The notes under the pieces were generated by a model that worked only from the letters and a program-made list of their open reading frames with translations, had not been told where the DNA came from and did no database searches. A stretch of 64,000 bases of DNA, taken from positions 186,001-250,000 of the forward strand of contig UCEU01000001.1 of assembly GCA_900471485.1 (NCBI GenBank). Direction: 5' to 3'. This stretch comes from Hyphomicrobiales bacterium (GTDB taxonomy: Bacteria; Pseudomonadota; Alphaproteobacteria; Rhizobiales; Rhizobiaceae). The translations under genes and the position numbers were made by a program. Below, in pieces: positions 1 through 64,000 of this stretch. How positions within the stretch are numbered: position 1 is the first letter of the stretch; every line of letters begins with the position of its first letter.

Positions 1-3000
1 CACGACCACGGGATCGCGGATGATCACATCCCGGGTCGCATGCCCGACGCCTGATTTCGACCAGGCGACCGCCATCAGCTTGGCCGTGCCGTTGAACTGC
101 GGGATATCGAAGCTCACCGTCGCCTTGCCGTCGGCATCGAGCTTCACCGGACCGGAGAAGAAGGCGACGAGCTTCTGCGTCGGCGGGCTTGCCTGCAGCG
201 CGATCGCGCCGCCGTCGCCGCCGGTGCGGAGCTTGCCGGTCGCACCGAGCGAGCCGTCGATCAGGCGACCGTAGAGATCGCGGATTTCAAGGCCGAGCTG
301 GCGCTGGCCGAAGTACCAGTCCTCCGGGTTCGGCGGCTCGTAGCGTGTGAGGTTGAGGATGCCGACATCGACGGCGGCGACCGTCACATAGGCGTCCTCG
401 TTGGCGCCGGCGCCTGCCACGGCGAGCGTGATGGGCAGCGGGCCGCGCGGAAGCATCTTCTCCGGCGCGTCGATCTTCACCTGCAGCGCGCGTTCGGCGG
501 GATCGACCTTCAGCCACTTCACGCCGATGGCGCGCATCGGCATGTGGCTGTCCTGCGCATCGCCGGGGCGGAACAGCGTGGCGGTCACATAGGCGCCGGC
601 GCCCCAGTCGGCGGTGACGGGAATGTCGATCTCGCCGCCCTTGTCGCCGATCTCGGCATTCTGCACGGCGACCAGCGTTTCGGTCCCGGCTGCGATCATC
701 AGCTGGCCGGCATAGCGGGACGAGACCTTGAGCTTAGCGGTTTCACCGATCTTGTAGCTGTCCTTGTCCAGCGCGATTTCGAGCGCATCGGGCGTTTCGG
801 TCGATGTCGCCTGGACGAACCAGCCGGCGTCGAACTCCACGCTCGACGTCGGACCATCCGCCTCAGTGCTTTCCACCTCGAGGCGGTAGCGCCCCCAGCC
901 GACCGGGGACGAGATCTTGGCGCCGTCGAGCGTCGCATCGGCGGTGCCGTTGCCGACCTGCTCGGCATTGTAGATCGGCTCGTACTTCCAGGCCGTGCCG
1001 TCGCGGTACCACTGATAATCGCGGTTGAGCTTGAAGAGCTTCCAGCGCAGGCCCTTCATCTCCTCCTTCGTGCCATCGGCGCTGACGCCGATCACGGTGA
1101 AGTTGGCGATCGAATTTTCGCCGAGATCGCCCGAGAATTCCGGCTTGATGCCGATCATCGGGCCTTCGTTCTTGACCGGGATGACGAGCGAGCGTTCGAT
1201 GGCGCGACCACCGGCTTCCTGCATACGGATATAGACGGTGGCGTTCAGAAGCTGCGTCGTTGCCGGCAGCTCGCCCACCGTCAGATCGGTGACGCCTTCG
1301 CCGTTTTCGTCGAGATCGGGCAGCCCCTCGATGGTCTGCCGCGAATCCTCGCTGGCTTCCTCGTCGGCAAGGCCGAAGAAATAGCCCGGGAAGGCATCCG
1401 CCTGGCGGGTCGGCTTGATGACCACGTCGCCTTCGAGCGTCAGGCCCGCGGCCGGCGCGCCATAGAGATATTTGCCCGAGATGTTGACTGTTGCGGGCGT
1501 GTCGGGGCCGATGACCTTGGCCTCCGTCTTGATCTCCATGTCGGTCCTGTCGGGCACGAAGTCATCGACGAGGAATGTCTTCGTCGCGATCGGCGAGCCC
1601 TTGGGGTCGGTATGGATATTCATCGTCCAGGTACCGCGCATGGCGTTTTCCTGGATCGGCAGGTCGATGTTGTAGCCGCCGATATTGCTCGTCTGGCTGA
1701 CGATGCGGCGATCCTCGACGCCATCGGGGCGCATGAAGATGAAGGTGAGCGGCAGGTTCTCCACGGCCTTGCCGTCGACATCACGGGCGAGTGCCGAGGC
1801 ATGGACCGTTTCGCCGGCGCGGTAGATACCGCGTTCCGTCCAGCTCAACACATCGATCGCGCCGGGCGAGGCGCGGCCCGTGACGCCGCGGTCGGACAGG
1901 TCGAAGCCTGCGCGGGTCATGTCGAGGAAGACATAATCCGATGTGCCGTTGCGGGCGGTGACGACGGCAGGCGTCAATGCCGCCGTGGCGCGGATCAGCC
2001 CGGCGTTGAAGGTGGCGCGTCCGTCGGAGTCGGTCGTTGCCGTGCCGAGCACCTCGTTGTTCTTGGCGAGCAGCTGAAGCTCGACGCCGGCCATCGGCTT
2101 GGCGGATGCGAGCGAGCGCGTGAAGACGTTGAGACCATCGCTGCCGGCATAGGTGGTGACGCCGATATCGGAGACGACGAACCATTGCGTCGCCTGCGAG
2201 TTCCACTCCTGGTCCGGCGCGTTCGCCGCCGTCGCGGTCAGCACGTAGACCCCGGGCTTGCGTTCCGGCAGGGCCTCATCGACAGGGAAGCTGGTGACCA
2301 CGTCCTTGTTCAGCTCGTTGCCGATCTCGATCGACCCCTGCCAGACCAGTTCGCCGCTCTCGTCCTCGATGCGCTGGGCGCTGTAGCCGTCGAGCTGCGT
2401 CAGGAACTGCGAGCTCGTCAGAAGCGGTGCGATGCCGCGGTCGCCGATGCGGTAGAGCTTCAGGTTGGCCGACGCCATGTTGACCGAGACGATCGGGATG
2501 CCGCGCCGCGCCGTCGACGGTAGAACGAAGCTGTCTCCCGTGAAGCGGACGCTTGCCGTGCGGTCCTTGACGTAGATGTCGAGGCTAACAGGCGCTTCCA
2601 GCACCTCGTCCTCGGCCGAGGGTAGGCCGGTGCGGAATGCGATCTTGTAGTTCTCGCCATGCGTGAGCCCTTCGACGCAGATCTGCTTGTCCTTGGCCTC
2701 GAGCGCCTTCGGCGCGGCGCCGTTGAGTGTCACGAAGGGCGTGTAGTCGGTCGTCTTGACCAGCGAATCCGAGAAGGTGACGCAGGCGCGCGGGGTAGCG
2801 CTGTCGGCATCGACCGTGTGCTCGGTGATACGGAAGCCCTGCGTCGATTTCAGCTGCAGATAGGCGGCCTGCACGCCCTTGGCGTTCACCAGCGCAAGGC
2901 TTGCCTTGTAGGCGTTGAGCGCGCCGCGGTAGTTGGTGTTCTTTTCCAGCGCCGCCGCGAGCACGGCCAGCGCATCGGCGCGGCCGGAGGTGGTGCGCGA

Positions 3001-3648
3001 GAGCTCGTAGCCGTTGAGCGCGGCAAGAACCGCCTGTGCATAGATATCGCTGCCGCTGTTGTCGTCAGTCTTCACGAAGCTGTCGCCGGCGCGCGCCGTT
3101 TCCAGCCAGAGCTCGCCATTCTCAGGTGTCAGTGCCAGCGCGCCGCGGAACGATTTCAGCGCATCGATGACGTTGCCTGATGTCAGGTCGAGACGGCCGT
3201 TGGCGATCAGGCTGTCGGCGCCCTCGGCGCGCTGGTCGTCGGTCGCTTCGAGGTTGGCCTTGTCGTCGCGCGCCTGTTGCAGCACGTCCCCGGAGAGGAA
3301 GCCGAGGCGTGGCGCGGCGCCGAGATCCGGCTCCTGCTGTTTGTTCGTTTCGACGATCTTGCCGGCGATGGCGCCGGGGAAGGCATTCATCGTCTTGAAA
3401 TCGGATTTCAGGAAGCACCAGCTGGCCTTGGGATTATAGGTGAAGGCCTTGCAGGATTTGTCGCCGATGCAGGAGGCCTTGCACTGTTCCAGCGTCAGGT
3501 TCTGCTCCGTGCGCAGATCGAAGCCGAAATAGTCTGCATCCTTGATCGTCTGGATCTCGCGCTTCGTCTCCGCCGCGGGGGCAGGCGAGCTTGCGATGAT
3601 GGCGGAAAGGGCGACGGCGGCAATGGCGAAAAACGCGCGGACAGTCAT
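1..3648 (-). CDS. Alpha-2-macroglobulin family protein with N-terminal PAN domain (3' end outside window)
   Basis: The reading frame stays open from the ATG at 3648 to the window edge (1216 codons), so the C-terminal part is missing, including any thioester motif. A signal peptide (about residues 1-26, ending APAAA) targets it to the periplasm. A PAN/Apple-like module follows, with cysteines at about 56, 60, 66 and 78. A helical TPR-like stretch and long beta-rich macroglobulin repeats come next. Bacterial alpha-2-macroglobulins trap attacking proteases and usually sit beside pbpC, which would lie off the left edge. The sequence TCGGGGGGAACCT before the ATG gives a plausible ribosome site. 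The long antisense frames over this gene are shadows. Confidence 0.9.
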   Translation of the reverse strand, partial: MTVRAFFAIAAVALSAIIASSPAPAAETKREIQTIKDADYFGFDLRTEQNLTLEQCKASCIGDKSCKAFTYNPKASWCFLKSDFKTMNAFPGAIAGKIVETNKQQEPDLGAAPRLGFLSGDVLQQARDDKANLEATDDQRAEGADSLIANGRLDLTSGNVIDALKSFRGALALTPENGELWLETARAGDSFVKTDDNSGSDIYAQAVLAALNGYELSRTTSGRADALAVLAAALEKNTNYRGALNAYKASLALVNAKGVQAAYLQLKSTQGFRITEHTVDADSATPRACVTFSDSLVKTTDYTPFVTLNGAAPKALEAKDKQICVEGLTHGENYKIAFRTGLPSAEDEVLEAPVSLDIYVKDRTASVRFTGDSFVLPSTARRGIPIVSVNMASANLKLYRIGDRGIAPLLTSSQFLTQLDGYSAQRIEDESGELVWQGSIEIGNELNKDVVTSFPVDEALPERKPGVYVLTATAANAPDQEWNSQATQWFVVSDIGVTTYAGSDGLNVFTRSLASAKPMAGVELQLLAKNNEVLGTATTDSDGRATFNAGLIRATAALTPAVVTARNGTSDYVFLDMTRAGFDLSDRGVTGRASPGAIDVLSWTERGIYRAGETVHASALARDVDGKAVENLPLTFIFMRPDGVEDRRIVSQTSNIGGYNIDLPIQENAMRGTWTMNIHTDPKGSPIATKTFLVDDFVPDRTDMEIKTEAKVIGPDTPATVNISGKYLYGAPAAGLTLEGDVVIKPTRQADAFPGYFFGLADEEASEDSRQTIEGLPDLDENGEGVTDLTVGELPATTQLLNATVYIRMQEAGGRAIERSLVIPVKNEGPMIGIKPEFSGDLGENSIANFTVIGVSADGTKEEMKGLRWKLFKLNRDYQWYRDGTAWKYEPIYNAEQVGNGTADATLDGAKISSPVGWGRYRLEVESTEADGPTSSVEFDAGWFVQATSTETPDALEIALDKDSYKIGETAKLKVSSRYAGQLMIAAGTETLVAVQNAEIGDKGGEIDIPVTADWGAGAYVTATLFRPGDAQDSHMPMRAIGVKWLKVDPAERALQVKIDAPEKMLPRGPLPITLAVAGAGANEDAYVTVAAVDVGILNLTRYEPPNPEDWYFGQRQLGLEIRDLYGRLIDGSLGATGKLRTGGDGGAIALQASPPTQKLVAFFSGPVKLDADGKATVSFDIPQFNGTAKLMAVAWSKSGVGHATRDVIIRDPVVV

Positions 3649-4151
3649 AGGTTCCCCCCGAGATGCTGGCGCTCAAATCGGGCGCACTCTCGGCACTCGC
3701 TGCGTCATTGTCAACATGGATATCCGGCTGTTCCGGAATGGCGCAGTGGCAGTTTCGCCGTTCCCGCGCGAATGCTTGCCGGCCCCATTGTTTTGTGTCG
3801 GTACATTCCCTCGCGTAATCACCGCGGCGGTCAGACGAGGCCGGCCATCGATATCGCGGCATTCAGGGCCGCCGGCTGCAAGCGCATGAGAAGGGTGAAA
3901 AAACACGCCAATTTCCTCGATCGCAAGTGCACGCGAGGCAGGCAATGGCGCGATCGCCAACGGTTTGATCTGCCACGGGAATCCCGTCTGATGGGGCGGT
4001 TGATTAACGATTTGTCAACGTTAACAAATGCTTACCTGTGGATAAATCTGTTTCGGCGCGGAACATATCCGCCGACGGCCCGTTAACTGACCGAGCTTCG
4101 AATGCGAAGCCCGCCGCGTAACCGAGTTAACAGCGAAGCAGGGGACCTTTC
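3649..4151. other. Intergenic region, 503 bp
   Basis: It separates the divergent macroglobulin and response-regulator genes. The only supported element is the EcfG-type promoter at its right end. The region from about 4010 to 4050 is richer in A and T, with TTAAC repeats. Short open frames here have poor composition and no ribosome site. Confidence 0.6.
4060..4086 (+). promoter_or_regulatory. Candidate EcfG (general stress response) promoter
   Basis: GGAAC at 4060-4064, 16 bases, then CGTTAA at 4081-4086. This matches the published alphaproteobacterial EcfG/SigT consensus GGAAC-N16/17-CGTT exactly. The -10 element lies about 66 bp before the start of the receiver-only response regulator and points towards it. 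Confidence 0.7.
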
Positions 4152-4556
4152 ATGGGCGCCAATGTCGAACGCAAGCCACAGGAAGACAACACCGCGAACC
4201 AGCGGGTACTGATCGTGGAGGACGAGTTCCTGATTGCTCTCGATCTGGAACAAACCGTAAGGTCGCTCGGCCTCGAGGTCGCGGGGCTCGCCGTCAACAA
4301 GGAGCAGGCCCTGAAGCTGGCGCCGATGGCCGATATCGCCTTCGTCGATGTCAACCTGCTAGATGGCGCGACCGGCCCGGAAATCGGCCGGCGGCTCGTG
4401 GAGGACTATGGCGTGTCGGTAGTGTTCATGACCGGCAATCCCGAGGCGCTCACCGATCGGGTCAATGGTGTTCTCGGCGTCCTGACGAAGCCGGTCATGC
4501 CATCCGTCGTCGAGCGGTCGCTTCGCTATGCGGTGACCGCGCGACGCAGCGCCTGA
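4152..4556 (+). CDS. Single-domain response regulator (receiver only)
   Basis: A 134-residue protein made of one receiver domain and no output domain. The acidic pair E23-D24, phospho-acceptor D66, switch T94 and K113 are all present. The segment VVFMTGNPE around T94 resembles the FATGUY-type receivers (PhyR, SdrG) of the alphaproteobacterial general stress response, though it lacks the exact FATGY sequence. With the EcfG-type promoter upstream, a phosphotransfer or phosphate-sink role in stress signalling is a reasonable inference. No kinase gene is adjacent. The start follows GGGGACC. Confidence 0.88.
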   Translation: MGANVERKPQEDNTANQRVLIVEDEFLIALDLEQTVRSLGLEVAGLAVNKEQALKLAPMADIAFVDVNLLDGATGPEIGRRLVEDYGVSVVFMTGNPEALTDRVNGVLGVLTKPVMPSVVERSLRYAVTARRSA

Positions 4557-4565
4557 GGCAACAGC

Positions 4566-4586
4566 GCCTGAGCCAGGGGCTCAGGC
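4566..4586. terminator. Hairpin between convergent genes
   Basis: GCCTGAGCC and GGCTCAGGC form a perfect 9-bp stem with a 3-nt loop between the response regulator and uxuA, overlapping the uxuA stop codon. No T-run follows on either strand, so termination is only likely. Confidence 0.5.
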
Positions 4587-5768
4587 CATCTCTCCCTCGA
4601 ACTGATCGACCGCGGCGATGACGCCGCGCAACTCCGCCAATCCCTTCAAGCGGCCGATGCAGGAATAGCCCGGATTGACCGTCTTGGTCTGGTCGTCGAT
4701 CAGCAGATGACCATGGTCAGGCCGCATCGGAATGATGGTGTCGGCGCGGCCGGTCGCCTCGCGCCGGCGTTCCTCGGCGCGCAGCACCGAGATGAGAGAC
4801 ACCATGTTGACATCGCCAGCCAGATGTTCGGATTCGATGAAGGAACCATCGTCCTCCTTGCTGACGTTACGCAGATGCGCGAAGTGGATGCGATCGGCGA
4901 AACGACGCGCCATGTCGACGACGTCATTGCCGTGCCGCGAGCCGTAGGAGCCGGCGCAAAGGGTGATGCCGTTCGCGGTTTCATCGACCGCCGCAAGGAT
5001 CGTTTCGATATCCTCGGCTTTCGACACCACGCGCGGAAGGCCGAACAGCGAGAAGGGCGGATCGTCAGGATGGATCGCCAACCGGACGTTGTTTTCCGCT
5101 GCGACGGGAACGACTTCCCTCAGGAACTCGACGAGGTTGGCGCGCATGTCGCTGTCGGACAGCCCATCGAAAGAGTGGATATGCCCGCGGATGGTCTCGC
5201 GCGTGTGGCTGTCCTCGCCACCCGGCAGGCCGGCGATGATGTTGCGTTCAAGTGTTTCCACGTCCTCTTCGCTCATGGCCGCAAGACGTTGCCGCGCTGC
5301 GTCGACAAGCGCCGCGTCGTAGCTCGCTTCGGCGCCCGTGCGCTTCAGGACAAAGACGTCGTAGGCGACGAAATCGACCATGTCGAAGCGCAGCGCGAAG
5401 CCGCCGACATCGGTCGGATAGAGCAGGTTGGTGCGGGTCCAATCGACAACCGGCATGAAGTTGTAGCAGACGACGGGCACGCCGCCGCGGCCGAGATTGG
5501 CGAGGCTCTCTTTCCAGGCATCAACGTAGCGCCGCCAGTTCTTGTCGCGAAGTTTGATCGCCGAGTTGACCGGAATGGATTCGCAGACCGACCAGACCAT
5601 GCCAGCATTCTCGACGAGGGCCATGCGCTCGGCGACGTCGTCAGGGGTCCAGACACGGCCGTCGTAGATGTGGTGAAGAGCCGTCACGATGCCATGCGCA
5701 CCCGCCTGGCGCGCGTGTGACAGGGTGACGGGATCTTGCGGTCCGAACCAGCGCCAGCTTTCCAACAT
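4581..5768 (-). CDS. uxuA: D-mannonate dehydratase
   Basis: This enzyme dehydrates D-mannonate to 2-keto-3-deoxygluconate in hexuronate catabolism. The 395-residue length fits the family. Family motifs are visible: IHPDDPP, CAGSYGSR, AHLRN and MRPDHGH followed by NPGYS, which supply the His, Cys, His and Asp metal ligands. A longer frame begins at 5846, but the ATG at 5768 follows GGGAGG with an 8-nt spacer and begins MLESWRWFGP like the family. It diverges from a GntR regulator and SDR gene, forming a mannonate/glucuronate module. Confidence 0.93.
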   Translation of the reverse strand: MLESWRWFGPQDPVTLSHARQAGAHGIVTALHHIYDGRVWTPDDVAERMALVENAGMVWSVCESIPVNSAIKLRDKNWRRYVDAWKESLANLGRGGVPVVCYNFMPVVDWTRTNLLYPTDVGGFALRFDMVDFVAYDVFVLKRTGAEASYDAALVDAARQRLAAMSEEDVETLERNIIAGLPGGEDSHTRETIRGHIHSFDGLSDSDMRANLVEFLREVVPVAAENNVRLAIHPDDPPFSLFGLPRVVSKAEDIETILAAVDETANGITLCAGSYGSRHGNDVVDMARRFADRIHFAHLRNVSKEDDGSFIESEHLAGDVNMVSLISVLRAEERRREATGRADTIIPMRPDHGHLLIDDQTKTVNPGYSCIGRLKGLAELRGVIAAVDQFEGEMA

Positions 5769-5893
5769 CGAGCATTCCTCCCTTGAATGTTGGGCAATTA
5801 GAAAGAATTTTGACGATAACTGCAAGAGAAGAACCGATATTGCCAAATTAAGGCCAACATATTAGCCTCGTGCCCGGATCAGGGAGAGATAGT

Positions 5894-6583
5894 TTGGAGG
5901 CAGGCAATAGCGCGTCGGCCGTCGACGATGTCGTCAGGCAGATCAAGCAGCTCATTCGCGAGCGAGGGCTGGGCGTCGGCGACATCTTGCCGAGCGAGGC
6001 CGAACTTGCCGCAATGTTCGCTTCCAGCCGCAACACCGTGCGCGAGGCGTTCCGGACCTTGAAGGCCTATGGTGTCGTGGCGTCGCGCAGGAATGTCGGC
6101 GCGGTCCTGACGGATGGCCACCAGAACGCGATGCGCGACCTGTTTTCCTTCGCCATGGAGATATCGGTCGATGCATTCCGCGATATCCAGGGATACCGCC
6201 GGCTGACGGAAATGAACCTCTTCGATCTCCTGGTCGGTCGGCTCGCCGAGCCGGATTTCGCCGAGATGGACAGGATCAATCAGGCCATCCTCAACGCCGA
6301 CGATCCCGAGCACGCGTCGGAACTCGATTTCCAGTTTCACCGCCGTCTCGTCGACGCCGCCGGCAATCGGACGCTTTCTGAAACCTATGGCATGCTGAAG
6401 CCGGTTATCCAGCGGCTGATGCTCGCCGGCAAATCGCAGCGACCGGTGCTTGGCGGCGTCGTTGCCGAGCACGCGGATATTCTGCAGGCCCTGCGCAATG
6501 GGGACCGGATTGCTTTCGCCTATCACATGGACCGGCATCTGAGCGCTGGGCTCGAATTCATCGGTGATATCAGGAACACGTAA
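5894..6583 (+). CDS. FadR-subfamily GntR regulator, probably of hexuronate use
   Basis: An N-terminal winged helix (PSEAELAAMFASSRNTVREA) is followed by a C-terminal all-helical FCD ligand domain with LDFQFHRRLVDAAGN. The protein belongs to the UxuR/ExuR-like branch and probably binds a hexuronate intermediate. The TTG at 5894 is preceded by AGGGAG at 8-nt spacing and is preferred. An in-frame GTG at 5870 would add 8 residues but has no good ribosome site. It diverges from uxuA across about 125 bp and lies 20 bp before the SDR gene. Confidence 0.87.
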   Translation: MEAGNSASAVDDVVRQIKQLIRERGLGVGDILPSEAELAAMFASSRNTVREAFRTLKAYGVVASRRNVGAVLTDGHQNAMRDLFSFAMEISVDAFRDIQGYRRLTEMNLFDLLVGRLAEPDFAEMDRINQAILNADDPEHASELDFQFHRRLVDAAGNRTLSETYGMLKPVIQRLMLAGKSQRPVLGGVVAEHADILQALRNGDRIAFAYHMDRHLSAGLEFIGDIRNT

Positions 6584-6603
6584 AGTCAGCAGGGAGAAGG
6601 CTG

Positions 6604-7389
6604 GTGGGAGATTTCAGCGGCAAAGTGGCGGTGGTGACGGGAACCACGGGCATCGGGCGCGCGATCGCGTTGAAACTGGCGAGCGAAGGCGCTTCCGTCA
6701 GTTGCCTGGGGATTGATGAAGCGGCCAATGCGGAGCTTGCCGAATTGGCCGGCGCGGGTAATCTTCGCCTCGGCGTCGTGCGCACCGACGTTTCCGTTCC
6801 CGACCAAGTCAGGGCCGCGATCGCCGGCATTGCCGAGACATCCGGCGGCATCGATATCCTCGTCAATTCCGCGGCCGTGCATCCCTATGGTGACGCCACG
6901 AGCACGCCCTTCGACGTCTTCATGCGCTGCATGGCCGTCAATGTCGGTTCGATCCATTTGACAGCGGAATATTGCATTCCCGAGATGCGCAAGCGCGGCG
7001 GCGGCGTGATCGTCAACATATCGAGCGTCCAAGGCTTCGCCTGCCAGTCGGGCGTCTCGGCCTACGTGGCATCCAAGGGTGCCATCCACGCGCTGACGCG
7101 AGCCATGGCGCTGGATTTCGCGGCAGACAATATCCGTGTCGTCTCGATCAGTCCGGGGTCCGTGCGCACCCCGATCCTCGAACTCGCGGCGCGCACCTTC
7201 GAAGGCGAAGACGCCGATGTCGATGCGGTATTCAAGCGTTTCGGCGCGGCGCATCCGCTGGGACGCATCGCCGAGCCCGAGGAAGTGGCGGCGCTGGCGG
7301 CGTTCCTTGCATCCGACAAGGCAGGTTTCATCACCGGCTCCGATCACAGGATCGATGGCGGGCTCACGGCGGGCATTGGCGTGCGCTGA
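6604..7389 (+). CDS. SDR-family oxidoreductase, possible mannonate (fructuronate) dehydrogenase
   Basis: A 261-residue classical short-chain dehydrogenase. It has the cofactor motif TGTTGIG (12-18), NSAA at 88-91 in place of NNAG, and catalytic S141, Y154 and K158 (YVASK). The GTG start follows GGGAGAAGG. It is co-transcribed with the GntR regulator and faces uxuA. A role interconverting D-fructuronate and D-mannonate, replacing the unrelated UxuB, is therefore likely but inferred from context only. Confidence 0.85.
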   Translation: MGDFSGKVAVVTGTTGIGRAIALKLASEGASVSCLGIDEAANAELAELAGAGNLRLGVVRTDVSVPDQVRAAIAGIAETSGGIDILVNSAAVHPYGDATSTPFDVFMRCMAVNVGSIHLTAEYCIPEMRKRGGGVIVNISSVQGFACQSGVSAYVASKGAIHALTRAMALDFAADNIRVVSISPGSVRTPILELAARTFEGEDADVDAVFKRFGAAHPLGRIAEPEEVAALAAFLASDKAGFITGSDHRIDGGLTAGIGVR

Positions 7390-7408
7390 TAGCGCGTCGA
7401 CCAGTCGA

Positions 7409-8290
7409 TCATGTCGGCTGCAGGGTGCCGAACCATGCGACGAGCGCCAGCGATGCTACGCCGAGCGCTACGGCCGTGCCGGTCGAGCGCTTGAGGGTGG
7501 AAATCGAGCCGCTATGCGACAGCCTCGGGACGAGGAAGTAGCGGTTGATAACGGCAATCATCACCATGCCGGCGACGACAAGGATCTTCAGGCAGAGCAG
7601 GCGCTGGTAAGGAAGCGTCCAGTCGGTCGGTAATCCCCCGACGATCAAAAACGTGTTGGCGACGCCCGTGAGAAGGACAAGTGCCACCGCGACGTGACCG
7701 GCTGTCGAAAAGCACATCAGTGCCAGCCGTGCATCGGCACGCGACCTGTCGTCATCGAGCGCCGAGAATATGATCAGGACCGGGATCAGCGAGCCAAGCC
7801 AGGCGCCACCTGACAGGAGATGCAGGGTGTCGTTGAAACGATGCAGCACGCGAAGCCATCCATCATTCATTGCGGCGTGGCCGGTGATCGTCATGCCGGC
7901 AAGGAGCAGGGCGGCACACAAGGCCTGGATTGCTTTGCCGGAACGGATGCGCCCGACCGCCGCCGTGACGCACAGGCTGACGGTCGCTGCCGCTTGCACC
8001 ATCCACGCATGCCCGCCGCCGGTTTCCAGCAGCACCGATCGGATCAGATCGACGTCGCTGGCATCCGACCAACCGTTGCCGATCGTTGCCGTCAGGACCG
8101 CAGGAAATGCCAGCATTGTCGCAGCCAGCACCAGCACGGCGATCCGGTTGAACACGTGAAGCCTGCCGCTGACTGCGGCGGACAACCCGGCAGGCACCAG
8201 CGCGGCTAGATAGGCCGAGGAGCCCCATAGAAAGATGGCGGCGCCATAGACCAGGAAGCGGCAAAGGCTGAGGGCTATATCAGGTGTCAC
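7409..8290 (-). CDS. copD: CopD-family copper transport membrane protein
   Basis: A 293-residue polytopic inner-membrane protein with about eight hydrophobic segments, matching CopD/PcoD. Histidines near or inside membrane segments (GHAW, TGHAAMN, LHLLSG) are candidate copper ligands. CopD is thought to move copper between periplasm and cytoplasm, usually with CopC. No CopC gene is visible, but a PCuAC chaperone lies upstream on the same strand. The GTG start at 8290 overlaps the stop of a doubtful 62-codon frame by GTGA. Confidence 0.83.
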   Translation of the reverse strand: MTPDIALSLCRFLVYGAAIFLWGSSAYLAALVPAGLSAAVSGRLHVFNRIAVLVLAATMLAFPAVLTATIGNGWSDASDVDLIRSVLLETGGGHAWMVQAAATVSLCVTAAVGRIRSGKAIQALCAALLLAGMTITGHAAMNDGWLRVLHRFNDTLHLLSGGAWLGSLIPVLIIFSALDDDRSRADARLALMCFSTAGHVAVALVLLTGVANTFLIVGGLPTDWTLPYQRLLCLKILVVAGMVMIAVINRYFLVPRLSHSGSISTLKRSTGTAVALGVASLALVAWFGTLQPT

Positions 8291-8486
8291 GGCGCCCCGG
8301 CGAAGGCGGCGGCGCCGTTCGTTTCAAACCTGGCCCGAGGCGAGGCCACCGGAAGCGCTGTTGGTGCTGCCGCTCCCGGTAGGCCGCGCCTATGACAGGC
8401 GGGTTGACGTGTTGGTATCGACGCGGCGAATGGAGAGAAGAGTGTTGGCATGGCATGCTCGTTATGCCATTTCACCGCACGTGCGG

Positions 8487-8981
8487 CTACTGCGGCTTGG
8501 ACATATCCATCTGCGACTGAGTGCCGCTCATCGCTGCGCCCGCACCGCCGACCGTGAAGTCGACCTCGACCGGGCCCGCCTTCTCGAATGTCAGCGTCGC
8601 CTTGACCGTTTCGCCCTGCTTGAAGGGCTGGGCGACATCCATGAACATGATGTGGTAGCCGCCGGGCTTGAGCTCGATGGTCTGCCCCGCGGGGATAGCG
8701 AGACCGCCACTGACGGCACGCATGGTCATGATGCCGTTGTTGACACTCATTTGGTGTATTTCCGCAGATTTCGCGCGGTCCGAGCTGACGCCGACAAGCT
8801 TGTCATCGGTCGATCCGTTGTTGGTCACCGTGAGATAGCCGCCGCCGACCTTGGCGCCGGGCACCATGGCGCGCGCGTTCGGCTGCTCAATATCGATCGC
8901 GCCTGCCTTGGTTCCGGCGGCCGCGTGGCTGGCGAAGAGGCCTGAAAGGAGCAAGCCGATCAAGACGGTCTGTTTGTTCAT
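8487..8981 (-). CDS. Periplasmic copper chaperone PCu(A)C
   Basis: A 164-residue secreted protein with a signal peptide ending ASHAAA. It carries the PCuAC copper motif H-x-M ... M ... H-x-M in EIHQM, GIMTMR and YHIMFMDV, and ends with a Met-rich tail (SQMDMSKPQ). These chaperones hand Cu(I) to periplasmic sites, including the CuA centre of cytochrome oxidases. It lies about 200 bp upstream of copD on the same strand, with the DUF2946-like gene further upstream, suggesting a copper-handling unit. Confidence 0.9.
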   Translation of the reverse strand: MNKQTVLIGLLLSGLFASHAAAGTKAGAIDIEQPNARAMVPGAKVGGGYLTVTNNGSTDDKLVGVSSDRAKSAEIHQMSVNNGIMTMRAVSGGLAIPAGQTIELKPGGYHIMFMDVAQPFKQGETVKATLTFEKAGPVEVDFTVGGAGAAMSGTQSQMDMSKPQ

Positions 8982-9125
8982 GATGTTGTCCTCGAAGAAG
9001 ATTATTTTGCTGGCGGACGTGGTTGCCGGCCGGTTGAATGCGCACCGGATGTCCGGCGCCGCCCCGGTCGCCCCGCTAGGCTCTGTTCGAATGAGCGGAG
9101 TGCGGCGCTGACCCGGAGCGAGAAT

Positions 9126-9515
9126 CTATGCGGCTATCCGGTCGCGAGGTGGCGCGCGTGGTCGCCCTTCCGGCGGGACGATCTGCTTGCGGGGGAAGTC
9201 GAGCATGGCCAGCAGGCCGATATTGGTTTCATCGAAGACGGCCGCGCCTATGTCGCCTGCCGGTCCGGAAAGGCAGACGGATGCGCTGATGCGGCAGGCA
9301 TCGCAACCATGCATGTGCGATTTACCGTGGCTCTTGCCACGATCGGCGTCGCCGCTCGCGCAGATGAAGGGAATGGCTCCGTCAGGCAGGGCATATGCGG
9401 CCAGAGCTGCATGAACGGACGCAGCAGCCGCGACAGAGGTGGGCGTCTGATGAGCAAAGGCGATCAATGTCAGCGCGACGGCGCAAATGACGCGCGTCAT
9501 CCACCGGACGATCAT
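9126..9515 (-). CDS. Small secreted Cys/His protein resembling DUF2946
   Basis: A 129-residue protein with an N-terminal hydrophobic segment (about 9-30) and a central metal-binding-looking stretch with SHMHGCDACR and further cysteines (FICASG, SVCLSG). Length, layout and its place beside copper genes recall DUF2946 proteins, but I cannot confirm the family. A strong ribosome site (GGAGGAGAGGA) directly precedes the ATG. A role in binding periplasmic copper is inference. Confidence 0.65.
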   Translation of the reverse strand: MIVRWMTRVICAVALTLIAFAHQTPTSVAAAASVHAALAAYALPDGAIPFICASGDADRGKSHGKSHMHGCDACRISASVCLSGPAGDIGAAVFDETNIGLLAMLDFPRKQIVPPEGRPRAPPRDRIAA

Positions 9516-9637
9516 TCCTCTCCTCCCCTGTTCCTCGCCTCCATCGTGCAGACATGTCCGCAGATAGCTTTCAATAGACTTGCTGCTGCGGTTTTGAAAG
9601 GGCGTGGAAGGCGATTCCGACAGTCAGTGTCCGGTGA

Positions 9638-11149
9638 TCACCATTGTCCGAGAACTTTCATCTGTCTCTCGGGCTGTGTTGTCGTCCGCGGCAACGGCTG
9701 CCTTTGCAGGGAGGCGCAGCGCAGGACGCCGGCCGCAAGTCCCATGAATGTCCAGTAGATATACGGGATGACGTAGACGCTGCTCACAGTCGCGATCGTG
9801 ATCGCAATTGCCACGAGCGTGCCCAGCACCGCACTGGCATTCCAGTCGGCCCCTTTGGAGCTGAAGGAAAGCCTGACCAGACTGATGATCAGGACAGCCA
9901 GGATCGAGCAAAACACGGCTAACGTCACCAGACCATAGGATAAGGCAATGGCGAGGTAACTGTTGACGATATCAACAATGCCTTCGCCCTGGATCAGCGC
10001 GCGCATTTCCGGCGCGCGAAGATAGTCTGGTGATCCAAACAAGGGATTGCGACCAATGACGGTCAGCGACGCATCGAAGAGGTTCACCCGGTAATCCTCG
10101 GTATCGCCTTCCTTTCCGATGAATGGCATCAGGGCCAGTACTTTCTGGCCAAATGGCGACATGAGAATGATCGGAAGGAAGGCCGCCAGCGCAATCGCCG
10201 CGCGGGCCATGTTCGTTACCGCGCGTCTCTGGAACAGCAACGCGACCCCCACCAGGGCGATGCTGCCCATCCAGGGTCCCCGAGAGACCGTGGCGCACAG
10301 GCTGAGCAGTATCAGTCCCAGCGCAAGCATCGTCGGTTTATCCGCAAGCCTCGGCTTTCCGGCAGATAGCAGGCAGCCGATGGCGGCCATGCAGGCAAAG
10401 CCGAGGGAGATCGGCTGTACGCATGTCGCCGCCGCGCGCAACAGCCCGCTACGAAACAGATAAGGCGTGAGAATATAGGCACCCCATCCGGTCTCCACCG
10501 TCTGGAAAAGCCGCCAGACCTTGACGGCTTCGATCAGACTGACCGCTGCGATGGGGAGGAGGGCAATGACAAACGCGCAGAACGCCTTCTTGATCTCCTC
10601 GGATCCGGTCAAAAGCCGACTGAACACAAAGTAGGGAAGGAGAATATCAAGCGAGGTCACAACAACGACACGTAGAACCTCGGTGGTCTTTCCCAACCTG
10701 AAGCTCAACAATACGAGGAGCAAAACGTAGCAGATGACGAGTTTGTCGGCGACCGTCGTACCCTTGGTTTCGCGGAGCAACTTGAATGCCGTCGGTGCCA
10801 GGAAGAACATCGCCAGCACGCGGGCGGGATTGAAATCGATCAGCTTGTTGCCGAAAGGGCCGAGGCCCGCGAACACGTCGACCGCAGGCGCTGCAAACAG
10901 CAGGACGATGTAGAGATATATTGGTCGATGAGGTTGCCGGTGGCAGTAGATGCTCAGCAACACCAGGAAGACCGAGAAGATCATAAAGTTGCGGCTGACG
11001 AAGGCGACCCCCATCGTCGCGATCCAGGCGCCCGCCCACATCAGGAACTCCTGCCGTGGCACGAACGGCCTGCTATATCGCTCTGCCAGGAAAATGGCAG
11101 GCAGTGCCGCCAGATAAACGAATAGAAGGGCGCGCAAAAATTCGGGCAT
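9638..11149 (-). CDS. O-antigen ligase/Wzy-like polysaccharide polymerase
   Basis: A 503-residue membrane protein with about ten to twelve hydrophobic segments and a large periplasmic loop before the last ones, the plan of O-antigen ligase/polymerase proteins such as ExoQ. The segment ATVSRGPWMGS in a late helix fits the family's conserved region. It probably polymerises lipid-linked repeat units in the periplasm. It lies downstream of a flippase and a WecG-type transferase on the same strand, so it is the probable polymerase of a Wzx/Wzy-dependent exopolysaccharide. Confidence 0.85.
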   Translation of the reverse strand: MPEFLRALLFVYLAALPAIFLAERYSRPFVPRQEFLMWAGAWIATMGVAFVSRNFMIFSVFLVLLSIYCHRQPHRPIYLYIVLLFAAPAVDVFAGLGPFGNKLIDFNPARVLAMFFLAPTAFKLLRETKGTTVADKLVICYVLLLVLLSFRLGKTTEVLRVVVVTSLDILLPYFVFSRLLTGSEEIKKAFCAFVIALLPIAAVSLIEAVKVWRLFQTVETGWGAYILTPYLFRSGLLRAAATCVQPISLGFACMAAIGCLLSAGKPRLADKPTMLALGLILLSLCATVSRGPWMGSIALVGVALLFQRRAVTNMARAAIALAAFLPIILMSPFGQKVLALMPFIGKEGDTEDYRVNLFDASLTVIGRNPLFGSPDYLRAPEMRALIQGEGIVDIVNSYLAIALSYGLVTLAVFCSILAVLIISLVRLSFSSKGADWNASAVLGTLVAIAITIATVSSVYVIPYIYWTFMGLAAGVLRCASLQRQPLPRTTTQPERQMKVLGQW

Positions 11150-11244
11150 GGTCTACTCCACCATGCGTCGTGACCGACGCGAATTTTGCGGTGCTCGATC
11201 CACCGGGGGGCAGGGCTGCCCGAAAAAGGCGGTGAGCAGCCACT

Positions 11245-12708
11245 TCATAGCACTGCTCCATAGAAACGTGCAGCGGTCTCAAGGACCAGATGTCCAAGCC
11301 AGTAACCCACAGGCCAGGCGAGAAGCACCAGCAGTTCGAATGTGAAGCTGTTGAGGCGGTGACGCGAGTTATAGATGAATATCAACGGGATGGTCGGAAG
11401 CGCATAGAGCGCGATTGCCCAAAGTGCACCGTTGAAGCCAAACAGCCAATAGCAGAGCGGCATCGAGATGAAGAGCAACGCCGCCTTGACGAAATTGAGG
11501 ATGCCGACATAGCGCGGTTCACCAATTGCGACGTAGACGGATGTCATGATGCCGAACCGCGCCGTGATCAGGCTAAAGGAGAGGATCTGGATCATCGCGC
11601 CGGCACCCGCATAGCGGCTATCGTAGAGGACATCAACGATAAGCTGTCCGCATGCAAATATGCCGCCGGCACAGCAGAGATAGAAGAGATCGAAAGGCGC
11701 ACGCAGCTTCAGATAGAATGCACGAAGTCCTTGCCGATCCTCCCTGGCGATCTTGCTCAGGATGGGCGTTCCGACCGAAGCGTGAAGACGCGCGCCGACA
11801 CCGTCCAGCATGGCGACCAACGAGAATGCCAGGGTGTACAGTCCGAAGGTGTGCGAATTGGCCCAGTTGCCGAGCAATATACGATCGCCGTTGACCGCAA
11901 GGATCGTGAAAAACGAGGAGACCATGAGCCAGCGGCCGAACCGAAGCAGTTCGAGCGCACTGTCGCGGTCCATGCGAAAGCGATTTTCGCGGCCGGGCAG
12001 CCAGACATGGCTGAGCAACGTGACGATCATCGCGGCCGTGAGGCCGATGGCAATGCAGGCCCATACGGAATGTGTCAGCCAAGCCAGGACTATGCCAACC
12101 AGGGTTCCGCCGATCTGACCGTAAAGCTCGATCATCGTGATGCGGTTCAAGCCGAGTTGGCGGTAACTGGTCAGGTATTTTGTCGATTGGAAGCCGGTGA
12201 TCACCACTCCAAAGGAACTGACGATGATGACCATCGGGAGCTGCGGTGCCGCATAGACCGAACTCGCGGAGACCCATTCGTGCGCTGCCATATAGGCAAT
12301 CACCATGGCGACGGCGATGCAACCGATCCAGATCAGCATGCCGCGGATGATCTGGATCACCCATGCAGTGTCGAGAAATTCAGGCTCGTCGCCGCGTGCG
12401 TTCTGTATGACCGCCTGGTGCAAGCCAATATCCGACAAGAGCGCCACGATGAGTGCGACCATGGCCGCCACGGCCGCCAGACCAAAAACCTCCGGTGCGA
12501 GGAGGCGCGCCAGCAAGAGATTGCTGCCGATGCGCAAGACCTGGCTTACCGCATAGCCTCCCATCGACCATCCGGCAGCTGTCAGAACAAGCTTTCTCAC
12601 GCCAGTTTTGGGAGGTGAGTTCGCGTCGGATGCCGAGGCTGTCGCCGAAATGGCCGTCATGCTTGCCGCCTTCCCATCATTCGAAGGCTTTCTGAACTGA
12701 TAGGTCAT
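11245..12708 (-). CDS. Wzx-like oligosaccharide flippase
   Basis: A 487-residue protein with about twelve to fourteen membrane segments and the N-terminal pattern of the polysaccharide transporter family (GWSMGGYAVSQVLRIGSNLL, then LLAPEVFGLAA). It should flip undecaprenyl-linked repeat units across the inner membrane. The ATG at 12708 overlaps the stop of the upstream small ORF by ATGA. An in-frame ATG at 12660 is an alternative start. The polymerase begins about 95 bp downstream. Confidence 0.87.
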   Translation of the reverse strand: MTYQFRKPSNDGKAASMTAISATASASDANSPPKTGVRKLVLTAAGWSMGGYAVSQVLRIGSNLLLARLLAPEVFGLAAVAAMVALIVALLSDIGLHQAVIQNARGDEPEFLDTAWVIQIIRGMLIWIGCIAVAMVIAYMAAHEWVSASSVYAAPQLPMVIIVSSFGVVITGFQSTKYLTSYRQLGLNRITMIELYGQIGGTLVGIVLAWLTHSVWACIAIGLTAAMIVTLLSHVWLPGRENRFRMDRDSALELLRFGRWLMVSSFFTILAVNGDRILLGNWANSHTFGLYTLAFSLVAMLDGVGARLHASVGTPILSKIAREDRQGLRAFYLKLRAPFDLFYLCCAGGIFACGQLIVDVLYDSRYAGAGAMIQILSFSLITARFGIMTSVYVAIGEPRYVGILNFVKAALLFISMPLCYWLFGFNGALWAIALYALPTIPLIFIYNSRHRLNSFTFELLVLLAWPVGYWLGHLVLETAARFYGAVL

Positions 12709-12899
12709 GGAGTTTTCACCTGATGACGAAAGAGCGTGTCCGCCATCGTCTGAAGCACACTGGCCAAGCAGGCCATGCCGCCATTTCGTTCACCGCGCAC
12801 GTCGCCCAATTTGTCGAACATCCACAACTCTACCAAATACCAAAAGAGAGGCGTTCTCAGCCGGAACGGCTGCATTATCCTGCCTGCGTCATCGGACAA
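12705..12899 (-). CDS. Possible small protein coupled to the flippase gene
   Basis: A frame of up to 64 codons fills the gap between the WecG-type gene (stop 12928) and the flippase. It overlaps the flippase start by ATGA, which suggests translational coupling. Third positions are mostly G or C, as expected for coding DNA here. The first start is TTG at 12899, and an ATG at 12875 gives 56 residues. The product is basic with an aromatic stretch (LFWYLVELWMF). No family is recognised, and neither start has a strong ribosome site. Confidence 0.45.
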   Translation of the reverse strand: MSDDAGRIMQPFRLRTPLFWYLVELWMFDKLGDVRGERNGGMACLASVLQTMADTLFRHQVKTP

Positions 12900-12927
12900 T
12901 CACAATTACGTCTTTCGGTTAGGAAGC

Positions 12928-13725
12928 TCATGTTGCCTTCTTGGCCGGTTGCCGGCTCAGCAATTCCCTCAGAAAAAGCTGCGCCAGCGGTGCGACCGCG
13001 AACGCATATCTGCGCCAGAGGCGCCGCGGGTCGGTGCCCAGACGATGGGCCCATTCCAGGCCGTATTTGCGCATCCATTGCGGCGCGCGCGCTTTGCTGC
13101 CGACGAGGAACTCGAGCGATGCTCCAATGCAAAGGCCGATGCCGCATGCATCTGGCCGTTGTGCGAGGGCATGAGCGATCTTTTCCGACTGTGGCGAGCC
13201 GATTGCAATGAACACGAAACGCGCGGCTTCTGCGGCAGCGAAATCGACGCAGGCTTCCAGCGCGGCCGGGTTCTGCATCACGCCTTTGGGCGGCACGTAG
13301 CTGCGAAAATGCACGCTCGGATAAGCCGCCTCCATGTCACGAACGATGCCTGGATCGCCCGCGATCAGCGTTACCACGTCGCCTGCCTTGATCACGGATT
13401 GGAACAGGCGCGCCGTCAGGTCGGAACCGGTGACAAGCGGCAGATTGAGCGAGAGCGTTTGGGCAAGCGCCGCTATAGGTCTGCTGTCACACAGCGACAT
13501 CCACGCGTCGTCGTAATAAGGCGCAAGCGTTTGGTTCGAACTCAGGCGGACGACGTGATCGACGTTGGGCGTGACGACATACCGAAACTTGCTTCTGCTC
13601 TCAGTGCTCTCGACGAGCTGCACAACCGCATCCTGCCCCAGTTCGTCGAAGGGCGCGCCAAGAAAATGCCGGCGGGCTTGGCCGCCGGTTTGGGCTCCGA
13701 CCACAGGCAGTTCCAACGTAGTCAT
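12928..13725 (-). CDS. WecG/TagA/CpsF-family glycosyltransferase
   Basis: This 265-residue soluble enzyme is of the family that adds a sugar, often ManNAc or ManNAcA, to lipid-linked intermediates (CAZy GT26). Family motifs include TPNVDHVVRL near the N-terminus and IGSPQSEKIAHA, a variant of GxPkQE. The C-terminal region is amphipathic and basic, as in membrane-associated members. The ATG at 13725 has GGGG seven bases upstream and is preferred over a longer frame from 13803. It is first in the minus-strand polysaccharide operon. Confidence 0.87.
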   Translation of the reverse strand: MTTLELPVVGAQTGGQARRHFLGAPFDELGQDAVVQLVESTESRSKFRYVVTPNVDHVVRLSSNQTLAPYYDDAWMSLCDSRPIAALAQTLSLNLPLVTGSDLTARLFQSVIKAGDVVTLIAGDPGIVRDMEAAYPSVHFRSYVPPKGVMQNPAALEACVDFAAAEAARFVFIAIGSPQSEKIAHALAQRPDACGIGLCIGASLEFLVGSKARAPQWMRKYGLEWAHRLGTDPRRLWRRYAFAVAPLAQLFLRELLSRQPAKKAT

Positions 13726-14032
13726 CGCGTTTCCCCGAGTTGTCAAAAGACGTCGCGAAAAGGCCGCCCGTCCGGCAGTTTCCGGACCGGGCTGAAAGAT
13801 CACCGTTTTCGCTCTTTCCCTTTCAAACTACAGGTATGCGCAAAGTGTACAATTATCCCGCGTTCAGCATTTGGTAGTAAATATAGTACGTCGAATAGTG
13901 TTGTTTCTTGATTTGCTCATCTCGCGATAATAATAAATGATTATACATTCTTGATGTGAAATACTTGTTGCCGGGCGTAATTGATGCGAATTGTTTCGCC
14001 ATGAAATTTCCGGACGATCGAGGACGGTGACT
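13726..14032. promoter_or_regulatory. AT-rich divergent promoter region of the polysaccharide cluster
   Basis: 307 bp separate the WecG-type gene from the GT2 gene. From about 13850 to 13990 the DNA is strikingly AT-rich for this genome, with many TA steps (GATAATAATAAATGATTATA). Rhizobial exopolysaccharide promoters of this type are often bound by the zinc-finger regulator MucR/Ros. That link is inferred from composition only. No defined -35/-10 pair or operator was recognised. Confidence 0.5.
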
Positions 14033-15226
14033 GTGTTGGCCACGACGATATTCTGCCTTGCGATGTTGGCCGGTTTGGTTCTGTTGTCGGCGGTGCTGTT
14101 GTTCGCGGTCGAGTGCGTCACAGGCGTATGGCCGGCCAGATCAGAGCGCTCGGCGGAGGTCGGCACCCGCCCGTCGGCGGCGATCCTGGTGCCCGCCCAC
14201 AACGAGAGCGCCGGCCTTGCGGACGCTCTGAGGAATATCGTTGATCAGATGAGAGCCGGGGATCGGTTGATCGTCGTTGCCGACAATTGCGACGACGACA
14301 CGGCCGAGATTGCCCGGGCCGCAGGCGCCGAGGTTGTGGTGCGCAACGATCCAACGCGACGCGGCAAGGGTTATGCGCTCGATGCCGGAGTTCGGTACCT
14401 CCGGCAGGCGCCGTGTGGCATTGTGATCATTGTCGATGCCGATTGTCATATCGAGCCGAACTCGCTCGATGCGCTGGCTGGCGCCGCTGCGTCGAGTGGT
14501 CGTCCGATACAGGCAAGGTATCTTGTCCAGGCGCCGCCCCACTCCGGTCCCAATCTCGCGGTCGCCGAGTTCGCCTTCCTTGTAAAGAACCACTTGCGGC
14601 CGCTGGGACTATTCCGGCTCGGCTTGCCTTGCCAATTGACCGGCTCCGGGATGGCCTTTCCCTGGCATGTCATCGCCAGCGCGGATCTGGCGACCGGACA
14701 CCGGGTAGAAGACATGAAGCTGGGGCTTGATCTCGCTGCCGCCGGTCACCCGCCGCTTTTTTGTGATCAGGCCGTGGTGACAAGTTTCTTCCCTCATTCG
14801 GCTCAAGGCCTGGAAACGCAGCGCCAACGCTGGGAGGGCGGCCATCTATCGATGATACGCTTTGCTTTCGGCTGCCTCTTCAGGACGCGTTCGTTGGCGC
14901 TCCCCTATCTTGTCATGCTGCTGGATGTGATGGTGCCGCCGTTGACGCTTCTTGTTGCCGCGTCGATCGCTGTTTTCGCAATCGCCCTAGGCGTTGCCGG
15001 CCTGGGCTTTGGGCTTTCGCCGTTGTTGATCGCCACCGCGGCAATTCTTCTGATGTTTCTTGCCGTCGGCTCTGCCTGGTTCGTGCACGGCAGGGCGCTG
15101 CTGCCCTTCCGCGATGTCCTGCAGATAGCGCGCTACGTCGCGTCCAAGTCCAAGCTCTATCCAAAGGTGATTGCCACCGGCAAGGACAGCAGCTGGATCA
15201 GAACCGATCGAAGCAGCGGAAATTAG
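14033..15226 (+). CDS. Membrane-bound family 2 glycosyltransferase
   Basis: An N-terminal membrane segment is followed by a GT-A catalytic domain (AILVPAHNES, VVADNCDDDT, then the DxD-like IIVDADCHIE) and two C-terminal membrane segments. The QRQRWEGG motif (Q-x-x-R-W) is typical of processive or polyprenyl-linked GT2 enzymes. The GTG at 14033 follows GAGG with a 9-nt spacer and is preferred. The longest frame begins with a TTG at 13991. It diverges from the Wzx/Wzy operon and lies 39 bp before the glycosidase-like gene. It probably helps build the same polymer. Confidence 0.85.
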   Translation: MLATTIFCLAMLAGLVLLSAVLLFAVECVTGVWPARSERSAEVGTRPSAAILVPAHNESAGLADALRNIVDQMRAGDRLIVVADNCDDDTAEIARAAGAEVVVRNDPTRRGKGYALDAGVRYLRQAPCGIVIIVDADCHIEPNSLDALAGAAASSGRPIQARYLVQAPPHSGPNLAVAEFAFLVKNHLRPLGLFRLGLPCQLTGSGMAFPWHVIASADLATGHRVEDMKLGLDLAAAGHPPLFCDQAVVTSFFPHSAQGLETQRQRWEGGHLSMIRFAFGCLFRTRSLALPYLVMLLDVMVPPLTLLVAASIAVFAIALGVAGLGFGLSPLLIATAAILLMFLAVGSAWFVHGRALLPFRDVLQIARYVASKSKLYPKVIATGKDSSWIRTDRSSGN

Positions 15227-15265
15227 CTTCTCGACAGGCCCGTTTTCATCAGGGAGGATTGTGAC

Positions 15266-16804
15266 TTGCATCGCCGTGATTTCCTAAAGGTCTTGCCTGC
15301 CGCATTTCTTTCGCGCTCATTGCTGCCGACGCCGGCCTTCGCGGACGTTCCGCGCGGCAAGAAGGGCGATTTTGGCATCAATCTGGCTGGGGCCGATTAT
15401 TATACGACCGAGATGCCGTTCGCCAATCTGGCCACCCTGGCGTCGCGCTGGCGATTGCAGAAGGCAGATCAACCTTTCACCTGGGATTTGCCGTTGCCGC
15501 CGATGACGGATGACGGCTACCCGTCTTCAGTGCCTGAGGGGAGCTATATCGAGACCTTCCTGCTTTTCACCCGCTTCCGCAACTCGCTTCCTCCGGAACT
15601 TTTCGTCACCTACGAAGGTGAGGGGAAGCTTGAATATTCGGGAGGCGCCAAATTGGTCACGCGATCGCCCGGCGTCGATCAGATAAGGTGGTTGTCAACC
15701 AGCGACGAGCCGGTGACGGCACAACTCGTGGCAACGAACCCAAGCAACCCGCTGCGCAATCTGTCGCTTCGGGAAGTACCGGGGAAAGCCTCGGGGCAAA
15801 CCTTCCGGCAGGCTTTTCTGGACCGCAACGGGTCTATGTCGACAGTGCGCTTCATGGATTGGATGCAGACCAACAATTCAAAGGTCGAGGAATTCGAACA
15901 GCGACCGCCGAAAAGGCGGTTCACGCAGGCGGAGAATGGCGTCGCGCTCGAATATATGGTCGAGCTTGCCAACCGGCTGCAGACTGCGCCCTGGTTTACC
16001 CTGCCGCACAAGGCAACCGATGATTATGTGAGCCGTTTCGCGGAAATGGTCAGGACAAGCCTGGATCCGACGCTTCCTGTTTATGTCGAGTATTCCAACG
16101 AAGTGTGGAACGGACAGTTCGATCAGTCCGAATACGCGCAGGCGCAGGGACTTCGACTGGGACTTTCGTCTGATCCCTATGTCGCACAATTGCGCTTCTA
16201 TTCCCAACGCACCAGCGAAGTTCTCAAGATATGGGAGCGCGTTTTCGCGGATGAGAAGGATCGCGTCGTCGGCGTCTATGCAACCCAGGCCGACAACGAG
16301 TTCTCGGGAGAGACCGTTCTCGGCTGGGGCGATGCGATGAAATATGCAGACGTCCATGCCATCGCGCCGTATTTCGGCCGCCAGTTCGGCGACCCCGACA
16401 CCGCCGGCGAGGTTTCCAAGTGGAGCCTTGACCGGTTGTTCGATGAACTGGGCAAGGAGGTGGACGGCAGCAACAAGAAGATGATGGAGAGCCAGGCCGC
16501 CCTCGCGAAGCGGTTCGGGCTGAAAATGATGGCCTATGAGGGCGGGCAGCATCTCGGTGGCTACAACGGCGCGGAAAACGATGATCGTCTGACAATGCTG
16601 CTCGTCAAGGCCAACTGGGATCCGCGCATGGGCGATCTCTATCGCCGATATCTCGCCAACTGGAAGTCCGCCGGCGGCGGAACCTTCGTTCTCTACAATT
16701 CAATGGGCGGTTACGGCAAATGGGGAAGCTGGGGTCTGCTTGAAAACGAAGACAAGCAGACCAGCCCGAAATGGGAAGCGGTTCAGAGCATGATGAAAGT
16801 CTGA
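15266..16804 (+). CDS. Tat-exported glycoside-hydrolase-like protein of the polysaccharide cluster
   Basis: A 512-residue protein whose N-terminus carries a Tat signal (RRDFLK, then a hydrophobic stretch, cleavage near AFA at about 24-26). The body looks like a clan GH-A TIM barrel. E279 in YSNEVWN fits an acid/base residue and E425 in MAYEGGQ fits a nucleophile. I cannot assign a CAZy family. The TTG start at 15266 has a strong AGGGAGGA upstream. Its place after the GT2 gene suggests trimming or release of the polymer. Export in folded form is inferred from the twin arginine. Confidence 0.75.
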   Translation: MHRRDFLKVLPAAFLSRSLLPTPAFADVPRGKKGDFGINLAGADYYTTEMPFANLATLASRWRLQKADQPFTWDLPLPPMTDDGYPSSVPEGSYIETFLLFTRFRNSLPPELFVTYEGEGKLEYSGGAKLVTRSPGVDQIRWLSTSDEPVTAQLVATNPSNPLRNLSLREVPGKASGQTFRQAFLDRNGSMSTVRFMDWMQTNNSKVEEFEQRPPKRRFTQAENGVALEYMVELANRLQTAPWFTLPHKATDDYVSRFAEMVRTSLDPTLPVYVEYSNEVWNGQFDQSEYAQAQGLRLGLSSDPYVAQLRFYSQRTSEVLKIWERVFADEKDRVVGVYATQADNEFSGETVLGWGDAMKYADVHAIAPYFGRQFGDPDTAGEVSKWSLDRLFDELGKEVDGSNKKMMESQAALAKRFGLKMMAYEGGQHLGGYNGAENDDRLTMLLVKANWDPRMGDLYRRYLANWKSAGGGTFVLYNSMGGYGKWGSWGLLENEDKQTSPKWEAVQSMMKV

Positions 16805-16869
16805 TCGCGTCAACTCGGACGAGGACGGCGGTGTCGACTGCTGCCTGCTTCGTAAGTCTCGGGCACGGA

Positions 16870-17670
16870 CTACAACCCCGCGATCTTCCTGAGGTCGTCG
16901 GTCGCGCCAGGCGCGGTTGCCAGAACCGGAGAGCCCTTCGTCAGCCTTTCGCCTTCGGTCGGGAAAGGGTGGTACCAGCCGCCAGCTTCCTTCACTAGAC
17001 AATAGCCGGCCATGCAATCCCAGGCGTGCATGTATGGCTCATAGTAGCCGACCAGCCGGCCGGCCGCGACATAGGCGAGCATCAGCGCGCCCGAGCCGTT
17101 GCGGATGAAATTTCCGCCCGCTTGCAGCAGGTTCTCGACCATCTTACCGACAAAGGCAGGCGTCACGTAGTTGTTGGCGCCGATCCCGGTAACGGCGTTG
17201 CGGATGGTACGGGACGGGTCGAGCGTCAGCCGCCTGCCGTTGAGCGTCGCGCCGAGGCCGAGACCGGCGGCATAGAGTTCGTCGTGGCAGGGCGCAGAGA
17301 TGACGCCGACAACGGGCACGCCGTCGTGCAGAAGGCCGATCGATACGCACCAGTTGGGCATGCCGTTGACGAAGGGGCTCGTCCCGTCGATCGGATCGAC
17401 AACCCAGGTGAAACCCGACGTGCCCGTTTCAAGGCCATATTCCTCGCCAAGCACGCCGTCATCGGGATAGGCGTCCCTGAAGCGCGCGCGGATCAGGTTC
17501 TCGACCTCGCGGTCGGCGATCGAGACGACATCCTGAGGGTCGCGCTTGGTTTCGATGACGAGGGTTTCGCGGCGATTGAAGTAATCGAGCGCGACCGCGC
17601 CTGCTTCCTTGGCCACCGCAGTGGCGATCGCCAGGCGCGCTTCCAGGCCGGGTACGATATGGGAGGTCAT
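16870..17670 (-). CDS. Inositol-monophosphatase-family phosphatase of the Afu-like operon
   Basis: A 266-residue Mg-dependent sugar phosphatase with the family motifs LGEEYG (metal-binding Glu), DPIDGT (Asp ligands) and HAWDCMAGYCLVKEAGG at the C-terminal site. The family includes inositol, fructose-1,6-bisphosphate, histidinol-phosphate and PAP phosphatases. The sequence alone does not fix the substrate. It is the last gene of an operon encoding an Afu-like importer, 27 bp after the ATPase gene. Dephosphorylation of an imported sugar phosphate is the likely role. Confidence 0.88.
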   Translation of the reverse strand: MTSHIVPGLEARLAIATAVAKEAGAVALDYFNRRETLVIETKRDPQDVVSIADREVENLIRARFRDAYPDDGVLGEEYGLETGTSGFTWVVDPIDGTSPFVNGMPNWCVSIGLLHDGVPVVGVISAPCHDELYAAGLGLGATLNGRRLTLDPSRTIRNAVTGIGANNYVTPAFVGKMVENLLQAGGNFIRNGSGALMLAYVAAGRLVGYYEPYMHAWDCMAGYCLVKEAGGWYHPFPTEGERLTKGSPVLATAPGATDDLRKIAGL

Positions 17671-17697
17671 GTGAAATTCCTTAGGTAAACAGGCGGC

Positions 17698-18762
17698 TCA
17701 GCCGCTGATAATGGCGATGCCGCGGTCCTTGAAGCCGATTTCCACCTCGGTGGCCGGCGAGAAGCTTCTTTCCACAGCCGGATCGACGACGAAGAGTGTG
17801 CCGTTGCTGGTCTTCACCTCGTATTCGACATGATCGCCGAGATAAGCCGCATGAGTGATCTCGCCATTGAAGGCGCTTGCGGCAGTGCGCGGCGAAAGCG
17901 TGATGGCGTTGGGGCGAACGGCGAGTTGCGCCGGGCCGGCCTTCACGTTGCGGCCGGGTACGCGATGCTGCAGTCCCTCGACATTGATCGTCGCGCGTTC
18001 TCCCTCGACATCGACGACATGGCAGGGCAGCACATTTGCTTCGCCCATGAAGTCGGCAATGAAGGCGGATGCGGGTGCGTCGTAGAGGTCGCGCGGAGCG
18101 CCCTGCTGGGCGATCTCACCTTCCTTCATGACGATGATCTGGTCGGAAACCGCCAGCGCTTCGTCCTGGTCGTGGGTCACGTAGACGGCGGTGAAACCAA
18201 GGCGCTGCTGCAGGTCGCGGATCTCGGTGCGCACCCGGCGGCGCAGACGCGCGTCGAGGTTGGATAGCGGTTCGTCTAGCAGCAGAACCTGCGGCTCCAG
18301 CACCAATGCGCGGGCGACGGCGACGCGCTGCTGCTGGCCGCCGGAAAGTTCGGCTGGCAGGCGCTGCCCCATGCCGGCCAGCCCGACCAGGGCCAGCCCA
18401 TCGGCGGCTCGCTCGCGTGCCTCCTTGCGCTTGATGCCGGATGATTCCAGCCCATAGGCGACGTTGTCGAGCGCCGTCATGTGCGGGAAGAGCGCGTAGG
18501 ATTGGAACACCATCGATACGTCGCGCTCGTTGGCCGGCAGCATGGTGACGTCCTTGCCGCCGATCAGGATACGGCCGGACGACGGGTGCTCGAGCCCCGC
18601 CAGCATGCGAAGCGTCGTCGTCTTGCCGCAGCCGGAGGGGCCGAGCAGCGTGACCAGCTTATCGGGCTCGATAGTGAGCGACAGGTCCGGGATGGCGGTA
18701 AAGGCGCCGAAGGATTTCCGCACGTTCTGGAAGACGACGGAGCCGGGACGGGTGGTGCTCAT
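17698..18762 (-). CDS. ABC importer ATP-binding protein (AfuC/FbpC-like)
   Basis: A 354-residue ATPase with Walker A GPSGCGKTT, signature LSGGQQQRVAVA, Walker B VLLLDEP, a D-loop SNLD and a C-terminal TOBE/OB domain of about 110 residues. It powers the fused permease gene, whose stop codon overlaps its ATG by four bases. Iron-type importers share this architecture, but the binding protein and phosphatase in the operon favour a phosphorylated sugar or cyclitol over iron. Confidence 0.92.
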   Translation of the reverse strand: MSTTRPGSVVFQNVRKSFGAFTAIPDLSLTIEPDKLVTLLGPSGCGKTTTLRMLAGLEHPSSGRILIGGKDVTMLPANERDVSMVFQSYALFPHMTALDNVAYGLESSGIKRKEARERAADGLALVGLAGMGQRLPAELSGGQQQRVAVARALVLEPQVLLLDEPLSNLDARLRRRVRTEIRDLQQRLGFTAVYVTHDQDEALAVSDQIIVMKEGEIAQQGAPRDLYDAPASAFIADFMGEANVLPCHVVDVEGERATINVEGLQHRVPGRNVKAGPAQLAVRPNAITLSPRTAASAFNGEITHAAYLGDHVEYEVKTSNGTLFVVDPAVERSFSPATEVEIGFKDRGIAIISG

Positions 18763-20999
18763 GCGGTTTTCTCCTGGCCGATCTTTGCCGAAGTCATTGT
18801 CGGGGGCGCGGCCGATGCCACGCGGTTTTCTCGTCGCAGGCGCCGTTCGCCGACCAGCAGCTGGAAGCCGGCGATGACGGTGACCATTACGAGGATGAGG
18901 ACGGAGGAGTAGGCGATTGCCACCCCGTACTCGCCGTTCTCGACGAGGCCGACGATGTAGGATGTCGCCATGTTGTATTGGGCGCTCACCAGGAAGATCA
19001 CGGCGCTGATCGAGGTGATGGCGCGCACGAAGGAATAGACGAGCGCCGCCGTGATCGCCGGCCTGAGCAGCGGCAGGATCACCTTGCGGATGGTGCGGAA
19101 GCTGTTGGCGCGCAGCGTCAGCGATGCCTCGTCCAGGCTCTTGTCGAGTTGGCTCATCGCCGCCACCCCGCCGCGTACGCCGACGGGCATGTTGCGGAAG
19201 ACGAAGCAGGCGATCAGGATCACGGCAGTGCCCGTCATCTCGAGCGGCGGCAGGTTGAAGGCCATGATGTAGCTGATGCCGATGACCGTGCCGGGAATGG
19301 CGAAGCTCATCATTAGCGCGAATTCGAAGAGGTTACGACCGACGAACTTCTGGCGGACGATGAGATAGGCGGTGAGCAGCCCGACGGCGGCCGTCAGCGG
19401 CGCGGCGATCAGTGCGATCTCCATCGTGGTCCAGAACGAGTTCCAGGCGACGCCGGTCCAGGCCAGCCCGCCATCGTCGCGCAAACCGATCGAGAAGGCA
19501 CGGGCGTAGTGGTCGAAGGTCAGCGTGTTGTCGAGCCCCCAGGTGCGAACGAAGCCGCCGAAAAGGATCATGGTGTAGACGACGATCGTGAAGATCATCC
19601 ACGGAATGACGATGGCGTGAACGGCGATCGAGAGGCCGCGCGGCAGGGCGATATGCGCACCTGAATCACCCTTGCCTGTGACCGTCGCGAAGCTCTTGCC
19701 CGCGAGCCAGAGGCGTTGCGCGAGGAAGGCGGAGAGCGTGAAGAGCAGCAGCACCATGGCGAGCACGGCGGCTCGGGATGGATCGTTCTGCGAGCCGACG
19801 ACGGCGAAGAAGATTTCCGTCGACAGCACGCCGTGGCTGCCGCCAAGCACGAGCGGATTGCCAAAATCGGCCATGCTCTCGATGAAGCCGATCAGGAAGG
19901 CGTTGGCGAGGCCCGGCTTCATCAGCGGCAGCGAGACGCGCCAGAAGGTGCGCCAGCGATCAGCGCGCAGCGTCTGCGACGCCTCTTCCATCGACGGGCT
20001 GACGCCTTCGACGACGCCGATCAGCACGAGGAAGGAAATGGGCGTGAAAGAGAGGACCTGAGCGATCCAGATGCCGGTCAGGCCATAGAGCCAGCGGCCG
20101 GGTTCGATGCCGAGCAGGGAGGAGATCGCCTGCGTGGCGACGCCGGAGCGTCCGAAGAGCAGCGTCAGCGCCAGGCCGACGACGAAGGGCGGCGTGATGA
20201 TCGGCAGGATCGTCAGCAGCCGCAGCCCCTTCTTGAAGGGAAAGCGCGTGCGGGTTGCGACCAACGCGAAGCAGAGGCCGAGCAGCGTCGAGCCGCCGGC
20301 GGTCATGATCGCCAGCCACAGCGTGCGCCAGGCAACGCCGCATCGGTCGCCGCCGACCACGCAGCTCAGGCTCCAGATAGACGGGTCCTGGATGTTGGTG
20401 AAGAAGCCGGTGGGGTTGAAGGAGCCATCGAAATCCTGGAAGGCGCCGACGAACATGCTGCCGATCGGGTAAAAGACGAAGATCGAGACCAGGAACACCA
20501 GCATGGCGATGGCACCGACGACGAAGGCATCGCCCTTCATTGCGCCGCGATCCGCCAATCCGAAAGATAGAAGCAATACGAAGACGATGCCGAGCAGCAC
20601 CGCGCCGGCGCCCATGGAGGGCTGGCCGTCGGAGAGGGCGCCGAAAAGCGTTTCGCTGATCGTCCAGCTCCAGCCGGAAAAGCCAATCGCCAGTCCCTGC
20701 AGGGCAAGGAAAAACACGCCGCCCGTGCCGGCGCACACAAGCAGCGCGCCGCGCCGCGCGGGGTCGGAGACGAAGCGGGCCGCAATGCCCAGAAGCAGGA
20801 ACGCGACGACGATCGCCAGCCACCAGCGGCCATGGCTGAACAGTTCGAGAATGCCCGGCGCCGTCGCCGCGTCACCTGGAAAGCTGGAAAGCCAGCCGAA
20901 GCCGTAGAAGCCACCCTCGACCCGATACCATGGAAGCAGCACGAACGCGGCGAGACCGATGGCAAGCGCGATATCCAGCCGCCGATTGTGATGTGTCAT
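18759..20999 (-). CDS. Fused ABC permease (two BPD-inner-membrane domains)
   Basis: At 746 residues it carries two complete permease domains in tandem with extra N-terminal helices. Two EAA-type cytoplasmic loops are visible (EEASQTLRADRWRTFWRV and DEASLTLRANSFRTIRKV). The AfuB/FbpB family has the same fused plan. It lies 79 bp after the binding-protein gene, and its 3' end overlaps the ATPase start by ATGA, indicating one transcript. Confidence 0.9.
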   Translation of the reverse strand: MTHHNRRLDIALAIGLAAFVLLPWYRVEGGFYGFGWLSSFPGDAATAPGILELFSHGRWWLAIVVAFLLLGIAARFVSDPARRGALLVCAGTGGVFFLALQGLAIGFSGWSWTISETLFGALSDGQPSMGAGAVLLGIVFVLLLSFGLADRGAMKGDAFVVGAIAMLVFLVSIFVFYPIGSMFVGAFQDFDGSFNPTGFFTNIQDPSIWSLSCVVGGDRCGVAWRTLWLAIMTAGGSTLLGLCFALVATRTRFPFKKGLRLLTILPIITPPFVVGLALTLLFGRSGVATQAISSLLGIEPGRWLYGLTGIWIAQVLSFTPISFLVLIGVVEGVSPSMEEASQTLRADRWRTFWRVSLPLMKPGLANAFLIGFIESMADFGNPLVLGGSHGVLSTEIFFAVVGSQNDPSRAAVLAMVLLLFTLSAFLAQRLWLAGKSFATVTGKGDSGAHIALPRGLSIAVHAIVIPWMIFTIVVYTMILFGGFVRTWGLDNTLTFDHYARAFSIGLRDDGGLAWTGVAWNSFWTTMEIALIAAPLTAAVGLLTAYLIVRQKFVGRNLFEFALMMSFAIPGTVIGISYIMAFNLPPLEMTGTAVILIACFVFRNMPVGVRGGVAAMSQLDKSLDEASLTLRANSFRTIRKVILPLLRPAITAALVYSFVRAITSISAVIFLVSAQYNMATSYIVGLVENGEYGVAIAYSSVLILVMVTVIAGFQLLVGERRLRRENRVASAAPPTMTSAKIGQEKTA

Positions 21000-21078
21000 G
21001 GTGGTATCGCTTTCTCGTCATCGATCCATGGTCATCGACATGGCCGGCGCTGCGGCCATGTCGTGAAGGAGCGCGGGC

Positions 21079-22107
21079 TCAGTTCGCCTTGGCGCCGATT
21101 TCCTTGTCCCAACGGCCGAGCAGTTCCTTGCGTTTGGCCGGGTCGCCATAGGTCTTGAAGTCGTAGTCGATGAGCTTGATGTCTTCGAACTTGGGCGATT
21201 CCTTCGGAACCTCGGCCGATTTGTTCGACGGCAGCTGGAAGGACTTGGCGTCCTTCATGTGCGACTGCACCTCGGCGGTCAGCGCCCAGTCGTACCACTT
21301 CTTGGCGTTCTCCAGGTTCTTGGCGCCCTTGATGATCGACATCGAGCCGATCTCGTAGCCCGTTCCCTCGCATGGGGCGACCGACTTGACCGGGAAGCCT
21401 TCGACCGTCTGGGCGACGGCGTCATGCATGAAGACGACGCCGATCGTCGTTTCGCCACGCGCGGCGGCTTTCACCGGCGCCGAGCCGGACTTGGTGTATT
21501 GCGAGATGTTGGCGTTGAGCTTGCCGAGATAGTCGAAAGCCTTGTCCTCGCCCATGATCTGCACCAGCGTCGCGAGCGCAGTGTAGGCCGTGCCCGAGGA
21601 ATTCGGGTTGGCCATCTGGATTTCGCCCTTGTAGGAGGCGTCGAGCAGATCGGCCCAGCACTTTGGTTCCTTCATGCCCTTCTTGGCAAGGATATCGGTG
21701 TTGTAGCCCCAGCCGAGCGCGCCGGCATAGACGCCGACGGTGCGGTAGTTGGCGCTTTCCGCCTGCTTTTTCGCCCAGTCCTGCAACTGGTCGAGCATCG
21801 GCGACTTGTATTCCTGCGTCAGCCCTTCGCTGGCTGCCTGCAGGTGGGGATCGCCGGTGCCGGCCCACCAGATATCGGTCTTCGGATTGCGGGCCTCGGC
21901 GCGGACCTTCGCATAGGTCTCGCCGGATGACAGGCGGACCATGTTCACCTTGATATCGGTTGCCTTCTCGAAGCTGTCCTTCATCATTTCGCAGATGACG
22001 ACATCGGCCGAGCAGATCAGGTTGAGATCGCCGGCGGCATGCGCCGAATAGGCAACGAAAGTCACACTCGCGGCCAGGGCAGCCGCGGCAAATTTTACCG
22101 AACCCAT
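21079..22107 (-). CDS. Periplasmic binding protein resembling hexose-phosphate receptor AfuA
   Basis: A 342-residue protein with a signal peptide ending AYSAHA. Stretches such as SSGETYAKVRAEARNPK, WWAGTGDPHLQAASEG, NPNSSGTAYTALATLVQ and EGTGYEIGSMSIIKGA resemble AfuA of Actinobacillus, which binds cyclic hexose phosphates. The resemblance is from memory, not alignment. Older annotation would call it an iron(III) binding protein. The ATG at 22107 follows TGGAGG. An upstream in-frame start at 22194 would destroy the signal peptide. Three palindromes lie in its promoter region. Confidence 0.87.
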   Translation of the reverse strand: MGSVKFAAAALAASVTFVAYSAHAAGDLNLICSADVVICEMMKDSFEKATDIKVNMVRLSSGETYAKVRAEARNPKTDIWWAGTGDPHLQAASEGLTQEYKSPMLDQLQDWAKKQAESANYRTVGVYAGALGWGYNTDILAKKGMKEPKCWADLLDASYKGEIQMANPNSSGTAYTALATLVQIMGEDKAFDYLGKLNANISQYTKSGSAPVKAAARGETTIGVVFMHDAVAQTVEGFPVKSVAPCEGTGYEIGSMSIIKGAKNLENAKKWYDWALTAEVQSHMKDAKSFQLPSNKSAEVPKESPKFEDIKLIDYDFKTYGDPAKRKELLGRWDKEIGAKAN

Positions 22108-22149
22108 GATTTCCTCCAGATTGTAGCGACGCCTCCACGTCACCCGCTG

Positions 22150-22165
22150 TTGCAAGCGTGTGCAA
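22150..22165. promoter_or_regulatory. LacI-type operator 1, Afu-like operon
   Basis: TTGCA-AGCGTG-TGCAA: a perfect 5-bp inverted repeat around a central CG, 42 bp upstream of the binding-protein start. The same TTGCA-N6-TGCAA pattern recurs twice about 90 bp away, before the divergent LacI gene. Confidence 0.65.
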
Positions 22166-22238
22166 ATGCTGCATGAGCGGGATCGGCGTGTCAATGGCTT
22201 TTGTCATGAAAGTTTCACATTGACGCCGCATGAGGCGC

Positions 22239-22264
22239 TTGCACGCAGTTGCAATATGGTGCAA
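22239..22264. promoter_or_regulatory. LacI-type operators 2 and 3, overlapping
   Basis: Two overlapping copies of TTGCA-N6-TGCAA lie at 22239-22254 and 22249-22264 and share the palindromic TTGCAA. They end 20 bp before the lacI-family ATG. Centre-to-centre distance to operator 1 is 89 and 99 bp, suitable for looping and autoregulation. Confidence 0.65.
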
Positions 22265-22283
22265 AAGTCCATGCAACGGAGAG

Positions 22284-23303
22284 ATGGAAGTGTCGACCAA
22301 GGTTTATGTCAGCGCGCAGGAAGTTGCGGAAAAGGCCGGCGTATCCCGGTCGGCCGTATCACGGACATTCACGCCTGGCGCGAGTGTGTCGGCCGAGACC
22401 CGACGGCGCGTGCTAGAGGCCGCCGATGCGCTCGGATACCACGTCAACGAGCTTGCACGCGGTCTCATGCGCAACGAAAGTGGGATCGTCTGTCTGATCG
22501 TTTCCGATGTCGCGACGCCTTATAGGGCAGCCCTGCTGCGGGAGCTGACGCTGCAATTGCAGAACGCCGGCAAGGTCGCGATGCTGATCAATACCGACCG
22601 CTCGGACGGCAGCGTCGATCGCGCCCTGCGCCAGGCGATCAGCTACCGTGCGGATGCCTCCATCATCCTGTCGGGCCTGCCGGACAAGTCGATCGCGCAG
22701 CTTTGCCTTCGCAGCGGCCAGCGTCTGGTGCTGATCAACCGCGACGACGATCAGCCGGGTCCGTTGCGCATCAATCTCGATGACTACGAGGCGGCAGGCC
22801 GCGTCGTGACCGCCTTTGTCAGGGCCGGCTGTCGCAGGCTTGCCTTCGCCAATTCGGAAGCGGGCACGCCGAGCCTGATGGCGCGTGAGCGCGGCTTCGT
22901 CGCCGCGGCGCGCGCGCTCGGCATGGATGTGACGGTCGAGCGTTACGGCTGGACGGGTTACGAGGCCGGCAAGGTTCTGGCGCAGCGCCTGCTGACGCGA
23001 TCGGAGCGCCCGGATGCAGTCTTCTGCGCCACCGACCTTCTCGCCTGCGGCTTCATGGACACCGCCCGCCACCAGTTTTCGATGTCGATCCCCAACCAGC
23101 TCTGCGTGGCCGGCTTCGACGATATCGAGCAGGCCTCATGGTCGTCCTACGACCTAACCACATTCGCCCAGCCGGTATCGACGATAGCTTCCAAGGCGGT
23201 GGAATGGCTCTCAGAGGCGCAGCCCGAGGCCGTGAGCAATCAGGAACAGTCCTTGCGGCTTCGCGCCGAGCTCGTCTGGCGCGGTTCGATCCGGGGCGGT
23301 TGA
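22284..23303 (+). CDS. LacI-family regulator of the Afu-like operon
   Basis: An N-terminal LacI helix-turn-helix (VSAQEVAEKAGVSRSAVSRT, hinge region to about 60) is followed by a periplasmic-binding-protein-like ligand domain, 339 residues in all. It diverges from the importer operon and probably represses it until the sugar phosphate or its product is present. GGAGAG directly precedes the ATG at 22284. The GTG at 22290 has better spacing and may be the true start. Confidence 0.9.
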   Translation: MEVSTKVYVSAQEVAEKAGVSRSAVSRTFTPGASVSAETRRRVLEAADALGYHVNELARGLMRNESGIVCLIVSDVATPYRAALLRELTLQLQNAGKVAMLINTDRSDGSVDRALRQAISYRADASIILSGLPDKSIAQLCLRSGQRLVLINRDDDQPGPLRINLDDYEAAGRVVTAFVRAGCRRLAFANSEAGTPSLMARERGFVAAARALGMDVTVERYGWTGYEAGKVLAQRLLTRSERPDAVFCATDLLACGFMDTARHQFSMSIPNQLCVAGFDDIEQASWSSYDLTTFAQPVSTIASKAVEWLSEAQPEAVSNQEQSLRLRAELVWRGSIRGG

Positions 23304-23358
23304 CCCGAGGCCGAAGCGCGGAATGCTCCACGCCTCGGCTCGTTGGCGGATGATAATA

Positions 23359-24105
23359 TCAGCCCTTGCGATCGGGACGGCCGTGGATCGGCTCGGCGCG
23401 GTGCCAGTTTTCAAGGATACGCCCGTCGGTATGCTTCTGGTTGGCCCAGCGGATGCCGTTGGAGATGACCTTGTGGATCATCCTGTCGTGATAGATCGGA
23501 TAGGTCTCGTGCCCCGGGCTGAAGAAGAAGATGCGCCCGCGGCCACGCTGGAAGGTGCAGCCGCTGCGGAAGACCTCGCCGCCTGAATACCAGGAGATGA
23601 AGACCAGCTCGTCCGGCTGAGGGATGTCGAAGGGCTCGCCGTACATTTCGGAGGCGTTCACCTCGAAATAGGGCGGCAAGCCCTCGGCGATCGGGTGCGA
23701 CGGGTTGACGACCCAGACCCGTTCGAGATCGCCTTCCGGCGTTTCGCGCCAGGAGAGATTAGCGTTGGTGCCCATGAGGCGGCGGAAGAGCTTCGAGTGG
23801 TGGCCGGAGTGTAGAACAAGCAGGCCCATGCCCTTGAGCACGCGCTGCTGCACGCGGTCGATCAGGCCGTCGCTCACGTCGTCATGGGCCATGTGCCCCC
23901 ACCAGAGCAACACGTCGGTGTCGTTGAGCACGGAATCGGGAAGCCCTTCGTCTGGATCGTCGAGCGTGCCGCGGCGAATCTCGAAATCGGGGTGCTCGAT
24001 GCCGGCCGCGATCGCGCCGTCGATGCGGTCGGGATAAATCTCCTGAACCTCCTTGTGCAGCTGCTCGTGGCGGCCCTCGTTCCAGATGGTGACCTTGATT
24101 GTCAT
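23359..24105 (-). CDS. ThuA-like protein
   Basis: A 248-residue ThuA-family protein with a glutamine-amidotransferase-like fold. Recognisable segments are VTIWNEGRHEQ, LLWWGHMAHDDV, LLVLHSGHHS and IFFFSPGHET. In rhizobia the ThuA/ThuB pair assimilates trehalose, maltitol and sucrose isomers through 3-keto derivatives. Here it is last in a sugar-importer operon, 40 bp after the ATPase. A ThuB-like dehydrogenase lies across the divergent promoter. Confidence 0.87.
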   Translation of the reverse strand: MTIKVTIWNEGRHEQLHKEVQEIYPDRIDGAIAAGIEHPDFEIRRGTLDDPDEGLPDSVLNDTDVLLWWGHMAHDDVSDGLIDRVQQRVLKGMGLLVLHSGHHSKLFRRLMGTNANLSWRETPEGDLERVWVVNPSHPIAEGLPPYFEVNASEMYGEPFDIPQPDELVFISWYSGGEVFRSGCTFQRGRGRIFFFSPGHETYPIYHDRMIHKVISNGIRWANQKHTDGRILENWHRAEPIHGRPDRKG

Positions 24106-24145
24106 GATGTCCTCGGTGTTATCGAATGTGGGTCTTGGGAGGCGG

Positions 24146-25231
24146 TTATTGCGATTGGGCGGCGCGGATCACCCGGCCGGTCGGGTCGAAAAGGTGACAG
24201 GCGCTGCCGTCGACGGTGAGCGCCACGCGGTCGCCAGGGCGCACGGCTATATCGCCCTCGGCGCGCACGACGATGGGCTGCTCCTGCGAACCGACCGTGA
24301 GGTATGTTTCGACGCCGAGACGCTCGACGATCACGACCTCGGCCGAGAAATTGCCGCCGCCATCGGCGGCGATCTTCAGATGTTCCGGCCGGATACCCAG
24401 CCGCGCCTCGCCATGCGGGAGGTTGGATGCTGTATCCGCCAGGTCGAGCGAAAGACCGGTGGGGCTCTCGACGCGGATGCCGTTCGCCTGTGGGCGGGTG
24501 ATTGCGACGGGCAGCACGTTCATCTTCGGGGACCCGATGAAGGTCGCGACGAACTCGTTGTCCGGCTGATGATAGAGCGACATCGGCGAACCCTGCTGTG
24601 CGACGAGGCCCTTGTTCAGGACGACAATCCGGTCGGCCATGGTCATCGCTTCCACCTGGTCGTGGGTCACGTAGACGACGGTCGCCTTCAGCTCCCGGTG
24701 CAGTCGCTGCAACTCGGCGCGCATCTGCACGCGCAAAGCGGAATCGAGGTTTGAAAGCGGCTCGTCGAAGAGGATGAGCGACGGCTTCTTGATGATGGCG
24801 CGGCCTATGGCGACGCGCTGGCGCTGGCCGCCGGAAAGGGCGGCCGGGCGGCGGTCGAGATAGTCCGTCAGTTGCAGTACTTCGGCGACGGCGCCGACTT
24901 CGCGCCGGATTTCGGCTTCGGGAACCTTCTTGAGGCTCAGCGAAAAGCCGATGTTCTCGGCAACGGTCATGTGCGGATAGAGCGCGTAGGACTGGAACAC
25001 CATGGCGATACCGCGCTTGTCCGGCGGCACGTCGTTGATGCGCTTACCGTTGAGGACCAGGTCGCCGTCATCGATGCCTTCAAGGCCCGCGATCATGCGC
25101 AAAAGGGTAGACTTGCCGCAGCCGGACGGGCCGACGAACACGGCGAATTCGCCGTCCTCGACCGTGATGTCGACACCCTTGATGACCTCGAGGGCACCGT
25201 AGAATTTGCGAACGTTTTTGAGATTGATCAT
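24146..25231 (-). CDS. Sugar ABC importer ATP-binding protein (UgpC/MsmK type)
   Basis: A 361-residue ATPase with Walker A GPSGCGKST, signature LSGGQRQRVAIG, Walker B LILFDEP and a C-terminal regulatory OB/TOBE domain typical of CUT1 carbohydrate importers. It sits 21 bp after the second permease gene and before thuA, so it corresponds to ThuK in the S. meliloti thu operon order. Confidence 0.92.
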   Translation of the reverse strand: MINLKNVRKFYGALEVIKGVDITVEDGEFAVFVGPSGCGKSTLLRMIAGLEGIDDGDLVLNGKRINDVPPDKRGIAMVFQSYALYPHMTVAENIGFSLSLKKVPEAEIRREVGAVAEVLQLTDYLDRRPAALSGGQRQRVAIGRAIIKKPSLILFDEPLSNLDSALRVQMRAELQRLHRELKATVVYVTHDQVEAMTMADRIVVLNKGLVAQQGSPMSLYHQPDNEFVATFIGSPKMNVLPVAITRPQANGIRVESPTGLSLDLADTASNLPHGEARLGIRPEHLKIAADGGGNFSAEVVIVERLGVETYLTVGSQEQPIVVRAEGDIAVRPGDRVALTVDGSACHLFDPTGRVIRAAQSQ

Positions 25232-25252
25232 CTGCGAAACTCTTTCTTGGCG

Positions 25253-26164
25253 TCAGCCTTTGACGCCGCCCGCGAAGGTCTGGACGAGGAAGCGCCGCGC
25301 GAAGCCGAAGGCGATGACGGCGGGCAGGAGATAGATGAAGGCGAGTGCCGCGAGCAGGCCGTAGTCGATCTCGTTGATGCGCAGGAAGGCGCGGAAGAGA
25401 CCGAGCGGCAGCGTCTGCAGTTCCGGCGAGGACAGGAAGATCAGCGGCAGCAGGAAATCGCCCCAAGCGGACATGAAGGCGAACAGTCCGGCGGCGGCCA
25501 GCCCCGGCAACGCCAGCGGGATCAGCACCCGGCGAATACGCTGAATGAGGGTCGCGCCGTCCATGAGTGCTGCCTCCTCGTAGTCGCGTGGCAGCCCGTC
25601 GAAGAAGGTCTTCATGATCCACAGCGCCAGCGGCAGCTGCATGGTCGCGAGCACGAGGATAAGGCCGAGATAGCCGTCGATGAAGCCCGTCCAGCGCATG
25701 ATCGGCCGCGCATATTCGCCGAAGATCGGCCGCAGGATGGCGCCTTCGGCATTGTTCAGGGTCAGCAGGAATTTATAGAGCGGCACTACCAGCGCCGTTG
25801 GCGGAAGGACGCGGATGAGCAGGATCGCATAGAGGAACGGCAGCTTCCACCACGCCCGCGTGCGCGACAACGCGTAGCCGCCAAGGCCAGCCAGCACCAT
25901 AACGAGAACAGTCGCTCCACCGACGACGAAGAGCGAGTTGAACAGCCAGCGGGCGCCGTCTTCCTTGGTGAAGACCCTGAGATAGTTGTCGAGCGTCCAC
26001 TGCTCCGGCCAGCGCAGGAAGAGTTGCGCGTTGCCGTCGAGGGAGGCGAGCAGCACCCAGAAGAAGGGCACTGCGCAGAAGATCGAGATCAGCGACAGCG
26101 TCGCATAGGCAAGCGCGTCGGAACGCGCGCGATTGGCGGCTTCCGTCGGGGACGATACGGCCAT
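25253..26164 (-). CDS. Sugar ABC importer permease (MalG-like)
   Basis: A 303-residue CUT1 permease with six predicted membrane helices and a C-terminal EAA loop (EEAALMDGATLIQRIRRV, then LPLALPGLAA). It begins one base after the stop of the partner permease. Together they form the translocation channel of the Thu-like importer. It corresponds to ThuG by position. Confidence 0.92.
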   Translation of the reverse strand: MAVSSPTEAANRARSDALAYATLSLISIFCAVPFFWVLLASLDGNAQLFLRWPEQWTLDNYLRVFTKEDGARWLFNSLFVVGGATVLVMVLAGLGGYALSRTRAWWKLPFLYAILLIRVLPPTALVVPLYKFLLTLNNAEGAILRPIFGEYARPIMRWTGFIDGYLGLILVLATMQLPLALWIMKTFFDGLPRDYEEAALMDGATLIQRIRRVLIPLALPGLAAAGLFAFMSAWGDFLLPLIFLSSPELQTLPLGLFRAFLRINEIDYGLLAALAFIYLLPAVIAFGFARRFLVQTFAGGVKG

Positions 26165-26165
26165 T

Positions 26166-27053
26166 TCAGACCTCCACTTTCATCGCCCGCACATAGGCTA
26201 TGCCGAGCACCAGCGAGATGATGAGCGCGACCACCGCGACCGCCGCGCCATAGCCGAGCTGGAACGCCGTGAAGGACTGGTTGTAGATGTAGATGCTGAT
26301 CACCTCCGTAGCGCCACTTGGTCCCCCGCGGGTCAGCGCATAGACGAGACCGAAGACCGCGATGGTCGAAACGGCCGAGATCAGCATGTAGAGCAGGATC
26401 GTCGGCATCATCAGCGGCAGCGTTATGCGCCGAAACATCTGCGAGGGCGTCGCGCCGTCCATTCGGGCGGCTTCGTAGATCTCGTCGGGAATGGTGCTGA
26501 GGCCAGCGGTCAGAAGGATCATTGCCGTGGCGATGCCGCGCCAGGTGTTGACGACGATGATCATCGTCAGCGGGAAGACCTGAAGCCAATCCGCCGGCGT
26601 CACGCCGAAGAACATCACGATGCGGCTCAGCGTGGCGTGTTCGCCGCCCGCCAGCATCGAGATCCACATGAAGCCGGCGACGACCTCGGGCGCTGCGTTC
26701 GGCAGCAGAATGAGCGAGCTGAAGATCCGTCCGAAATGAATGCGCCGGCGCAGCGCCATGGCCGATACCAGGCCGAGCACGAACTGGCCGATTACCGCCG
26801 AGCCGATGACGAAGAAGAAGGTGACGAGCAGCGCGTTCCAGAACTTGGCGTCGTTGAAGAGGCGCATGTAGTTGCGCAGGCCGACGAAGCGTGGCCGCAG
26901 CGCCGCGGCTCCGGTCAGGGCCTCGTTGGTGAAGCTTAGATAGACGGAATAGACGGCCGGATAGATGACGAAGGCCAGCAGCAATGCCAGCGACGGCATC
27001 AGGATGAAGAGGAGCTGTCTTTCGACGCGCCTTTCATGAGAGTTTCGGGCCAT
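26166..27053 (-). CDS. Sugar ABC importer permease (MalF-like)
   Basis: A 295-residue CUT1 permease with six predicted helices and the EAA loop YEAARMDGATPSQMFRRI followed by LPLMMPT. It lies 97 bp after the binding-protein gene and directly before the second permease, corresponding to ThuF by position. Confidence 0.92.
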   Translation of the reverse strand: MARNSHERRVERQLLFILMPSLALLLAFVIYPAVYSVYLSFTNEALTGAAALRPRFVGLRNYMRLFNDAKFWNALLVTFFFVIGSAVIGQFVLGLVSAMALRRRIHFGRIFSSLILLPNAAPEVVAGFMWISMLAGGEHATLSRIVMFFGVTPADWLQVFPLTMIIVVNTWRGIATAMILLTAGLSTIPDEIYEAARMDGATPSQMFRRITLPLMMPTILLYMLISAVSTIAVFGLVYALTRGGPSGATEVISIYIYNQSFTAFQLGYGAAVAVVALIISLVLGIAYVRAMKVEV

Positions 27054-27150
27054 GGAAGCTCACAATTTCATTGAATACTGCAATGCGGGCTGGCTGAAGG
27101 ACGCGACCGCCATGGCCGCGTCCTTCACACGGGCGAAGGGGAGTTACGCG

Positions 27151-28443
27151 TCACTTGACCACGTCGTCGCCCAGGGTTTCCTTGACGTAGTCGACCAGAA
27201 TCTTCTGCGCGCCGGCTGCGTCCGTTTCCTTGCGCAGCAACGCTTCGGTCGCCCGCGCTACGCCTTCGGCGATCGTCGCGAAGCCGGAGGCCTGTTTCAG
27301 GAACACGCCATTTTCGGCCGCCGCGTGGATCGGCACGAGTTCGGTAAGCTTCTGGAAGTCGGCATTGCCGGCGGCATCCCTGCTGGATGGAATGTTGCCG
27401 ATGCGGGCCGCGTAGGAGACCTGCGTCTCGACCGAACCGATTTCCATGAGCGCCTTCTTGGCCAGCTCGACATTTGCCGACTTGGAGTTGACGGCCCACG
27501 GTGCTGCGAGGTTGGCAAGCACATACTGCCCGCCGTTCTGGCCCGGCACAGTCCAGGTTCCGACGATCTTGGTCACATCGGGCATGGGGTTCTTGCTCTC
27601 GCGGCCCCAGTCGAAGATGTAGCACCAGGAACCGCAGGTGGTCGCGACCAGCTTGCCCTGCGGGAACATCTCATATTTCGGCACGACCCAGGGCTCCGGC
27701 CCGAGCAGCGGCTGAACCGGCATCAGATCGTTGTCGATCAACTGCTTGTAGACGTTGAAGACGTCCTTGACGCCTTCCCCGTTGAGATCGAGCTTGCCAT
27801 CGGCATCGACGATCTGCGGCGTCTTGGAGCCGACGATCAGGTGCTGGAAGCCTTCATCGAACGCGCCGCTGCCCCAGGAGACGCCGGCGGGAAACAGCAG
27901 GCCGTACGCACCGGTCTTCTTCTTCACTTCGGCGGCGCGATCCAGCAGGTCCTGCCAGTCTTTCGGCTGTTCCGTCGAAATGCCGGCCTTTTCCAACACG
28001 TCCTTGCGATAATAGATTTCCTGGATGCCGAGCATGAAGGGCATCACGTAAGTCTCGCCATCGGGGCTGACGGCGAGCTGCTTGGCGACGTCGTAGAACT
28101 TGGCGTAGCCGTCCCATGCCTTGAACTCGGCGGTGATCGGCGCGAGATAGCCCGCCTCGACCATATCGGCGACGGCGGCGGTCGTTGGGATGGAGAACAG
28201 GTCCGGGCCATTACCAGCGCCGAGCTCGGTCAAGAGCTTGGTCAGATAGTCCTTGTCGGGAGCCGGGTATTCGACGACCTCGACGGTCACGCCGTATTTC
28301 TTCTCAATGGCCGCTACCGTCGACTTCATCGCGTCGATGCCGGCTTGGCCGTGATTGGCAATTCGGATTGTTTCGGCGTGCGCCAGCGTCGATACCGCGC
28401 CCAGCAGAATGGCGCACAAGCCACCAATGACCGTTTTTCTCAA
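27151..28443 (-). CDS. Extracellular sugar-binding protein of the Thu-like importer
   Basis: A 430-residue CUT1 solute-binding protein with a signal peptide (RKTVIGGLCAILLGAVSTL, cleavage after AHA). The likely start is the TTG at 28443, which has GGGAGG eight bases upstream. A longer frame from 28521 puts charged residues before the signal and has no ribosome site. It is first in the operon, about 50 bp from a candidate LacI half-operator. The ligand is probably a di- or oligosaccharide or polyol but cannot be read from sequence. Confidence 0.9.
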   Translation of the reverse strand: MRKTVIGGLCAILLGAVSTLAHAETIRIANHGQAGIDAMKSTVAAIEKKYGVTVEVVEYPAPDKDYLTKLLTELGAGNGPDLFSIPTTAAVADMVEAGYLAPITAEFKAWDGYAKFYDVAKQLAVSPDGETYVMPFMLGIQEIYYRKDVLEKAGISTEQPKDWQDLLDRAAEVKKKTGAYGLLFPAGVSWGSGAFDEGFQHLIVGSKTPQIVDADGKLDLNGEGVKDVFNVYKQLIDNDLMPVQPLLGPEPWVVPKYEMFPQGKLVATTCGSWCYIFDWGRESKNPMPDVTKIVGTWTVPGQNGGQYVLANLAAPWAVNSKSANVELAKKALMEIGSVETQVSYAARIGNIPSSRDAAGNADFQKLTELVPIHAAAENGVFLKQASGFATIAEGVARATEALLRKETDAAGAQKILVDYVKETLGDDVVK

Positions 28444-28493
28444 CGGACTATCCTCCCTTTTTGTAAGCGGCGCCCTCCAGCACCGCGTATAAA

Positions 28494-28511
28494 AATGTAC
28501 ACGTATTCTAA
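28494..28511. promoter_or_regulatory. Candidate second LacI operator, Thu-like divergent region
   Basis: TGTACACG at 28496-28503 matches one half of the better operator 110 bp away. The other half (TATTCT) is degenerate. Centre-to-centre distance is 110 bp, close to a whole number of helical turns (10.5 bp per turn). Confidence 0.45.
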
Positions 28512-28603
28512 ATTCGCGCAAGATAGATTCATTTCAACGATGATTTTGAAATTAATTAATTGAAATACCTAAGCTAATCATCTGTTGCGTTGAGTTTCCT
28601 GTT

Positions 28604-28621
28604 TGTGTAAACGTGTACACA
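28604..28621. promoter_or_regulatory. LacI-type operator, Thu-like divergent region
   Basis: TGTGTAAACGTGTACACA is an 18-bp palindrome with a central CG and one mismatched pair, the classic LacI/GalR operator plan. It ends 22 bp before the Gfo/Idh/MocA start, so binding should block that gene. The LacI gene at 29665 is the obvious binder. Confidence 0.7.
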
Positions 28622-28643
28622 GAATATTCCAGGGAGGAATTCA

Positions 28644-29651
28644 ATGGTCGAAAAGTTGCGACTTGGCGTGATTGGCGCCGGGCTGAAGGCGGCCGAGTAT
28701 GCGCATAGCTGGGCCCGCATGCCGGAGATCGAGTTCGTTGCGATCTCCGACACGACGGCATTCTCGCGACAGCGACTGATCGACGTGTGCCTTGCGGCGG
28801 AGACGACGGCGCCGATGGCCTTCGCGGACTATCACGACATGCTGGCTGCCTGCCGCGACGAGCTCGATATCGTTTATGTCTCCACGCCACATGCCTTCCA
28901 CGGGGAGCAGGCCGCGGCGGTGGCCGAGGCGGGGCTGGATCTGTTTCTGGAAAAGCCGATGGTGACGACGGTGGCGGAAGCCGAGAGGTTGATCGCCGCG
29001 CAGAAGAAAACCGGCGTGACCGTCGTCACCGCTTTCCAGGGCGGGCTCTCTCCATTGGTGCTCGACACGCGCCGGCGGGCACTTGCCGGCGACTTCGGTG
29101 AGCTTGTCGCGATTTCGGGCATGATATGGGAGAGCTGGTCGGCAAATTACGACGGCCACTGGAAACAGCAGCCGGAAATCTCCGGCGGCGGCTTCATGTT
29201 CGATACCGGCGCGCACATGATGAATACGGTTTGCCTGCTCGCAGATTCCGATTTCGCCAGCGTTTCGGCCTATATGAACAATCTCGGCAAGAAGGTGGAT
29301 ATAGCGACCGCTGTCTCGGCGCGGCTTGAGAACGGCGCCTTGGTCACGTTGACGGCGGCGGGCGAGGGGCCGCGGGGCTGCGCCTCATACATCACCTTCT
29401 TCTATTCCAGGGCGATTGTGCGCATCGATGCTTGGGGGGGCTGGCGCGAGATCAGCGTCGATGGCGTGGATGAAGCGCGTGAAGAGGCCGAAATTCTCGG
29501 CAACCCGATGAAGAACTTCCTCGCAATCCGCGCGGGAACCATGGAAAACTCCGGCTCGGTCGAAATGGGCTTGCGATTCGCGCGGTTGTGGGATGCGATC
29601 AAGGCATCGGCCGCCGCCGACGGCGAGCACGTGAGAATTGCCGCTCCCTGA
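28644..29651 (+). CDS. Gfo/Idh/MocA-family dehydrogenase (ThuB-like)
   Basis: A 335-residue NAD(P)-dependent oxidoreductase with an N-terminal Rossmann motif (LGVIGAGLKAAEYA) and the family signature EKPM (residue 110 region). GGGFMFDTGAHMMN carries the conserved D...H pair of the active site. In thu systems ThuB oxidises a sugar hydroxyl at C3. This gene pairs with the thuA-like gene across a shared divergent promoter. AGGGAGGAATTCA precedes the ATG. Confidence 0.87.
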   Translation: MVEKLRLGVIGAGLKAAEYAHSWARMPEIEFVAISDTTAFSRQRLIDVCLAAETTAPMAFADYHDMLAACRDELDIVYVSTPHAFHGEQAAAVAEAGLDLFLEKPMVTTVAEAERLIAAQKKTGVTVVTAFQGGLSPLVLDTRRRALAGDFGELVAISGMIWESWSANYDGHWKQQPEISGGGFMFDTGAHMMNTVCLLADSDFASVSAYMNNLGKKVDIATAVSARLENGALVTLTAAGEGPRGCASYITFFYSRAIVRIDAWGGWREISVDGVDEAREEAEILGNPMKNFLAIRAGTMENSGSVEMGLRFARLWDAIKASAAADGEHVRIAAP

Positions 29652-29664
29652 AGCCTGGACTTGC

Positions 29665-30657
29665 ATGATGAACAAGAAGCGGATTACGTCCAAGGAACTG
29701 GCAAAGCTCGCGGGGGTGTCATCCGCCACCATCTCGCGGGCATTCTCGCCGGATTCGCGTATCGGCAGTGCTACGCGCGACCGGATATTGTCGGTTGCCC
29801 GCGAGTATGGCTATCAGCCGAACGCCATCGCCCGGTCGCTCAACAACCAGCGTTCCCGTCTCGTTGCCCTTGTCGTCAACGCCATCGGAAACCCCTGCGA
29901 GGCGGAGGAGCAGCAGTTGCTCGTGCACCGCCTCCAGGCCCGCCAACTGCTGCCGATCATCCTGTGCTGCGCCGATCACGCCGACCGTCTGCAACTAATG
30001 CGGCTCGCGTCCACCTATCAGGTCGACCATGTCGTGGTGTTTTCCGACATGGTGTCGATGCAGGATGCGGTCGATATCTTTCACACCACCAAGCCGATCA
30101 TCGTCTCCTTCGAGCCGTTGGCGAGCGACAGTGTTTCGAGCATCAGCATCGATGGATCCGCTGCGGCCGATGAGATCATCGCCAAGATCGTCGGCGACGG
30201 GAAGACGCGTTTTGCCTACCTCTCCGGCACGCAATCGAGCTGGATCGACAAGCTGCGCCGCACGTGGTTCGCCGATGCGCTCGCCAAGCGCGGACTAGCG
30301 TTCGAGGCCCAGGCCTTCGGGGACTACACCTATGATTCCGGCTTCAAGGAAGCAGTCATGCTGCTTCACCGTTCCAAGGTGGACGCCATCATCTGCGGAA
30401 ATGACGTGATGGCCATCGGCGCGCGCGATGCCGCCCGAAGGATCCTCGGCAAGAACACGCCCGGTGATATCGCCATCGTCGGACAGGACGGCATCGCCAT
30501 GGCGGGATGGGATTGTAACGATCTCACCACGCTCAGCCTCGACCACGTCGCTTTCATTGATGCGGTGGTCGAACTGATCGAACGTCACGACGCCGACATC
30601 GACGGACCCCACAGCATCACGATTACATGCTCCGTGCGCTGGGGATCGACGGCCTAG
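29665..30657 (+). CDS. LacI-family regulator of the Thu-like module
   Basis: A 330-residue LacI/GalR protein with HTH ITSKELAKLAGVSSATISRA and hinge RDRILSVAREYGYQPNAIA, then a sugar-binding-type ligand domain. It lies 13 bp after the dehydrogenase gene and is likely co-transcribed, so it would be autoregulated through the palindrome at 28604-28621. Two adjacent ATG codons (29665, 29668) can serve as start. Confidence 0.9.
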   Translation: MMNKKRITSKELAKLAGVSSATISRAFSPDSRIGSATRDRILSVAREYGYQPNAIARSLNNQRSRLVALVVNAIGNPCEAEEQQLLVHRLQARQLLPIILCCADHADRLQLMRLASTYQVDHVVVFSDMVSMQDAVDIFHTTKPIIVSFEPLASDSVSSISIDGSAAADEIIAKIVGDGKTRFAYLSGTQSSWIDKLRRTWFADALAKRGLAFEAQAFGDYTYDSGFKEAVMLLHRSKVDAIICGNDVMAIGARDAARRILGKNTPGDIAIVGQDGIAMAGWDCNDLTTLSLDHVAFIDAVVELIERHDADIDGPHSITITCSVRWGSTA

Positions 30658-30673
30658 CGCTCGCTGCTGACAG

Positions 30674-32167
30674 TTAATCCGCAGGGCGAGCCCGTTTGCC
30701 GGTCAATTCGTCTCCGGCGCCCACCGGCAGTCGCACGAAGGAGACCGACGACAAGGCTGCGAGCAGGCCGACCAGCAGGAAGGCGATCTCGAATGCATGA
30801 TCGGTCAGCGCGCCTTCGCCGCCGCTGAACGATCGTAACAGCAGGGCCGCGGCCGCGACGCCGATGCTCTGCGCGATCCGCTGCGCCATCTGTGCCAGCG
30901 CATTCGCGTGGCTCGCTTCCGCCTCGCTGGTTTGCGCGAAGGCAAGCGAGTTTACCGCGGTAAACTGTAGGGCGCGGAAGAAGCCGCCGAACAGTATGAT
31001 CACGATCATCACGGCGGGCGCGGTCTGGTCGGTGAATGTCGCGAAAAGCGCGATCGAGGCGCCGGCGATCACGGCATTGCACAGGAGCACTCGACGGAAG
31101 CCGAAGCGGCCGAGAATGTACTTGGCGATGGCGCGCATGCCGAAGGCACCGATCGCGGAGACGAAGGTGATCGCGCCCGATTGCAGTGGCGTATAGTGGA
31201 ACACCTCCTGCATCAGCAACGGCAGCATGAAGGGCAGGGCGCCCATGGCGATGCGGAAAAGCGATCCACCGGTGAGGCTCGCCCTGAAGGTGGGGTAACG
31301 AAACAGCGTAAGGTCGAGTATGGCGTCCCTGTTGCGTCGCGCATGCGCGATATAGAAGACGAGCAGCACAAGGCCGACCGCGACCTGTATGAGCGAGAAC
31401 TGGCTGAAGTCACGGGTCGCGGAATCTAGCCCGAGTATGATCGCGCCGATCGCCAGACCAGAAAGCAGGAAGCCGATAGTGTCGAAGGATGCCCGGTCTT
31501 GCGTCGGCACTTTCTCGACGAGCAGAAGCGTCAGCGCGATGGCCGCCATTCCGATCGGCAGGTTGATCCAGAAGATCCAGTGCCAGGAGCTCACCGTCGT
31601 TATGAAACCGCCGAGCAGCGGGCCCATGGTCGGGCCGACGACAGCGGGCATGCTCATCATCACCATTGCCGGTACCAGTTCGTCCCGCCTTACGGAGCGA
31701 ACGAGGATGAGGCGGGCGGTGGGCACCATCATGGCACCAGCCATGCCCTGCAGGGCTCTCGCCGCCACCAGCATCGGCACGCTCTGCGACATCGCGCAGA
31801 GCAGCGATGCCAGCGTGAAGATGCCGATCGCCCAACAGAACACGCGGCGTCCGCCAAACCGGTCGGCGGCCCATCCACTGACCGGCAGGAACACGCCGGC
31901 GGAGAGGAGATAGACCGAGATGATCGAATGAAGCGTGACGGGCGAGCCGCCGAGGTCGGTGGCGATCGAGGGAAGTGCCGTTGCAACGGCGGTGGAATCG
32001 ACCTGCTGCATGATCAGCGCCGAGGCGAGGATCAGCGGTACGGTTCTCGGCGATGTGAGCGTTTGAGAAATGAAAATTCTCCGTCGAGGGCTGACGCAGG
32101 GACAAGTCGGTTCGCCAGCTTTAAACGCGCGAAACACCCGCTGTCGAGTGTGCCGGGGCCTGAACAC
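30674..32167 (-). CDS. DHA2-family MFS transporter (drug-efflux type)
   Basis: A proton-driven efflux protein with about fourteen membrane segments, TM1 motif QQVDSTAVATALPSIA and motif C-like region VVGPTMGPLLGG typical of EmrB/QacA. The start is uncertain. The open frame reaches a GTG at 32167, but the first 30 residues are Arg-rich and unlike the family. GGAG followed by an ATT codon at 32071 would give a normal N-terminus with a rare initiator. It ends 16 bp from the LacI gene, convergently, and has no adjacent regulator of its own. Confidence 0.85.
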   Translation of the reverse strand: MFRPRHTRQRVFRAFKAGEPTCPCVSPRRRIFISQTLTSPRTVPLILASALIMQQVDSTAVATALPSIATDLGGSPVTLHSIISVYLLSAGVFLPVSGWAADRFGGRRVFCWAIGIFTLASLLCAMSQSVPMLVAARALQGMAGAMMVPTARLILVRSVRRDELVPAMVMMSMPAVVGPTMGPLLGGFITTVSSWHWIFWINLPIGMAAIALTLLLVEKVPTQDRASFDTIGFLLSGLAIGAIILGLDSATRDFSQFSLIQVAVGLVLLVFYIAHARRNRDAILDLTLFRYPTFRASLTGGSLFRIAMGALPFMLPLLMQEVFHYTPLQSGAITFVSAIGAFGMRAIAKYILGRFGFRRVLLCNAVIAGASIALFATFTDQTAPAVMIVIILFGGFFRALQFTAVNSLAFAQTSEAEASHANALAQMAQRIAQSIGVAAAALLLRSFSGGEGALTDHAFEIAFLLVGLLAALSSVSFVRLPVGAGDELTGKRARPAD

Positions 32168-32178
32168 CAGATAGTGAA

Positions 32179-32234
32179 GGCCGGCGCTTCAGCCCGGCCT
32201 CCATGACAAGCGCGGCGGGTCGCACCGCGCTTGT
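32179..32234 (-). terminator. Tandem hairpins after the third esterase
   Basis: Two stems lie downstream of the esterase stop: ACAAGCGCGG/CCGCGCTTGT (32206-32234, loop 9) and GGCCGG/CCGGCC (about 32179-32200). Neither has a long U-tail. They probably mark the end of the esterase transcript. Confidence 0.5.
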
Positions 32235-32246
32235 GTGGATGTGTGC

Positions 32247-33932
32247 TTACCGCTTGCCGCCGGTCTCGCGCTCGAGTTTCTGGAGGCGAATGATGGTCTC
32301 CCGGTTCAGCGCGTCACGCTCTGGATAGGGTGTGTGCTTGACTGAGAGCGCGTAGCCGTCGTGGAAACGCATGAACGTGCCGTGCGTCGCCTGCGGCCAT
32401 TCCGGCAGCTTCTTGCCGTTCGGATTGCCGGTCCTAACGAAGTTCGCGAGATAGGAGGACATCGTATCCGCCATGCGGTAGTCGGCGCCGGTCCAGAACC
32501 GTTGGCCCGGCTTTTCGCGGATCGAATCCATGAAGTACCAAAGGTCGGATGAGTGGAAGGAGCCGTAAAACTCGGTGTTGCGCCCCGGAGGAGCGTGGTT
32601 GAAGTAGAAGGTGTAGATGTTGGAGTTCTTGTTGCGCCGCTTCGCGATCTCCGCGGAAAGCAGGTAACCCTGCAGATTGTAGTCCGCCTTGGCGCGCAGC
32701 GACTTGCGATAGGCATCCTGCGGATCCGATGGGCGATAGACCTTCTTCCAGGCATCGTCATAGCCGATCTTCGACATGGCATCGGCGAATTCCGTATCCG
32801 AAAGCGTCTTGTCCGGACCGCCCATCAGCGACGTATATTCATCCGAGGTCCCACCGAACATGATGTCGATGCCATCAAGCGCCCCCGGTCGAAGCAGATC
32901 GACGGACTCGTTGGTGAAGACATACCCGTCGACCGTATGCTGCGCCGTTCCATTGACGCCCTTGTGCAGCGCTTCGTAGAGCTGCGTCTTGTCGTCCGCG
33001 GCCTTCTTGGAAATGAAGTCGTCGGTCGGAATGGCGCGCAGGTCGGCCAGGCTCATGGGCTTGCCGAAGACCTGCTCGACGGCCTTCTTGTTGGCTTCCT
33101 CGCGCTCGGCGAGCGGCTGCATCGGCGAAGAGAAAAAGCCGGTCTGGCCGCTTTCGATCACCGCGCGATGGAAGAGACCCTTGGCCAGCGGTGAGCGCAG
33201 CAGCATCGACGAGTTGCGCGCGCCTGCGGACTGACCACCGATGGTGACATTATCGGGATCGCCGCCGAAGCCCGCGATATTCCCATGCACCCACTGCAGT
33301 GCCTTGATGAGGTCGAGCATGGCGTAGTTGCCGGAGACCTTGTTCGGGCTCTCGGCCGAAAGCTCCGGCAGTGCCAGCCAGCCAAGCGCGCCGAGACGGT
33401 ATTGCACCGACACCACGATGATGCCCTTGGCCGCCAGCTTCGATGCGTAGAATTCCATTTCGGACGCGTAGCCATGATGATTGGCGCCACCGTGGATCCA
33501 GACATAGACCGGCAATTTCGCCTTCGTGCTCTTTGCCGGTGTCCAGACATTCAGGTTCAGGCCGCTCTCGCTGGCCTTCGGCAGAAAATCCGGATCGAAG
33601 TAGAACTCATCGCCCCAGAAAGCGCCGGTCGGGTTGGTGTGGACGTCCTGAAGCGCCTGGTCGCCCCAGGTGTCGGCCTTCTTGACCCCGTCCCACTTCT
33701 CGACCGGCTGCGGCGGCTTGAAGCGGTTGTCGCCACCGGTAGGCCCGGCGAACGGGATGCCCTTGAAGACTTCGACGCCGGGCACATCCGTGTCCACGCC
33801 GCTCACCTTGCCGCCTTCCGTCGTGACGACGCCGATCGCGGATGCCGCGTGCGCCGCTCCGAGCGACAGTCCAAGTGTGGCGAGGCTTGCCGCGGCCGCC
33901 AGCAGGCTCGATTTCAATGTGGTTTTCCTCAT
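32247..33932 (-). CDS. Secreted type-B carboxylesterase (third hydrolase of the cluster)
   Basis: A 561-residue alpha/beta-hydrolase with a signal peptide (about 1-30, ending AAHAA), oxyanion hole HGGA (147-150) and nucleophile S235 in GGQSAGA. The acid residue lies in GGTSDEY and the histidine in SFHSSDLWYF. Type-B esterases cleave carboxylic esters, and secretion points to an external substrate. The ATG at 33932 follows AGGAGGAG at 7 nt. The frame extends upstream to 34052 but into the preceding gene. It is the last gene of the LysR-linked cluster. Confidence 0.9.
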   Translation of the reverse strand: MRKTTLKSSLLAAAASLATLGLSLGAAHAASAIGVVTTEGGKVSGVDTDVPGVEVFKGIPFAGPTGGDNRFKPPQPVEKWDGVKKADTWGDQALQDVHTNPTGAFWGDEFYFDPDFLPKASESGLNLNVWTPAKSTKAKLPVYVWIHGGANHHGYASEMEFYASKLAAKGIIVVSVQYRLGALGWLALPELSAESPNKVSGNYAMLDLIKALQWVHGNIAGFGGDPDNVTIGGQSAGARNSSMLLRSPLAKGLFHRAVIESGQTGFFSSPMQPLAEREEANKKAVEQVFGKPMSLADLRAIPTDDFISKKAADDKTQLYEALHKGVNGTAQHTVDGYVFTNESVDLLRPGALDGIDIMFGGTSDEYTSLMGGPDKTLSDTEFADAMSKIGYDDAWKKVYRPSDPQDAYRKSLRAKADYNLQGYLLSAEIAKRRNKNSNIYTFYFNHAPPGRNTEFYGSFHSSDLWYFMDSIREKPGQRFWTGADYRMADTMSSYLANFVRTGNPNGKKLPEWPQATHGTFMRFHDGYALSVKHTPYPERDALNRETIIRLQKLERETGGKR

Positions 33933-33984
33933 GGATGATCTCCTCCTAAGATCGTTGGGATTGGATACTCGAACGGCGGCCGCA

Positions 33985-35310
33985 CTAGAGGCGACCCGGC
34001 TTTGACACCCATTCATCGACGAAATCGAACACGCGCTTCTTCGTGTCGCCATACTCGGGCCGGCACGGCTGGAAGAGATGCGTGGCGCCCTCCACCGAGG
34101 CGTAGGTCTTGTCCTTCGAACCGAGGCGGTCGTAGATCACCTCGCCCGGTACGACGAGATAATGGCAGCTCATCGTCAGCACGAGAGCCGGCACGGTCAC
34201 GCCTTCGGCGTTTGCCGGCGTCGAGGTGTAGGACGAGGCCCAGTCGATCCCGGTAATGTCGTCGGCCGTGAAGGCGTAGTCCGCGCTTGCGCGGATCGCC
34301 GAATTGGCGAGGAACCCACGGACCGTCGTCGAGTAATTCATGGCGCCCAGCTCGTCGAGCATCGTCAGCACCTGCTTGCCGCCGGCTGATGGGCGCACAG
34401 ACTTGATCACCTCGACAGGTCGCGTTCCGTCGGCCTTCAGCAGCATGTGAGACTGCTTGGTGTGCGCGGCGAAGGAGAGATCCGGCTGGTAGAGACGGGC
34501 TCCAAGTGCCCGGATGCCGACGCCCTTCACGACGAAGGGCTCGTCGTTCGAAAATTCGCCCTTGCCGGCTTCGATCAGCTTCAGCCGCTCAAGCGCGGCA
34601 TCGACGATCTCGTTGTTGCGCTTGGCCTGGGCGGTATAGAACGCCTTGGCAAACTCAGGCGTATAGGTCGCCTTCTTGCCTTCGATGTCATAGCCGTTTT
34701 CCTTGGCGAACATATCAAGGCTTGCGTCGCGCTTCTCGCCTCCGCCGGCGGGATCGACGGCGCTCATCTGATGCGCTGCGCCGAGTGTCGGATCAAGCAG
34801 GATCAGCGCATCCGGCTTTTCGAGCTTGCCGATCTTCTTGTCGTCGCAGGGAACGATCTTCTCCGCTCCCTGGCAGGCGGACGGACCATGCTCGGCGACG
34901 TTTTCGTAAAGCGTGCCCATGTGCGTGCCGCCGCTGTGCGCGAGCAGGACGACCTTGTCGATGCCCGGCAGCGTCCTCAGCTTGGCGATGCCCTCCGAGA
35001 TGCTGGGCAGGAAGTCTTCGGGCGGCGCGTCCGGGTTGTCGCGGTCGCCGCGATAGTTCACCAGCATCACCGTATAGCCATGGCTGGCAATCGCGGGTCC
35101 CGGAAGCTCCTTGAAGTTGTCGCGGTTGGGATGGGAGAAGACGAAGGCGACGTGCGCGTTCGGATTGGGCGCCTTCGGCTGCAGCAACAGCCCTTCCGTG
35201 TCGTCGCTCAGCCTGATGTAGTGGGATTCGTAGGGCGCCTGATCGGCTGTCTGCGCCAGTGCAATTGCGGGAACGGCGGTGAGGGCGGTCAATAGGGCAA
35301 TCGTCTTCAT
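33985..35310 (-). CDS. Secreted alpha/beta hydrolase (second hydrolase of the cluster)
   Basis: A 441-residue protein with a signal peptide (MKTIALLTALTAVPAIALAQ), a strand-turn region VFSHPNRDNF and nucleophile elbow LLAHSGGTHMG. The acid is probably in TMSCHYLVVPGE and the histidine in VEGATHLFQP. It differs from the two type-B esterases on either side and I cannot name its subfamily. AGGAGGTATA precedes the ATG at 35310. A strong terminator separates it from the upstream esterase. Confidence 0.8.
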   Translation of the reverse strand: MKTIALLTALTAVPAIALAQTADQAPYESHYIRLSDDTEGLLLQPKAPNPNAHVAFVFSHPNRDNFKELPGPAIASHGYTVMLVNYRGDRDNPDAPPEDFLPSISEGIAKLRTLPGIDKVVLLAHSGGTHMGTLYENVAEHGPSACQGAEKIVPCDDKKIGKLEKPDALILLDPTLGAAHQMSAVDPAGGGEKRDASLDMFAKENGYDIEGKKATYTPEFAKAFYTAQAKRNNEIVDAALERLKLIEAGKGEFSNDEPFVVKGVGIRALGARLYQPDLSFAAHTKQSHMLLKADGTRPVEVIKSVRPSAGGKQVLTMLDELGAMNYSTTVRGFLANSAIRASADYAFTADDITGIDWASSYTSTPANAEGVTVPALVLTMSCHYLVVPGEVIYDRLGSKDKTYASVEGATHLFQPCRPEYGDTKKRVFDFVDEWVSKPGRL

Positions 35311-35363
35311 TATACCTCCTGAAATACATGGTCGCGCGCGCCCGTCGTCGAAGGGCAAGCGAG

Positions 35364-35394
35364 AAAAGCGCCGGGCGATCGACCCGCCCGGCGC
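35364..35394 (-). terminator. Rho-independent terminator inside the hydrolase cluster
   Basis: GCGCCGGGCG and CGCCCGGCGC (35368-35394) form a perfect 10-bp stem with a 7-nt loop. On the minus strand it is followed by TTTTCTC. It lies just after the first esterase gene (stop 35406) and before the second hydrolase, so it may end or attenuate the transcript. Confidence 0.72.
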
Positions 35395-35405
35395 AGTGGC
35401 GCAAT

Positions 35406-37028
35406 CTAGAGCGCGCCGGCTGCCTGCAGCAGCTTGCGGTCGAGATCGACAGCGACGCGGCTATCCTTGTCGAAGACCATCGTCGACGGTTTGTCGCTCG
35501 TGTAGGCGGGCCAATCCGGAAGGCCTTCGGCGCTCGGCTTGCCGTTGCGGGCGAAATTCACCCAGGCCTGGCTCATCTTCTTCGAGAGTTCGAGCGCTTC
35601 CGCGCCGCCGCCGGTCGAGGTCTTGACCAGCCCGGCATTGGCGAAGACATAAGGCAGTTCGGAGCAATGCCATGACATGGCGATGCCATCGAGCACCGGC
35701 GATTCATAGGCGAACATGTAGGAATAAACAGCCGCTCCGTTCTGCTTTGCCTTCAGGTCGAGATCGCGGATCGCGCCGGGGCGGAAGCGAAGGTCGATGA
35801 AGTAGGCGTCGGCGGGCTTCTTTTCCGGGTAGGCGGCCGCGAATGCCGTGCCGACCGCGTCGGCCTTGTCGCCGAAGCGTTCCTTGAGCTTGGCCTTGAC
35901 CTTGGCGTCGTCCCAGCCGCTTCGGTTGTCGGCAAGCAGCTCGGCGCTCTTGTGGTTGATCACGGTCTCGAATTCGTTGAGCGTGTTCCCTACCATGAGC
36001 GGAATGTCGTTCGCCTGATCGACCCAGCGCGTCCCGACCGGGTTCTCGGGAATGTAGGAACCGTCCTCGACCGGCGCATAACGGGCATCCTTGGCGCCCG
36101 CGGCCGTCGCGTCCTTGAGCGCCTTGTCGGATGCGGCAAGCAGGTCGTAGTAGTTGACCTTCGCCAGCTTATCGACCTCGTTCTTCTTCAGGCCGAGGTT
36201 CTTCAGCGTAAGTTCCGCGACCTTTCGCGAGGATTTCTGGTCGGTCACGGAATCGGTCCGCGAGCCACTCTGGACAATCGCCTTCTGGAACAGGCCTTTC
36301 GCAGCCGGCGTTCCCATCAGCGCGCGCACCTTGTAGCCACCGCCGGACTGGCCGAAGATCGTGACATTGCCGGGATCGCCGCCGAAAGCCTCGGCATTGT
36401 CGTGAACCCACTTCAGCGCCGCGACGAGATCGGTGACGCTGGCATTGCCCGATTGCTTGTACTTGTCTCCATAGGCGGAAAGATCGAGGAAGCCGAGTAC
36501 ATTCAGGCGGTGGTTCAGCGTGACGACGACGACATCGCCTTCCTTGCTGAGATTATGCCCGTCATAGGATGTCAGCTCGATGCCGGAACCGTTGGTGAAG
36601 CCACCGCCGTGGATCCAGACCATGATCGGCCGTTTCTTTCCGTCCTTGATCGCCGGCGTCCAGACGTTGAGGAACTGGCACGCTTCGCTCATCGGCATAT
36701 AGCGGTGCGGGTTGAAGAGTTCGTCGCCGGCAACTTCCTTCATCTGCGGGATGAAACAATTCTCGCCATAGGTGACTGCCGGACGCACCCCTTTCCAGGG
36801 TTCGATCTCCTTCGCCGGCATGAAGCGTTCGGCCTTGGCGTAGGGCACTCCGAGATAGCTGTAGATGCCGTCATCAAGAGCGCCGACGAGGCTTCCCTTG
36901 TTCGTCTCGACGGTCGTCTTGCTCTGCGATGCGATAAACTCTTCGGCAGCGGCAGGCGCGGCCGATATCAGCGGCATCGTCAGCAGGGCCAATCCTCCCG
37001 CCCGGCTCAATAGGGACAATCGTCTCAT
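35406..37028 (-). CDS. Secreted type-B carboxylesterase (first hydrolase of the cluster)
   Basis: A 540-residue esterase with a signal peptide (ending APAAA, about 28), oxyanion hole HGGGF (140-144), nucleophile S228 in GQSGGG, acid Glu in NTLNEFET and histidine in SWHCSELPY. It shares the fold of the third hydrolase but is clearly diverged, so the two are not a recent duplication. GGAGGAG precedes the ATG at 37028. It follows the HD-domain gene by 66 bp. Confidence 0.9.
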   Translation of the reverse strand: MRRLSLLSRAGGLALLTMPLISAAPAAAEEFIASQSKTTVETNKGSLVGALDDGIYSYLGVPYAKAERFMPAKEIEPWKGVRPAVTYGENCFIPQMKEVAGDELFNPHRYMPMSEACQFLNVWTPAIKDGKKRPIMVWIHGGGFTNGSGIELTSYDGHNLSKEGDVVVVTLNHRLNVLGFLDLSAYGDKYKQSGNASVTDLVAALKWVHDNAEAFGGDPGNVTIFGQSGGGYKVRALMGTPAAKGLFQKAIVQSGSRTDSVTDQKSSRKVAELTLKNLGLKKNEVDKLAKVNYYDLLAASDKALKDATAAGAKDARYAPVEDGSYIPENPVGTRWVDQANDIPLMVGNTLNEFETVINHKSAELLADNRSGWDDAKVKAKLKERFGDKADAVGTAFAAAYPEKKPADAYFIDLRFRPGAIRDLDLKAKQNGAAVYSYMFAYESPVLDGIAMSWHCSELPYVFANAGLVKTSTGGGAEALELSKKMSQAWVNFARNGKPSAEGLPDWPAYTSDKPSTMVFDKDSRVAVDLDRKLLQAAGAL

Positions 37029-37094
37029 CAACTTCTCCTCCATCGTTGATTGCGGATCTGATCCTCTGCGGCCACCAATGGCCGCCGCACAGTC

Positions 37095-37757
37095 TTAGCT
37101 AGGTCGAAGAGGGCGCACGGTCAGGTTGGATGCCAGTCCGCCAAGTGTGGCTGGATCGGCCAGCCCGAGCGCTGCGGCCACATGCCACCACCCATGGTCC
37201 GCCTGGCGAACGATCATGCACTCCGTACTCACTCCCGTGTGATTCCCCTCGAATGAATGACCGACGGCGATATGCGCGACCTCGTCGGGAAGGCCGACGG
37301 TCAGACAGACGTGCATGCCGAAAACCGAATGCCGGAATGTCGGAGCGCCGGCGCCCGCCGGATCTCCCTGCCAGCGCTGGCGGTTCTCGGGATCGAACTC
37401 ATAGGGTTTGCCGACGTCGTGGCACGCGGCGCCGGCGAGCAGGATGCCCCAGTCGATAGAGACGGCCGGATAGGCATCCTGGAATTCGCGCGCGATGACG
37501 TTGGTATAGCGGAACACGCCGCGCACATGGTCCGCCTGGCTGCCGTTGATCAGCGCCGGCGACCCCGGATTGCCCTCCGGCGGAATGTCCGACAAGCGCT
37601 GGAAACCGGAGCAACTCAGCGAGTAGCTCCACGCCTCGATGGTTCGCTTGCGAAGATCATCATCGGGTATCTCCGCGATTTCGGGGAAATCCTCGACGAC
37701 CATTCTGCGTGTCGCGTCGGTGACCTCGCGGCGGGGACGGGCGTAGTGATAGGTCAT
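37095..37757 (-). CDS. HD-domain metal-dependent hydrolase
   Basis: A 220-residue HD-superfamily protein. Metal ligands are visible as H77 (QADHVRG), H113-D114 (CHDVGKP), H143, H167 and D187. The size and motif spacing resemble small HD hydrolases, including cyanamide-hydratase-like proteins, but the substrate is unknown. Its ATG overlaps the stop of the MFS gene by ATGA, so the two are translationally coupled. A much longer frame to 38360 runs antisense-like through the MFS gene and is not the real start. Confidence 0.82.
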   Translation of the reverse strand: MTYHYARPRREVTDATRRMVVEDFPEIAEIPDDDLRKRTIEAWSYSLSCSGFQRLSDIPPEGNPGSPALINGSQADHVRGVFRYTNVIAREFQDAYPAVSIDWGILLAGAACHDVGKPYEFDPENRQRWQGDPAGAGAPTFRHSVFGMHVCLTVGLPDEVAHIAVGHSFEGNHTGVSTECMIVRQADHGWWHVAAALGLADPATLGGLASNLTVRPLRPS

Positions 37758-39058
37758 GGGCGTGCCTGTTGTGTCTGGTACAGCGAAACGTCGTCCGCGC
37801 CGGCTTCGAATTCCGGGTCGATCGGCCGGCGGGTCATCGTCAGCGTCGCGATCGCGCCCACCAGCAGCAGTCCGGCGGCAACGGCGAATGCCCAGTCGTA
37901 GCCGCCGGTACCGGCCACGACATAGCCGGTGATGATCGGTGCGATGAGCCCGAAGAGATTGCCGCCAAGAGCGGTGATCGCGATCACGCGTGATACATCG
38001 GCGGGATTGCGCAGGAGATCGCTCGCAAGCGTGAAGTTCAGCCCGGCGCCGGTGGTCGAGCCGGTGAGTACCAGCGTGAGAACGATCAGGAGTTCCGAAA
38101 GATCGCTGACGGATGGTGCGAGCAGGATAAGCAGCGATAGGATCGCCATCGCAGCGATGAAATAGCGCCGGGCGCCGCTGCGAATACGCGCGGAGGAGAG
38201 GGACTTGTCGCTGGCCCAGGCGATCAGCACGCTGAGCACGATGGTGATCAGATAGGGGATCGCGGTGAGGTAGCCGGTGTTGAGCGTCGAGAGTTCGCGC
38301 GTCGACTGCAGGAAGGTCGGAAGCCAGGTCAGGAAGAGATAGGCGGTATAGACGAGGCAAGCCTGCGTGATCACAAGCCCCCAGACGCTGGTCTGCGACA
38401 GCAGATATCGAAGCGAGGAGGGCGGGGTCGGCTCTCCGCTGTTGTCATCATCGCGCCCGGCCAGGATTGTCCGGCGCTCATCCTCCGAGAGCCACGTGGC
38501 GCGTTCGGGCTCGGCGTACCAGAACCACCAGGCGGCCAGCCAGACATAACCGATGATGCCGAGCACGACGAATGTCGTGCGCCAGCCGGCGGCCTCCACC
38601 AGTGCTGCGGTGACGAGCGCCCCGAGCGCGGGACCAGCCGACGAACCGCCGTTGAAAAGCGTCGTTACCAGACCACGCTCGCGCTCGGGAAACCAGTTTC
38701 GGATGATGCGGCCGCAGGCCGGGAAGGTCGAGGCTTCGCTGGCGCCCATCACAAGGCGGGCGCCGAGCAGGCTTGTGAAACCGGACGTCGCTGCCGTCAG
38801 GATCGTTGCGCCCGACCAGATCGCGATGCCGCCGCCCACCATCCGCTTGGCGCCGATCCGCTCCACGAGCAGGCCGATGGGAATGAGGCAGATCACATAT
38901 GTCCAGAGAAAACCCGAGAACAGATAGCCCATCTGCACCGGTGTGAAGCCGAACTCCTCAACGATCGGCTTCGAGGCGATCGAGAGCGCAATCCTGTCGA
39001 TGTAGTTGATGATGACGGCGGTAAATATGAGGATCGCGATCCAGCTGCGCTTCACCAT
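37754..39058 (-). CDS. ACS-family MFS transporter (organic-anion type)
   Basis: A 434-residue twelve-helix transporter with the anion:cation symporter signature NYIDRIALSIASKPIVEEFG in TM1 and RIIRNWFPERERG after TM4. This family takes up hexuronates, glucarate, tartrate, phthalate and similar anions. It is first in the cluster with the HD protein and three secreted hydrolases, and diverges from a LysR gene. It may import the acid released by the esterases. Confidence 0.9.
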   Translation of the reverse strand: MVKRSWIAILIFTAVIINYIDRIALSIASKPIVEEFGFTPVQMGYLFSGFLWTYVICLIPIGLLVERIGAKRMVGGGIAIWSGATILTAATSGFTSLLGARLVMGASEASTFPACGRIIRNWFPERERGLVTTLFNGGSSAGPALGALVTAALVEAAGWRTTFVVLGIIGYVWLAAWWFWYAEPERATWLSEDERRTILAGRDDDNSGEPTPPSSLRYLLSQTSVWGLVITQACLVYTAYLFLTWLPTFLQSTRELSTLNTGYLTAIPYLITIVLSVLIAWASDKSLSSARIRSGARRYFIAAMAILSLLILLAPSVSDLSELLIVLTLVLTGSTTGAGLNFTLASDLLRNPADVSRVIAITALGGNLFGLIAPIITGYVVAGTGGYDWAFAVAAGLLLVGAIATLTMTRRPIDPEFEAGADDVSLYQTQQARP

Positions 39059-39104
39059 TCAGGTCTCCTCCCAGACAACCTTCTTGACGCGGATTATTCG
39101 ATGC

Positions 39105-39153
39105 ATAGGTTTCCAATGTCCAATTGGGATTTTTCGGAAACACGTATAGGTTT
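39105..39153. promoter_or_regulatory. Candidate LysR binding region
   Basis: The 100-bp gap between the MFS and LysR genes holds a direct repeat ATAGGTTT (39105-39112 and 39146-39153). It also holds an inverted pair GTTTCC/GGAAAC (39109-39114 and 39136-39141) around CCAATTGG. Layout suits a LysR tetramer site, but no classic T-N11-A box was established. Confidence 0.4.
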
Positions 39154-39158
39154 TCTCA

Positions 39159-40058
39159 ATGAATCGACCGTCCATTCCGCAGCTTGAGGCTTTCTATTGG
39201 ACGGCGCAGCTGAACAGCGTTCAGAAAGCCGCCGACCGCCTCAACGTCACGCAGCCGACCCTGTCGCTGCGCTTGAAGCAGCTGGAGAGCGAGATCGAGG
39301 TCCCGCTGTTCGAGAGGCAGGGCAGGGGATTGCGGCTGACGCGGCATGGTCATGCTTTCCTCGGACGCACATCGATCGTGCTGGATGCCTATCGTGGCCT
39401 CGCCAATCTCTCGCGGACACCGGAAATGGAGGGAAATGTGCGCTTCGGGGTCGCGGAAGGGTTCGCGGTCACCTGCATGCCATGCCTTATCGATGGCATG
39501 CGAACCGACTTCCCGCTTCTGCGACCCGAGTGGGTGGTCGCCACCAGCGATGTGCTCGAGCAATCGCTGACGAACGGCGAACTCGATGTCGCGATCCTCG
39601 TCGATCCGATCGGGTTGCGCGAAGTCCGGCTATCGGCGCTCGGAGTGCAGACGAACGATTGGGTCGGTGCTTCGGGCATGCAGACCGTCGGGAGTTCGCC
39701 CCGCCAGCTGGCGCAATCGACGATCGTTACGACGCCGCCACCGACCGCCATGTATCGAACAACGATCGGCTGGTTCGCCGGAGCGAAGATCACGCCGGAA
39801 AAGACCTGCCTGTGCTCGAGCCTGAATGCCGCCCTGCAGCTTGTCGCGGCCGGAACCGGCATCGGCATATTCCCGTCCAAGGTAGTCGAAGCCTATCCGC
39901 TCAAGGGCGCTCTGCGGACGATCTCGACCGAGCCGTCGCTGACCGACGGACGCGTCTTTTTCGCGGACCGCACCGCCGCGGATGAAGCGCGGACGCACGC
40001 GCTGCTACGGACGGTGGAGCGGATCGCCAATGAGCTCGAATATTTCAGTGGCTCGTAA
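39159..40058 (+). CDS. LysR-family regulator
   Basis: A 299-residue regulator with N-terminal winged HTH (SVQKAADRLNVTQPTLSLRL, then LERQGRGLRLT-like wing) and a C-terminal periplasmic-binding-like effector domain. It diverges from the ACS transporter operon at 100 bp, the usual place for a LysR activator of the neighbouring operon. The effector is unknown but is probably the imported anion. Confidence 0.9.
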   Translation: MNRPSIPQLEAFYWTAQLNSVQKAADRLNVTQPTLSLRLKQLESEIEVPLFERQGRGLRLTRHGHAFLGRTSIVLDAYRGLANLSRTPEMEGNVRFGVAEGFAVTCMPCLIDGMRTDFPLLRPEWVVATSDVLEQSLTNGELDVAILVDPIGLREVRLSALGVQTNDWVGASGMQTVGSSPRQLAQSTIVTTPPPTAMYRTTIGWFAGAKITPEKTCLCSSLNAALQLVAAGTGIGIFPSKVVEAYPLKGALRTISTEPSLTDGRVFFADRTAADEARTHALLRTVERIANELEYFSGS

Positions 40059-40078
40059 GGTGCCGCGGCATGAAGCGC

Positions 40079-40642
40079 CTAGAGCATGCGTGATAGCACT
40101 TCGTCCTGCCTGATCAACCTATGCCAGACGACGGCGCCGAGGTGGAGGAAGAGCAGCGCGAAGAACGTGTAGCCGCCATAATGATGGATCACGCCAACCA
40201 TCCGTCCGAATGGACGGTTTTCCATGAGAAGATTTGGCAAAGTGAACAGCCCGAACCACGGCACTTTCCGGCCTTCCGAAGACGAGGTGACGTAACCGGA
40301 AATGGGCATCAGCATCATCAGCGCGTAGAGCGCAAGGTGGACGATCTTCGACGCAAGGCGCTCGTGCAGCGGCGGCTTGTGTCGCCAATCCGGCTCCGAT
40401 GTCGCCGCGCGGATCGGGATGCGGATGATCAGGAGCGCCAACGCCGTCATGCCGAGCGACTTGTGGATGTCCATGAGAAACTGACGCTGGGCCGAGCCAT
40501 GACCGAGATACGAACAGTAAAGCCCGATTGCCAGCGCTATGAGGATGATGGTTGCCATTGTCCAATGCAGCGATCTCTGCATGGTGCCATAGCGATACGC
40601 GGTGGATGTCGCGGCAGGCGACAGGTCGGTGGACTTGCTCAT
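40079..40642 (-). CDS. Cytochrome b561-family protein
   Basis: A 187-residue inner-membrane di-heme protein with four helices. Heme-ligand candidates are RSLHW in helix 1, DIHKSLGM in helix 2, and HHYGG and LHLGAVVWH towards the C-terminus. The family passes electrons between quinol and periplasmic acceptors, or protects against superoxide (CybB). The ATG at 40642 gives the expected N-terminus but has a weak ribosome site. It follows a small His/Cys-rich secreted peptide gene on the same strand. Confidence 0.87.
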   Translation of the reverse strand: MSKSTDLSPAATSTAYRYGTMQRSLHWTMATIILIALAIGLYCSYLGHGSAQRQFLMDIHKSLGMTALALLIIRIPIRAATSEPDWRHKPPLHERLASKIVHLALYALMMLMPISGYVTSSSEGRKVPWFGLFTLPNLLMENRPFGRMVGVIHHYGGYTFFALLFLHLGAVVWHRLIRQDEVLSRML

Positions 40643-40676
40643 TGCATGATGCTTGCGAATTAAAAGGCCCAGGGTT

Positions 40677-40702
40677 GGAGGGGCAAGCTGCATCGCCCCT
40701 CC
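40677..40702 (-). terminator. Hairpin between the 57-residue gene and cytochrome b561
   Basis: GGAGGGGC/GCCCCTCC forms an 8-bp stem with a 10-nt loop, 20 bp after the small gene's stop. A CCTTTTAATT stretch follows some bases later. It may partly terminate the upstream transcript. Confidence 0.45.
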
Positions 40703-40721
40703 GCAATCGACATCCGCCGAG

Positions 40722-40895
40722 TTACTTGCAGATTTTGGTTTCCTTGATGATCCACTTGCCGTGGACCTTCGCCTTGTGGTGCTCGGTATGGCACACCAGC
40801 TTGTGAGGCTTGCCATGATGGGGCTGGTCCGCAAAGGCCTGACCGGAAAAACCGGCGACGGCGGCCAAGGTTGCCGCGAGCGCTATTTTCTTCAT
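40722..40895 (-). CDS. 57-residue secreted His/Cys-rich peptide
   Basis: The ATG at 40895 has CGGAGCAGAGA upstream and encodes a signal peptide (MKKIALAATLAAVAGFSG, cleavage after AFA) and a mature part of about 34 residues. The mature part holds HHGKPHKLVCHTEHHK, another His and a final Cys two residues from the end. The composition suggests heme or metal binding or a disulfide-linked periplasmic peptide. No family is recognised. It lies upstream of cytochrome b561 on the same strand. Confidence 0.72.
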   Translation of the reverse strand: MKKIALAATLAAVAGFSGQAFADQPHHGKPHKLVCHTEHHKAKVHGKWIIKETKICK

Positions 40896-41222
40896 TCTCT
40901 GCTCCGATAGGAATGTCTGGAATTGTACTTGGGAAGTGGATTGCAAAACCCGGCGGGGTGCCGGGCGCCCCGCCGACTGCGGTGAACTAAACGCACACCG
41001 CAAATCAATCCGAGACACGGTGAATCATCGCATCAAAGCAGATGGTGAGCGAGTTAATTTGTTGTAATGTTTGATAAAAATGTTCTGGTTTCATTGCCGC
41101 AGGTGACCGCTTTGCGGCCGCTTCACCCGTCTCGGAAAAGTCGGGAATTTGATCTCGCCCTTGCATTGCGCCGATGATCTTTTAAATCACCTTGGGGTAC
41201 GACGTGGCCGGGGGAGACTGAA
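40896..41222. other. Intergenic region, 327 bp
   Basis: It contains a GC-rich inverted stretch near 40950-40980 and an AT-rich section at about 41045-41095 that may hold the promoter of the following gene. No operator or RNA gene was recognised. Confidence 0.4.
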
Positions 41223-42359
41223 TTGGATTTGCGATTTGGCGTCAAGATCTACGACAATGACTGGTTCCTGAGGCATCGTCTCTCGGCCGAGCAGACGGCC
41301 GATCTGCTTGCCGAATGGGGCGCCACCTATGTGATCGCGCAAAGCAAATTTCTGCCCATGCCGAATTCCGCCGTGACCAGCAGCGTCGCCGCGGAGGACC
41401 GACTTGCCTACGAGGCGCTTGATGATGTGGCGTTTCGCAAGCTGCTGGCCGATCGGGGAATTGCCTATTTCGCCTGCCTGAACATCTGCTTCGATCCGGA
41501 CTTTTCCGACGGCAACCCCGAACTTCTGGGCACAGACCAGTGGGGGGGCAAGGGTAGGCAGCAGGATTGGTATGTCGGCATGCCGCCGGATCGCGAAGAA
41601 AACCTCGCGCACAAGATCGGCCTGCTCGAAAAAGGCGTTGCTGCTTTGCAGCCGGATGCGGTCCACCTCGGCTTCATCCGCTGGCCCGGCTTCTGGGAAA
41701 CCTGGCTCGACGGTGACGACAGACGTGAGAAGCCCGAATATTGCTTCTCGGCGCAAACGGTCGAACGCTTCAACCGCGAGACAGGGCGGAGCGTTCCGAC
41801 CACCGACCCCACGGCCGCCGCGGCCGTCCTGATGGGCGCGGAGCGCGATGCATGGACGAGATGGAAGTGCGAGCGAACTGTCAGTGCGATCGCCCGGATC
41901 CGCAAGGCGCTGGAACCGGTGAAATCGGGGCTTCAATACTCAATCAACACGCTGCCGTTCTTCCGCTCGGATTTTGGCAATGCGGTCGAAGAAGTATTCG
42001 GCCAGAACATGTCGATGCTGGCAAGCGTGGTCGATGTCTTCGAGGTCATGGCGTACCACCAGATCATGGCGAAGCCTGCGACATGGCCGGCGGCGGTTGC
42101 GACCGACATCATAGAGCGCAGCGGCCAGAAGGCGATCTGCACTCTGCAGGGCCAAGCCCTCTATCTCGATGGGATGCATGCAGGGCGAGGCAGATCGACC
42201 GATATCGCGGCCGATGAATTTGGCCGCGCGCTCGATGCGCTCGCCGTGAGCCCGGTCGAAGGCGTGTGCGTGTTCACCTTCTCCGATCTTCTCGATCTCC
42301 GCCGGACCGAAAAGGGTGGGCGGATGATCGAGGCTCTGAAGCGGTTCAGACGAGACTAA
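41223..42359 (+). CDS. TIM-barrel-like protein of unknown function
   Basis: A 378-residue cytosolic protein without a signal peptide. The TTG start follows GGGGGAG at six bases. Alternating strand/helix pattern, an N-terminal FGVKIYDNDWF and segments such as HLGFIRWPGFWETW and CFSAQTVERFNRETG resemble uncharacterised glycoside-hydrolase-like barrels. I cannot assign a family or catalytic residues. It converges on a ribose-type ABC operon with a ROK regulator, so a role in metabolising that importer's ligand is possible. Confidence 0.75.
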   Translation: MDLRFGVKIYDNDWFLRHRLSAEQTADLLAEWGATYVIAQSKFLPMPNSAVTSSVAAEDRLAYEALDDVAFRKLLADRGIAYFACLNICFDPDFSDGNPELLGTDQWGGKGRQQDWYVGMPPDREENLAHKIGLLEKGVAALQPDAVHLGFIRWPGFWETWLDGDDRREKPEYCFSAQTVERFNRETGRSVPTTDPTAAAAVLMGAERDAWTRWKCERTVSAIARIRKALEPVKSGLQYSINTLPFFRSDFGNAVEEVFGQNMSMLASVVDVFEVMAYHQIMAKPATWPAAVATDIIERSGQKAICTLQGQALYLDGMHAGRGRSTDIAADEFGRALDALAVSPVEGVCVFTFSDLLDLRRTEKGGRMIEALKRFRRD

Positions 42360-42463
42360 AGCGTGTCGCGATCCTTCGGATTCGCTCGTCACGTTTTAGC
42401 CCTTTGTTTTGTCGCATGTCGGTGCCGCAAAACCGCTGCACAGTTTTGCGAGACATGCTTTAG
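42360..42463. repeat. Palindromic intergenic repeat of rhizobial type
   Basis: Nested inverted repeats GCATGTC (42414-42420) with GACATGC (42452-42458) and CGCAAAAC (42426-42433) with GTTTTGCG (42443-42450) form one long hairpin. Upstream is TCGGATTCGCTCGTCACG. The pattern matches an interspersed element common in Rhizobium and Agrobacterium intergenic regions, recalled from memory and possibly related to RIME-type repeats. It lies between convergent genes and may also act as a terminator. Confidence 0.65.
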
Positions 42464-42470
42464 AACCGCG

Positions 42471-43964
42471 CTAAGCGGTCTTTGCCCGGCTGATCGCGGA
42501 AAGAAGCGAGGCGCGCGTCAGCTCTTCCTTGCGGAAGCGTCCCGTGACGGCGCCTGCGTTCATGACAAGCACGCTGTCGCTGAGATCGAGCAGCTCGTCG
42601 AGATCGTCGGAAATGACGAGCACGCCGGTTCCCTGCTGGGCCGCCAGGCGAATCTGGTTGTGCAGTTCGCCCTTTGCACCGATATCGACGCCCGCCGTCG
42701 GCTGGTCGAGAATGAGAGCGACCGGCTTGGAACCGACGGCCCTTGCAAGCAGCACTTTCTGCGCGTTGCCGCCACTGAGATTGCCGACGATCTTCTTGCG
42801 ATCCGGCGGACGAATGACGAAGCGCTTGATCATGTCTTCGGCCAGGCGCCGCCGGCTACCCGGCCTGATGAAGCCGGCAACCGACATGAGCTTGCCGAGA
42901 GCGCTGACACAGATATTGGCTTCGACGGACGCGCCAAGCGCAAGCCCGGTAATCTTCCGGTCTTCGGGAACCAGCGCCAGCCCGCGCCTGGTTGCCTTTT
43001 CCGGGCTCAGCCGCCGAAACGGCCGTCCGTCGATTGCGATCGTCCCTTGGGAGCGGACGTCGCCGATGAGAGCGCGCGCAAGGCGCGTGCGGCCGGAGCC
43101 GACGAGACCCGCAAGGCCGACGATCTCACCCTTGCGAATGGCGAAATCGATCGGCGGGCGGCCGTGCACGGCAAGGCCGGTCGCCGACAGTGCCTCGGAG
43201 CCGAGCTCGGAAGTCGACGCCGCGGCCTTGTTCTCTGATATTTCGTGACCGACCAGCACTTCGGCCAGTCGTTCGACTGTGTAGTCCTTGCCCGGTCCTG
43301 TTTCGACGACCTGCCCGTCGCGCATCAGGGTGATGCGGTCGGAAAGGCGGCAGACCTCGTCGAGGAAGTGGCTGATATAGACGATGCCGACCTGGCGTTC
43401 GTCGGCCATGCGCCGCATCGTCGCGAAAAGCAGTTCGCGTTCGGCTGGAGCCAGGCGTGCGGTCGGCTCGTCCATCACGAGGATCTTGACGTCCTTGGAG
43501 CAGGCGCGAACGATTTCCGTCAGCTGCTGGCCGCCGACGCCGAGCGTGCGCACGGCTGCGTCCATCGGCAGCGTGATGCCGAGTGCGGCAGCTTCGGCGG
43601 CCGAGCGCTTGCGCATCTCGCCGTGGCCGATCGTGCCGCCGACCTTGCCTTTCGGCTCGCGGCCAAGCGCAATGTTTTCGGCGACCGTCAGTTCGGGAAC
43701 GAGCGAGAAGTCCTGGTAGATGATGGCAACGCCGCGCTGCAGCGCTTCCTTAGGGCTGCGCAGATGAACGCTTTCGCCTTCCAGCAGAATGTCGCCTTCG
43801 TAGTCGGAAAAGTTTCCGCCGAGCACCTTCATCAGGGTACTCTTGCCGGCCCCGTTGTGGCCGACAAGAGCGTGGATTTCACCTGGCTTGAGCGAAAAGT
43901 CGACGCCGCGCAAAACCTGCACGTTCGAGAACGCCTTGCGGATGTTCCGCATTTCGAGAAGCAT
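42471..43964 (-). CDS. Ribose-type ABC importer ATPase with two ATP-binding domains
   Basis: A 497-residue RbsA/MglA-type protein. The N-terminal domain has Walker A GHNGAGKST, signature VGGQQL and Walker B ILVMDEP. The C-terminal domain has the family's usual degenerate Walker A GLVGSGRTRLA with signature LSGGNAQKV and LILDQPT. The ATG at 43964 follows GGGAGA at 7 nt. An earlier ATG at 43979 would add five residues. It is last in the ROK/permease/binding-protein operon. Confidence 0.92.
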   Translation of the reverse strand: MLLEMRNIRKAFSNVQVLRGVDFSLKPGEIHALVGHNGAGKSTLMKVLGGNFSDYEGDILLEGESVHLRSPKEALQRGVAIIYQDFSLVPELTVAENIALGREPKGKVGGTIGHGEMRKRSAAEAAALGITLPMDAAVRTLGVGGQQLTEIVRACSKDVKILVMDEPTARLAPAERELLFATMRRMADERQVGIVYISHFLDEVCRLSDRITLMRDGQVVETGPGKDYTVERLAEVLVGHEISENKAAASTSELGSEALSATGLAVHGRPPIDFAIRKGEIVGLAGLVGSGRTRLARALIGDVRSQGTIAIDGRPFRRLSPEKATRRGLALVPEDRKITGLALGASVEANICVSALGKLMSVAGFIRPGSRRRLAEDMIKRFVIRPPDRKKIVGNLSGGNAQKVLLARAVGSKPVALILDQPTAGVDIGAKGELHNQIRLAAQQGTGVLVISDDLDELLDLSDSVLVMNAGAVTGRFRKEELTRASLLSAISRAKTA

Positions 43965-43983
43965 CGACTTTTCTCCCATTCTA

Positions 43984-44943
43984 TCAGCCGCCCCAGGCAG
44001 CCTTGTACTGCTCGACGTTATCCTTGGTGATCGTCGGCAGGTCGAGGTAGTGGTTCGGGGTCGGGACCTGATCGGCCTTGCCCGAGAAGACGAGAGCGGC
44101 GTCTTCGATCGCCGTCGAGCCCTGCGGCGCCGGATCCTGGTTGACCGTGCCGTAAACGGTGCCCTTGATGATCGCATTGCGAACGTCGGCCGGGTAGTCG
44201 CCGAGGATGAACTTCACGTCGGTACGGCCGTTCTCGGTGGCGAAGTTGGCTCCGTTGACACCCTCCGGTCCCTGGTCGACGATCGCGGCGATGGAGCCCG
44301 GCTGGTACTTGCTGAGATAGTCCTGGGTGATGGCGAGCGCCTTGGAGTTATCCCAGTCGGCAGCCTGCTTCTCGACGATCTCGATGCCCGGATACTTCTT
44401 CAGCGTGTCCATCAGGCCCGCTTCGCGAGCGAGCTGAGCGGAGGTGCCGAGCTTGCCGAGGATGTAAGCGATCTTGGCCTTCTCGCCGACAGCCTTGACG
44501 ACGAGTTCGCCCTGGCGCTGGCCGAAAACGAAGTCATCGACGCCGACATAGGTGACGAGCTTGGCGCCGGTGCTGACATCGGCACTGGTGTTCACGGCCA
44601 TGACCGGAATGTTGGCGGCGTTGGCCTGGCGGATGATCGGAACGATGCCCTTCGGATCGCTAGGGGCAATCATGATCATGTCGACCTGCTGGGCGATGAA
44701 CTGCTGAACGACCGAGATCTGCGCCGAAAGGTCGCCGTTGCCGCTCTGGATGTCGAGCTTGATGCCCTGCTTCTGCGCGGTCTCGTTGGCGGTCTTGATC
44801 AGGTTCGAATAGAACGGCACCGAGGTGTTCCAGATCATGAAGCCGATACGCTTGCCTTCCTGGGCGTGCGCCATGCCGGTCCCAGCCATGGTCGCGACGA
44901 CGGCTGCGCCGAGCATCAGGTTTCTGCGCGAGAGATGTTTCAT
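43984..44943 (-). CDS. Ribose-type periplasmic binding protein
   Basis: A 319-residue RbsB-like receptor. The N-terminus has a twin arginine (SRRNLMLGAA) and cleavage near AHAQ, so Tat export is possible. The core has the CUT2 pattern (GFMIWNTSVPFYSNLIKTA, IAPSDPKGI, TVNQDP). The sugar or other ligand is unknown. GAGGAGGAA precedes two candidate starts, ATG at 44943 (better spacing) and 44949. The gene lies 23 bp after the permease gene. Confidence 0.9.
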   Translation of the reverse strand: MKHLSRRNLMLGAAVVATMAGTGMAHAQEGKRIGFMIWNTSVPFYSNLIKTANETAQKQGIKLDIQSGNGDLSAQISVVQQFIAQQVDMIMIAPSDPKGIVPIIRQANAANIPVMAVNTSADVSTGAKLVTYVGVDDFVFGQRQGELVVKAVGEKAKIAYILGKLGTSAQLAREAGLMDTLKKYPGIEIVEKQAADWDNSKALAITQDYLSKYQPGSIAAIVDQGPEGVNGANFATENGRTDVKFILGDYPADVRNAIIKGTVYGTVNQDPAPQGSTAIEDAALVFSGKADQVPTPNHYLDLPTITKDNVEQYKAAWGG

Positions 44944-44966
44944 TGGCATTTCCTCCTCTAGGTTTA

Positions 44967-45947
44967 TCAGCGACGTTCGCGCTGCTTGCGGTGATAGCTG
45001 TCGAGGCCGACGGCCACGAGAATGACGGCGCCGGTGACGGCCGGCTGCCAGAACGGGGATACGCCGAGCAGATTGAGGGCGTTGGCGATGATGCCGAGTA
45101 GCAGTGTGCCGAGCACGGCGCTCCAGACCTGACCGACGCCGCCCGAAAGCGGTACGCCGCCGACGACGACTGCGGCGATGGCCGTGAGCGGCCAATCGGT
45201 GGCGCTGGCCGGCTGGCCGATGTTGGTCTGTCCGAGCAGTACGATACCGGCAACGGCCGCGAACAGGCCGCCGAGCGCATAGGTGACGAGAAGGATGCGA
45301 TCGACGTTGATACCGGCAAGGCGCGCGGCCTGCTTGTTGCCGCCGACGATGTAGATGTAATGGCCGAGCGTGGTGAAGCGCAGGATTGCCCAGGTGATCA
45401 GCGCGACGATGGCGAAGATGATCGTCGGGATCGGAACCGGACCAATGCGGCCGAGGCCGAGGACGGTAAAGGATTCAGGCACGCCATAGACCGGCTGTGC
45501 GGCTGTGCCGACGAACAGGAAGCCGGTGACGAGAACCTGTGTCGCCAGCGTGGTGACGAAGGGGCTGATGCCGATCTTTGCGATGAAGAAGCCGTTGACG
45601 ACGCCGACCACGAGGCCGAGGAACAGCGCCGTGACGACACCGAGCGGGATCGAATACTGGACGATGACGGCAGCCGCCACGACCGAGGACATGGCACCGA
45701 CCGCGCCGACCGAGAGATCGAAGCCCCCGGTGATGATCATCAGGAGCATGCCGCAGGCAACGATGCCGATGATCGAATTACGCTGAAGAACGTTCGCGAA
45801 GTTCGCCCAGGTGGCGAAATAGGGAATGGTCAGGCTGAAGACGATCAGCAACAGCACGAAGATGATGGGCAGCGCATAGGCCGACAGGGATGACCAATGC
45901 CATGTCGCTCCCTTGCTTCCTGTTGCTTGGGTCGGGGTGTCGGTCAT
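44967..45947 (-). CDS. Ribose-type ABC importer permease
   Basis: A 326-residue RbsC-like permease with eight to ten membrane helices, the motif GGFDLSVGA and the CUT2 cytoplasmic segment GGNKQAARLAGI. The ATG at 45947 overlaps the ROK gene stop by ATGA. This couples regulator and transporter translation. Confidence 0.92.
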   Translation of the reverse strand: MTDTPTQATGSKGATWHWSSLSAYALPIIFVLLLIVFSLTIPYFATWANFANVLQRNSIIGIVACGMLLMIITGGFDLSVGAVGAMSSVVAAAVIVQYSIPLGVVTALFLGLVVGVVNGFFIAKIGISPFVTTLATQVLVTGFLFVGTAAQPVYGVPESFTVLGLGRIGPVPIPTIIFAIVALITWAILRFTTLGHYIYIVGGNKQAARLAGINVDRILLVTYALGGLFAAVAGIVLLGQTNIGQPASATDWPLTAIAAVVVGGVPLSGGVGQVWSAVLGTLLLGIIANALNLLGVSPFWQPAVTGAVILVAVGLDSYHRKQRERR

Positions 45948-47128
45948 GATCCAGTCTCTCCAAAAATGCTGGCCGAGACCGCCGTCTGGCGATGGCGCTC
46001 GGCCGCGTAAAGCAATGTGCCGATCAATTCGGCTTGTTCGCCAAGGGCAGCGGGGACGACGCGGACGTTTTCCGTCGCGCGTGCGATCGAAAACCGCTTC
46101 ATCGCTTCCTTGAGCGGTGTCAGAAGGCTGTCGCCGGCGCGCATGAGCTCACCACCGACGATAACGATCTCGGGATTGAAATAGCTGCAGAGCGCACCGA
46201 CGGACCGGCCGGCCAGATGGCCGGCATCGGCGATCACGCGGTTCGCGCCGATGTCGCCTTTCACGGCAAGCCGCAGCATCTCGTCGGAGGAGATCGCGCC
46301 ATGCGAGGCGCTGAGTGACTTGGCCAGCGAATTGACCGATATGATAGCCTCGAGGCATCCGCGGCTGCCACAACGGCAGACGTCTCCATGCTCGTCGACG
46401 ACGACGTGGCCGAGTTCTCCGGCGATGCCACTCGCGCCGCGGAAGACTTGTCCGTTGAACGCGATGCCAAGGCCGACACCGACGGAAAGAAGGACATAAA
46501 GCGCGACGCTGGACTGCCGCGCCGCGCCATAGACGCTCTCGGCCAGCGCGCCGAGATTGGCGTCGTTATCCATGTAGACAGGCAGGTCGAGGCGCTGCGA
46601 CAGCCCGCCAGGAACGTCGGTGCCGACCCAGCGCGCCAGGATGGAGCCCGCATGAAGGTGGCCGGTGCTCGCGTCGACCGGGCCGGGGACGCCGATGCCG
46701 ACCGCTTTGATCTTGGCGCGATCAACGCCGGAACGCTCGATGATCTCGTTGACCTTCTCGGCCGCGAGATCCAAGGCGACCTCAGCGGGCATGTCGATGT
46801 CGAAGTCGGCGGAGATTTGTTCGATTATGCGATAATTCGCATCGGAGATCGCAGCCTTGATGAAAATCCGTCCGAAGTCGACGCCGATGTAGAAGCCATC
46901 GGGATCGGCAAGCGCGATCTGGGTGCTGGGGCGGCCGGCGGCCTTTCCGCCGGAAGCGCTGCCTTCGATTTCCTGCACAAGCCCTTCCGCGATCATCGAA
47001 CCGATAATCAGCGATATCGTCGATCGCGACGCGCCCACGCGCCTGGCGATATCGGCACGCGACTGCGCACCATTCGCTGACAGCGTATCAAGAACTGCCG
47101 TTCTCAAACGGAGTTGGGACAAGGACAT
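45944..47128 (-). CDS. ROK-family regulator of the ribose-type importer
   Basis: A 394-residue protein with an N-terminal MarR-like winged HTH (SRADIARRVGASRSTISLII) and a C-terminal sugar-kinase-like ROK domain. The zinc motif CRCGSRGCLE is intact. GIGVPGPVD and VYMDNDANLGAL match the sugar-binding region. It probably represses the divergent amidohydrolase and its own operon until a ligand binds. The ATG at 47128 has GGAGG at a long 12-nt distance. A GTG at 47164 has no ribosome site. Confidence 0.9.
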   Translation of the reverse strand: MSLSQLRLRTAVLDTLSANGAQSRADIARRVGASRSTISLIIGSMIAEGLVQEIEGSASGGKAAGRPSTQIALADPDGFYIGVDFGRIFIKAAISDANYRIIEQISADFDIDMPAEVALDLAAEKVNEIIERSGVDRAKIKAVGIGVPGPVDASTGHLHAGSILARWVGTDVPGGLSQRLDLPVYMDNDANLGALAESVYGAARQSSVALYVLLSVGVGLGIAFNGQVFRGASGIAGELGHVVVDEHGDVCRCGSRGCLEAIISVNSLAKSLSASHGAISSDEMLRLAVKGDIGANRVIADAGHLAGRSVGALCSYFNPEIVIVGGELMRAGDSLLTPLKEAMKRFSIARATENVRVVPAALGEQAELIGTLLYAAERHRQTAVSASIFGETGS

Positions 47129-47156
47129 GACTGGAAACTTCCTCCACTTCGAGCGG

Positions 47157-47184
47157 TTTGACACGTTGGTTTTGATATGTCAAA
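47157..47184. promoter_or_regulatory. Inverted repeat, candidate ROK operator A
   Basis: TTTGACA (47157-47163) and TGTCAAA (47178-47184) form perfect 7-bp arms with a 14-bp spacer, 29 bp upstream of the ROK start. The wide spacing resembles Mlc/NagC sites, where two half-sites flank an AT-rich spacer. Confidence 0.5.
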
Positions 47185-47208
47185 TCCAAGCATAACATTT
47201 TTATAATA

Positions 47209-47224
47209 AGTTCGAAATCGAACT
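47209..47224. promoter_or_regulatory. Inverted repeat, candidate operator B before the amidohydrolase
   Basis: AGTTCG-AAAT-CGAACT is a perfect 16-bp palindrome ending 3 bp before the AGGAGG ribosome site of the amidohydrolase. Occupancy should block transcription of that gene. Confidence 0.6.
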
Positions 47225-47238
47225 AATAGGAGGAATGA

Positions 47239-48480
47239 ATGTCGAAGGTCAAGCTAATAAATGCCGCGCGCATTCTTGTGGGGCCGGATCTGGAACCCAT
47301 GGCGGATGCGGCTGTCTTGATCGACAGCGGAAAGATCGCCGCGGTCGGCACGCGTTCGGACGTGCGAGCGCCGAGCGGCGCCGAGATTATCGACCTCGGC
47401 GATGCCACTCTGTTGCCTGGCCTGATCGACGCGCACCTCCATACCTTCGGTGTGGACAGCACCCGGCTTCATACGCTTGCGACCGAGCATGAGAGCTACC
47501 GTGCCGCGCGGACACTGAGCGAATTGCGCGAATTGCTGCATGCCGGCTTCACGTCCGCGCGTTGCCTGGGATCAACGATCGGTCCGCAGGTCCGTCGGGC
47601 AATTGATGAAGGTTTTGCCGAAGGCCCACGCCTGAAGGTTGCCGGCGGCTTCATTTCATCGACGTCGGGTACATGGGATTCGAGCGGCACGCCGCTCTCG
47701 ATCGCGCGTGCCGGCGGGGAACTCGCCGATGGCGTCGAGGGTCTTGTCCTCAAGGTTCGCGAGCGCGTCAGGCAGGGTGCCGATTTCATCAAGCTCGGGC
47801 TTTCAAAGGGCGGCGTGCATGACCGCTACCACGCCTGGGGGGACGATCCCCTCAATCAGGTGGTTTCCTATAGCGTCGCGGAAGTGCGGGCAGCCGTCGA
47901 TGAAGCGCATCGCAACGGGCTGAAGGTGAGCGCGCACGCCATTGGCGAAGACGCGGTCAAACTCGCTCTGGATGGCGGCATCGATGTGATCGAGCACGGT
48001 TACGGGATCAGCGACGAGACACGGCAGAGGATCGTGGCGGAAGGCAAGATCGTCGTCACGACGCTCTCGCAGATCCATTATCACCGTCAGGCCTACGACA
48101 AGTTCAACTATCCCGAATGGGAGCGCGAGGTCTACGAGCGTCATTGGGTCTATATGCTGCGCGACTTCAAGCGCGGCCTGAAGGCCGGCGTCCGATTCGC
48201 GCTCGGCACCGACCTCGTCGGCGCGCCGACCCATCCGCTGAAAGCCGCGGCCATGGAATTCGTCCTGGCCGTCGAATGCGGAATGGCGCCGTCAGCGGCC
48301 CTTCGCGCAGGCACGATCATTGCCGCCGAAGTTCTGGGATCGCAAGCGGTGACCGGCTCGATTGAGGTCGGCAAGCTCGCGGACCTTGTTGCGACGAGGC
48401 TCGACCCCGCGCAGGATGTTTCGACCCTTCTCGAGCCAGCCTTCGTCATGAAGGGCGGAGAGACCGTCGTTTCGGCGTAA
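47239..48480 (+). CDS. Metal-dependent amidohydrolase
   Basis: A 413-residue amidohydrolase-superfamily enzyme. The barrel ligands are H66 and H68 (DAHLH), K185 (FIKLGLSKGG), H233 (SAHAIG), H253 (IEHGYG) and D325 (ALGTDLVG), fitting the two-metal subtype with a bridging lysine. Its closest general likeness is the imidazolonepropionase-related/Xaa-Pro-dipeptidase group. The substrate cannot be fixed. It diverges from the ROK/importer operon, so it likely acts on the imported compound. AGGAGGA precedes the ATG. Confidence 0.87.
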   Translation: MSKVKLINAARILVGPDLEPMADAAVLIDSGKIAAVGTRSDVRAPSGAEIIDLGDATLLPGLIDAHLHTFGVDSTRLHTLATEHESYRAARTLSELRELLHAGFTSARCLGSTIGPQVRRAIDEGFAEGPRLKVAGGFISSTSGTWDSSGTPLSIARAGGELADGVEGLVLKVRERVRQGADFIKLGLSKGGVHDRYHAWGDDPLNQVVSYSVAEVRAAVDEAHRNGLKVSAHAIGEDAVKLALDGGIDVIEHGYGISDETRQRIVAEGKIVVTTLSQIHYHRQAYDKFNYPEWEREVYERHWVYMLRDFKRGLKAGVRFALGTDLVGAPTHPLKAAAMEFVLAVECGMAPSAALRAGTIIAAEVLGSQAVTGSIEVGKLADLVATRLDPAQDVSTLLEPAFVMKGGETVVSA

Positions 48481-48502
48481 CCGGATGCGCGGTGTTGGAA
48501 TT

Positions 48503-48526
48503 AAGGCGGCAGAGATGTGCCGCCTT
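48503..48526. terminator. Hairpin between convergent amidohydrolase and ABC exporter genes
   Basis: AAGGCGGCA/TGCCGCCTT forms a perfect 9-bp stem with loop GAGATG. The stem's own A/T ends act as a short tail on each strand, so it may serve both genes. Confidence 0.6.
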
Positions 48527-48537
48527 CCATCAGGCCG

Positions 48538-50433
48538 TCACGTATCGGATCCGCTTGCCGTTTCTTCGAGAACCGCCTCCGGGATATCGTCGAACGACGC
48601 GTAGTTCAGATTGTAGAGCCGCGAGTAGAGCTTGCGGTTCTTCATCAGCTGCTGATGGTTGCCGCTCTCGATCAGCTCGCCGTTCTGCAGCACGATGATG
48701 CGGTCGGCCTCGCGGATGGTCGCCAGCCGGTGGGCGATGACTAGGCCGGTGCGGTTTTCCAGGAGCTTCACCAGCGCCTTCTGGATCAGCATCTCGGTAT
48801 AGCTGTCGATATTGGCGGTCGCCTCATCGAGCACCAGGATTTTGGCATCCGCGACCAGCGCGCGGGCGAAGCTCAGCAACTGGCGCTGGCCGAGCGAGAG
48901 ATTGCCGCCGCGTTCGCCCAGCATGCTGTCATAGCCCTCGGGAAGCCGCATGATGAAGTCATGCGCGCCGACCGCCTTGGCTGCCTCGATCACCTGTTCG
49001 CGCGTGGCCTCGCGCTTGTGGTAGCGGATGTTTTCGAACACCGTGCCGGTGAAGAGGAAAGGCTCCTGCAGCACCATGGCGATCTGCTCACCAAGCGAAT
49101 CCTGCGTCAGGCTGCGCACGTCATGGCCACCGACAAGGACCTGTCCCTGTTGGACATCGTAAAAGCGGTGGATCAGCGACATGCAGCTCGACTTGCCGGA
49201 ACCTGTCGGACCGACCAGCGCGACGGTTTCGCCGGGATTTACCTTGAAGCTCACATGCTTCAACACCGGATGGCTCGGATTATAGCCGAAGACGACATCC
49301 TTGAATTCGACCGAGCCGTCCATGTCTTTCGACAAGGCCGTGGCATCAGGGGCGTCCCTGATGTCGACGGGCACGTCGAGGACCTCCGTCAGCCGCTGAC
49401 CGGAGGCCATGGCGCGCTGCATGACGGAATATTGCAGCGTCAGCGAGCGGATCGGGTCGAAGAAGCGTTGGATGTAGAACAGGAAGGCGACGAGAACGCC
49501 GACATCGAGCGCCTGGTTGAGCACGCGCGCGCCACCGACGACGATGACGAGCGCCATGGCGACGCCGGTCAGCGAATCCACGATCGGCACCATCACCTGC
49601 GCATAGCGCGCCGCCGTCAGATGGGCGTTGAGATTTGCCTTGGCCTTGTCGTCGAAGAGCGTGAAATTGACGCCCTGGCGATCCATCCCCTGGACGGCGC
49701 GTACGCCATGGATCGCTTCCGCAAGCGCTCCCGCGGCGATCGAATTCGTCTCGTGCGCGGCCATGAAGGACTTTCGCGCCAGCGGAAGCCAGAAGAGACG
49801 GACGATGAAAAGGATCGGCAGGACGGAAAGCGTCAGCAGGCCGAGCTTGAAGTCGAGATAGAGCATCACGAAGACGATGCCGAACAAAAGCGTGATATCG
49901 CCGACGGAGAGAACGGAGGTCTCGAGAAACTCTTGCATCGAGTTCACATCGCCCTGCAGCCGCGACATCAGCCGGCCGACTTCGGTCTTGTCCATGAAGG
50001 ACAGCGACACCCTTTGCAGGTGCGAGAACATCGCCTTGCGGATATCGAAGAGAACATCTTCCGCCACGCCGCCGACCAGCGTCTCCTGCGCGTAGCTCGC
50101 GACATAATTGATCAGGATCGCAACGAGGAAGGCAAGCATCGACCAGAGCAGCGCGGAATGGCCTGCATCGGGCTTCATGCCGTGGTCGATCGCGTAGCGG
50201 ATGATCAGCGGGATGAGCAACTGCATTGCGGTGAAGGTCAGCACCGCCACGACGGAGAGGATCACCTGCCGCCGGTACGGGCTGACGAAGGCCCAGATGC
50301 GCTTGATGATGTTTCCGTCGAAGGCCTTGCCGAAGATTTCCTCCTCGACGCGATGCGAACCGACCACGGCGCGGGGAGGGCGCCGGCCATCCTCGCGAAC
50401 GTCGGCGCGTTCGGTTTCCACTTCCTCGGCCAT
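48538..50433 (-). CDS. ABC exporter half-transporter, catalytic-site subunit
   Basis: A 631-residue half-transporter with six membrane helices (about 55-345) and an ATPase domain. Walker A GPTGSGKSS is at 408-416, Walker B ILVLDE at 532-537 with catalytic E537, and switch H568. Its signature is LSLGQ (512-516) rather than LSGGQ. The partner encoded just upstream has the opposite pattern, so the pair should form a heterodimeric exporter of the LmrCD/TM287-288 type with one active and one degenerate site. Exported substrate is unknown. Confidence 0.92.
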   Translation of the reverse strand: MAEEVETERADVREDGRRPPRAVVGSHRVEEEIFGKAFDGNIIKRIWAFVSPYRRQVILSVVAVLTFTAMQLLIPLIIRYAIDHGMKPDAGHSALLWSMLAFLVAILINYVASYAQETLVGGVAEDVLFDIRKAMFSHLQRVSLSFMDKTEVGRLMSRLQGDVNSMQEFLETSVLSVGDITLLFGIVFVMLYLDFKLGLLTLSVLPILFIVRLFWLPLARKSFMAAHETNSIAAGALAEAIHGVRAVQGMDRQGVNFTLFDDKAKANLNAHLTAARYAQVMVPIVDSLTGVAMALVIVVGGARVLNQALDVGVLVAFLFYIQRFFDPIRSLTLQYSVMQRAMASGQRLTEVLDVPVDIRDAPDATALSKDMDGSVEFKDVVFGYNPSHPVLKHVSFKVNPGETVALVGPTGSGKSSCMSLIHRFYDVQQGQVLVGGHDVRSLTQDSLGEQIAMVLQEPFLFTGTVFENIRYHKREATREQVIEAAKAVGAHDFIMRLPEGYDSMLGERGGNLSLGQRQLLSFARALVADAKILVLDEATANIDSYTEMLIQKALVKLLENRTGLVIAHRLATIREADRIIVLQNGELIESGNHQQLMKNRKLYSRLYNLNYASFDDIPEAVLEETASGSDT

Positions 50434-50444
50434 ATCGTTCCTCC

Positions 50445-52298
50445 CTAGGCGCTCTTCACGTCATCGCCCGGCCGCACCTGCAGGTCGTAGAGCGCCTTGT
50501 ATTTTCCGTCCGCCGCCAGAAGCTCCTCATGGGTGCCGCGTTCGACGATCTCGCCGCCTTCGACGAAGAAGATCTGATCGGCATGCATCAGCGAGCTCAG
50601 CCGGTGCGCGACGATAACGGTGACGCGGTCGGCTGCGTATTTGCGCATGGCGGTGCGGATGCGCTGCTCGGTGGCGGCATCGATTGCGGCGGTCGAATCG
50701 TCGAATACCATGACGGCGGGTTTCAGCATCAACGCCCGGGCGATGGAGAGACGCTGCCTCTGGCCGCCGGAAAGCGACACCCCGCGCTCGCCGATGACGG
50801 TGTCGTAGCCCGTCGGCAGGCCAAGCACGTAGTTGTGCAGCTGCGCGCTCTCGCTTGCCCGTTCGATGCGGGTTTCCTTCGCCCAGGGGTCGCCATAGGC
50901 GATGTTGTTCTCGATCGACGTAGTGAACAGGAACGAATCCTGCTGCACCACCGCGACGGCCTGGCGCAATGACTGTAGCGTGACCTCGCGGATATCCTGC
51001 CCGTCGATCGTGATCCTGCCCTTGGTCACGTCGTAGAAGCGGGGGATGAGATGGGCGAGCGTCGACTTTCCGCTGCCGGGAGGGCCGACGATGCCGATCG
51101 TCTCGCCGCGTTTGGCCTCGAAGGAGATATCGCGCAGGATCTCGTGCATGGGAGAGCTAGGGTATGCGAAGCTTACGTTTTCGAAACGCAGCGTTCCCTC
51201 TGTTCGCCGAAGCTCCTTTGCCTGCGGCGCATCCCTGACGGCGATTTCGAGATCCAGCAGGTTGAACAGGCGCGTGCCGCAGGTGGATGCGCGGGCAAAG
51301 GCGTTGACCATGAGACCGAGCTGGCGCACGGGCATCTGCAGGATCGTCATGAAGGTGAGGAAGGAGGTGAGCGTGCCGACCGTCATCTCGCCCGACATGA
51401 CCTTGCCGCCGCCGACCCACAGCACGAGCCCCATGGCGGCGAAGAAGGAGAAGGTCATGGCGCTGGTGTTGACGACGCGGATACCGACGCGCCGGTGGGC
51501 GAGCGCAAGCGCGGTCTTGGACGCCGCCTCGAATTTCATCAGTTCGTAGGCCTGCGCCGCGAAGGCGCGGACAACGCGGATGCCGCCGAGATTTTCTTCC
51601 ATGATGCGCGTCAGCACCGAAAGCTTTTCCTGGAGATCGAGCCAGGTGGCGCGCAGGCGCAGCTGCGTGACGGAGGAACGCCAGGCGACGAAGGGCACGA
51701 AGCTCAGCGCCAACAGGCCGAGGACGACATCGGTCGACAGCAGCATGTAGGCGCCGATCCCGATCAGGATCGTCAGCAGGATCATGCGCACCAGCGCCGT
51801 CGAGAAATACATGCGCACGCCTTCGAGATCGAGCAGGCCGATCGTGATCAGGTCCCCGGAGTGGACGCTGTCGTGAAAGCTGAAGGAGAGGCGCTGGATC
51901 TTCTCGTAACAGGCGAGCCGCAGCTCGTAGCCCATATGGTGGCCGACGCTTTCGCTATAGTAGTTCTGCACCATGGTGAACATGCCGCGCAGGATACTGG
52001 CGCCGAGCAGCATGAGAGCGGTGGTGAGCAGTGCGTCCTGCGCGATCTGTCCCGCCGCGCCGCCTTCCAGCGCCACCTGCGTGTGATCGACCGCCTGCCC
52101 GAGCAGTCGCGGGATCATCAGCTGGAAAGCTGAGGCAACGAGGGTTGCGCCGATGGCGAAGCCGGATTGCCAGGGATGGCGGAAAGCCATTGCGGTAATG
52201 CGGACAAGCGTAAAGAGGCCCTTGCCCCAGCCGGCCGCACTGACATGCGCCATCGAAGCCGAAGGCTTCGTCGCATGTATTGACGCATCGCTGCTCAC
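50445..52298 (-). CDS. ABC exporter half-transporter, degenerate-site subunit
   Basis: A 617-residue half-transporter with Walker A GPPGSGKST (405-413), canonical signature LSGGQ (509-513) and switch H565. Its Walker B ends in Asp (VFDD, D534) in place of the catalytic Glu. That change defines the non-hydrolysing site of heterodimeric exporters. It is first in the operon, 11 bp before its partner. The GTG start at 52298 follows GTGGAA. Confidence 0.92.
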   Translation of the reverse strand: MSSDASIHATKPSASMAHVSAAGWGKGLFTLVRITAMAFRHPWQSGFAIGATLVASAFQLMIPRLLGQAVDHTQVALEGGAAGQIAQDALLTTALMLLGASILRGMFTMVQNYYSESVGHHMGYELRLACYEKIQRLSFSFHDSVHSGDLITIGLLDLEGVRMYFSTALVRMILLTILIGIGAYMLLSTDVVLGLLALSFVPFVAWRSSVTQLRLRATWLDLQEKLSVLTRIMEENLGGIRVVRAFAAQAYELMKFEAASKTALALAHRRVGIRVVNTSAMTFSFFAAMGLVLWVGGGKVMSGEMTVGTLTSFLTFMTILQMPVRQLGLMVNAFARASTCGTRLFNLLDLEIAVRDAPQAKELRRTEGTLRFENVSFAYPSSPMHEILRDISFEAKRGETIGIVGPPGSGKSTLAHLIPRFYDVTKGRITIDGQDIREVTLQSLRQAVAVVQQDSFLFTTSIENNIAYGDPWAKETRIERASESAQLHNYVLGLPTGYDTVIGERGVSLSGGQRQRLSIARALMLKPAVMVFDDSTAAIDAATEQRIRTAMRKYAADRVTVIVAHRLSSLMHADQIFFVEGGEIVERGTHEELLAADGKYKALYDLQVRPGDDVKSA

Positions 52299-52777
52299 GG
52301 TATTGTTCCACGTATTTTGCGGTCGGATGCTTAAATCCGAGGGGATGGCAATCTCAGGAAGGGATTGGTTAGCGCGCTTACTTTTGCCGATTCCAGCGGG
52401 CCGTTCAAGTCAATAATTCACCAACTGGTTATTTTAACGTGAGCGACTGAAATGGTCTGGCGATGCCTTCAATTCGTCGCCGGCGAACACCGCGGTCGGG
52501 CAGTTTCTCTCTGATTTATAGAAGCAAAAACAGATGGTTGCATATAGGTCTGCCGAAGCGTGAAAATAAAGCGCTTGCGCAAATGCCGTTTTGGCGCTCT
52601 CATACACGACCAGTTTGATAGACAATTGCATTGCGGCAAAGCCAACATCCTGGCGCCCTGATGCGCAGCGGCCGAGCGTTTTGAGGCCGCTTGAACCTGC
52701 TCAACGCGTGATGGTATTTCCCGCGTTGAAACCTTGATCGACACACACGATGCGGGCGAAGCCGCAAGGGAGTTGCG
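52299..52777. other. Intergenic region, 479 bp
   Basis: It is a divergent gap between the exporter operon and the FAD-binding protein, somewhat AT-richer than its surroundings. A minus-strand frame of 65 codons (52434-52631) has no ribosome site and is not called. No operator or RNA was recognised. Confidence 0.4.
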
Positions 52778-54184
52778 ATGACGGTTCAGGGAATTTTTTC
52801 CGCCAGATCGAACGGCGCCGCGCGGATTTCGGCGCTGCCGCGCATTGCCATCATCGGTCGGGGCTTCTCGGGGATGATGATGGCCATTGCGCTCATGAAG
52901 ACGGTGCGCACGCCGTTTCACCTGCAGCTGTTCGATCCGAGCTCGTCGGTAAGCGGCGGGCAGGCGCTGTCGTCGAGCCGATCCTCGACCATCCTCAACA
53001 CACGCGTTCGCGATCTCTCGGTCGAGGTCGGTGATGCGGACGACTTCAACGAATGGCTCTGTAGCAACGCGGAATTCCGGGCTGCCGTGCCCGCCGCGAT
53101 TCCGGGGTTCCGCCAGATATTCGTTCCACGCGAAATTTTCAGCGACTATGTCTACCAGCGCTTTTCCGAAGCGCTTGCCGGCCGCAAGGACATCACCGTT
53201 CAGGTTTGCAACGAGCCTGTCGTGGCGATCCGCAAGAGCCACGGCGATCGGTTCCTGCTCGAGAGCACCAATCCGGCCAATCCTCTTTTCGATACGGTCA
53301 TTTTCGCCACGGGCTATGGCCTGTCTTTCCCCGAAGCATCCGAAATGGAGCCTTCGCCGATCCGGGCACAGCGGCTCGTCGCACGTCCGCACACGGTGCT
53401 GCTCGGCAGCGGCATCCGGGTCGTCGATCAGCTGCTGCAGCTTCGTGACGGCGGATACACCGGGCAGGTCACGATCCTGTCGCGGCGGGGTTTCCTGCCA
53501 CAGAGCCATACGCCGAACTCGGCCGATCCGCTGTTTCCGGCAGAGGCGGTGCCAAGCGATCTGCGCGACATCGTCCGCTTCATCCGCGCCGCATGCCGCG
53601 AGGCGGATGAGCAGGGGCGTAGCTGGCAATCGGTAATGAACGGCCTGCGAAAGCACGCGCGCTCGCTTTGGCGATCACTGCCCGCGCGCCAGAAGCACCA
53701 GTTCAACCGGCACCTTCGCGCCATCTACGATAGCCACCGCAACCGGCTTCCCGAAGCGATGCATGCGCGCCTTCGCGGCGAACTTGCGAGCGGCAACACC
53801 GTTTTGAGGCGCGGCATGGCGGGCAGGCGTGGTTTGAGCGGGCTCTTTTTCCGCGCCGCAGGCAGTGCGGTGGATGAGGTTATCCACGCGGAGCGCGTCT
53901 TCGATTGCCGGTGCAAGGCGCCGAATCTCGATACGCCGTTGCTGCGGAGCCTGATCGAGCAGGAGCTGGCACAGCCGGACGAACTGGCGCTCGGCCTTGC
54001 CGTCAACCAGCGCGGCCAGCCATGCCTGGAAGACGGCTCGATGGTCGACGGTCTGTTTGCAATCGGGCCGCTCGGCCTCGGCAGCCTGCCGGATATCGAT
54101 CTCGTGCCCGAAATCGTCAGCCAGGCCTATATGGCGGCCGAGATGGTCGGCGAGCGCTTCTATCCGAAGAGCAAGGTCGGCTGA
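52778..54184 (+). CDS. FAD/NAD(P)-binding protein
   Basis: A 468-residue flavoprotein-like enzyme with an N-terminal dinucleotide motif (IAIIGRGFSGMMMAIAL) and a second one in VLLGSGIRVVDQLLQL. The ATG-containing segment VIFATGYGLSFP is typical of FAD/NAD oxidoreductases. It matches the layout of FAD-NAD(P)-binding proteins, some of which act on hydroxy-acids or in siderophore pathways. The true substrate is unknown. It stands alone, converging on SURF1 with no space between stops. AGGGAGTTGCG precedes the ATG. Confidence 0.82.
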   Translation: MTVQGIFSARSNGAARISALPRIAIIGRGFSGMMMAIALMKTVRTPFHLQLFDPSSSVSGGQALSSSRSSTILNTRVRDLSVEVGDADDFNEWLCSNAEFRAAVPAAIPGFRQIFVPREIFSDYVYQRFSEALAGRKDITVQVCNEPVVAIRKSHGDRFLLESTNPANPLFDTVIFATGYGLSFPEASEMEPSPIRAQRLVARPHTVLLGSGIRVVDQLLQLRDGGYTGQVTILSRRGFLPQSHTPNSADPLFPAEAVPSDLRDIVRFIRAACREADEQGRSWQSVMNGLRKHARSLWRSLPARQKHQFNRHLRAIYDSHRNRLPEAMHARLRGELASGNTVLRRGMAGRRGLSGLFFRAAGSAVDEVIHAERVFDCRCKAPNLDTPLLRSLIEQELAQPDELALGLAVNQRGQPCLEDGSMVDGLFAIGPLGLGSLPDIDLVPEIVSQAYMAAEMVGERFYPKSKVG

Positions 54185-54940
54185 TCAGGCGCGGCGTGCT
54201 TTCAGCTCGCTGCGGATCACGTAGACCAGAAGCCCCGCGACCATGATCGCAATGGCGAACCAGGTGATTGCGTAGGACAGGTGGCTGTTGGGGAAGACGA
54301 CCTGCGTCAGGCCACCCTTGGGATAGCCGCCCGGATTCTCGGTCGCGTCCGCGTCGATGAAATAGGGGGCAATATCCGCGATACCGCGCTTGGCGGCGAT
54401 GGCGTGCACGTCGCGGGAGTACCAGCGATCATCGTCGGGCGCGTTCGAGCGGATGAAGGTGCCGCCCGGTTCGTCCAGGCGCAGGAGCCCGGTGATCTTG
54501 ACCGGACCTGAAATCTGTCCTTCCGCACGGGAATTTGGATCGCGCTTTTCGGAGGGCACGAAACCGCGGTTGATCATCACCGACGTCCCGTCCGAAAGGG
54601 TCAGCGGCGTGATCACCCAGTATCCGGCGCCGAGCACGGTTGACGCGTAGACGTAGCTTTCCTTGTCGTTCTGAAGGACGCCCTCGGCTGTCACGCGAAG
54701 ATATTCGTCGTCGGTCCGGTTGATCGCGGCCCAATCCGCCTTGGCGGGAGCCGCAACCGGCTCGGCGTGGATGCGCTGATCGACGCGGGCGATGAGGTCG
54801 CGTTTCCAGGCAAGCCGCTCGACCTGCCAGACGCCGAGCGCGGACACGGCGCAGATGATGAAAACAAGAAAGCCGCAGAAAATCGTTAGTCCGGTGCGGG
54901 ACCGGCGGCGGGGAGCTTCGTCAATATGGGGAGTATTCAT
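54185..54940 (-). CDS. SURF1-family oxidase assembly protein
   Basis: A 251-residue inner-membrane protein with one helix near each end (about 17-40 and 220-243) and a periplasmic middle domain. GVWQVERLAWKRDLIARVD and INRGFVP are SURF1 landmarks. SURF1 helps insert heme into heme-copper oxidases. It follows cyoD in the oxidase cluster, but a strong hairpin separates them. Confidence 0.9.
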   Translation of the reverse strand: MNTPHIDEAPRRRSRTGLTIFCGFLVFIICAVSALGVWQVERLAWKRDLIARVDQRIHAEPVAAPAKADWAAINRTDDEYLRVTAEGVLQNDKESYVYASTVLGAGYWVITPLTLSDGTSVMINRGFVPSEKRDPNSRAEGQISGPVKITGLLRLDEPGGTFIRSNAPDDDRWYSRDVHAIAAKRGIADIAPYFIDADATENPGGYPKGGLTQVVFPNSHLSYAITWFAIAIMVAGLLVYVIRSELKARRA

Positions 54941-54961
54941 TGCTTGAAACCACTTAAAACC

Positions 54962-54989
54962 GGAACGGGCGGCTTTCGCCGCCCGTTCC
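54962..54989 (-). terminator. Strong hairpin between cyoD and SURF1
   Basis: GGAACGGGCGGC/GCCGCCCGTTCC is a perfect 12-bp stem with a 4-nt loop (GAAA on the transcript strand), followed by GGTTTTAAG. It ends the cyo transcript or lowers expression of SURF1, which starts 22 bp downstream. Confidence 0.75.
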
Positions 54990-54998
54990 TTGATGCCG

Positions 54999-55403
54999 TT
55001 AAGGCATGTTCTTCATCATTTCGGGGTTCATCGGCATCATGTTGGTGTTCAAATGATGCATGACCCAGAGCGAACCAGAGAGCGCGATGACGACGAGCAG
55101 GATGGTGAACAGCAGAGCCATCAACGTCCAGCCGCCTTCCGAGCGCGGGTTCATGTGCAGGAAGAAGATCATGTGGACGACGATCTGGATGGCGCCGAGG
55201 CCCATGATCCAGGCAGCCGTCACGGCCGGGCTGCTGAAGACCTCGGCCATGACCAGCCAGAACGGGATGGCCGTCAGAATGACCGACAGCACGAAGCCGA
55301 TCATGTAGCTCTTGAAGGTGCCGTGACCGGCCTCGTGGCCGTGACTGTGGCCATGATGCGCTTCGTGAGCGTCCTCATGTGCGGGTGCGTGCGGCGAACT
55401 CAT
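54999..55403 (-). CDS. cyoD: Cytochrome bo(3) ubiquinol oxidase subunit IV
   Basis: A 134-residue subunit with three membrane helices, a His-rich N-terminus ([15 protein letters not shown]) and a Met-rich C-terminal tail ([14 protein letters not shown]). It supports assembly of the oxidase. Its ATG overlaps the cyoC stop by ATGA. Confidence 0.93.
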
Positions 55404-56020
55404 CCGAGTACTCCCATAAGATAGACAAAGGAAAAGACGCCGATCCAGACCACGTCGAGGAAGTGCCAGAACATCGAAAGGCACATCAGGCGGCGGCGAT
55501 TTTCCGGGATCAGGCCGTGCATCGAAACCTGGACCATCAGCGTAACCAGCCAGATGATGCCGAAGGTGACGTGCAGACCGTGGGTACCGACGAGCGTGAA
55601 GAAGCCCGACAGGAAGGCGCTGCGGCTCGGGCCGGCACCTTCATGGATCAAGTGCGCGAACTCGTAGAGTTCGAGCCCGATGAAGGCGAGGCCGAACAGA
55701 CCGGTCACGCCGAGCCAGAACAACGTTTCGGCCTTCTTGCCGTGTGCCATCTGCAGCATGGCGAAGCCATAGGTGATGGACGACAGAAGAAGCATCGAGG
55801 TGTTGATCGCCACCAGCGGCAGATCGAAGAGATCCTTCGGCGATGGGCCGGCCGCGTAATTGCGGCCGAGCACGGCGTAGGTGGCGAACAGGATCGCGAA
55901 GATCAGGCAGTCGCTCATCAGGTAGAGCCAGAAACCCAGATTGGTGCTGTTTTCCGGGTGGTGCTCTTCCGTCATGTAGAATTCGGGCTTTTCAGCCGTA
56001 TCGATTGCAGTCTTGCTCAT
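55400..56020 (-). CDS. cyoC: Cytochrome bo(3) ubiquinol oxidase subunit III
   Basis: A 206-residue five-helix subunit of the heme-copper oxidase subunit-III family ([20 protein letters not shown], then [10 protein letters not shown] with the conserved His pair). It lies three bases after cyoB in the cyoABCD order. Confidence 0.94.
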
Positions 56021-56023
56021 GTC

Positions 56024-58027
56024 TTACACCTGCCCGGCAAGCAGCTTGGTGCGCTTGTCTTCGGTTTCGATGACTTCTTCCACAGGGATGTAGAAATCAC
56101 GCTTGTAGTTGAACGTATGACCGATGGTGACCACGAGCATGGCAACAGCGGAGACCACGACGAGCCACCAGATGTACCAGATCATCGCGAAGCCGAAGAT
56201 CACGCTGAGCGCGCCGAGGATGACACCGGTGCCGGTGCTCTTCGGCATGTGGATCGGCTTGAAGCCTTCCAGAGGACGCTCGTGACCGCGGGCCTTCATG
56301 TCGTACCAGCTGTCATGGTCGTAAACGATCGGCGTTAGCGCGAAGTTGTACTCCGGCGGCGGCGACGAGGTCGACCATTCCAGCGTACGGCCACCCCACG
56401 GATCGCCCGTCGTGTCACGCAGCTCTTCGCGCTTCAGGAAGCTGACGACGAGCTGGATCAGGAACGAGCCGATGCCGAGCGCGATGAGGAACGCACCGAA
56501 GGCAGCGATGATGAACCAGATCTGCAGCGACGGATCGTCGAACTGCGACATGCGGCGGGTCACGCCCATCAGGCCGAGAACGTAGAGCGGCATGAAGGCG
56601 AAGTAGAAGCCGACCAGCCAGAACCAGAAGGACATCTTGCCCCAGAACGGATCGAGCTTGAAGCCGAAGGCCTTCGGGAACCAGTAGGTCACGCCTGCCA
56701 TCAGGCCGAACACCACGCCGCCGATGATGACGTTATGGAAGTGGGCGATGAGGAACAGCGAATTGTGCAGCACGAAGTCGGCCGGCGGGATCGCGAGCAT
56801 GACGCCGGTCATGCCGCCGATGACGAAGGTCACCATGAAGCCGATCGTCCACAGCATCGGCACTTCGTAGCGAATGCGACCGCGATACATCGTGAACAGC
56901 CAGTTGAACATCTTCGCCCCTGTCGGGATGGAGATGATCATCGTAGTGATGCCGAAGAACGAGTTGACGCTTGCGCCCGAACCCATGGTGAAGAAGTGGT
57001 GCAGCCAGACGAGGTACGACAGGATGGTGATAACGACGGTGGCGTAAACCATCGAGGCGTAACCAAACAGGCGCTTGCCGGTGAAGGTGGCGACGACTTC
57101 GGAAAAGATGCCGAAGGCAGGCAGCACGAGAATGTAAACTTCCGGGTGACCCCAGATCCAGATGAGGTTCACATACATCATCGGGTTGCCACCAAGGTCG
57201 TTGGTGAAGAAGTTCGTGCCGGCGTAGCGGTCGAGCGACAGCAGCGCGAGCGTTGCGGTCAGGATCGGGAAGGAGGCGACGATCAGCACGTTGGTGCAGA
57301 GCGAGGTCCAGGTGAAGACGGGCATCTTCATCATGGTCATGCCGGGTGCGCGCATCTTCACGATGGTCGCGATCAGATTGATACCCGACAACGTCGTTCC
57401 GATACCGGCGACCTGCAGGCCCCAGATGTAATAATCGACGCCAACGCCAGGGCTATATTCGACGCCCGAGAGCGGCGGGTAGGCCAGCCAGCCGGTACGT
57501 GCGAACTCGCCGACGAACAGCGACATCATGATCAGGATTGCGCCAGCGGTCGTCATCCAGAACGAGAAGTTGTTCAGGAAGGGGAAGGAGACGTCGCGCG
57601 CGCCGATCTGAAGCGGAACCACGAGGTTCATCAGGCCGGTGACGAACGGCATTGCCATGAAGAAGATCATGATGACGCCGTGGGCCGTGAAGACCTGGTC
57701 GTAGTGGTGCGGCGGGAAAATGCCGGGATTGCCGTTGAAGGCCATCGCCTGCTGGGTACGCATCATGAGGGCGTCGGCAAAGCCGCGCAGCAGCATGACC
57801 AGCGCAAGAATGACATACATGATGCCGATCTTCTTGTGGTCGACGCTGGTGAACCATTCCTTCCAGAGGTAGGTCCAGAGTTTGAAATAGGTAATGAGAC
57901 CGAGGACGGCGATCCCGCCGAGCACGACCGCCGCGAATGTCGCGACGAGAATTGGCTCGTGATAGGGGATTGCCTCGATCGTCAACCGGCCGAAGATCAA
58001 CTTCAGAAGGTCAGGATTGGAAAACAT
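56024..58027 (-). CDS. cyoB: Cytochrome bo(3) ubiquinol oxidase subunit I
   Basis: A 667-residue catalytic subunit with about fifteen membrane helices. WGHPEVYI holds the CuB histidine and the cross-linked tyrosine. The later [11 protein letters not shown] supplies the two heme ligands, and [12 protein letters not shown] is the region before the K-channel part. It reduces oxygen with electrons from ubiquinol and pumps protons. Confidence 0.95.
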
Positions 58028-58076
58028 GGAGTAACCCGTTCATTGGTGTCTTTTAGACGCAAAGCGCCAGGTTGAA

Positions 58077-59252
58077 TTAGTTGCTAGGCGCAGGCTTGCT
58101 TGCGTCCGATGACGGCATCGTATGACCGTCATGCTGCATGTTCATGGCCGGAGCGGTTTCCGTGCTCGAGCTCGAGGCAGGCGCGGCCGGCTTGGTTTCC
58201 ATGCCAGGCATGTTCTCCATGCTGTCGGCACCGTGGGCCGGGGCCTCTGCGCCGGCTTCGGCATGCGGAAGCAGGATGTCGATCGGCTCGCCGTCGAACT
58301 TCAGCTTGTCGCGGTTTTCGTGGCTTTCCTTGCCGCCGCCGCCCATCATGTCGATGTGCATCATTTCGCTCGCGCACATCTTGCCCGGCTGGGCGCACAT
58401 GTTGACGATCGCGTCGAACAGGTCACTGTCGGCGGAAGCGAAGTAGCGGACAGGCTCGCGTTCGCTCGGGCGGACCAGCTTCATGTAGGCGTCGCGGTTG
58501 AGCGCGGTACCCTGGTTCTTGACCTGGGCGACCCAGGCGTCGAAGCCCTGCTGGTTGAAGCCGTGGAACTTGAAGCGCATGTGCGAGAAGCCCGCACCGC
58601 TGTAGTTCGCGGAGAAGCCCTGATAGACGCCTTCCTTGTTGATGACGGCGTGCAGCTTCGTTTCCATGCCCGGCATGGCGTAGATCTGGCCGGCCAGCGC
58701 GGGGATATAGAAGGAGTTCATGACCGACGACGCCGTGATCTCGAAATTGATCGGAACGTCGACCGGTGCGGCCAGTTCGTTCACGGTGGCGATGCCGAGT
58801 TCGGGATAGAAGAACAGCCACTTCCAGTCTAGCGCCACGACCTGAACCGTCAGCGGCTTCATGTCGGCGGGGATGCTGCGCTCCGCATCGATACGATCGA
58901 GCGGACGGAAGGGATCGAGCTTGTGGGTGGTGATCCAGGTGATGGCGCCGAGAGCGATGATGATCGCAAGCGGGGCGGACCAGATAACCACTTCGAGACG
59001 CGTGGAATGGTGCCATTCCGGATCGTAGGTGGCCGAGGTGTTCGACTGGCGATAGCGCCAGGCGAAGAACAGCGTCAGACAAATCACGGGGATGATGATC
59101 AGCAGCATCAGCAGCACTGACACGATGATAAGGTCGCGCTGTTGCACGGCGATATCGCCCGAAGGCGACATGACCACCAGATCGCATCCCGCCAGCGCCA
59201 GAAGCAGCGGCAGAATCACGAGATGGCGGGAAAACTTCGACAGTTTTTGCAC
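58077..59252 (-). CDS. cyoA: Cytochrome bo(3) ubiquinol oxidase subunit II
   Basis: A 391-residue lipoprotein (lipobox LALAGC) with two membrane helices and a periplasmic cupredoxin domain that lacks the CuA ligands, as expected for quinol oxidases. The C-terminal 70 residues form a Met/His/Ser/Pro-rich tail (ENMPGMETKP, MNMQHDGHTM) longer than in E. coli. This may bind copper, an inference. The GTG start has only a weak ribosome site. Confidence 0.93.
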   Translation of the reverse strand: MQKLSKFSRHLVILPLLLALAGCDLVVMSPSGDIAVQQRDLIIVSVLLMLLIIIPVICLTLFFAWRYRQSNTSATYDPEWHHSTRLEVVIWSAPLAIIIALGAITWITTHKLDPFRPLDRIDAERSIPADMKPLTVQVVALDWKWLFFYPELGIATVNELAAPVDVPINFEITASSVMNSFYIPALAGQIYAMPGMETKLHAVINKEGVYQGFSANYSGAGFSHMRFKFHGFNQQGFDAWVAQVKNQGTALNRDAYMKLVRPSEREPVRYFASADSDLFDAIVNMCAQPGKMCASEMMHIDMMGGGGKESHENRDKLKFDGEPIDILLPHAEAGAEAPAHGADSMENMPGMETKPAAPASSSSTETAPAMNMQHDGHTMPSSDASKPAPSN

Positions 59253-59637
59253 GTCTCTATGCTCTTGTTGTTTTCGTCCCTTCTGCGACTAAAGCACTGT
59301 AACTGATAGCAACATGAGGTGTTTGGTCGCAGCGCAGCAGAATTGCCGCACTGCGGGATACGACGGACCGCAGCGGTTGTCAAAACGTAGACGCAGCAGT
59401 GGGAGGTTTTTTTGACCCGATCCACTTTTGAGCTGCTAATATATCCTGGCCTTGCTCAATGACCACCTTGAACGCGCTTATTTCACGCTTCGGACGAAGT
59501 TTTTTTGATCTAGCTCAAGCTTTCGAAGTTTTCTGCGAACTATTTCGCGTCGCCGGACTTGATAAGCGTGACAGTTCGTTCAAAATCTCTGTGAGGCGCT
59601 TTGCCGCAAGCGCCTTAACGAGGGAGGCGTTTTTTAC
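59253..59637. other. Intergenic region upstream of cyoA and the MFS gene, 385 bp
   Basis: This divergent region should contain the cyo promoter and the MFS promoter. One FNR/FixK-like box is recognised at 59505-59518. The plus-strand frame 59459-59746 overlaps it and is treated as spurious. Confidence 0.5.
59505..59518. promoter_or_regulatory. FNR/FixK-type anaerobox, one mismatch
   Basis: TTGATCTAGCTCAA matches the consensus TTGAT-N4-ATCAA at nine of ten defined positions. It lies 119 bp before the MFS start and about 250 bp before cyoA. It suggests oxygen-responsive control by FixK or FnrN of one or both genes. Confidence 0.5.
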
Positions 59638-60969
59638 ATGGCGAATGCAACGCATTATGGTCCGTCGTCGACGTCAATGGAGCGCGACGCACGTCAAATT
59701 CATTCCGACAAGCCGGTGTCACCCAACAGTATTGCGCTTGGCGTGATCATCGGGCGCATGTCCGAATTCTTCGATTTCTTTGTCTATGGCCTGGCATCCG
59801 TGCTGGTCTTTCCGCAGCTCGTCTTTCCGTTCGCCCCGGATCGGCTGACGGGTACGCTCTATTCCTTCGCGATCTTCTCGCTCGCGTTTCTTGCGCGCCC
59901 CGTGGGCTCCGTCGTCTTCATGACGATCGACCGCCTGTACGGCCGCGGCACGAAACTGACGATCGCGCTGTTTCTGCTGGGAGGCTCGACGGCGTCGATC
60001 GCGTTCCTGCCCGGCTATAACGAGATCGGCGTCTGGTCGATCGCGCTGCTGGCGCTTTTCCGTCTGGGCCAGGGCTTTGCCCTCGGCGGCGCCTGGGATG
60101 GACTGGCGTCGCTGCTGGCGCTGAATGCACCGCAGAATCGCCGCGGCTGGTACGCGATGATTCCGCAGCTCGGCGCGCCGATCGGTTTTGCGCTTGCGAG
60201 TATTCTGTTCGGATACTTCATCGCCAACCTTTCCTCGGAAGACTTCCTCAGCTGGGGTTGGCGCTATCCGTTCTTCGTCGCCTTTGCCATCAACGTGGTC
60301 GCGCTCTTCGCACGCCTGCGCCTGGTGATGACCAAGGAGTTCGGCACGGCGCTGGAGCAGCACGAGCTCGAGGCCGCGCCCATCCGCGACGTCATCCGCG
60401 TCCACGGCCGTGATATCCTCATCGGCGCATTCGTGCCGCTGGCAAGCTTTGCGATGTTCCACCTCGTAACGATCTTCCCGCTGGGTTGGATGAGCCTCTA
60501 CGGCAATCAGCCGATCGGCGAGTTCATGGTCGTGCAGACCATCGGCGCGATGGTCGGTCTGCTGGCGATCATCGCTTCCGGCATGATCGCCGACCGGATC
60601 GGCAGACGTGGGCAGTTGGCGGTGTGTGCCGTGCTGATCGCGATCTTCAGCTTCGTTGGCCCGATCATGCTCGGTTCGGGTTCGCGCGGCCACGACGCCT
60701 TCGTGATCATCGGCTTCGGTGTTCTCGGGCTGTCCTTCGGCCAGGCGACCGGCTCGATCTCCTCGCGCTTCGGCCGTGGATATCGCTACACGGGTGCTGC
60801 CTTCACGTCGGACCTTGCCTGGCTCGTCGGCGCCGGCTTCGCGCCGCTCGTCGCGCTCAGCCTGTCGAGCCGCTTCGGCCTGACTTTCGTCGGCTACTAC
60901 CTGCTGTCGGGTGCGATCTGTACGTTGGCCGCCCTGGCCTTCAGCAAGGCGCTCGAGCAGCGCGATTGA
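59638..60969 (+). CDS. MFS transporter divergent from cyoABCD
   Basis: A 443-residue twelve-helix transporter resembling the metabolite:H+ symporter (MHS) group, with GRMSEFFDFFVYGLASVLVF in the first helix and MIADRIGRRGQL between helices 8 and 9. The substrate is unknown, perhaps a carboxylate. GGGAGG precedes the ATG at a rather long distance. A strong terminator follows. Confidence 0.87.
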   Translation: MANATHYGPSSTSMERDARQIHSDKPVSPNSIALGVIIGRMSEFFDFFVYGLASVLVFPQLVFPFAPDRLTGTLYSFAIFSLAFLARPVGSVVFMTIDRLYGRGTKLTIALFLLGGSTASIAFLPGYNEIGVWSIALLALFRLGQGFALGGAWDGLASLLALNAPQNRRGWYAMIPQLGAPIGFALASILFGYFIANLSSEDFLSWGWRYPFFVAFAINVVALFARLRLVMTKEFGTALEQHELEAAPIRDVIRVHGRDILIGAFVPLASFAMFHLVTIFPLGWMSLYGNQPIGEFMVVQTIGAMVGLLAIIASGMIADRIGRRGQLAVCAVLIAIFSFVGPIMLGSGSRGHDAFVIIGFGVLGLSFGQATGSISSRFGRGYRYTGAAFTSDLAWLVGAGFAPLVALSLSSRFGLTFVGYYLLSGAICTLAALAFSKALEQRD

Positions 60970-60987
60970 TCGTTGACTTCAATAGCG

Positions 60988-61024
60988 AAAGCCCGCCTGA
61001 ACTGACGTTTAGGCGGGCTTTTTT
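60988..61024. terminator. Bidirectional rho-independent terminator
   Basis: AAAGCCCGCCT (60988-60998) and AGGCGGGCTTT (61011-61021) form a stem with a 12-nt loop and a T-run to 61024. A matching A-run lies on the other side, so it can end both the MFS gene and the convergent cNMP-binding gene. Confidence 0.85.
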
Positions 61025-61052
61025 GGTTTGCTGAGAACTTCGAGGGGCGAGC

Positions 61053-61520
61053 CTAGTTTACCGGCTCCGGCTTCCTCGCGGAACGCGCGGCGGTCAGTTC
61101 CGCCGTCGTGTGGTTCAGGCGGTCGGCCAGCACGCGCATGATCTCGACGGCCATCTCGGGAAAATCGCTAAGCAGCTTGAGGAAATGCTCCTTGCTAATG
61201 CGCAAAACCTCGAGCGGAGAGGTGGCGCGGACGGTCGCCGTACGGGACACGTCGCAGAGAATGGCGATCTCGCCGACGATGGAATTGAGCTCTACATCGG
61301 CGACCTTGATATCGCCGGCAGGCGAGTGAACCAGAATATCGGCAGTTCCCGAAAGCACGACGTAAGCGGCATCGCCGGTATCGCCTTGATGGAAAAGATC
61401 CTGACCCACATTGTAGGTCATTCGGTCGGAAGTGAATGCCAAAAGCTTGAGTTTCGCCGGTGCGATCCTGGAAAAGATCGGCACCCGCCGCAGCATTTCG
61501 ACTTCATCTCTCAACAGCAT
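61053..61520 (-). CDS. Stand-alone cyclic-nucleotide-binding domain protein
   Basis: A 155-residue protein formed by one CRP-type sensory beta-barrel with its helices. GEIAILCDVSRTATVRA is the phosphate-binding cassette, with the conserved G-E pair and R-(T)-A region. There is no DNA-binding domain, so it is not a CRP transcription factor. It lies 97 bp downstream of a degenerate ABC-exporter-like gene on the same strand, so it may be its regulatory subunit. The true ligand (cAMP, cGMP or other) is not clear. Confidence 0.85.
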   Translation of the reverse strand: MLLRDEVEMLRRVPIFSRIAPAKLKLLAFTSDRMTYNVGQDLFHQGDTGDAAYVVLSGTADILVHSPAGDIKVADVELNSIVGEIAILCDVSRTATVRATSPLEVLRISKEHFLKLLSDFPEMAVEIMRVLADRLNHTTAELTAARSARKPEPVN

Positions 61521-61617
61521 GAGCGTACTTACCCCTTGCGGCGCTTCTCAACCGGTGCGCCCGCCAGAATTGTGCCGCGCCCACCCGTGGGCGCCTTATC
61601 CCACTGCCACTACGATA

Positions 61618-64000
61618 TTACGATAACAGTTCCTTGAACATACCGTTTTGCTCGGAAAGTTCGGGAAAGTTGCCGGCCTCGGCCAATACACCTCTGTCGA
61701 ACAGCAGGATTCGGTCGAAAATCTCGGCAAGCTTGGCGTTGGAGAGCACCCAGACGATGGCCGGACGTTCGCCTTCCGTGTGCAGGTTCTCGACGACGTT
61801 GTGCGTGATCTGATCCTGGACGCGCTGGTCGAGTGCCGAAAGCGGGCGATTGAAGATGAAGTAGTCCGAGCGCTTCAGGAGCGAACGGGCAAGGTTGAGC
61901 TTCTGTCGTTGCACCATCGTCAGACGCTTGCCGCCGGAGCCGACGTCGAATTCGAGGCCGATGGAGAGCACGTCGTCGAAAAGCCCGAGGCGATCGAGCA
62001 GTTCGCCCATGATGGCGCGAATGCGGTCCGATGCGTCCGCCTGCTGGTAGGCGATGCGGCCGAAGAGCACGTTGTCCATCAGGCTGGCGGACGAGATGAA
62101 ATGCTCGGGATCGTATCGCTCGATGACGGCGGCGAGATCATCGGGGATGTTCTCGTGGAACTGCTTGCGGGCGCTGACGATCTTGTCCATCAGCTCGTTG
62201 CTCAAGAGGCCGAAACGATGCCGCGGCTCGATGTAGGCGAAGCTAAGGCGGATGATCGCGGACCGCTCTTCGGGTGCCGCGTCGTCGAACTTCCGGCTCT
62301 GCAGTTTCTGCAACAGGGCCTGATAGGTCGGGATGTCATCCGGCGTCATGAAGGTCAGCTGCTGGAAGAACGGATGATCCGGCGGCAGGTCGTGGAAGAG
62401 TTCCACGGCGTTCTCCGCGATTTCCAGGCCCATGGCGTAGAGATCGTTGCTGAGGCCCGTATCGCGGAACAGCGTCTGGAAATAGGGGTGCGCGGCGAGC
62501 CGCCGGTTGTTCATCATCGGTCGCCGCATCGAGCCGAACAGCAGGTTTTCGCCGACGGTCGCCTGTACGTTGTAGGCGTCGAAATCGAATGGCACGACGA
62601 TGTTGCCGAGGCCGGTGTCCTGCATCTGCTTTCGAAGCGCGGCGCGCAGGTCGACGATATGCGAGGCAAGCGCCACGTGCACGCCGGTATTGACATTGGA
62701 ACGCAATGCCAGGTCGAGAATATCCTGCGAAATCAGCACGGCGTCGAGTACCGGGCGGATCGCTGCCAGCAGGTCTTCGGGCCCGGTGGCGCCTGCCGAA
62801 TTATAATCGACCCAGTCGCTGTTCAGATCGAGCGTCGGGTTGCCTGCCTTCACGGCTTCTGCGGCGTGCCACTTTGCTTCTGTCGCCATCCGCTCGTCAT
62901 AGGCGGGCTTCGTCAGAGGGGCATGCTTCAGGCCGTAGAGCAGATTGTCGCGTAGCGTGCCGTGGAAGAAATAGGTGTCCGCCGAGGCGTAGGAGATGCG
63001 CCGTCCGGTGACCGATTCCGGCAGCTCGAGCAGGTCGTGGCCGTCGATCGTGATACGACCGGAATCGGGCCAGGCGATGCGACCCAGCGCTTCGGCGAAA
63101 GCCTCTGCGCCGCTGCTGTTCGGACCGACCACGGCGACGGTTTCGTTGGGCTTGATCTCGACGGAGACATGATCGACCAGGCGCGCGCCGCTGTCGTCGC
63201 TGAGCGAAAGGTTCGTCACGACAAGCGGAGCTGTCAGGCCGACGACGGCTGCGGTCGGGATGTCGTGGATCTTGCTGTCGATCAGCGGCTCGATGTTGAA
63301 CTGCTCGTAGACCTGCTGGTACTTGACCTGCACGTCCTGGCGCATCTGATCCCAGTCGATCAGTTCCTTCAGCGGGCCGGGAAGATCCTTGTAAGCACTG
63401 ATGACGGCGACGAGCTGGCCGATGTCGAGCCGGCCCTGCAGCGCCAGATAGCCGCCGATCGCGTAAAACAGGAACGGCGTCACCTGAGCGAGGAAATTGT
63501 TCAGGAATTTGACCAGGAACTTCCACTGATAGAGGTCGTAGCGGATCGAGAAGATCAGCCCCAGGCGGGTGGCGATATCGGCGCGTTCGAGGTTCGACGT
63601 GTCGTTGCCGTGGATCGTGCCGATACCGTCGACGATTTCGCCGACGCGGCCGGAGAGTTCGCGTGCAGTCAGCTGGCGCTGGCGGCCGAGTTCGAGCAGG
63701 CGCCGGCGCATGCGCGGGATGATAACGGCTTGTACCCCGACGATGGCGGCGGCGATCATGCCCAGCCAGAAGTTCTGGACGATGATGAAGGCGAGTGCCG
63801 TCAGAGCCTGGCCACCCAGCAGGGCGGGCGCCACGAAGGCATCGCCGGTGAAGCCGCCCATCGGCTCGACTTCATCCTTGATCATCGTCGCGATTTCGGC
63901 CGACTTCACACGCTTGAAGTGATTGGGCGGGAAGCGCAGCACCCGGTCGATCAGCTCGAAGCGAATGCGCCGAAGCATACGTTCGCCGAGGCGGCCCTTG
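61618..64000 (-). CDS. ABC-exporter-like protein with degenerate, expanded ATPase domain (5' end outside window)
   Basis: The frame is open to the right edge. Numbering here is from the in-window ATG at 63978 (786 residues). Residues about 1-205 are ABC-exporter membrane helices, and the ATPase-like domain follows. Walker A is GPNSSGAEA (285-293), without lysine. The Q-loop region reads SYASAD, without Gln. The signature region is GSGGKRLTMVQ, Walker B is YFIFNRP (706-712) in place of LDEP, and the switch His is replaced (VLSNAKL). Only SALD (714-717) is normal. About 400 residues separate Walker A and signature, against roughly 110-120 usually. It is likely a non-hydrolysing or highly diverged transporter subunit. 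Confidence 0.87.
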   Translation of the reverse strand, partial: KGRLGERMLRRIRFELIDRVLRFPPNHFKRVKSAEIATMIKDEVEPMGGFTGDAFVAPALLGGQALTALAFIIVQNFWLGMIAAAIVGVQAVIIPRMRRRLLELGRQRQLTARELSGRVGEIVDGIGTIHGNDTSNLERADIATRLGLIFSIRYDLYQWKFLVKFLNNFLAQVTPFLFYAIGGYLALQGRLDIGQLVAVISAYKDLPGPLKELIDWDQMRQDVQVKYQQVYEQFNIEPLIDSKIHDIPTAAVVGLTAPLVVTNLSLSDDSGARLVDHVSVEIKPNETVAVVGPNSSGAEAFAEALGRIAWPDSGRITIDGHDLLELPESVTGRRISYASADTYFFHGTLRDNLLYGLKHAPLTKPAYDERMATEAKWHAAEAVKAGNPTLDLNSDWVDYNSAGATGPEDLLAAIRPVLDAVLISQDILDLALRSNVNTGVHVALASHIVDLRAALRKQMQDTGLGNIVVPFDFDAYNVQATVGENLLFGSMRRPMMNNRRLAAHPYFQTLFRDTGLSNDLYAMGLEIAENAVELFHDLPPDHPFFQQLTFMTPDDIPTYQALLQKLQSRKFDDAAPEERSAIIRLSFAYIEPRHRFGLLSNELMDKIVSARKQFHENIPDDLAAVIERYDPEHFISSASLMDNVLFGRIAYQQADASDRIRAIMGELLDRLGLFDDVLSIGLEFDVGSGGKRLTMVQRQKLNLARSLLKRSDYFIFNRPLSALDQRVQDQITHNVVENLHTEGERPAIVWVLSNAKLAEIFDRILLFDRGVLAEAGNFPELSEQNGMFKELLS

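Follow-up and report, generated by a model that had tools for sequence, protein, structure and literature searches.

The ATP engine is the hallmark of ABC proteins, and the gene considered here raises the question of what such a protein does when the engine has been discarded and the membrane domain has been kept under strong selection. The gene lies at the right-hand end of the window, i.e., the whole stretch of 64,000 nt that was analysed (G000:C47:186001-250000, contig UCEU01000001.1). The ORF at 61618-63978 covers only the 3´ part of its gene, the frame of which is open at the window edge. The full gene extends past the window to L003:6332 (G000:C47:250332) and encodes a protein of 904 residues, with orthologue alignments spanning residues 1-904. 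An earlier reading made from the letters of the window (the sequence-only reading) had described an intact frame over 786 residues; the frame is open as claimed, but its presumed start is internal to the full-length protein.

The degeneration of the nucleotide-binding domain (NBD) described by that reading, comprising a Walker A motif without Lys, a Walker B motif reading YFIFNRP, a Q-loop without Gln and the loss of the switch His, was confirmed in the sequence, together with the retained D-loop SALD at residue 832 (Table 1). The Walker A stretch GPNSSGAEA offers neither Lys nor Ser/Thr, the Q-loop reads SADTYFFHG, and in Walker B the Asp is replaced by Asn and the catalytic Glu by Arg. The LSGGQ signature is also lost (GSGGKRLTMVQRQK at residue 798), and none of the seven ATP features scored is present. 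ATP binding has most likely been lost in this protein as well. Pfam searches with the full protein recognized the exporter membrane domain PF00664 at residues 87-312 (56.2 bits; cut-off 28), and the ABC_tran profile matched through its first part only (residues 387-485; profile positions 2-80 of 137). The best NCBIfam models are those of MsbA, NHLM and bacteriocin exporters, all of them far below their cut-offs. As a control, the other genes of the same genome that match PF00664 (E ≤ 1e-4) were inspected, and 15 of 15 carry G-x4-GK[ST]. Since every other exporter-type gene found in the genome keeps its Walker A motif, the loss observed here is more than chance.

Table 1. Features of the exporter gene and its downstream neighbour (positions in the window; residues of the encoded protein).
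Feature	Position	Strand	Residues	Remark
Pseudo-ABC exporter gene	61618..64000	-	112-904 of 904	5´ end outside the window
Membrane domain PF00664	63298..64000	-	112-345	best conserved part
Degenerate Walker A GPNSSGAEA	63100..63126	-	403-411	
Q-loop region without Gln	62962..62991	-	448-457	in repeat copy A
Expanded helical region inside the NBD	61948..62922	-	471-795	
Repeat copy B	62527..62607	-	576-602	with YNVQATVGENLLFG
Repeat copy C	62053..62127	-	736-760	with SASLMDNVLFG
Signature-like segment GSGGKRLTMVQRQKLNLAR	61885..61941	-	798-816	replaces LSGGQ
Degenerate Walker B YFIFNRP	61843..61863	-	824-830	
Retained D-loop SALD	61828..61839	-	832-835	
H-loop region WVLSNAK	61732..61752	-	861-867	without His
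cNMP-binding protein, proposed sensor subunit	61053..61520	-	155 in total	cNMP_binding is the sole Pfam domain above cut-off
Phosphate-binding cassette GEIAILCDVSRTAT of the cNMP-binding protein	61233..61274	-	83-96	

Homologues of the exporter were detected at the family level in 70 of 151 genomes (E ≤ 1e-80), at the order level in 94 of 297 (E ≤ 1e-90) and in 129 of 385 genomes sampled from Alphaproteobacteria (E ≤ 1e-80). A sample of the phylum yielded 21 positive genomes out of 299 (E ≤ 1e-80), all 21 within the class. For the family alignment, 269 matches were reduced to 258 distinct ORFs of at least 700 residues; seven loci were left out of the set, five of them as duplicates of others, with L001-L003 among these as one place. 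The position of the Walker A Lys is occupied by K in 42 members, by R in 44 and by other residues in 172. The full GK[ST] motif is found in four of the 258, and Lys is followed by Ser/Thr in only four of the K members. The tree (FastTree, 900 columns, midpoint root) places 162 of the 172 members with neither K nor R, including the window protein, in a single clade with support of 1.0; the other ten are spread over seven small groups or single branches. Parsimony requires 12 changes between K and not-K on this tree, their direction being uncertain because of the midpoint root.

None of the seven ATP features is present in 163 of the 258 members, whereas five members display five or more, the best being L272 with six. 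Relatives with partly intact ATP motifs therefore exist, but they are distant. Several motifs survive in some of these relatives, so being ATP-free is not a trait of the entire family. The occurrence of homologues with intact Walker motifs had been named beforehand as an argument against a genuine pseudo-ATPase. This applies only in part: the 42 members with Lys and the four with GK[ST] all lie outside the clade of 162.

The degenerate motifs of the window protein recur in other Rhizobium genomes, and the frame is open in all 39 sequences compared (the window gene and 38 orthologues). By the Nei-Gojobori method, the median dN/dS of the window gene against these 38 orthologues is 0.109, and a value of 0.057 was obtained over 249 close pairs. 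Among the close pairs, the membrane domain shows the lowest ratio (0.035), compared with 0.092 for the first part of the NBD, and the NBD likewise has the higher column entropy of the two domains in 153 non-redundant members. The pseudo-ABC exporter is maintained under purifying selection, as the sequence-only reading had proposed when it spoke of a maintained protein and not a pseudogene, and the check on dN/dS that it had called for came out low. A sequencing error or frameshift does not account for the motifs, given their recurrence in Rhizobium, the open frames and the low ratios. A decaying pseudogene or an artefact was rejected as having practically no chance of being correct, with 39 of 39 frames open, dN/dS of 0.06-0.11 and 258 distinct ORFs of at least 700 residues.

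The structure of the NBD was approached with AlphaFold2 by modelling the orthologue from R. cauense (91% identity to the window protein) with 33 sequences. The mean pLDDT is 72.8; most of the NBD is modelled well, and the membrane domain is poor in places. With VIA-align, the ComA NBD (3vx4_D; 240 residues) was superimposed over its entire length on model residues 363-904 (Z 29.0, rmsd 2.4). As far as the model goes, the NBD fold is complete despite the loss of its motifs. Since the span 363-904 is matched by only 240 ComA residues, about 300 residues are extra. Profile comparison relates three stretches of the protein, residues 440-520 (A), 570-650 (B) and 730-800 (C). The relationship between B and C is the strongest (E 1.4e-18 over 64 columns), followed by A-C (E 2.1e-7 over 30 columns) and A-B (E 3.5e-6 over 24 columns). 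At the level of sequence profiles, A, B and C are read as repeated copies of the segment that opens the NBD helical subdomain, the match of copy A being short. When the expansion was searched alone against the PDB (residues 471-764, mean pLDDT 73.7), no match at E ≤ 0.001 and none with Z ≥ 8 were obtained, a result that is not proof of a new fold.

A gene encoding a small cNMP-binding protein is located 97 bases downstream of the exporter gene on the same strand. The protein matches PF00027 at 64.3 bits (cut-off 27.5) and harbours the cassette GE...R[TS]A. Its sequence relatives in the PDB include PKA regulatory subunits and SthK channels, and it is also matched, far below the curated cut-off, by TIGR03896, a model for cNMP proteins that is named after bacteriocin-type transport. 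The sequence-only reading had arrived at a maintained pseudo-ATPase exporter, which stands, but it contained neither the full length, nor the expansion and repeats of the NBD, nor this partner at 61053-61520. The S. meliloti cNMP gene is annotated as a Crp/Fnr transcription regulator; the protein of the window does not fit this class, since no C-terminal DNA-binding domain was seen in its 155 residues, for which Pfam gives PF00027 alone above cut-off.

The association between exporter and cNMP domain is nearly obligate. The genes were located by six-frame searches and placed from the start of the domain, and a cNMP-binding domain is adjacent downstream or fused at 253 of the 258 exporter loci. 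In 235 loci the domain is encoded by a separate gene that closely follows the exporter gene on the same strand, and in 233 of these the domain starts between -10 and +286 bases from the end of the exporter frame; the placement is looser in L202 (an overlap of 376 with the exporter frame) and L207 (619 away). In another 18 of the 258, the domain is fused at the C-terminus of the exporter. Six-frame searches covering 1.3-2.9 kb downstream found no cNMP gene at the five other loci (L187, L200, L201, L242 and L275), four of which have the Walker A Lys. L187, L200 and L201, which make up a small group with tree support and have retained comparatively many of the ATP motifs, show no cNMP gene in the 1.5 kb downstream. 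Across an alignment of 123 separate cNMP proteins, G83 and R93 are invariant and E84 is retained in 119. All 18 fused domains show E or D, and 17 of them show R. As the cassette is kept in both separate and fused domains, the ATP site has decayed and the cyclic-nucleotide site has not.

It had been suggested that a catalytic partner could be encoded just beyond the window. Upstream of the exporter, on the same strand, two GT28-type and one GT4-type glycosyltransferase genes were found instead, followed by two ORFs where R. johnstonii annotates ABC permeases (identified by position only). A family-5 binding protein and an Opp-type double ATPase are encoded further upstream, and so is a class III cyclase (L003:16335-17819), which belongs to the same same-strand run and lies about 10 kb from the exporter. 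No other exporter-type ABC gene was present at any of the 258 loci (95 of them under 9 kb), nor at any of 164 loci of at least 9 kb.

Neighbouring genes were counted with profiles built for this purpose in 77 non-redundant loci of at least 13 kb (mean 16 kb). A PF00211 cyclase is present in 39 of the 77 (E ≤ 0.001). Our own profile alone gave 40 of 77; of these 40 candidates, each taken from a different locus, 39 matched PF00211 in Pfam. For comparison, PF00211 is matched 20 times in the 5.83 Mb of this genome and 318 times (summed) in 41 genomes totalling ~171 Mb, from which a cyclase is expected by chance in about 3-6% of 16-kb stretches at the same model and limit. When the own-profile counts are split by the residue at the Walker A position, a cyclase accompanies 2 of 14 Lys loci, 14 of 31 Arg loci and 24 of 32 loci where another residue stands there, which is to be taken as a trend and not a test because the loci are mutually related. 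GT28-type genes occur in 43, GT4-type genes in 41 and MBL-fold genes in 36 of the 77 loci. For the MBL neighbours, RNase Z models score best and a cyclic-nucleotide phosphodiesterase model is weaker, all below cut-offs. Among the clustered neighbours, none except the cNMP gene is near universal.

The annotated records of R. johnstonii pRL11 and S. meliloti pSymB show a similar gene order, with the cyclase heading the run. In plasmid records, many family genes are annotated as 'ABC transporter ATP-binding protein', a name that is probably misleading for the family. In pRL11 (L278), a DUF3095 gene lies near the cyclase. DUF3095-type genes were seen in 12 of 153 loci of at least 13 kb, in L145 (13156-14328) directly before a cyclase-like gene, and DUF3095 is named in no paper of the full-text literature searched. 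One study (PMC5118466) lists pRL110044 among its growth-impaired genes, which may or may not concern this locus.

The cyclase-like proteins keep, in 60 of 60 aligned sequences, two Asp residues that we take to be the metal ligands. The positions presumed to select the base vary among them, with Ser at both in L003:16335-17819. As these putative base-selecting positions vary, the cyclic nucleotide may not be cAMP or cGMP, and the product of this cyclase may be unusual. Six of the 40 cyclase candidates carry a Fer2 domain. One protein, encoded at L241:4210-5913, contains a 2Fe-2S ferredoxin domain and clusters with the cyclases by similarity, with no PF00211 match at E ≤ 0.001. From their domain content, the Fer2-bearing candidates could possibly be redox-sensing cyclases.

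As an answer to the initial question, we lean, by a modest margin over an even chance, towards a membrane protein of ABC-exporter descent that no longer hydrolyses ATP and works as a complex with its dedicated cNMP-binding subunit. In the mechanism envisaged, the class III cyclase of the same neighbourhood would make a cyclic nucleotide, the presumed ligand, which would be bound by the sensor subunit. Binding would alter the packing of the pseudo-NBDs, and this change would open, close or re-shape the membrane domain, which would act as a passive conduit or membrane switch. The conduit or switch would serve a surface-glycan pathway; a glycan or glycolipid substrate is suggested by the neighbouring genes and by the resemblance to MsbA and ChvA. 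We infer the physical complex, the identity of the ligand, the gating and the substrate alike. The reading builds on the loss of the ATP motifs under purifying selection, on the adjacent or fused sensor gene with its conserved cassette, on the enrichment of cyclase genes and on the failure to find a catalytic partner nearby. Weighing against it are the low share of cyclases at Arg and Lys loci and the distance of the cyclase in this genome, the relatives with several ATP motifs, the five loci where no cNMP gene was found, the ppGpp binding of the HetC domain, the unusual base-selecting positions of the cyclase, the better scores of the MBL neighbours with RNase Z models, and the low-confidence parts of the membrane-domain model. 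A more specific version, which we regard as speculative and would not expect to hold in full, is that of a cyclic-nucleotide-gated ABC channel, in which the cyclic nucleotide serves as ligand in place of ATP as fuel, cyclase, sensor and possibly phosphodiesterase are encoded nearby, and the repeat-enlarged pseudo-NBD is perhaps the dock of the sensor.

It could be, although this is rather unlikely, that the protein moves nothing and is a signalling scaffold, relaying the cyclic-nucleotide state to another membrane protein, to the glycosyltransferases or to the Opp-type importer, in the manner of SUR on its potassium channel. The loss of the ATP motifs with retention of the sensor subunit is consistent with this role, as are the glycosyltransferase genes and the importer operon in the same run, and SUR2 chains are among the structural matches, as for any ABC exporter. 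However, apart from the cNMP gene no near-universal neighbour is available as a recipient among those clustered, and a conduit too would be expected to show its strongest conservation in the membrane domain, as is seen here. We give distinctly less credit to a TM287/288-type arrangement in which the protein is one half of a heterodimer and its catalytic partner is encoded elsewhere in the genome. The 15 Walker A exporter genes provide candidates, and heterodimeric exporters with a degenerate site are a familiar type (PMC12038006). Against it stand the absence of a partner gene near all 258 loci and the state of the chain itself: with its own LSGGQ and Walker A and B motifs lost, neither composite site would be completed in the usual way.

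Equally improbable is a working ATP-driven exporter with an unorthodox nucleotide site. The complete NBD fold, the Lys or Arg found at the Walker A position of some members and the six features of L272 speak for it, but neither residue occurs at that position throughout the clade of 162, the stretch is even shortened in L019, L024 and L029, and Asp, Glu, Gln, His and LSGGQ are also absent in the window protein. The plan of Pycsar systems, a class III cyclase and a cNMP-domain effector, brings to mind an anti-phage module, in which the cyclase would make a cyclic pyrimidine and a cNMP-domain membrane effector would damage the cell. The four cyclases scanned and the cNMP protein do match PADLOC models (PycC and PycTIR/effector). 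Yet all four cyclases score weakly against the PycC models, which class III cyclases in general would be expected to do, no PADLOC model matches the exporter at E ≤ 0.001, and the exporter is widespread and often has glycan genes as neighbours, so that an anti-phage role seems very improbable.

The preferred reading, a pseudo-ATPase membrane protein with a cyclic-nucleotide sensor subunit, can be compared with several known systems. MsbA and NdvA/ChvA are exporters that hydrolyse ATP; MsbA is the best NCBIfam match, ChvA-type glucan exporters are among the matches, and the window locus is likewise accompanied by glycosyltransferases, the difference being that the window exporter has none of the seven ATP features. 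TM287/288 and TmrAB, which keep one consensus site through their partner, share the fold and a degenerate NBD and are among the structural matches of the orthologue model, but no such partner was found near the window exporter or its relatives (258 loci). CFTR and SUR are an ABC channel and an ABC regulator that still bind ATP and whose core lacks a cNMP-binding subunit; they illustrate the use of the ABC architecture in either role. The window system has the cNMP gene and has lost the ATP motifs. The NHLM_micro_ABC1/2 models match the exporter far below their curated cut-offs, and it differs from NHLM-type exporters in lacking both ATP motifs and, by Pfam scan, a peptidase domain.

A close parallel is HetC of Nostoc, a peptidase-type ABC exporter joined to a cNMP-binding domain. 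As reported (PMC10986499), its function needs both the cNMP domain and the ATPase, and the cNMP domain bound ppGpp and not cAMP. As described there, the HetC domain is N-terminal, whereas the sensor of the window system is a separate gene and that of its relatives also a C-terminal fusion; HetC has a C39 peptidase and an essential ATPase catalytic residue, whereas the ATP motifs of the window exporter are gone. Exporters with cNMP domains and degenerate NBDs in heterodimers are thus already known. In the full-text literature, in which few subscription journals were included, the combination of a wholly degenerate and internally repeated NBD with a near-obligate cNMP subunit was not found. If the proposal is true, a second messenger can take the place of ATP in running an ABC scaffold, in a large and conserved bacterial family whose cyclic-nucleotide sensor is nearly obligate. 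The many class III cyclases of rhizobia, with 20 PF00211 matches in this genome alone, would then gain a possible membrane effector.

Elsewhere in the window, the stretches 49453-50262 and 51327-52157 are membrane-domain matches of two adjacent exporter genes. One of them has the Walker B motif VMVFDDS, with Asp at the position expected for the catalytic Glu; the other contains DEA and no LSGGQ match by pattern. From these motifs, the two genes resemble a heterodimeric exporter in which one of the sites is degenerate.
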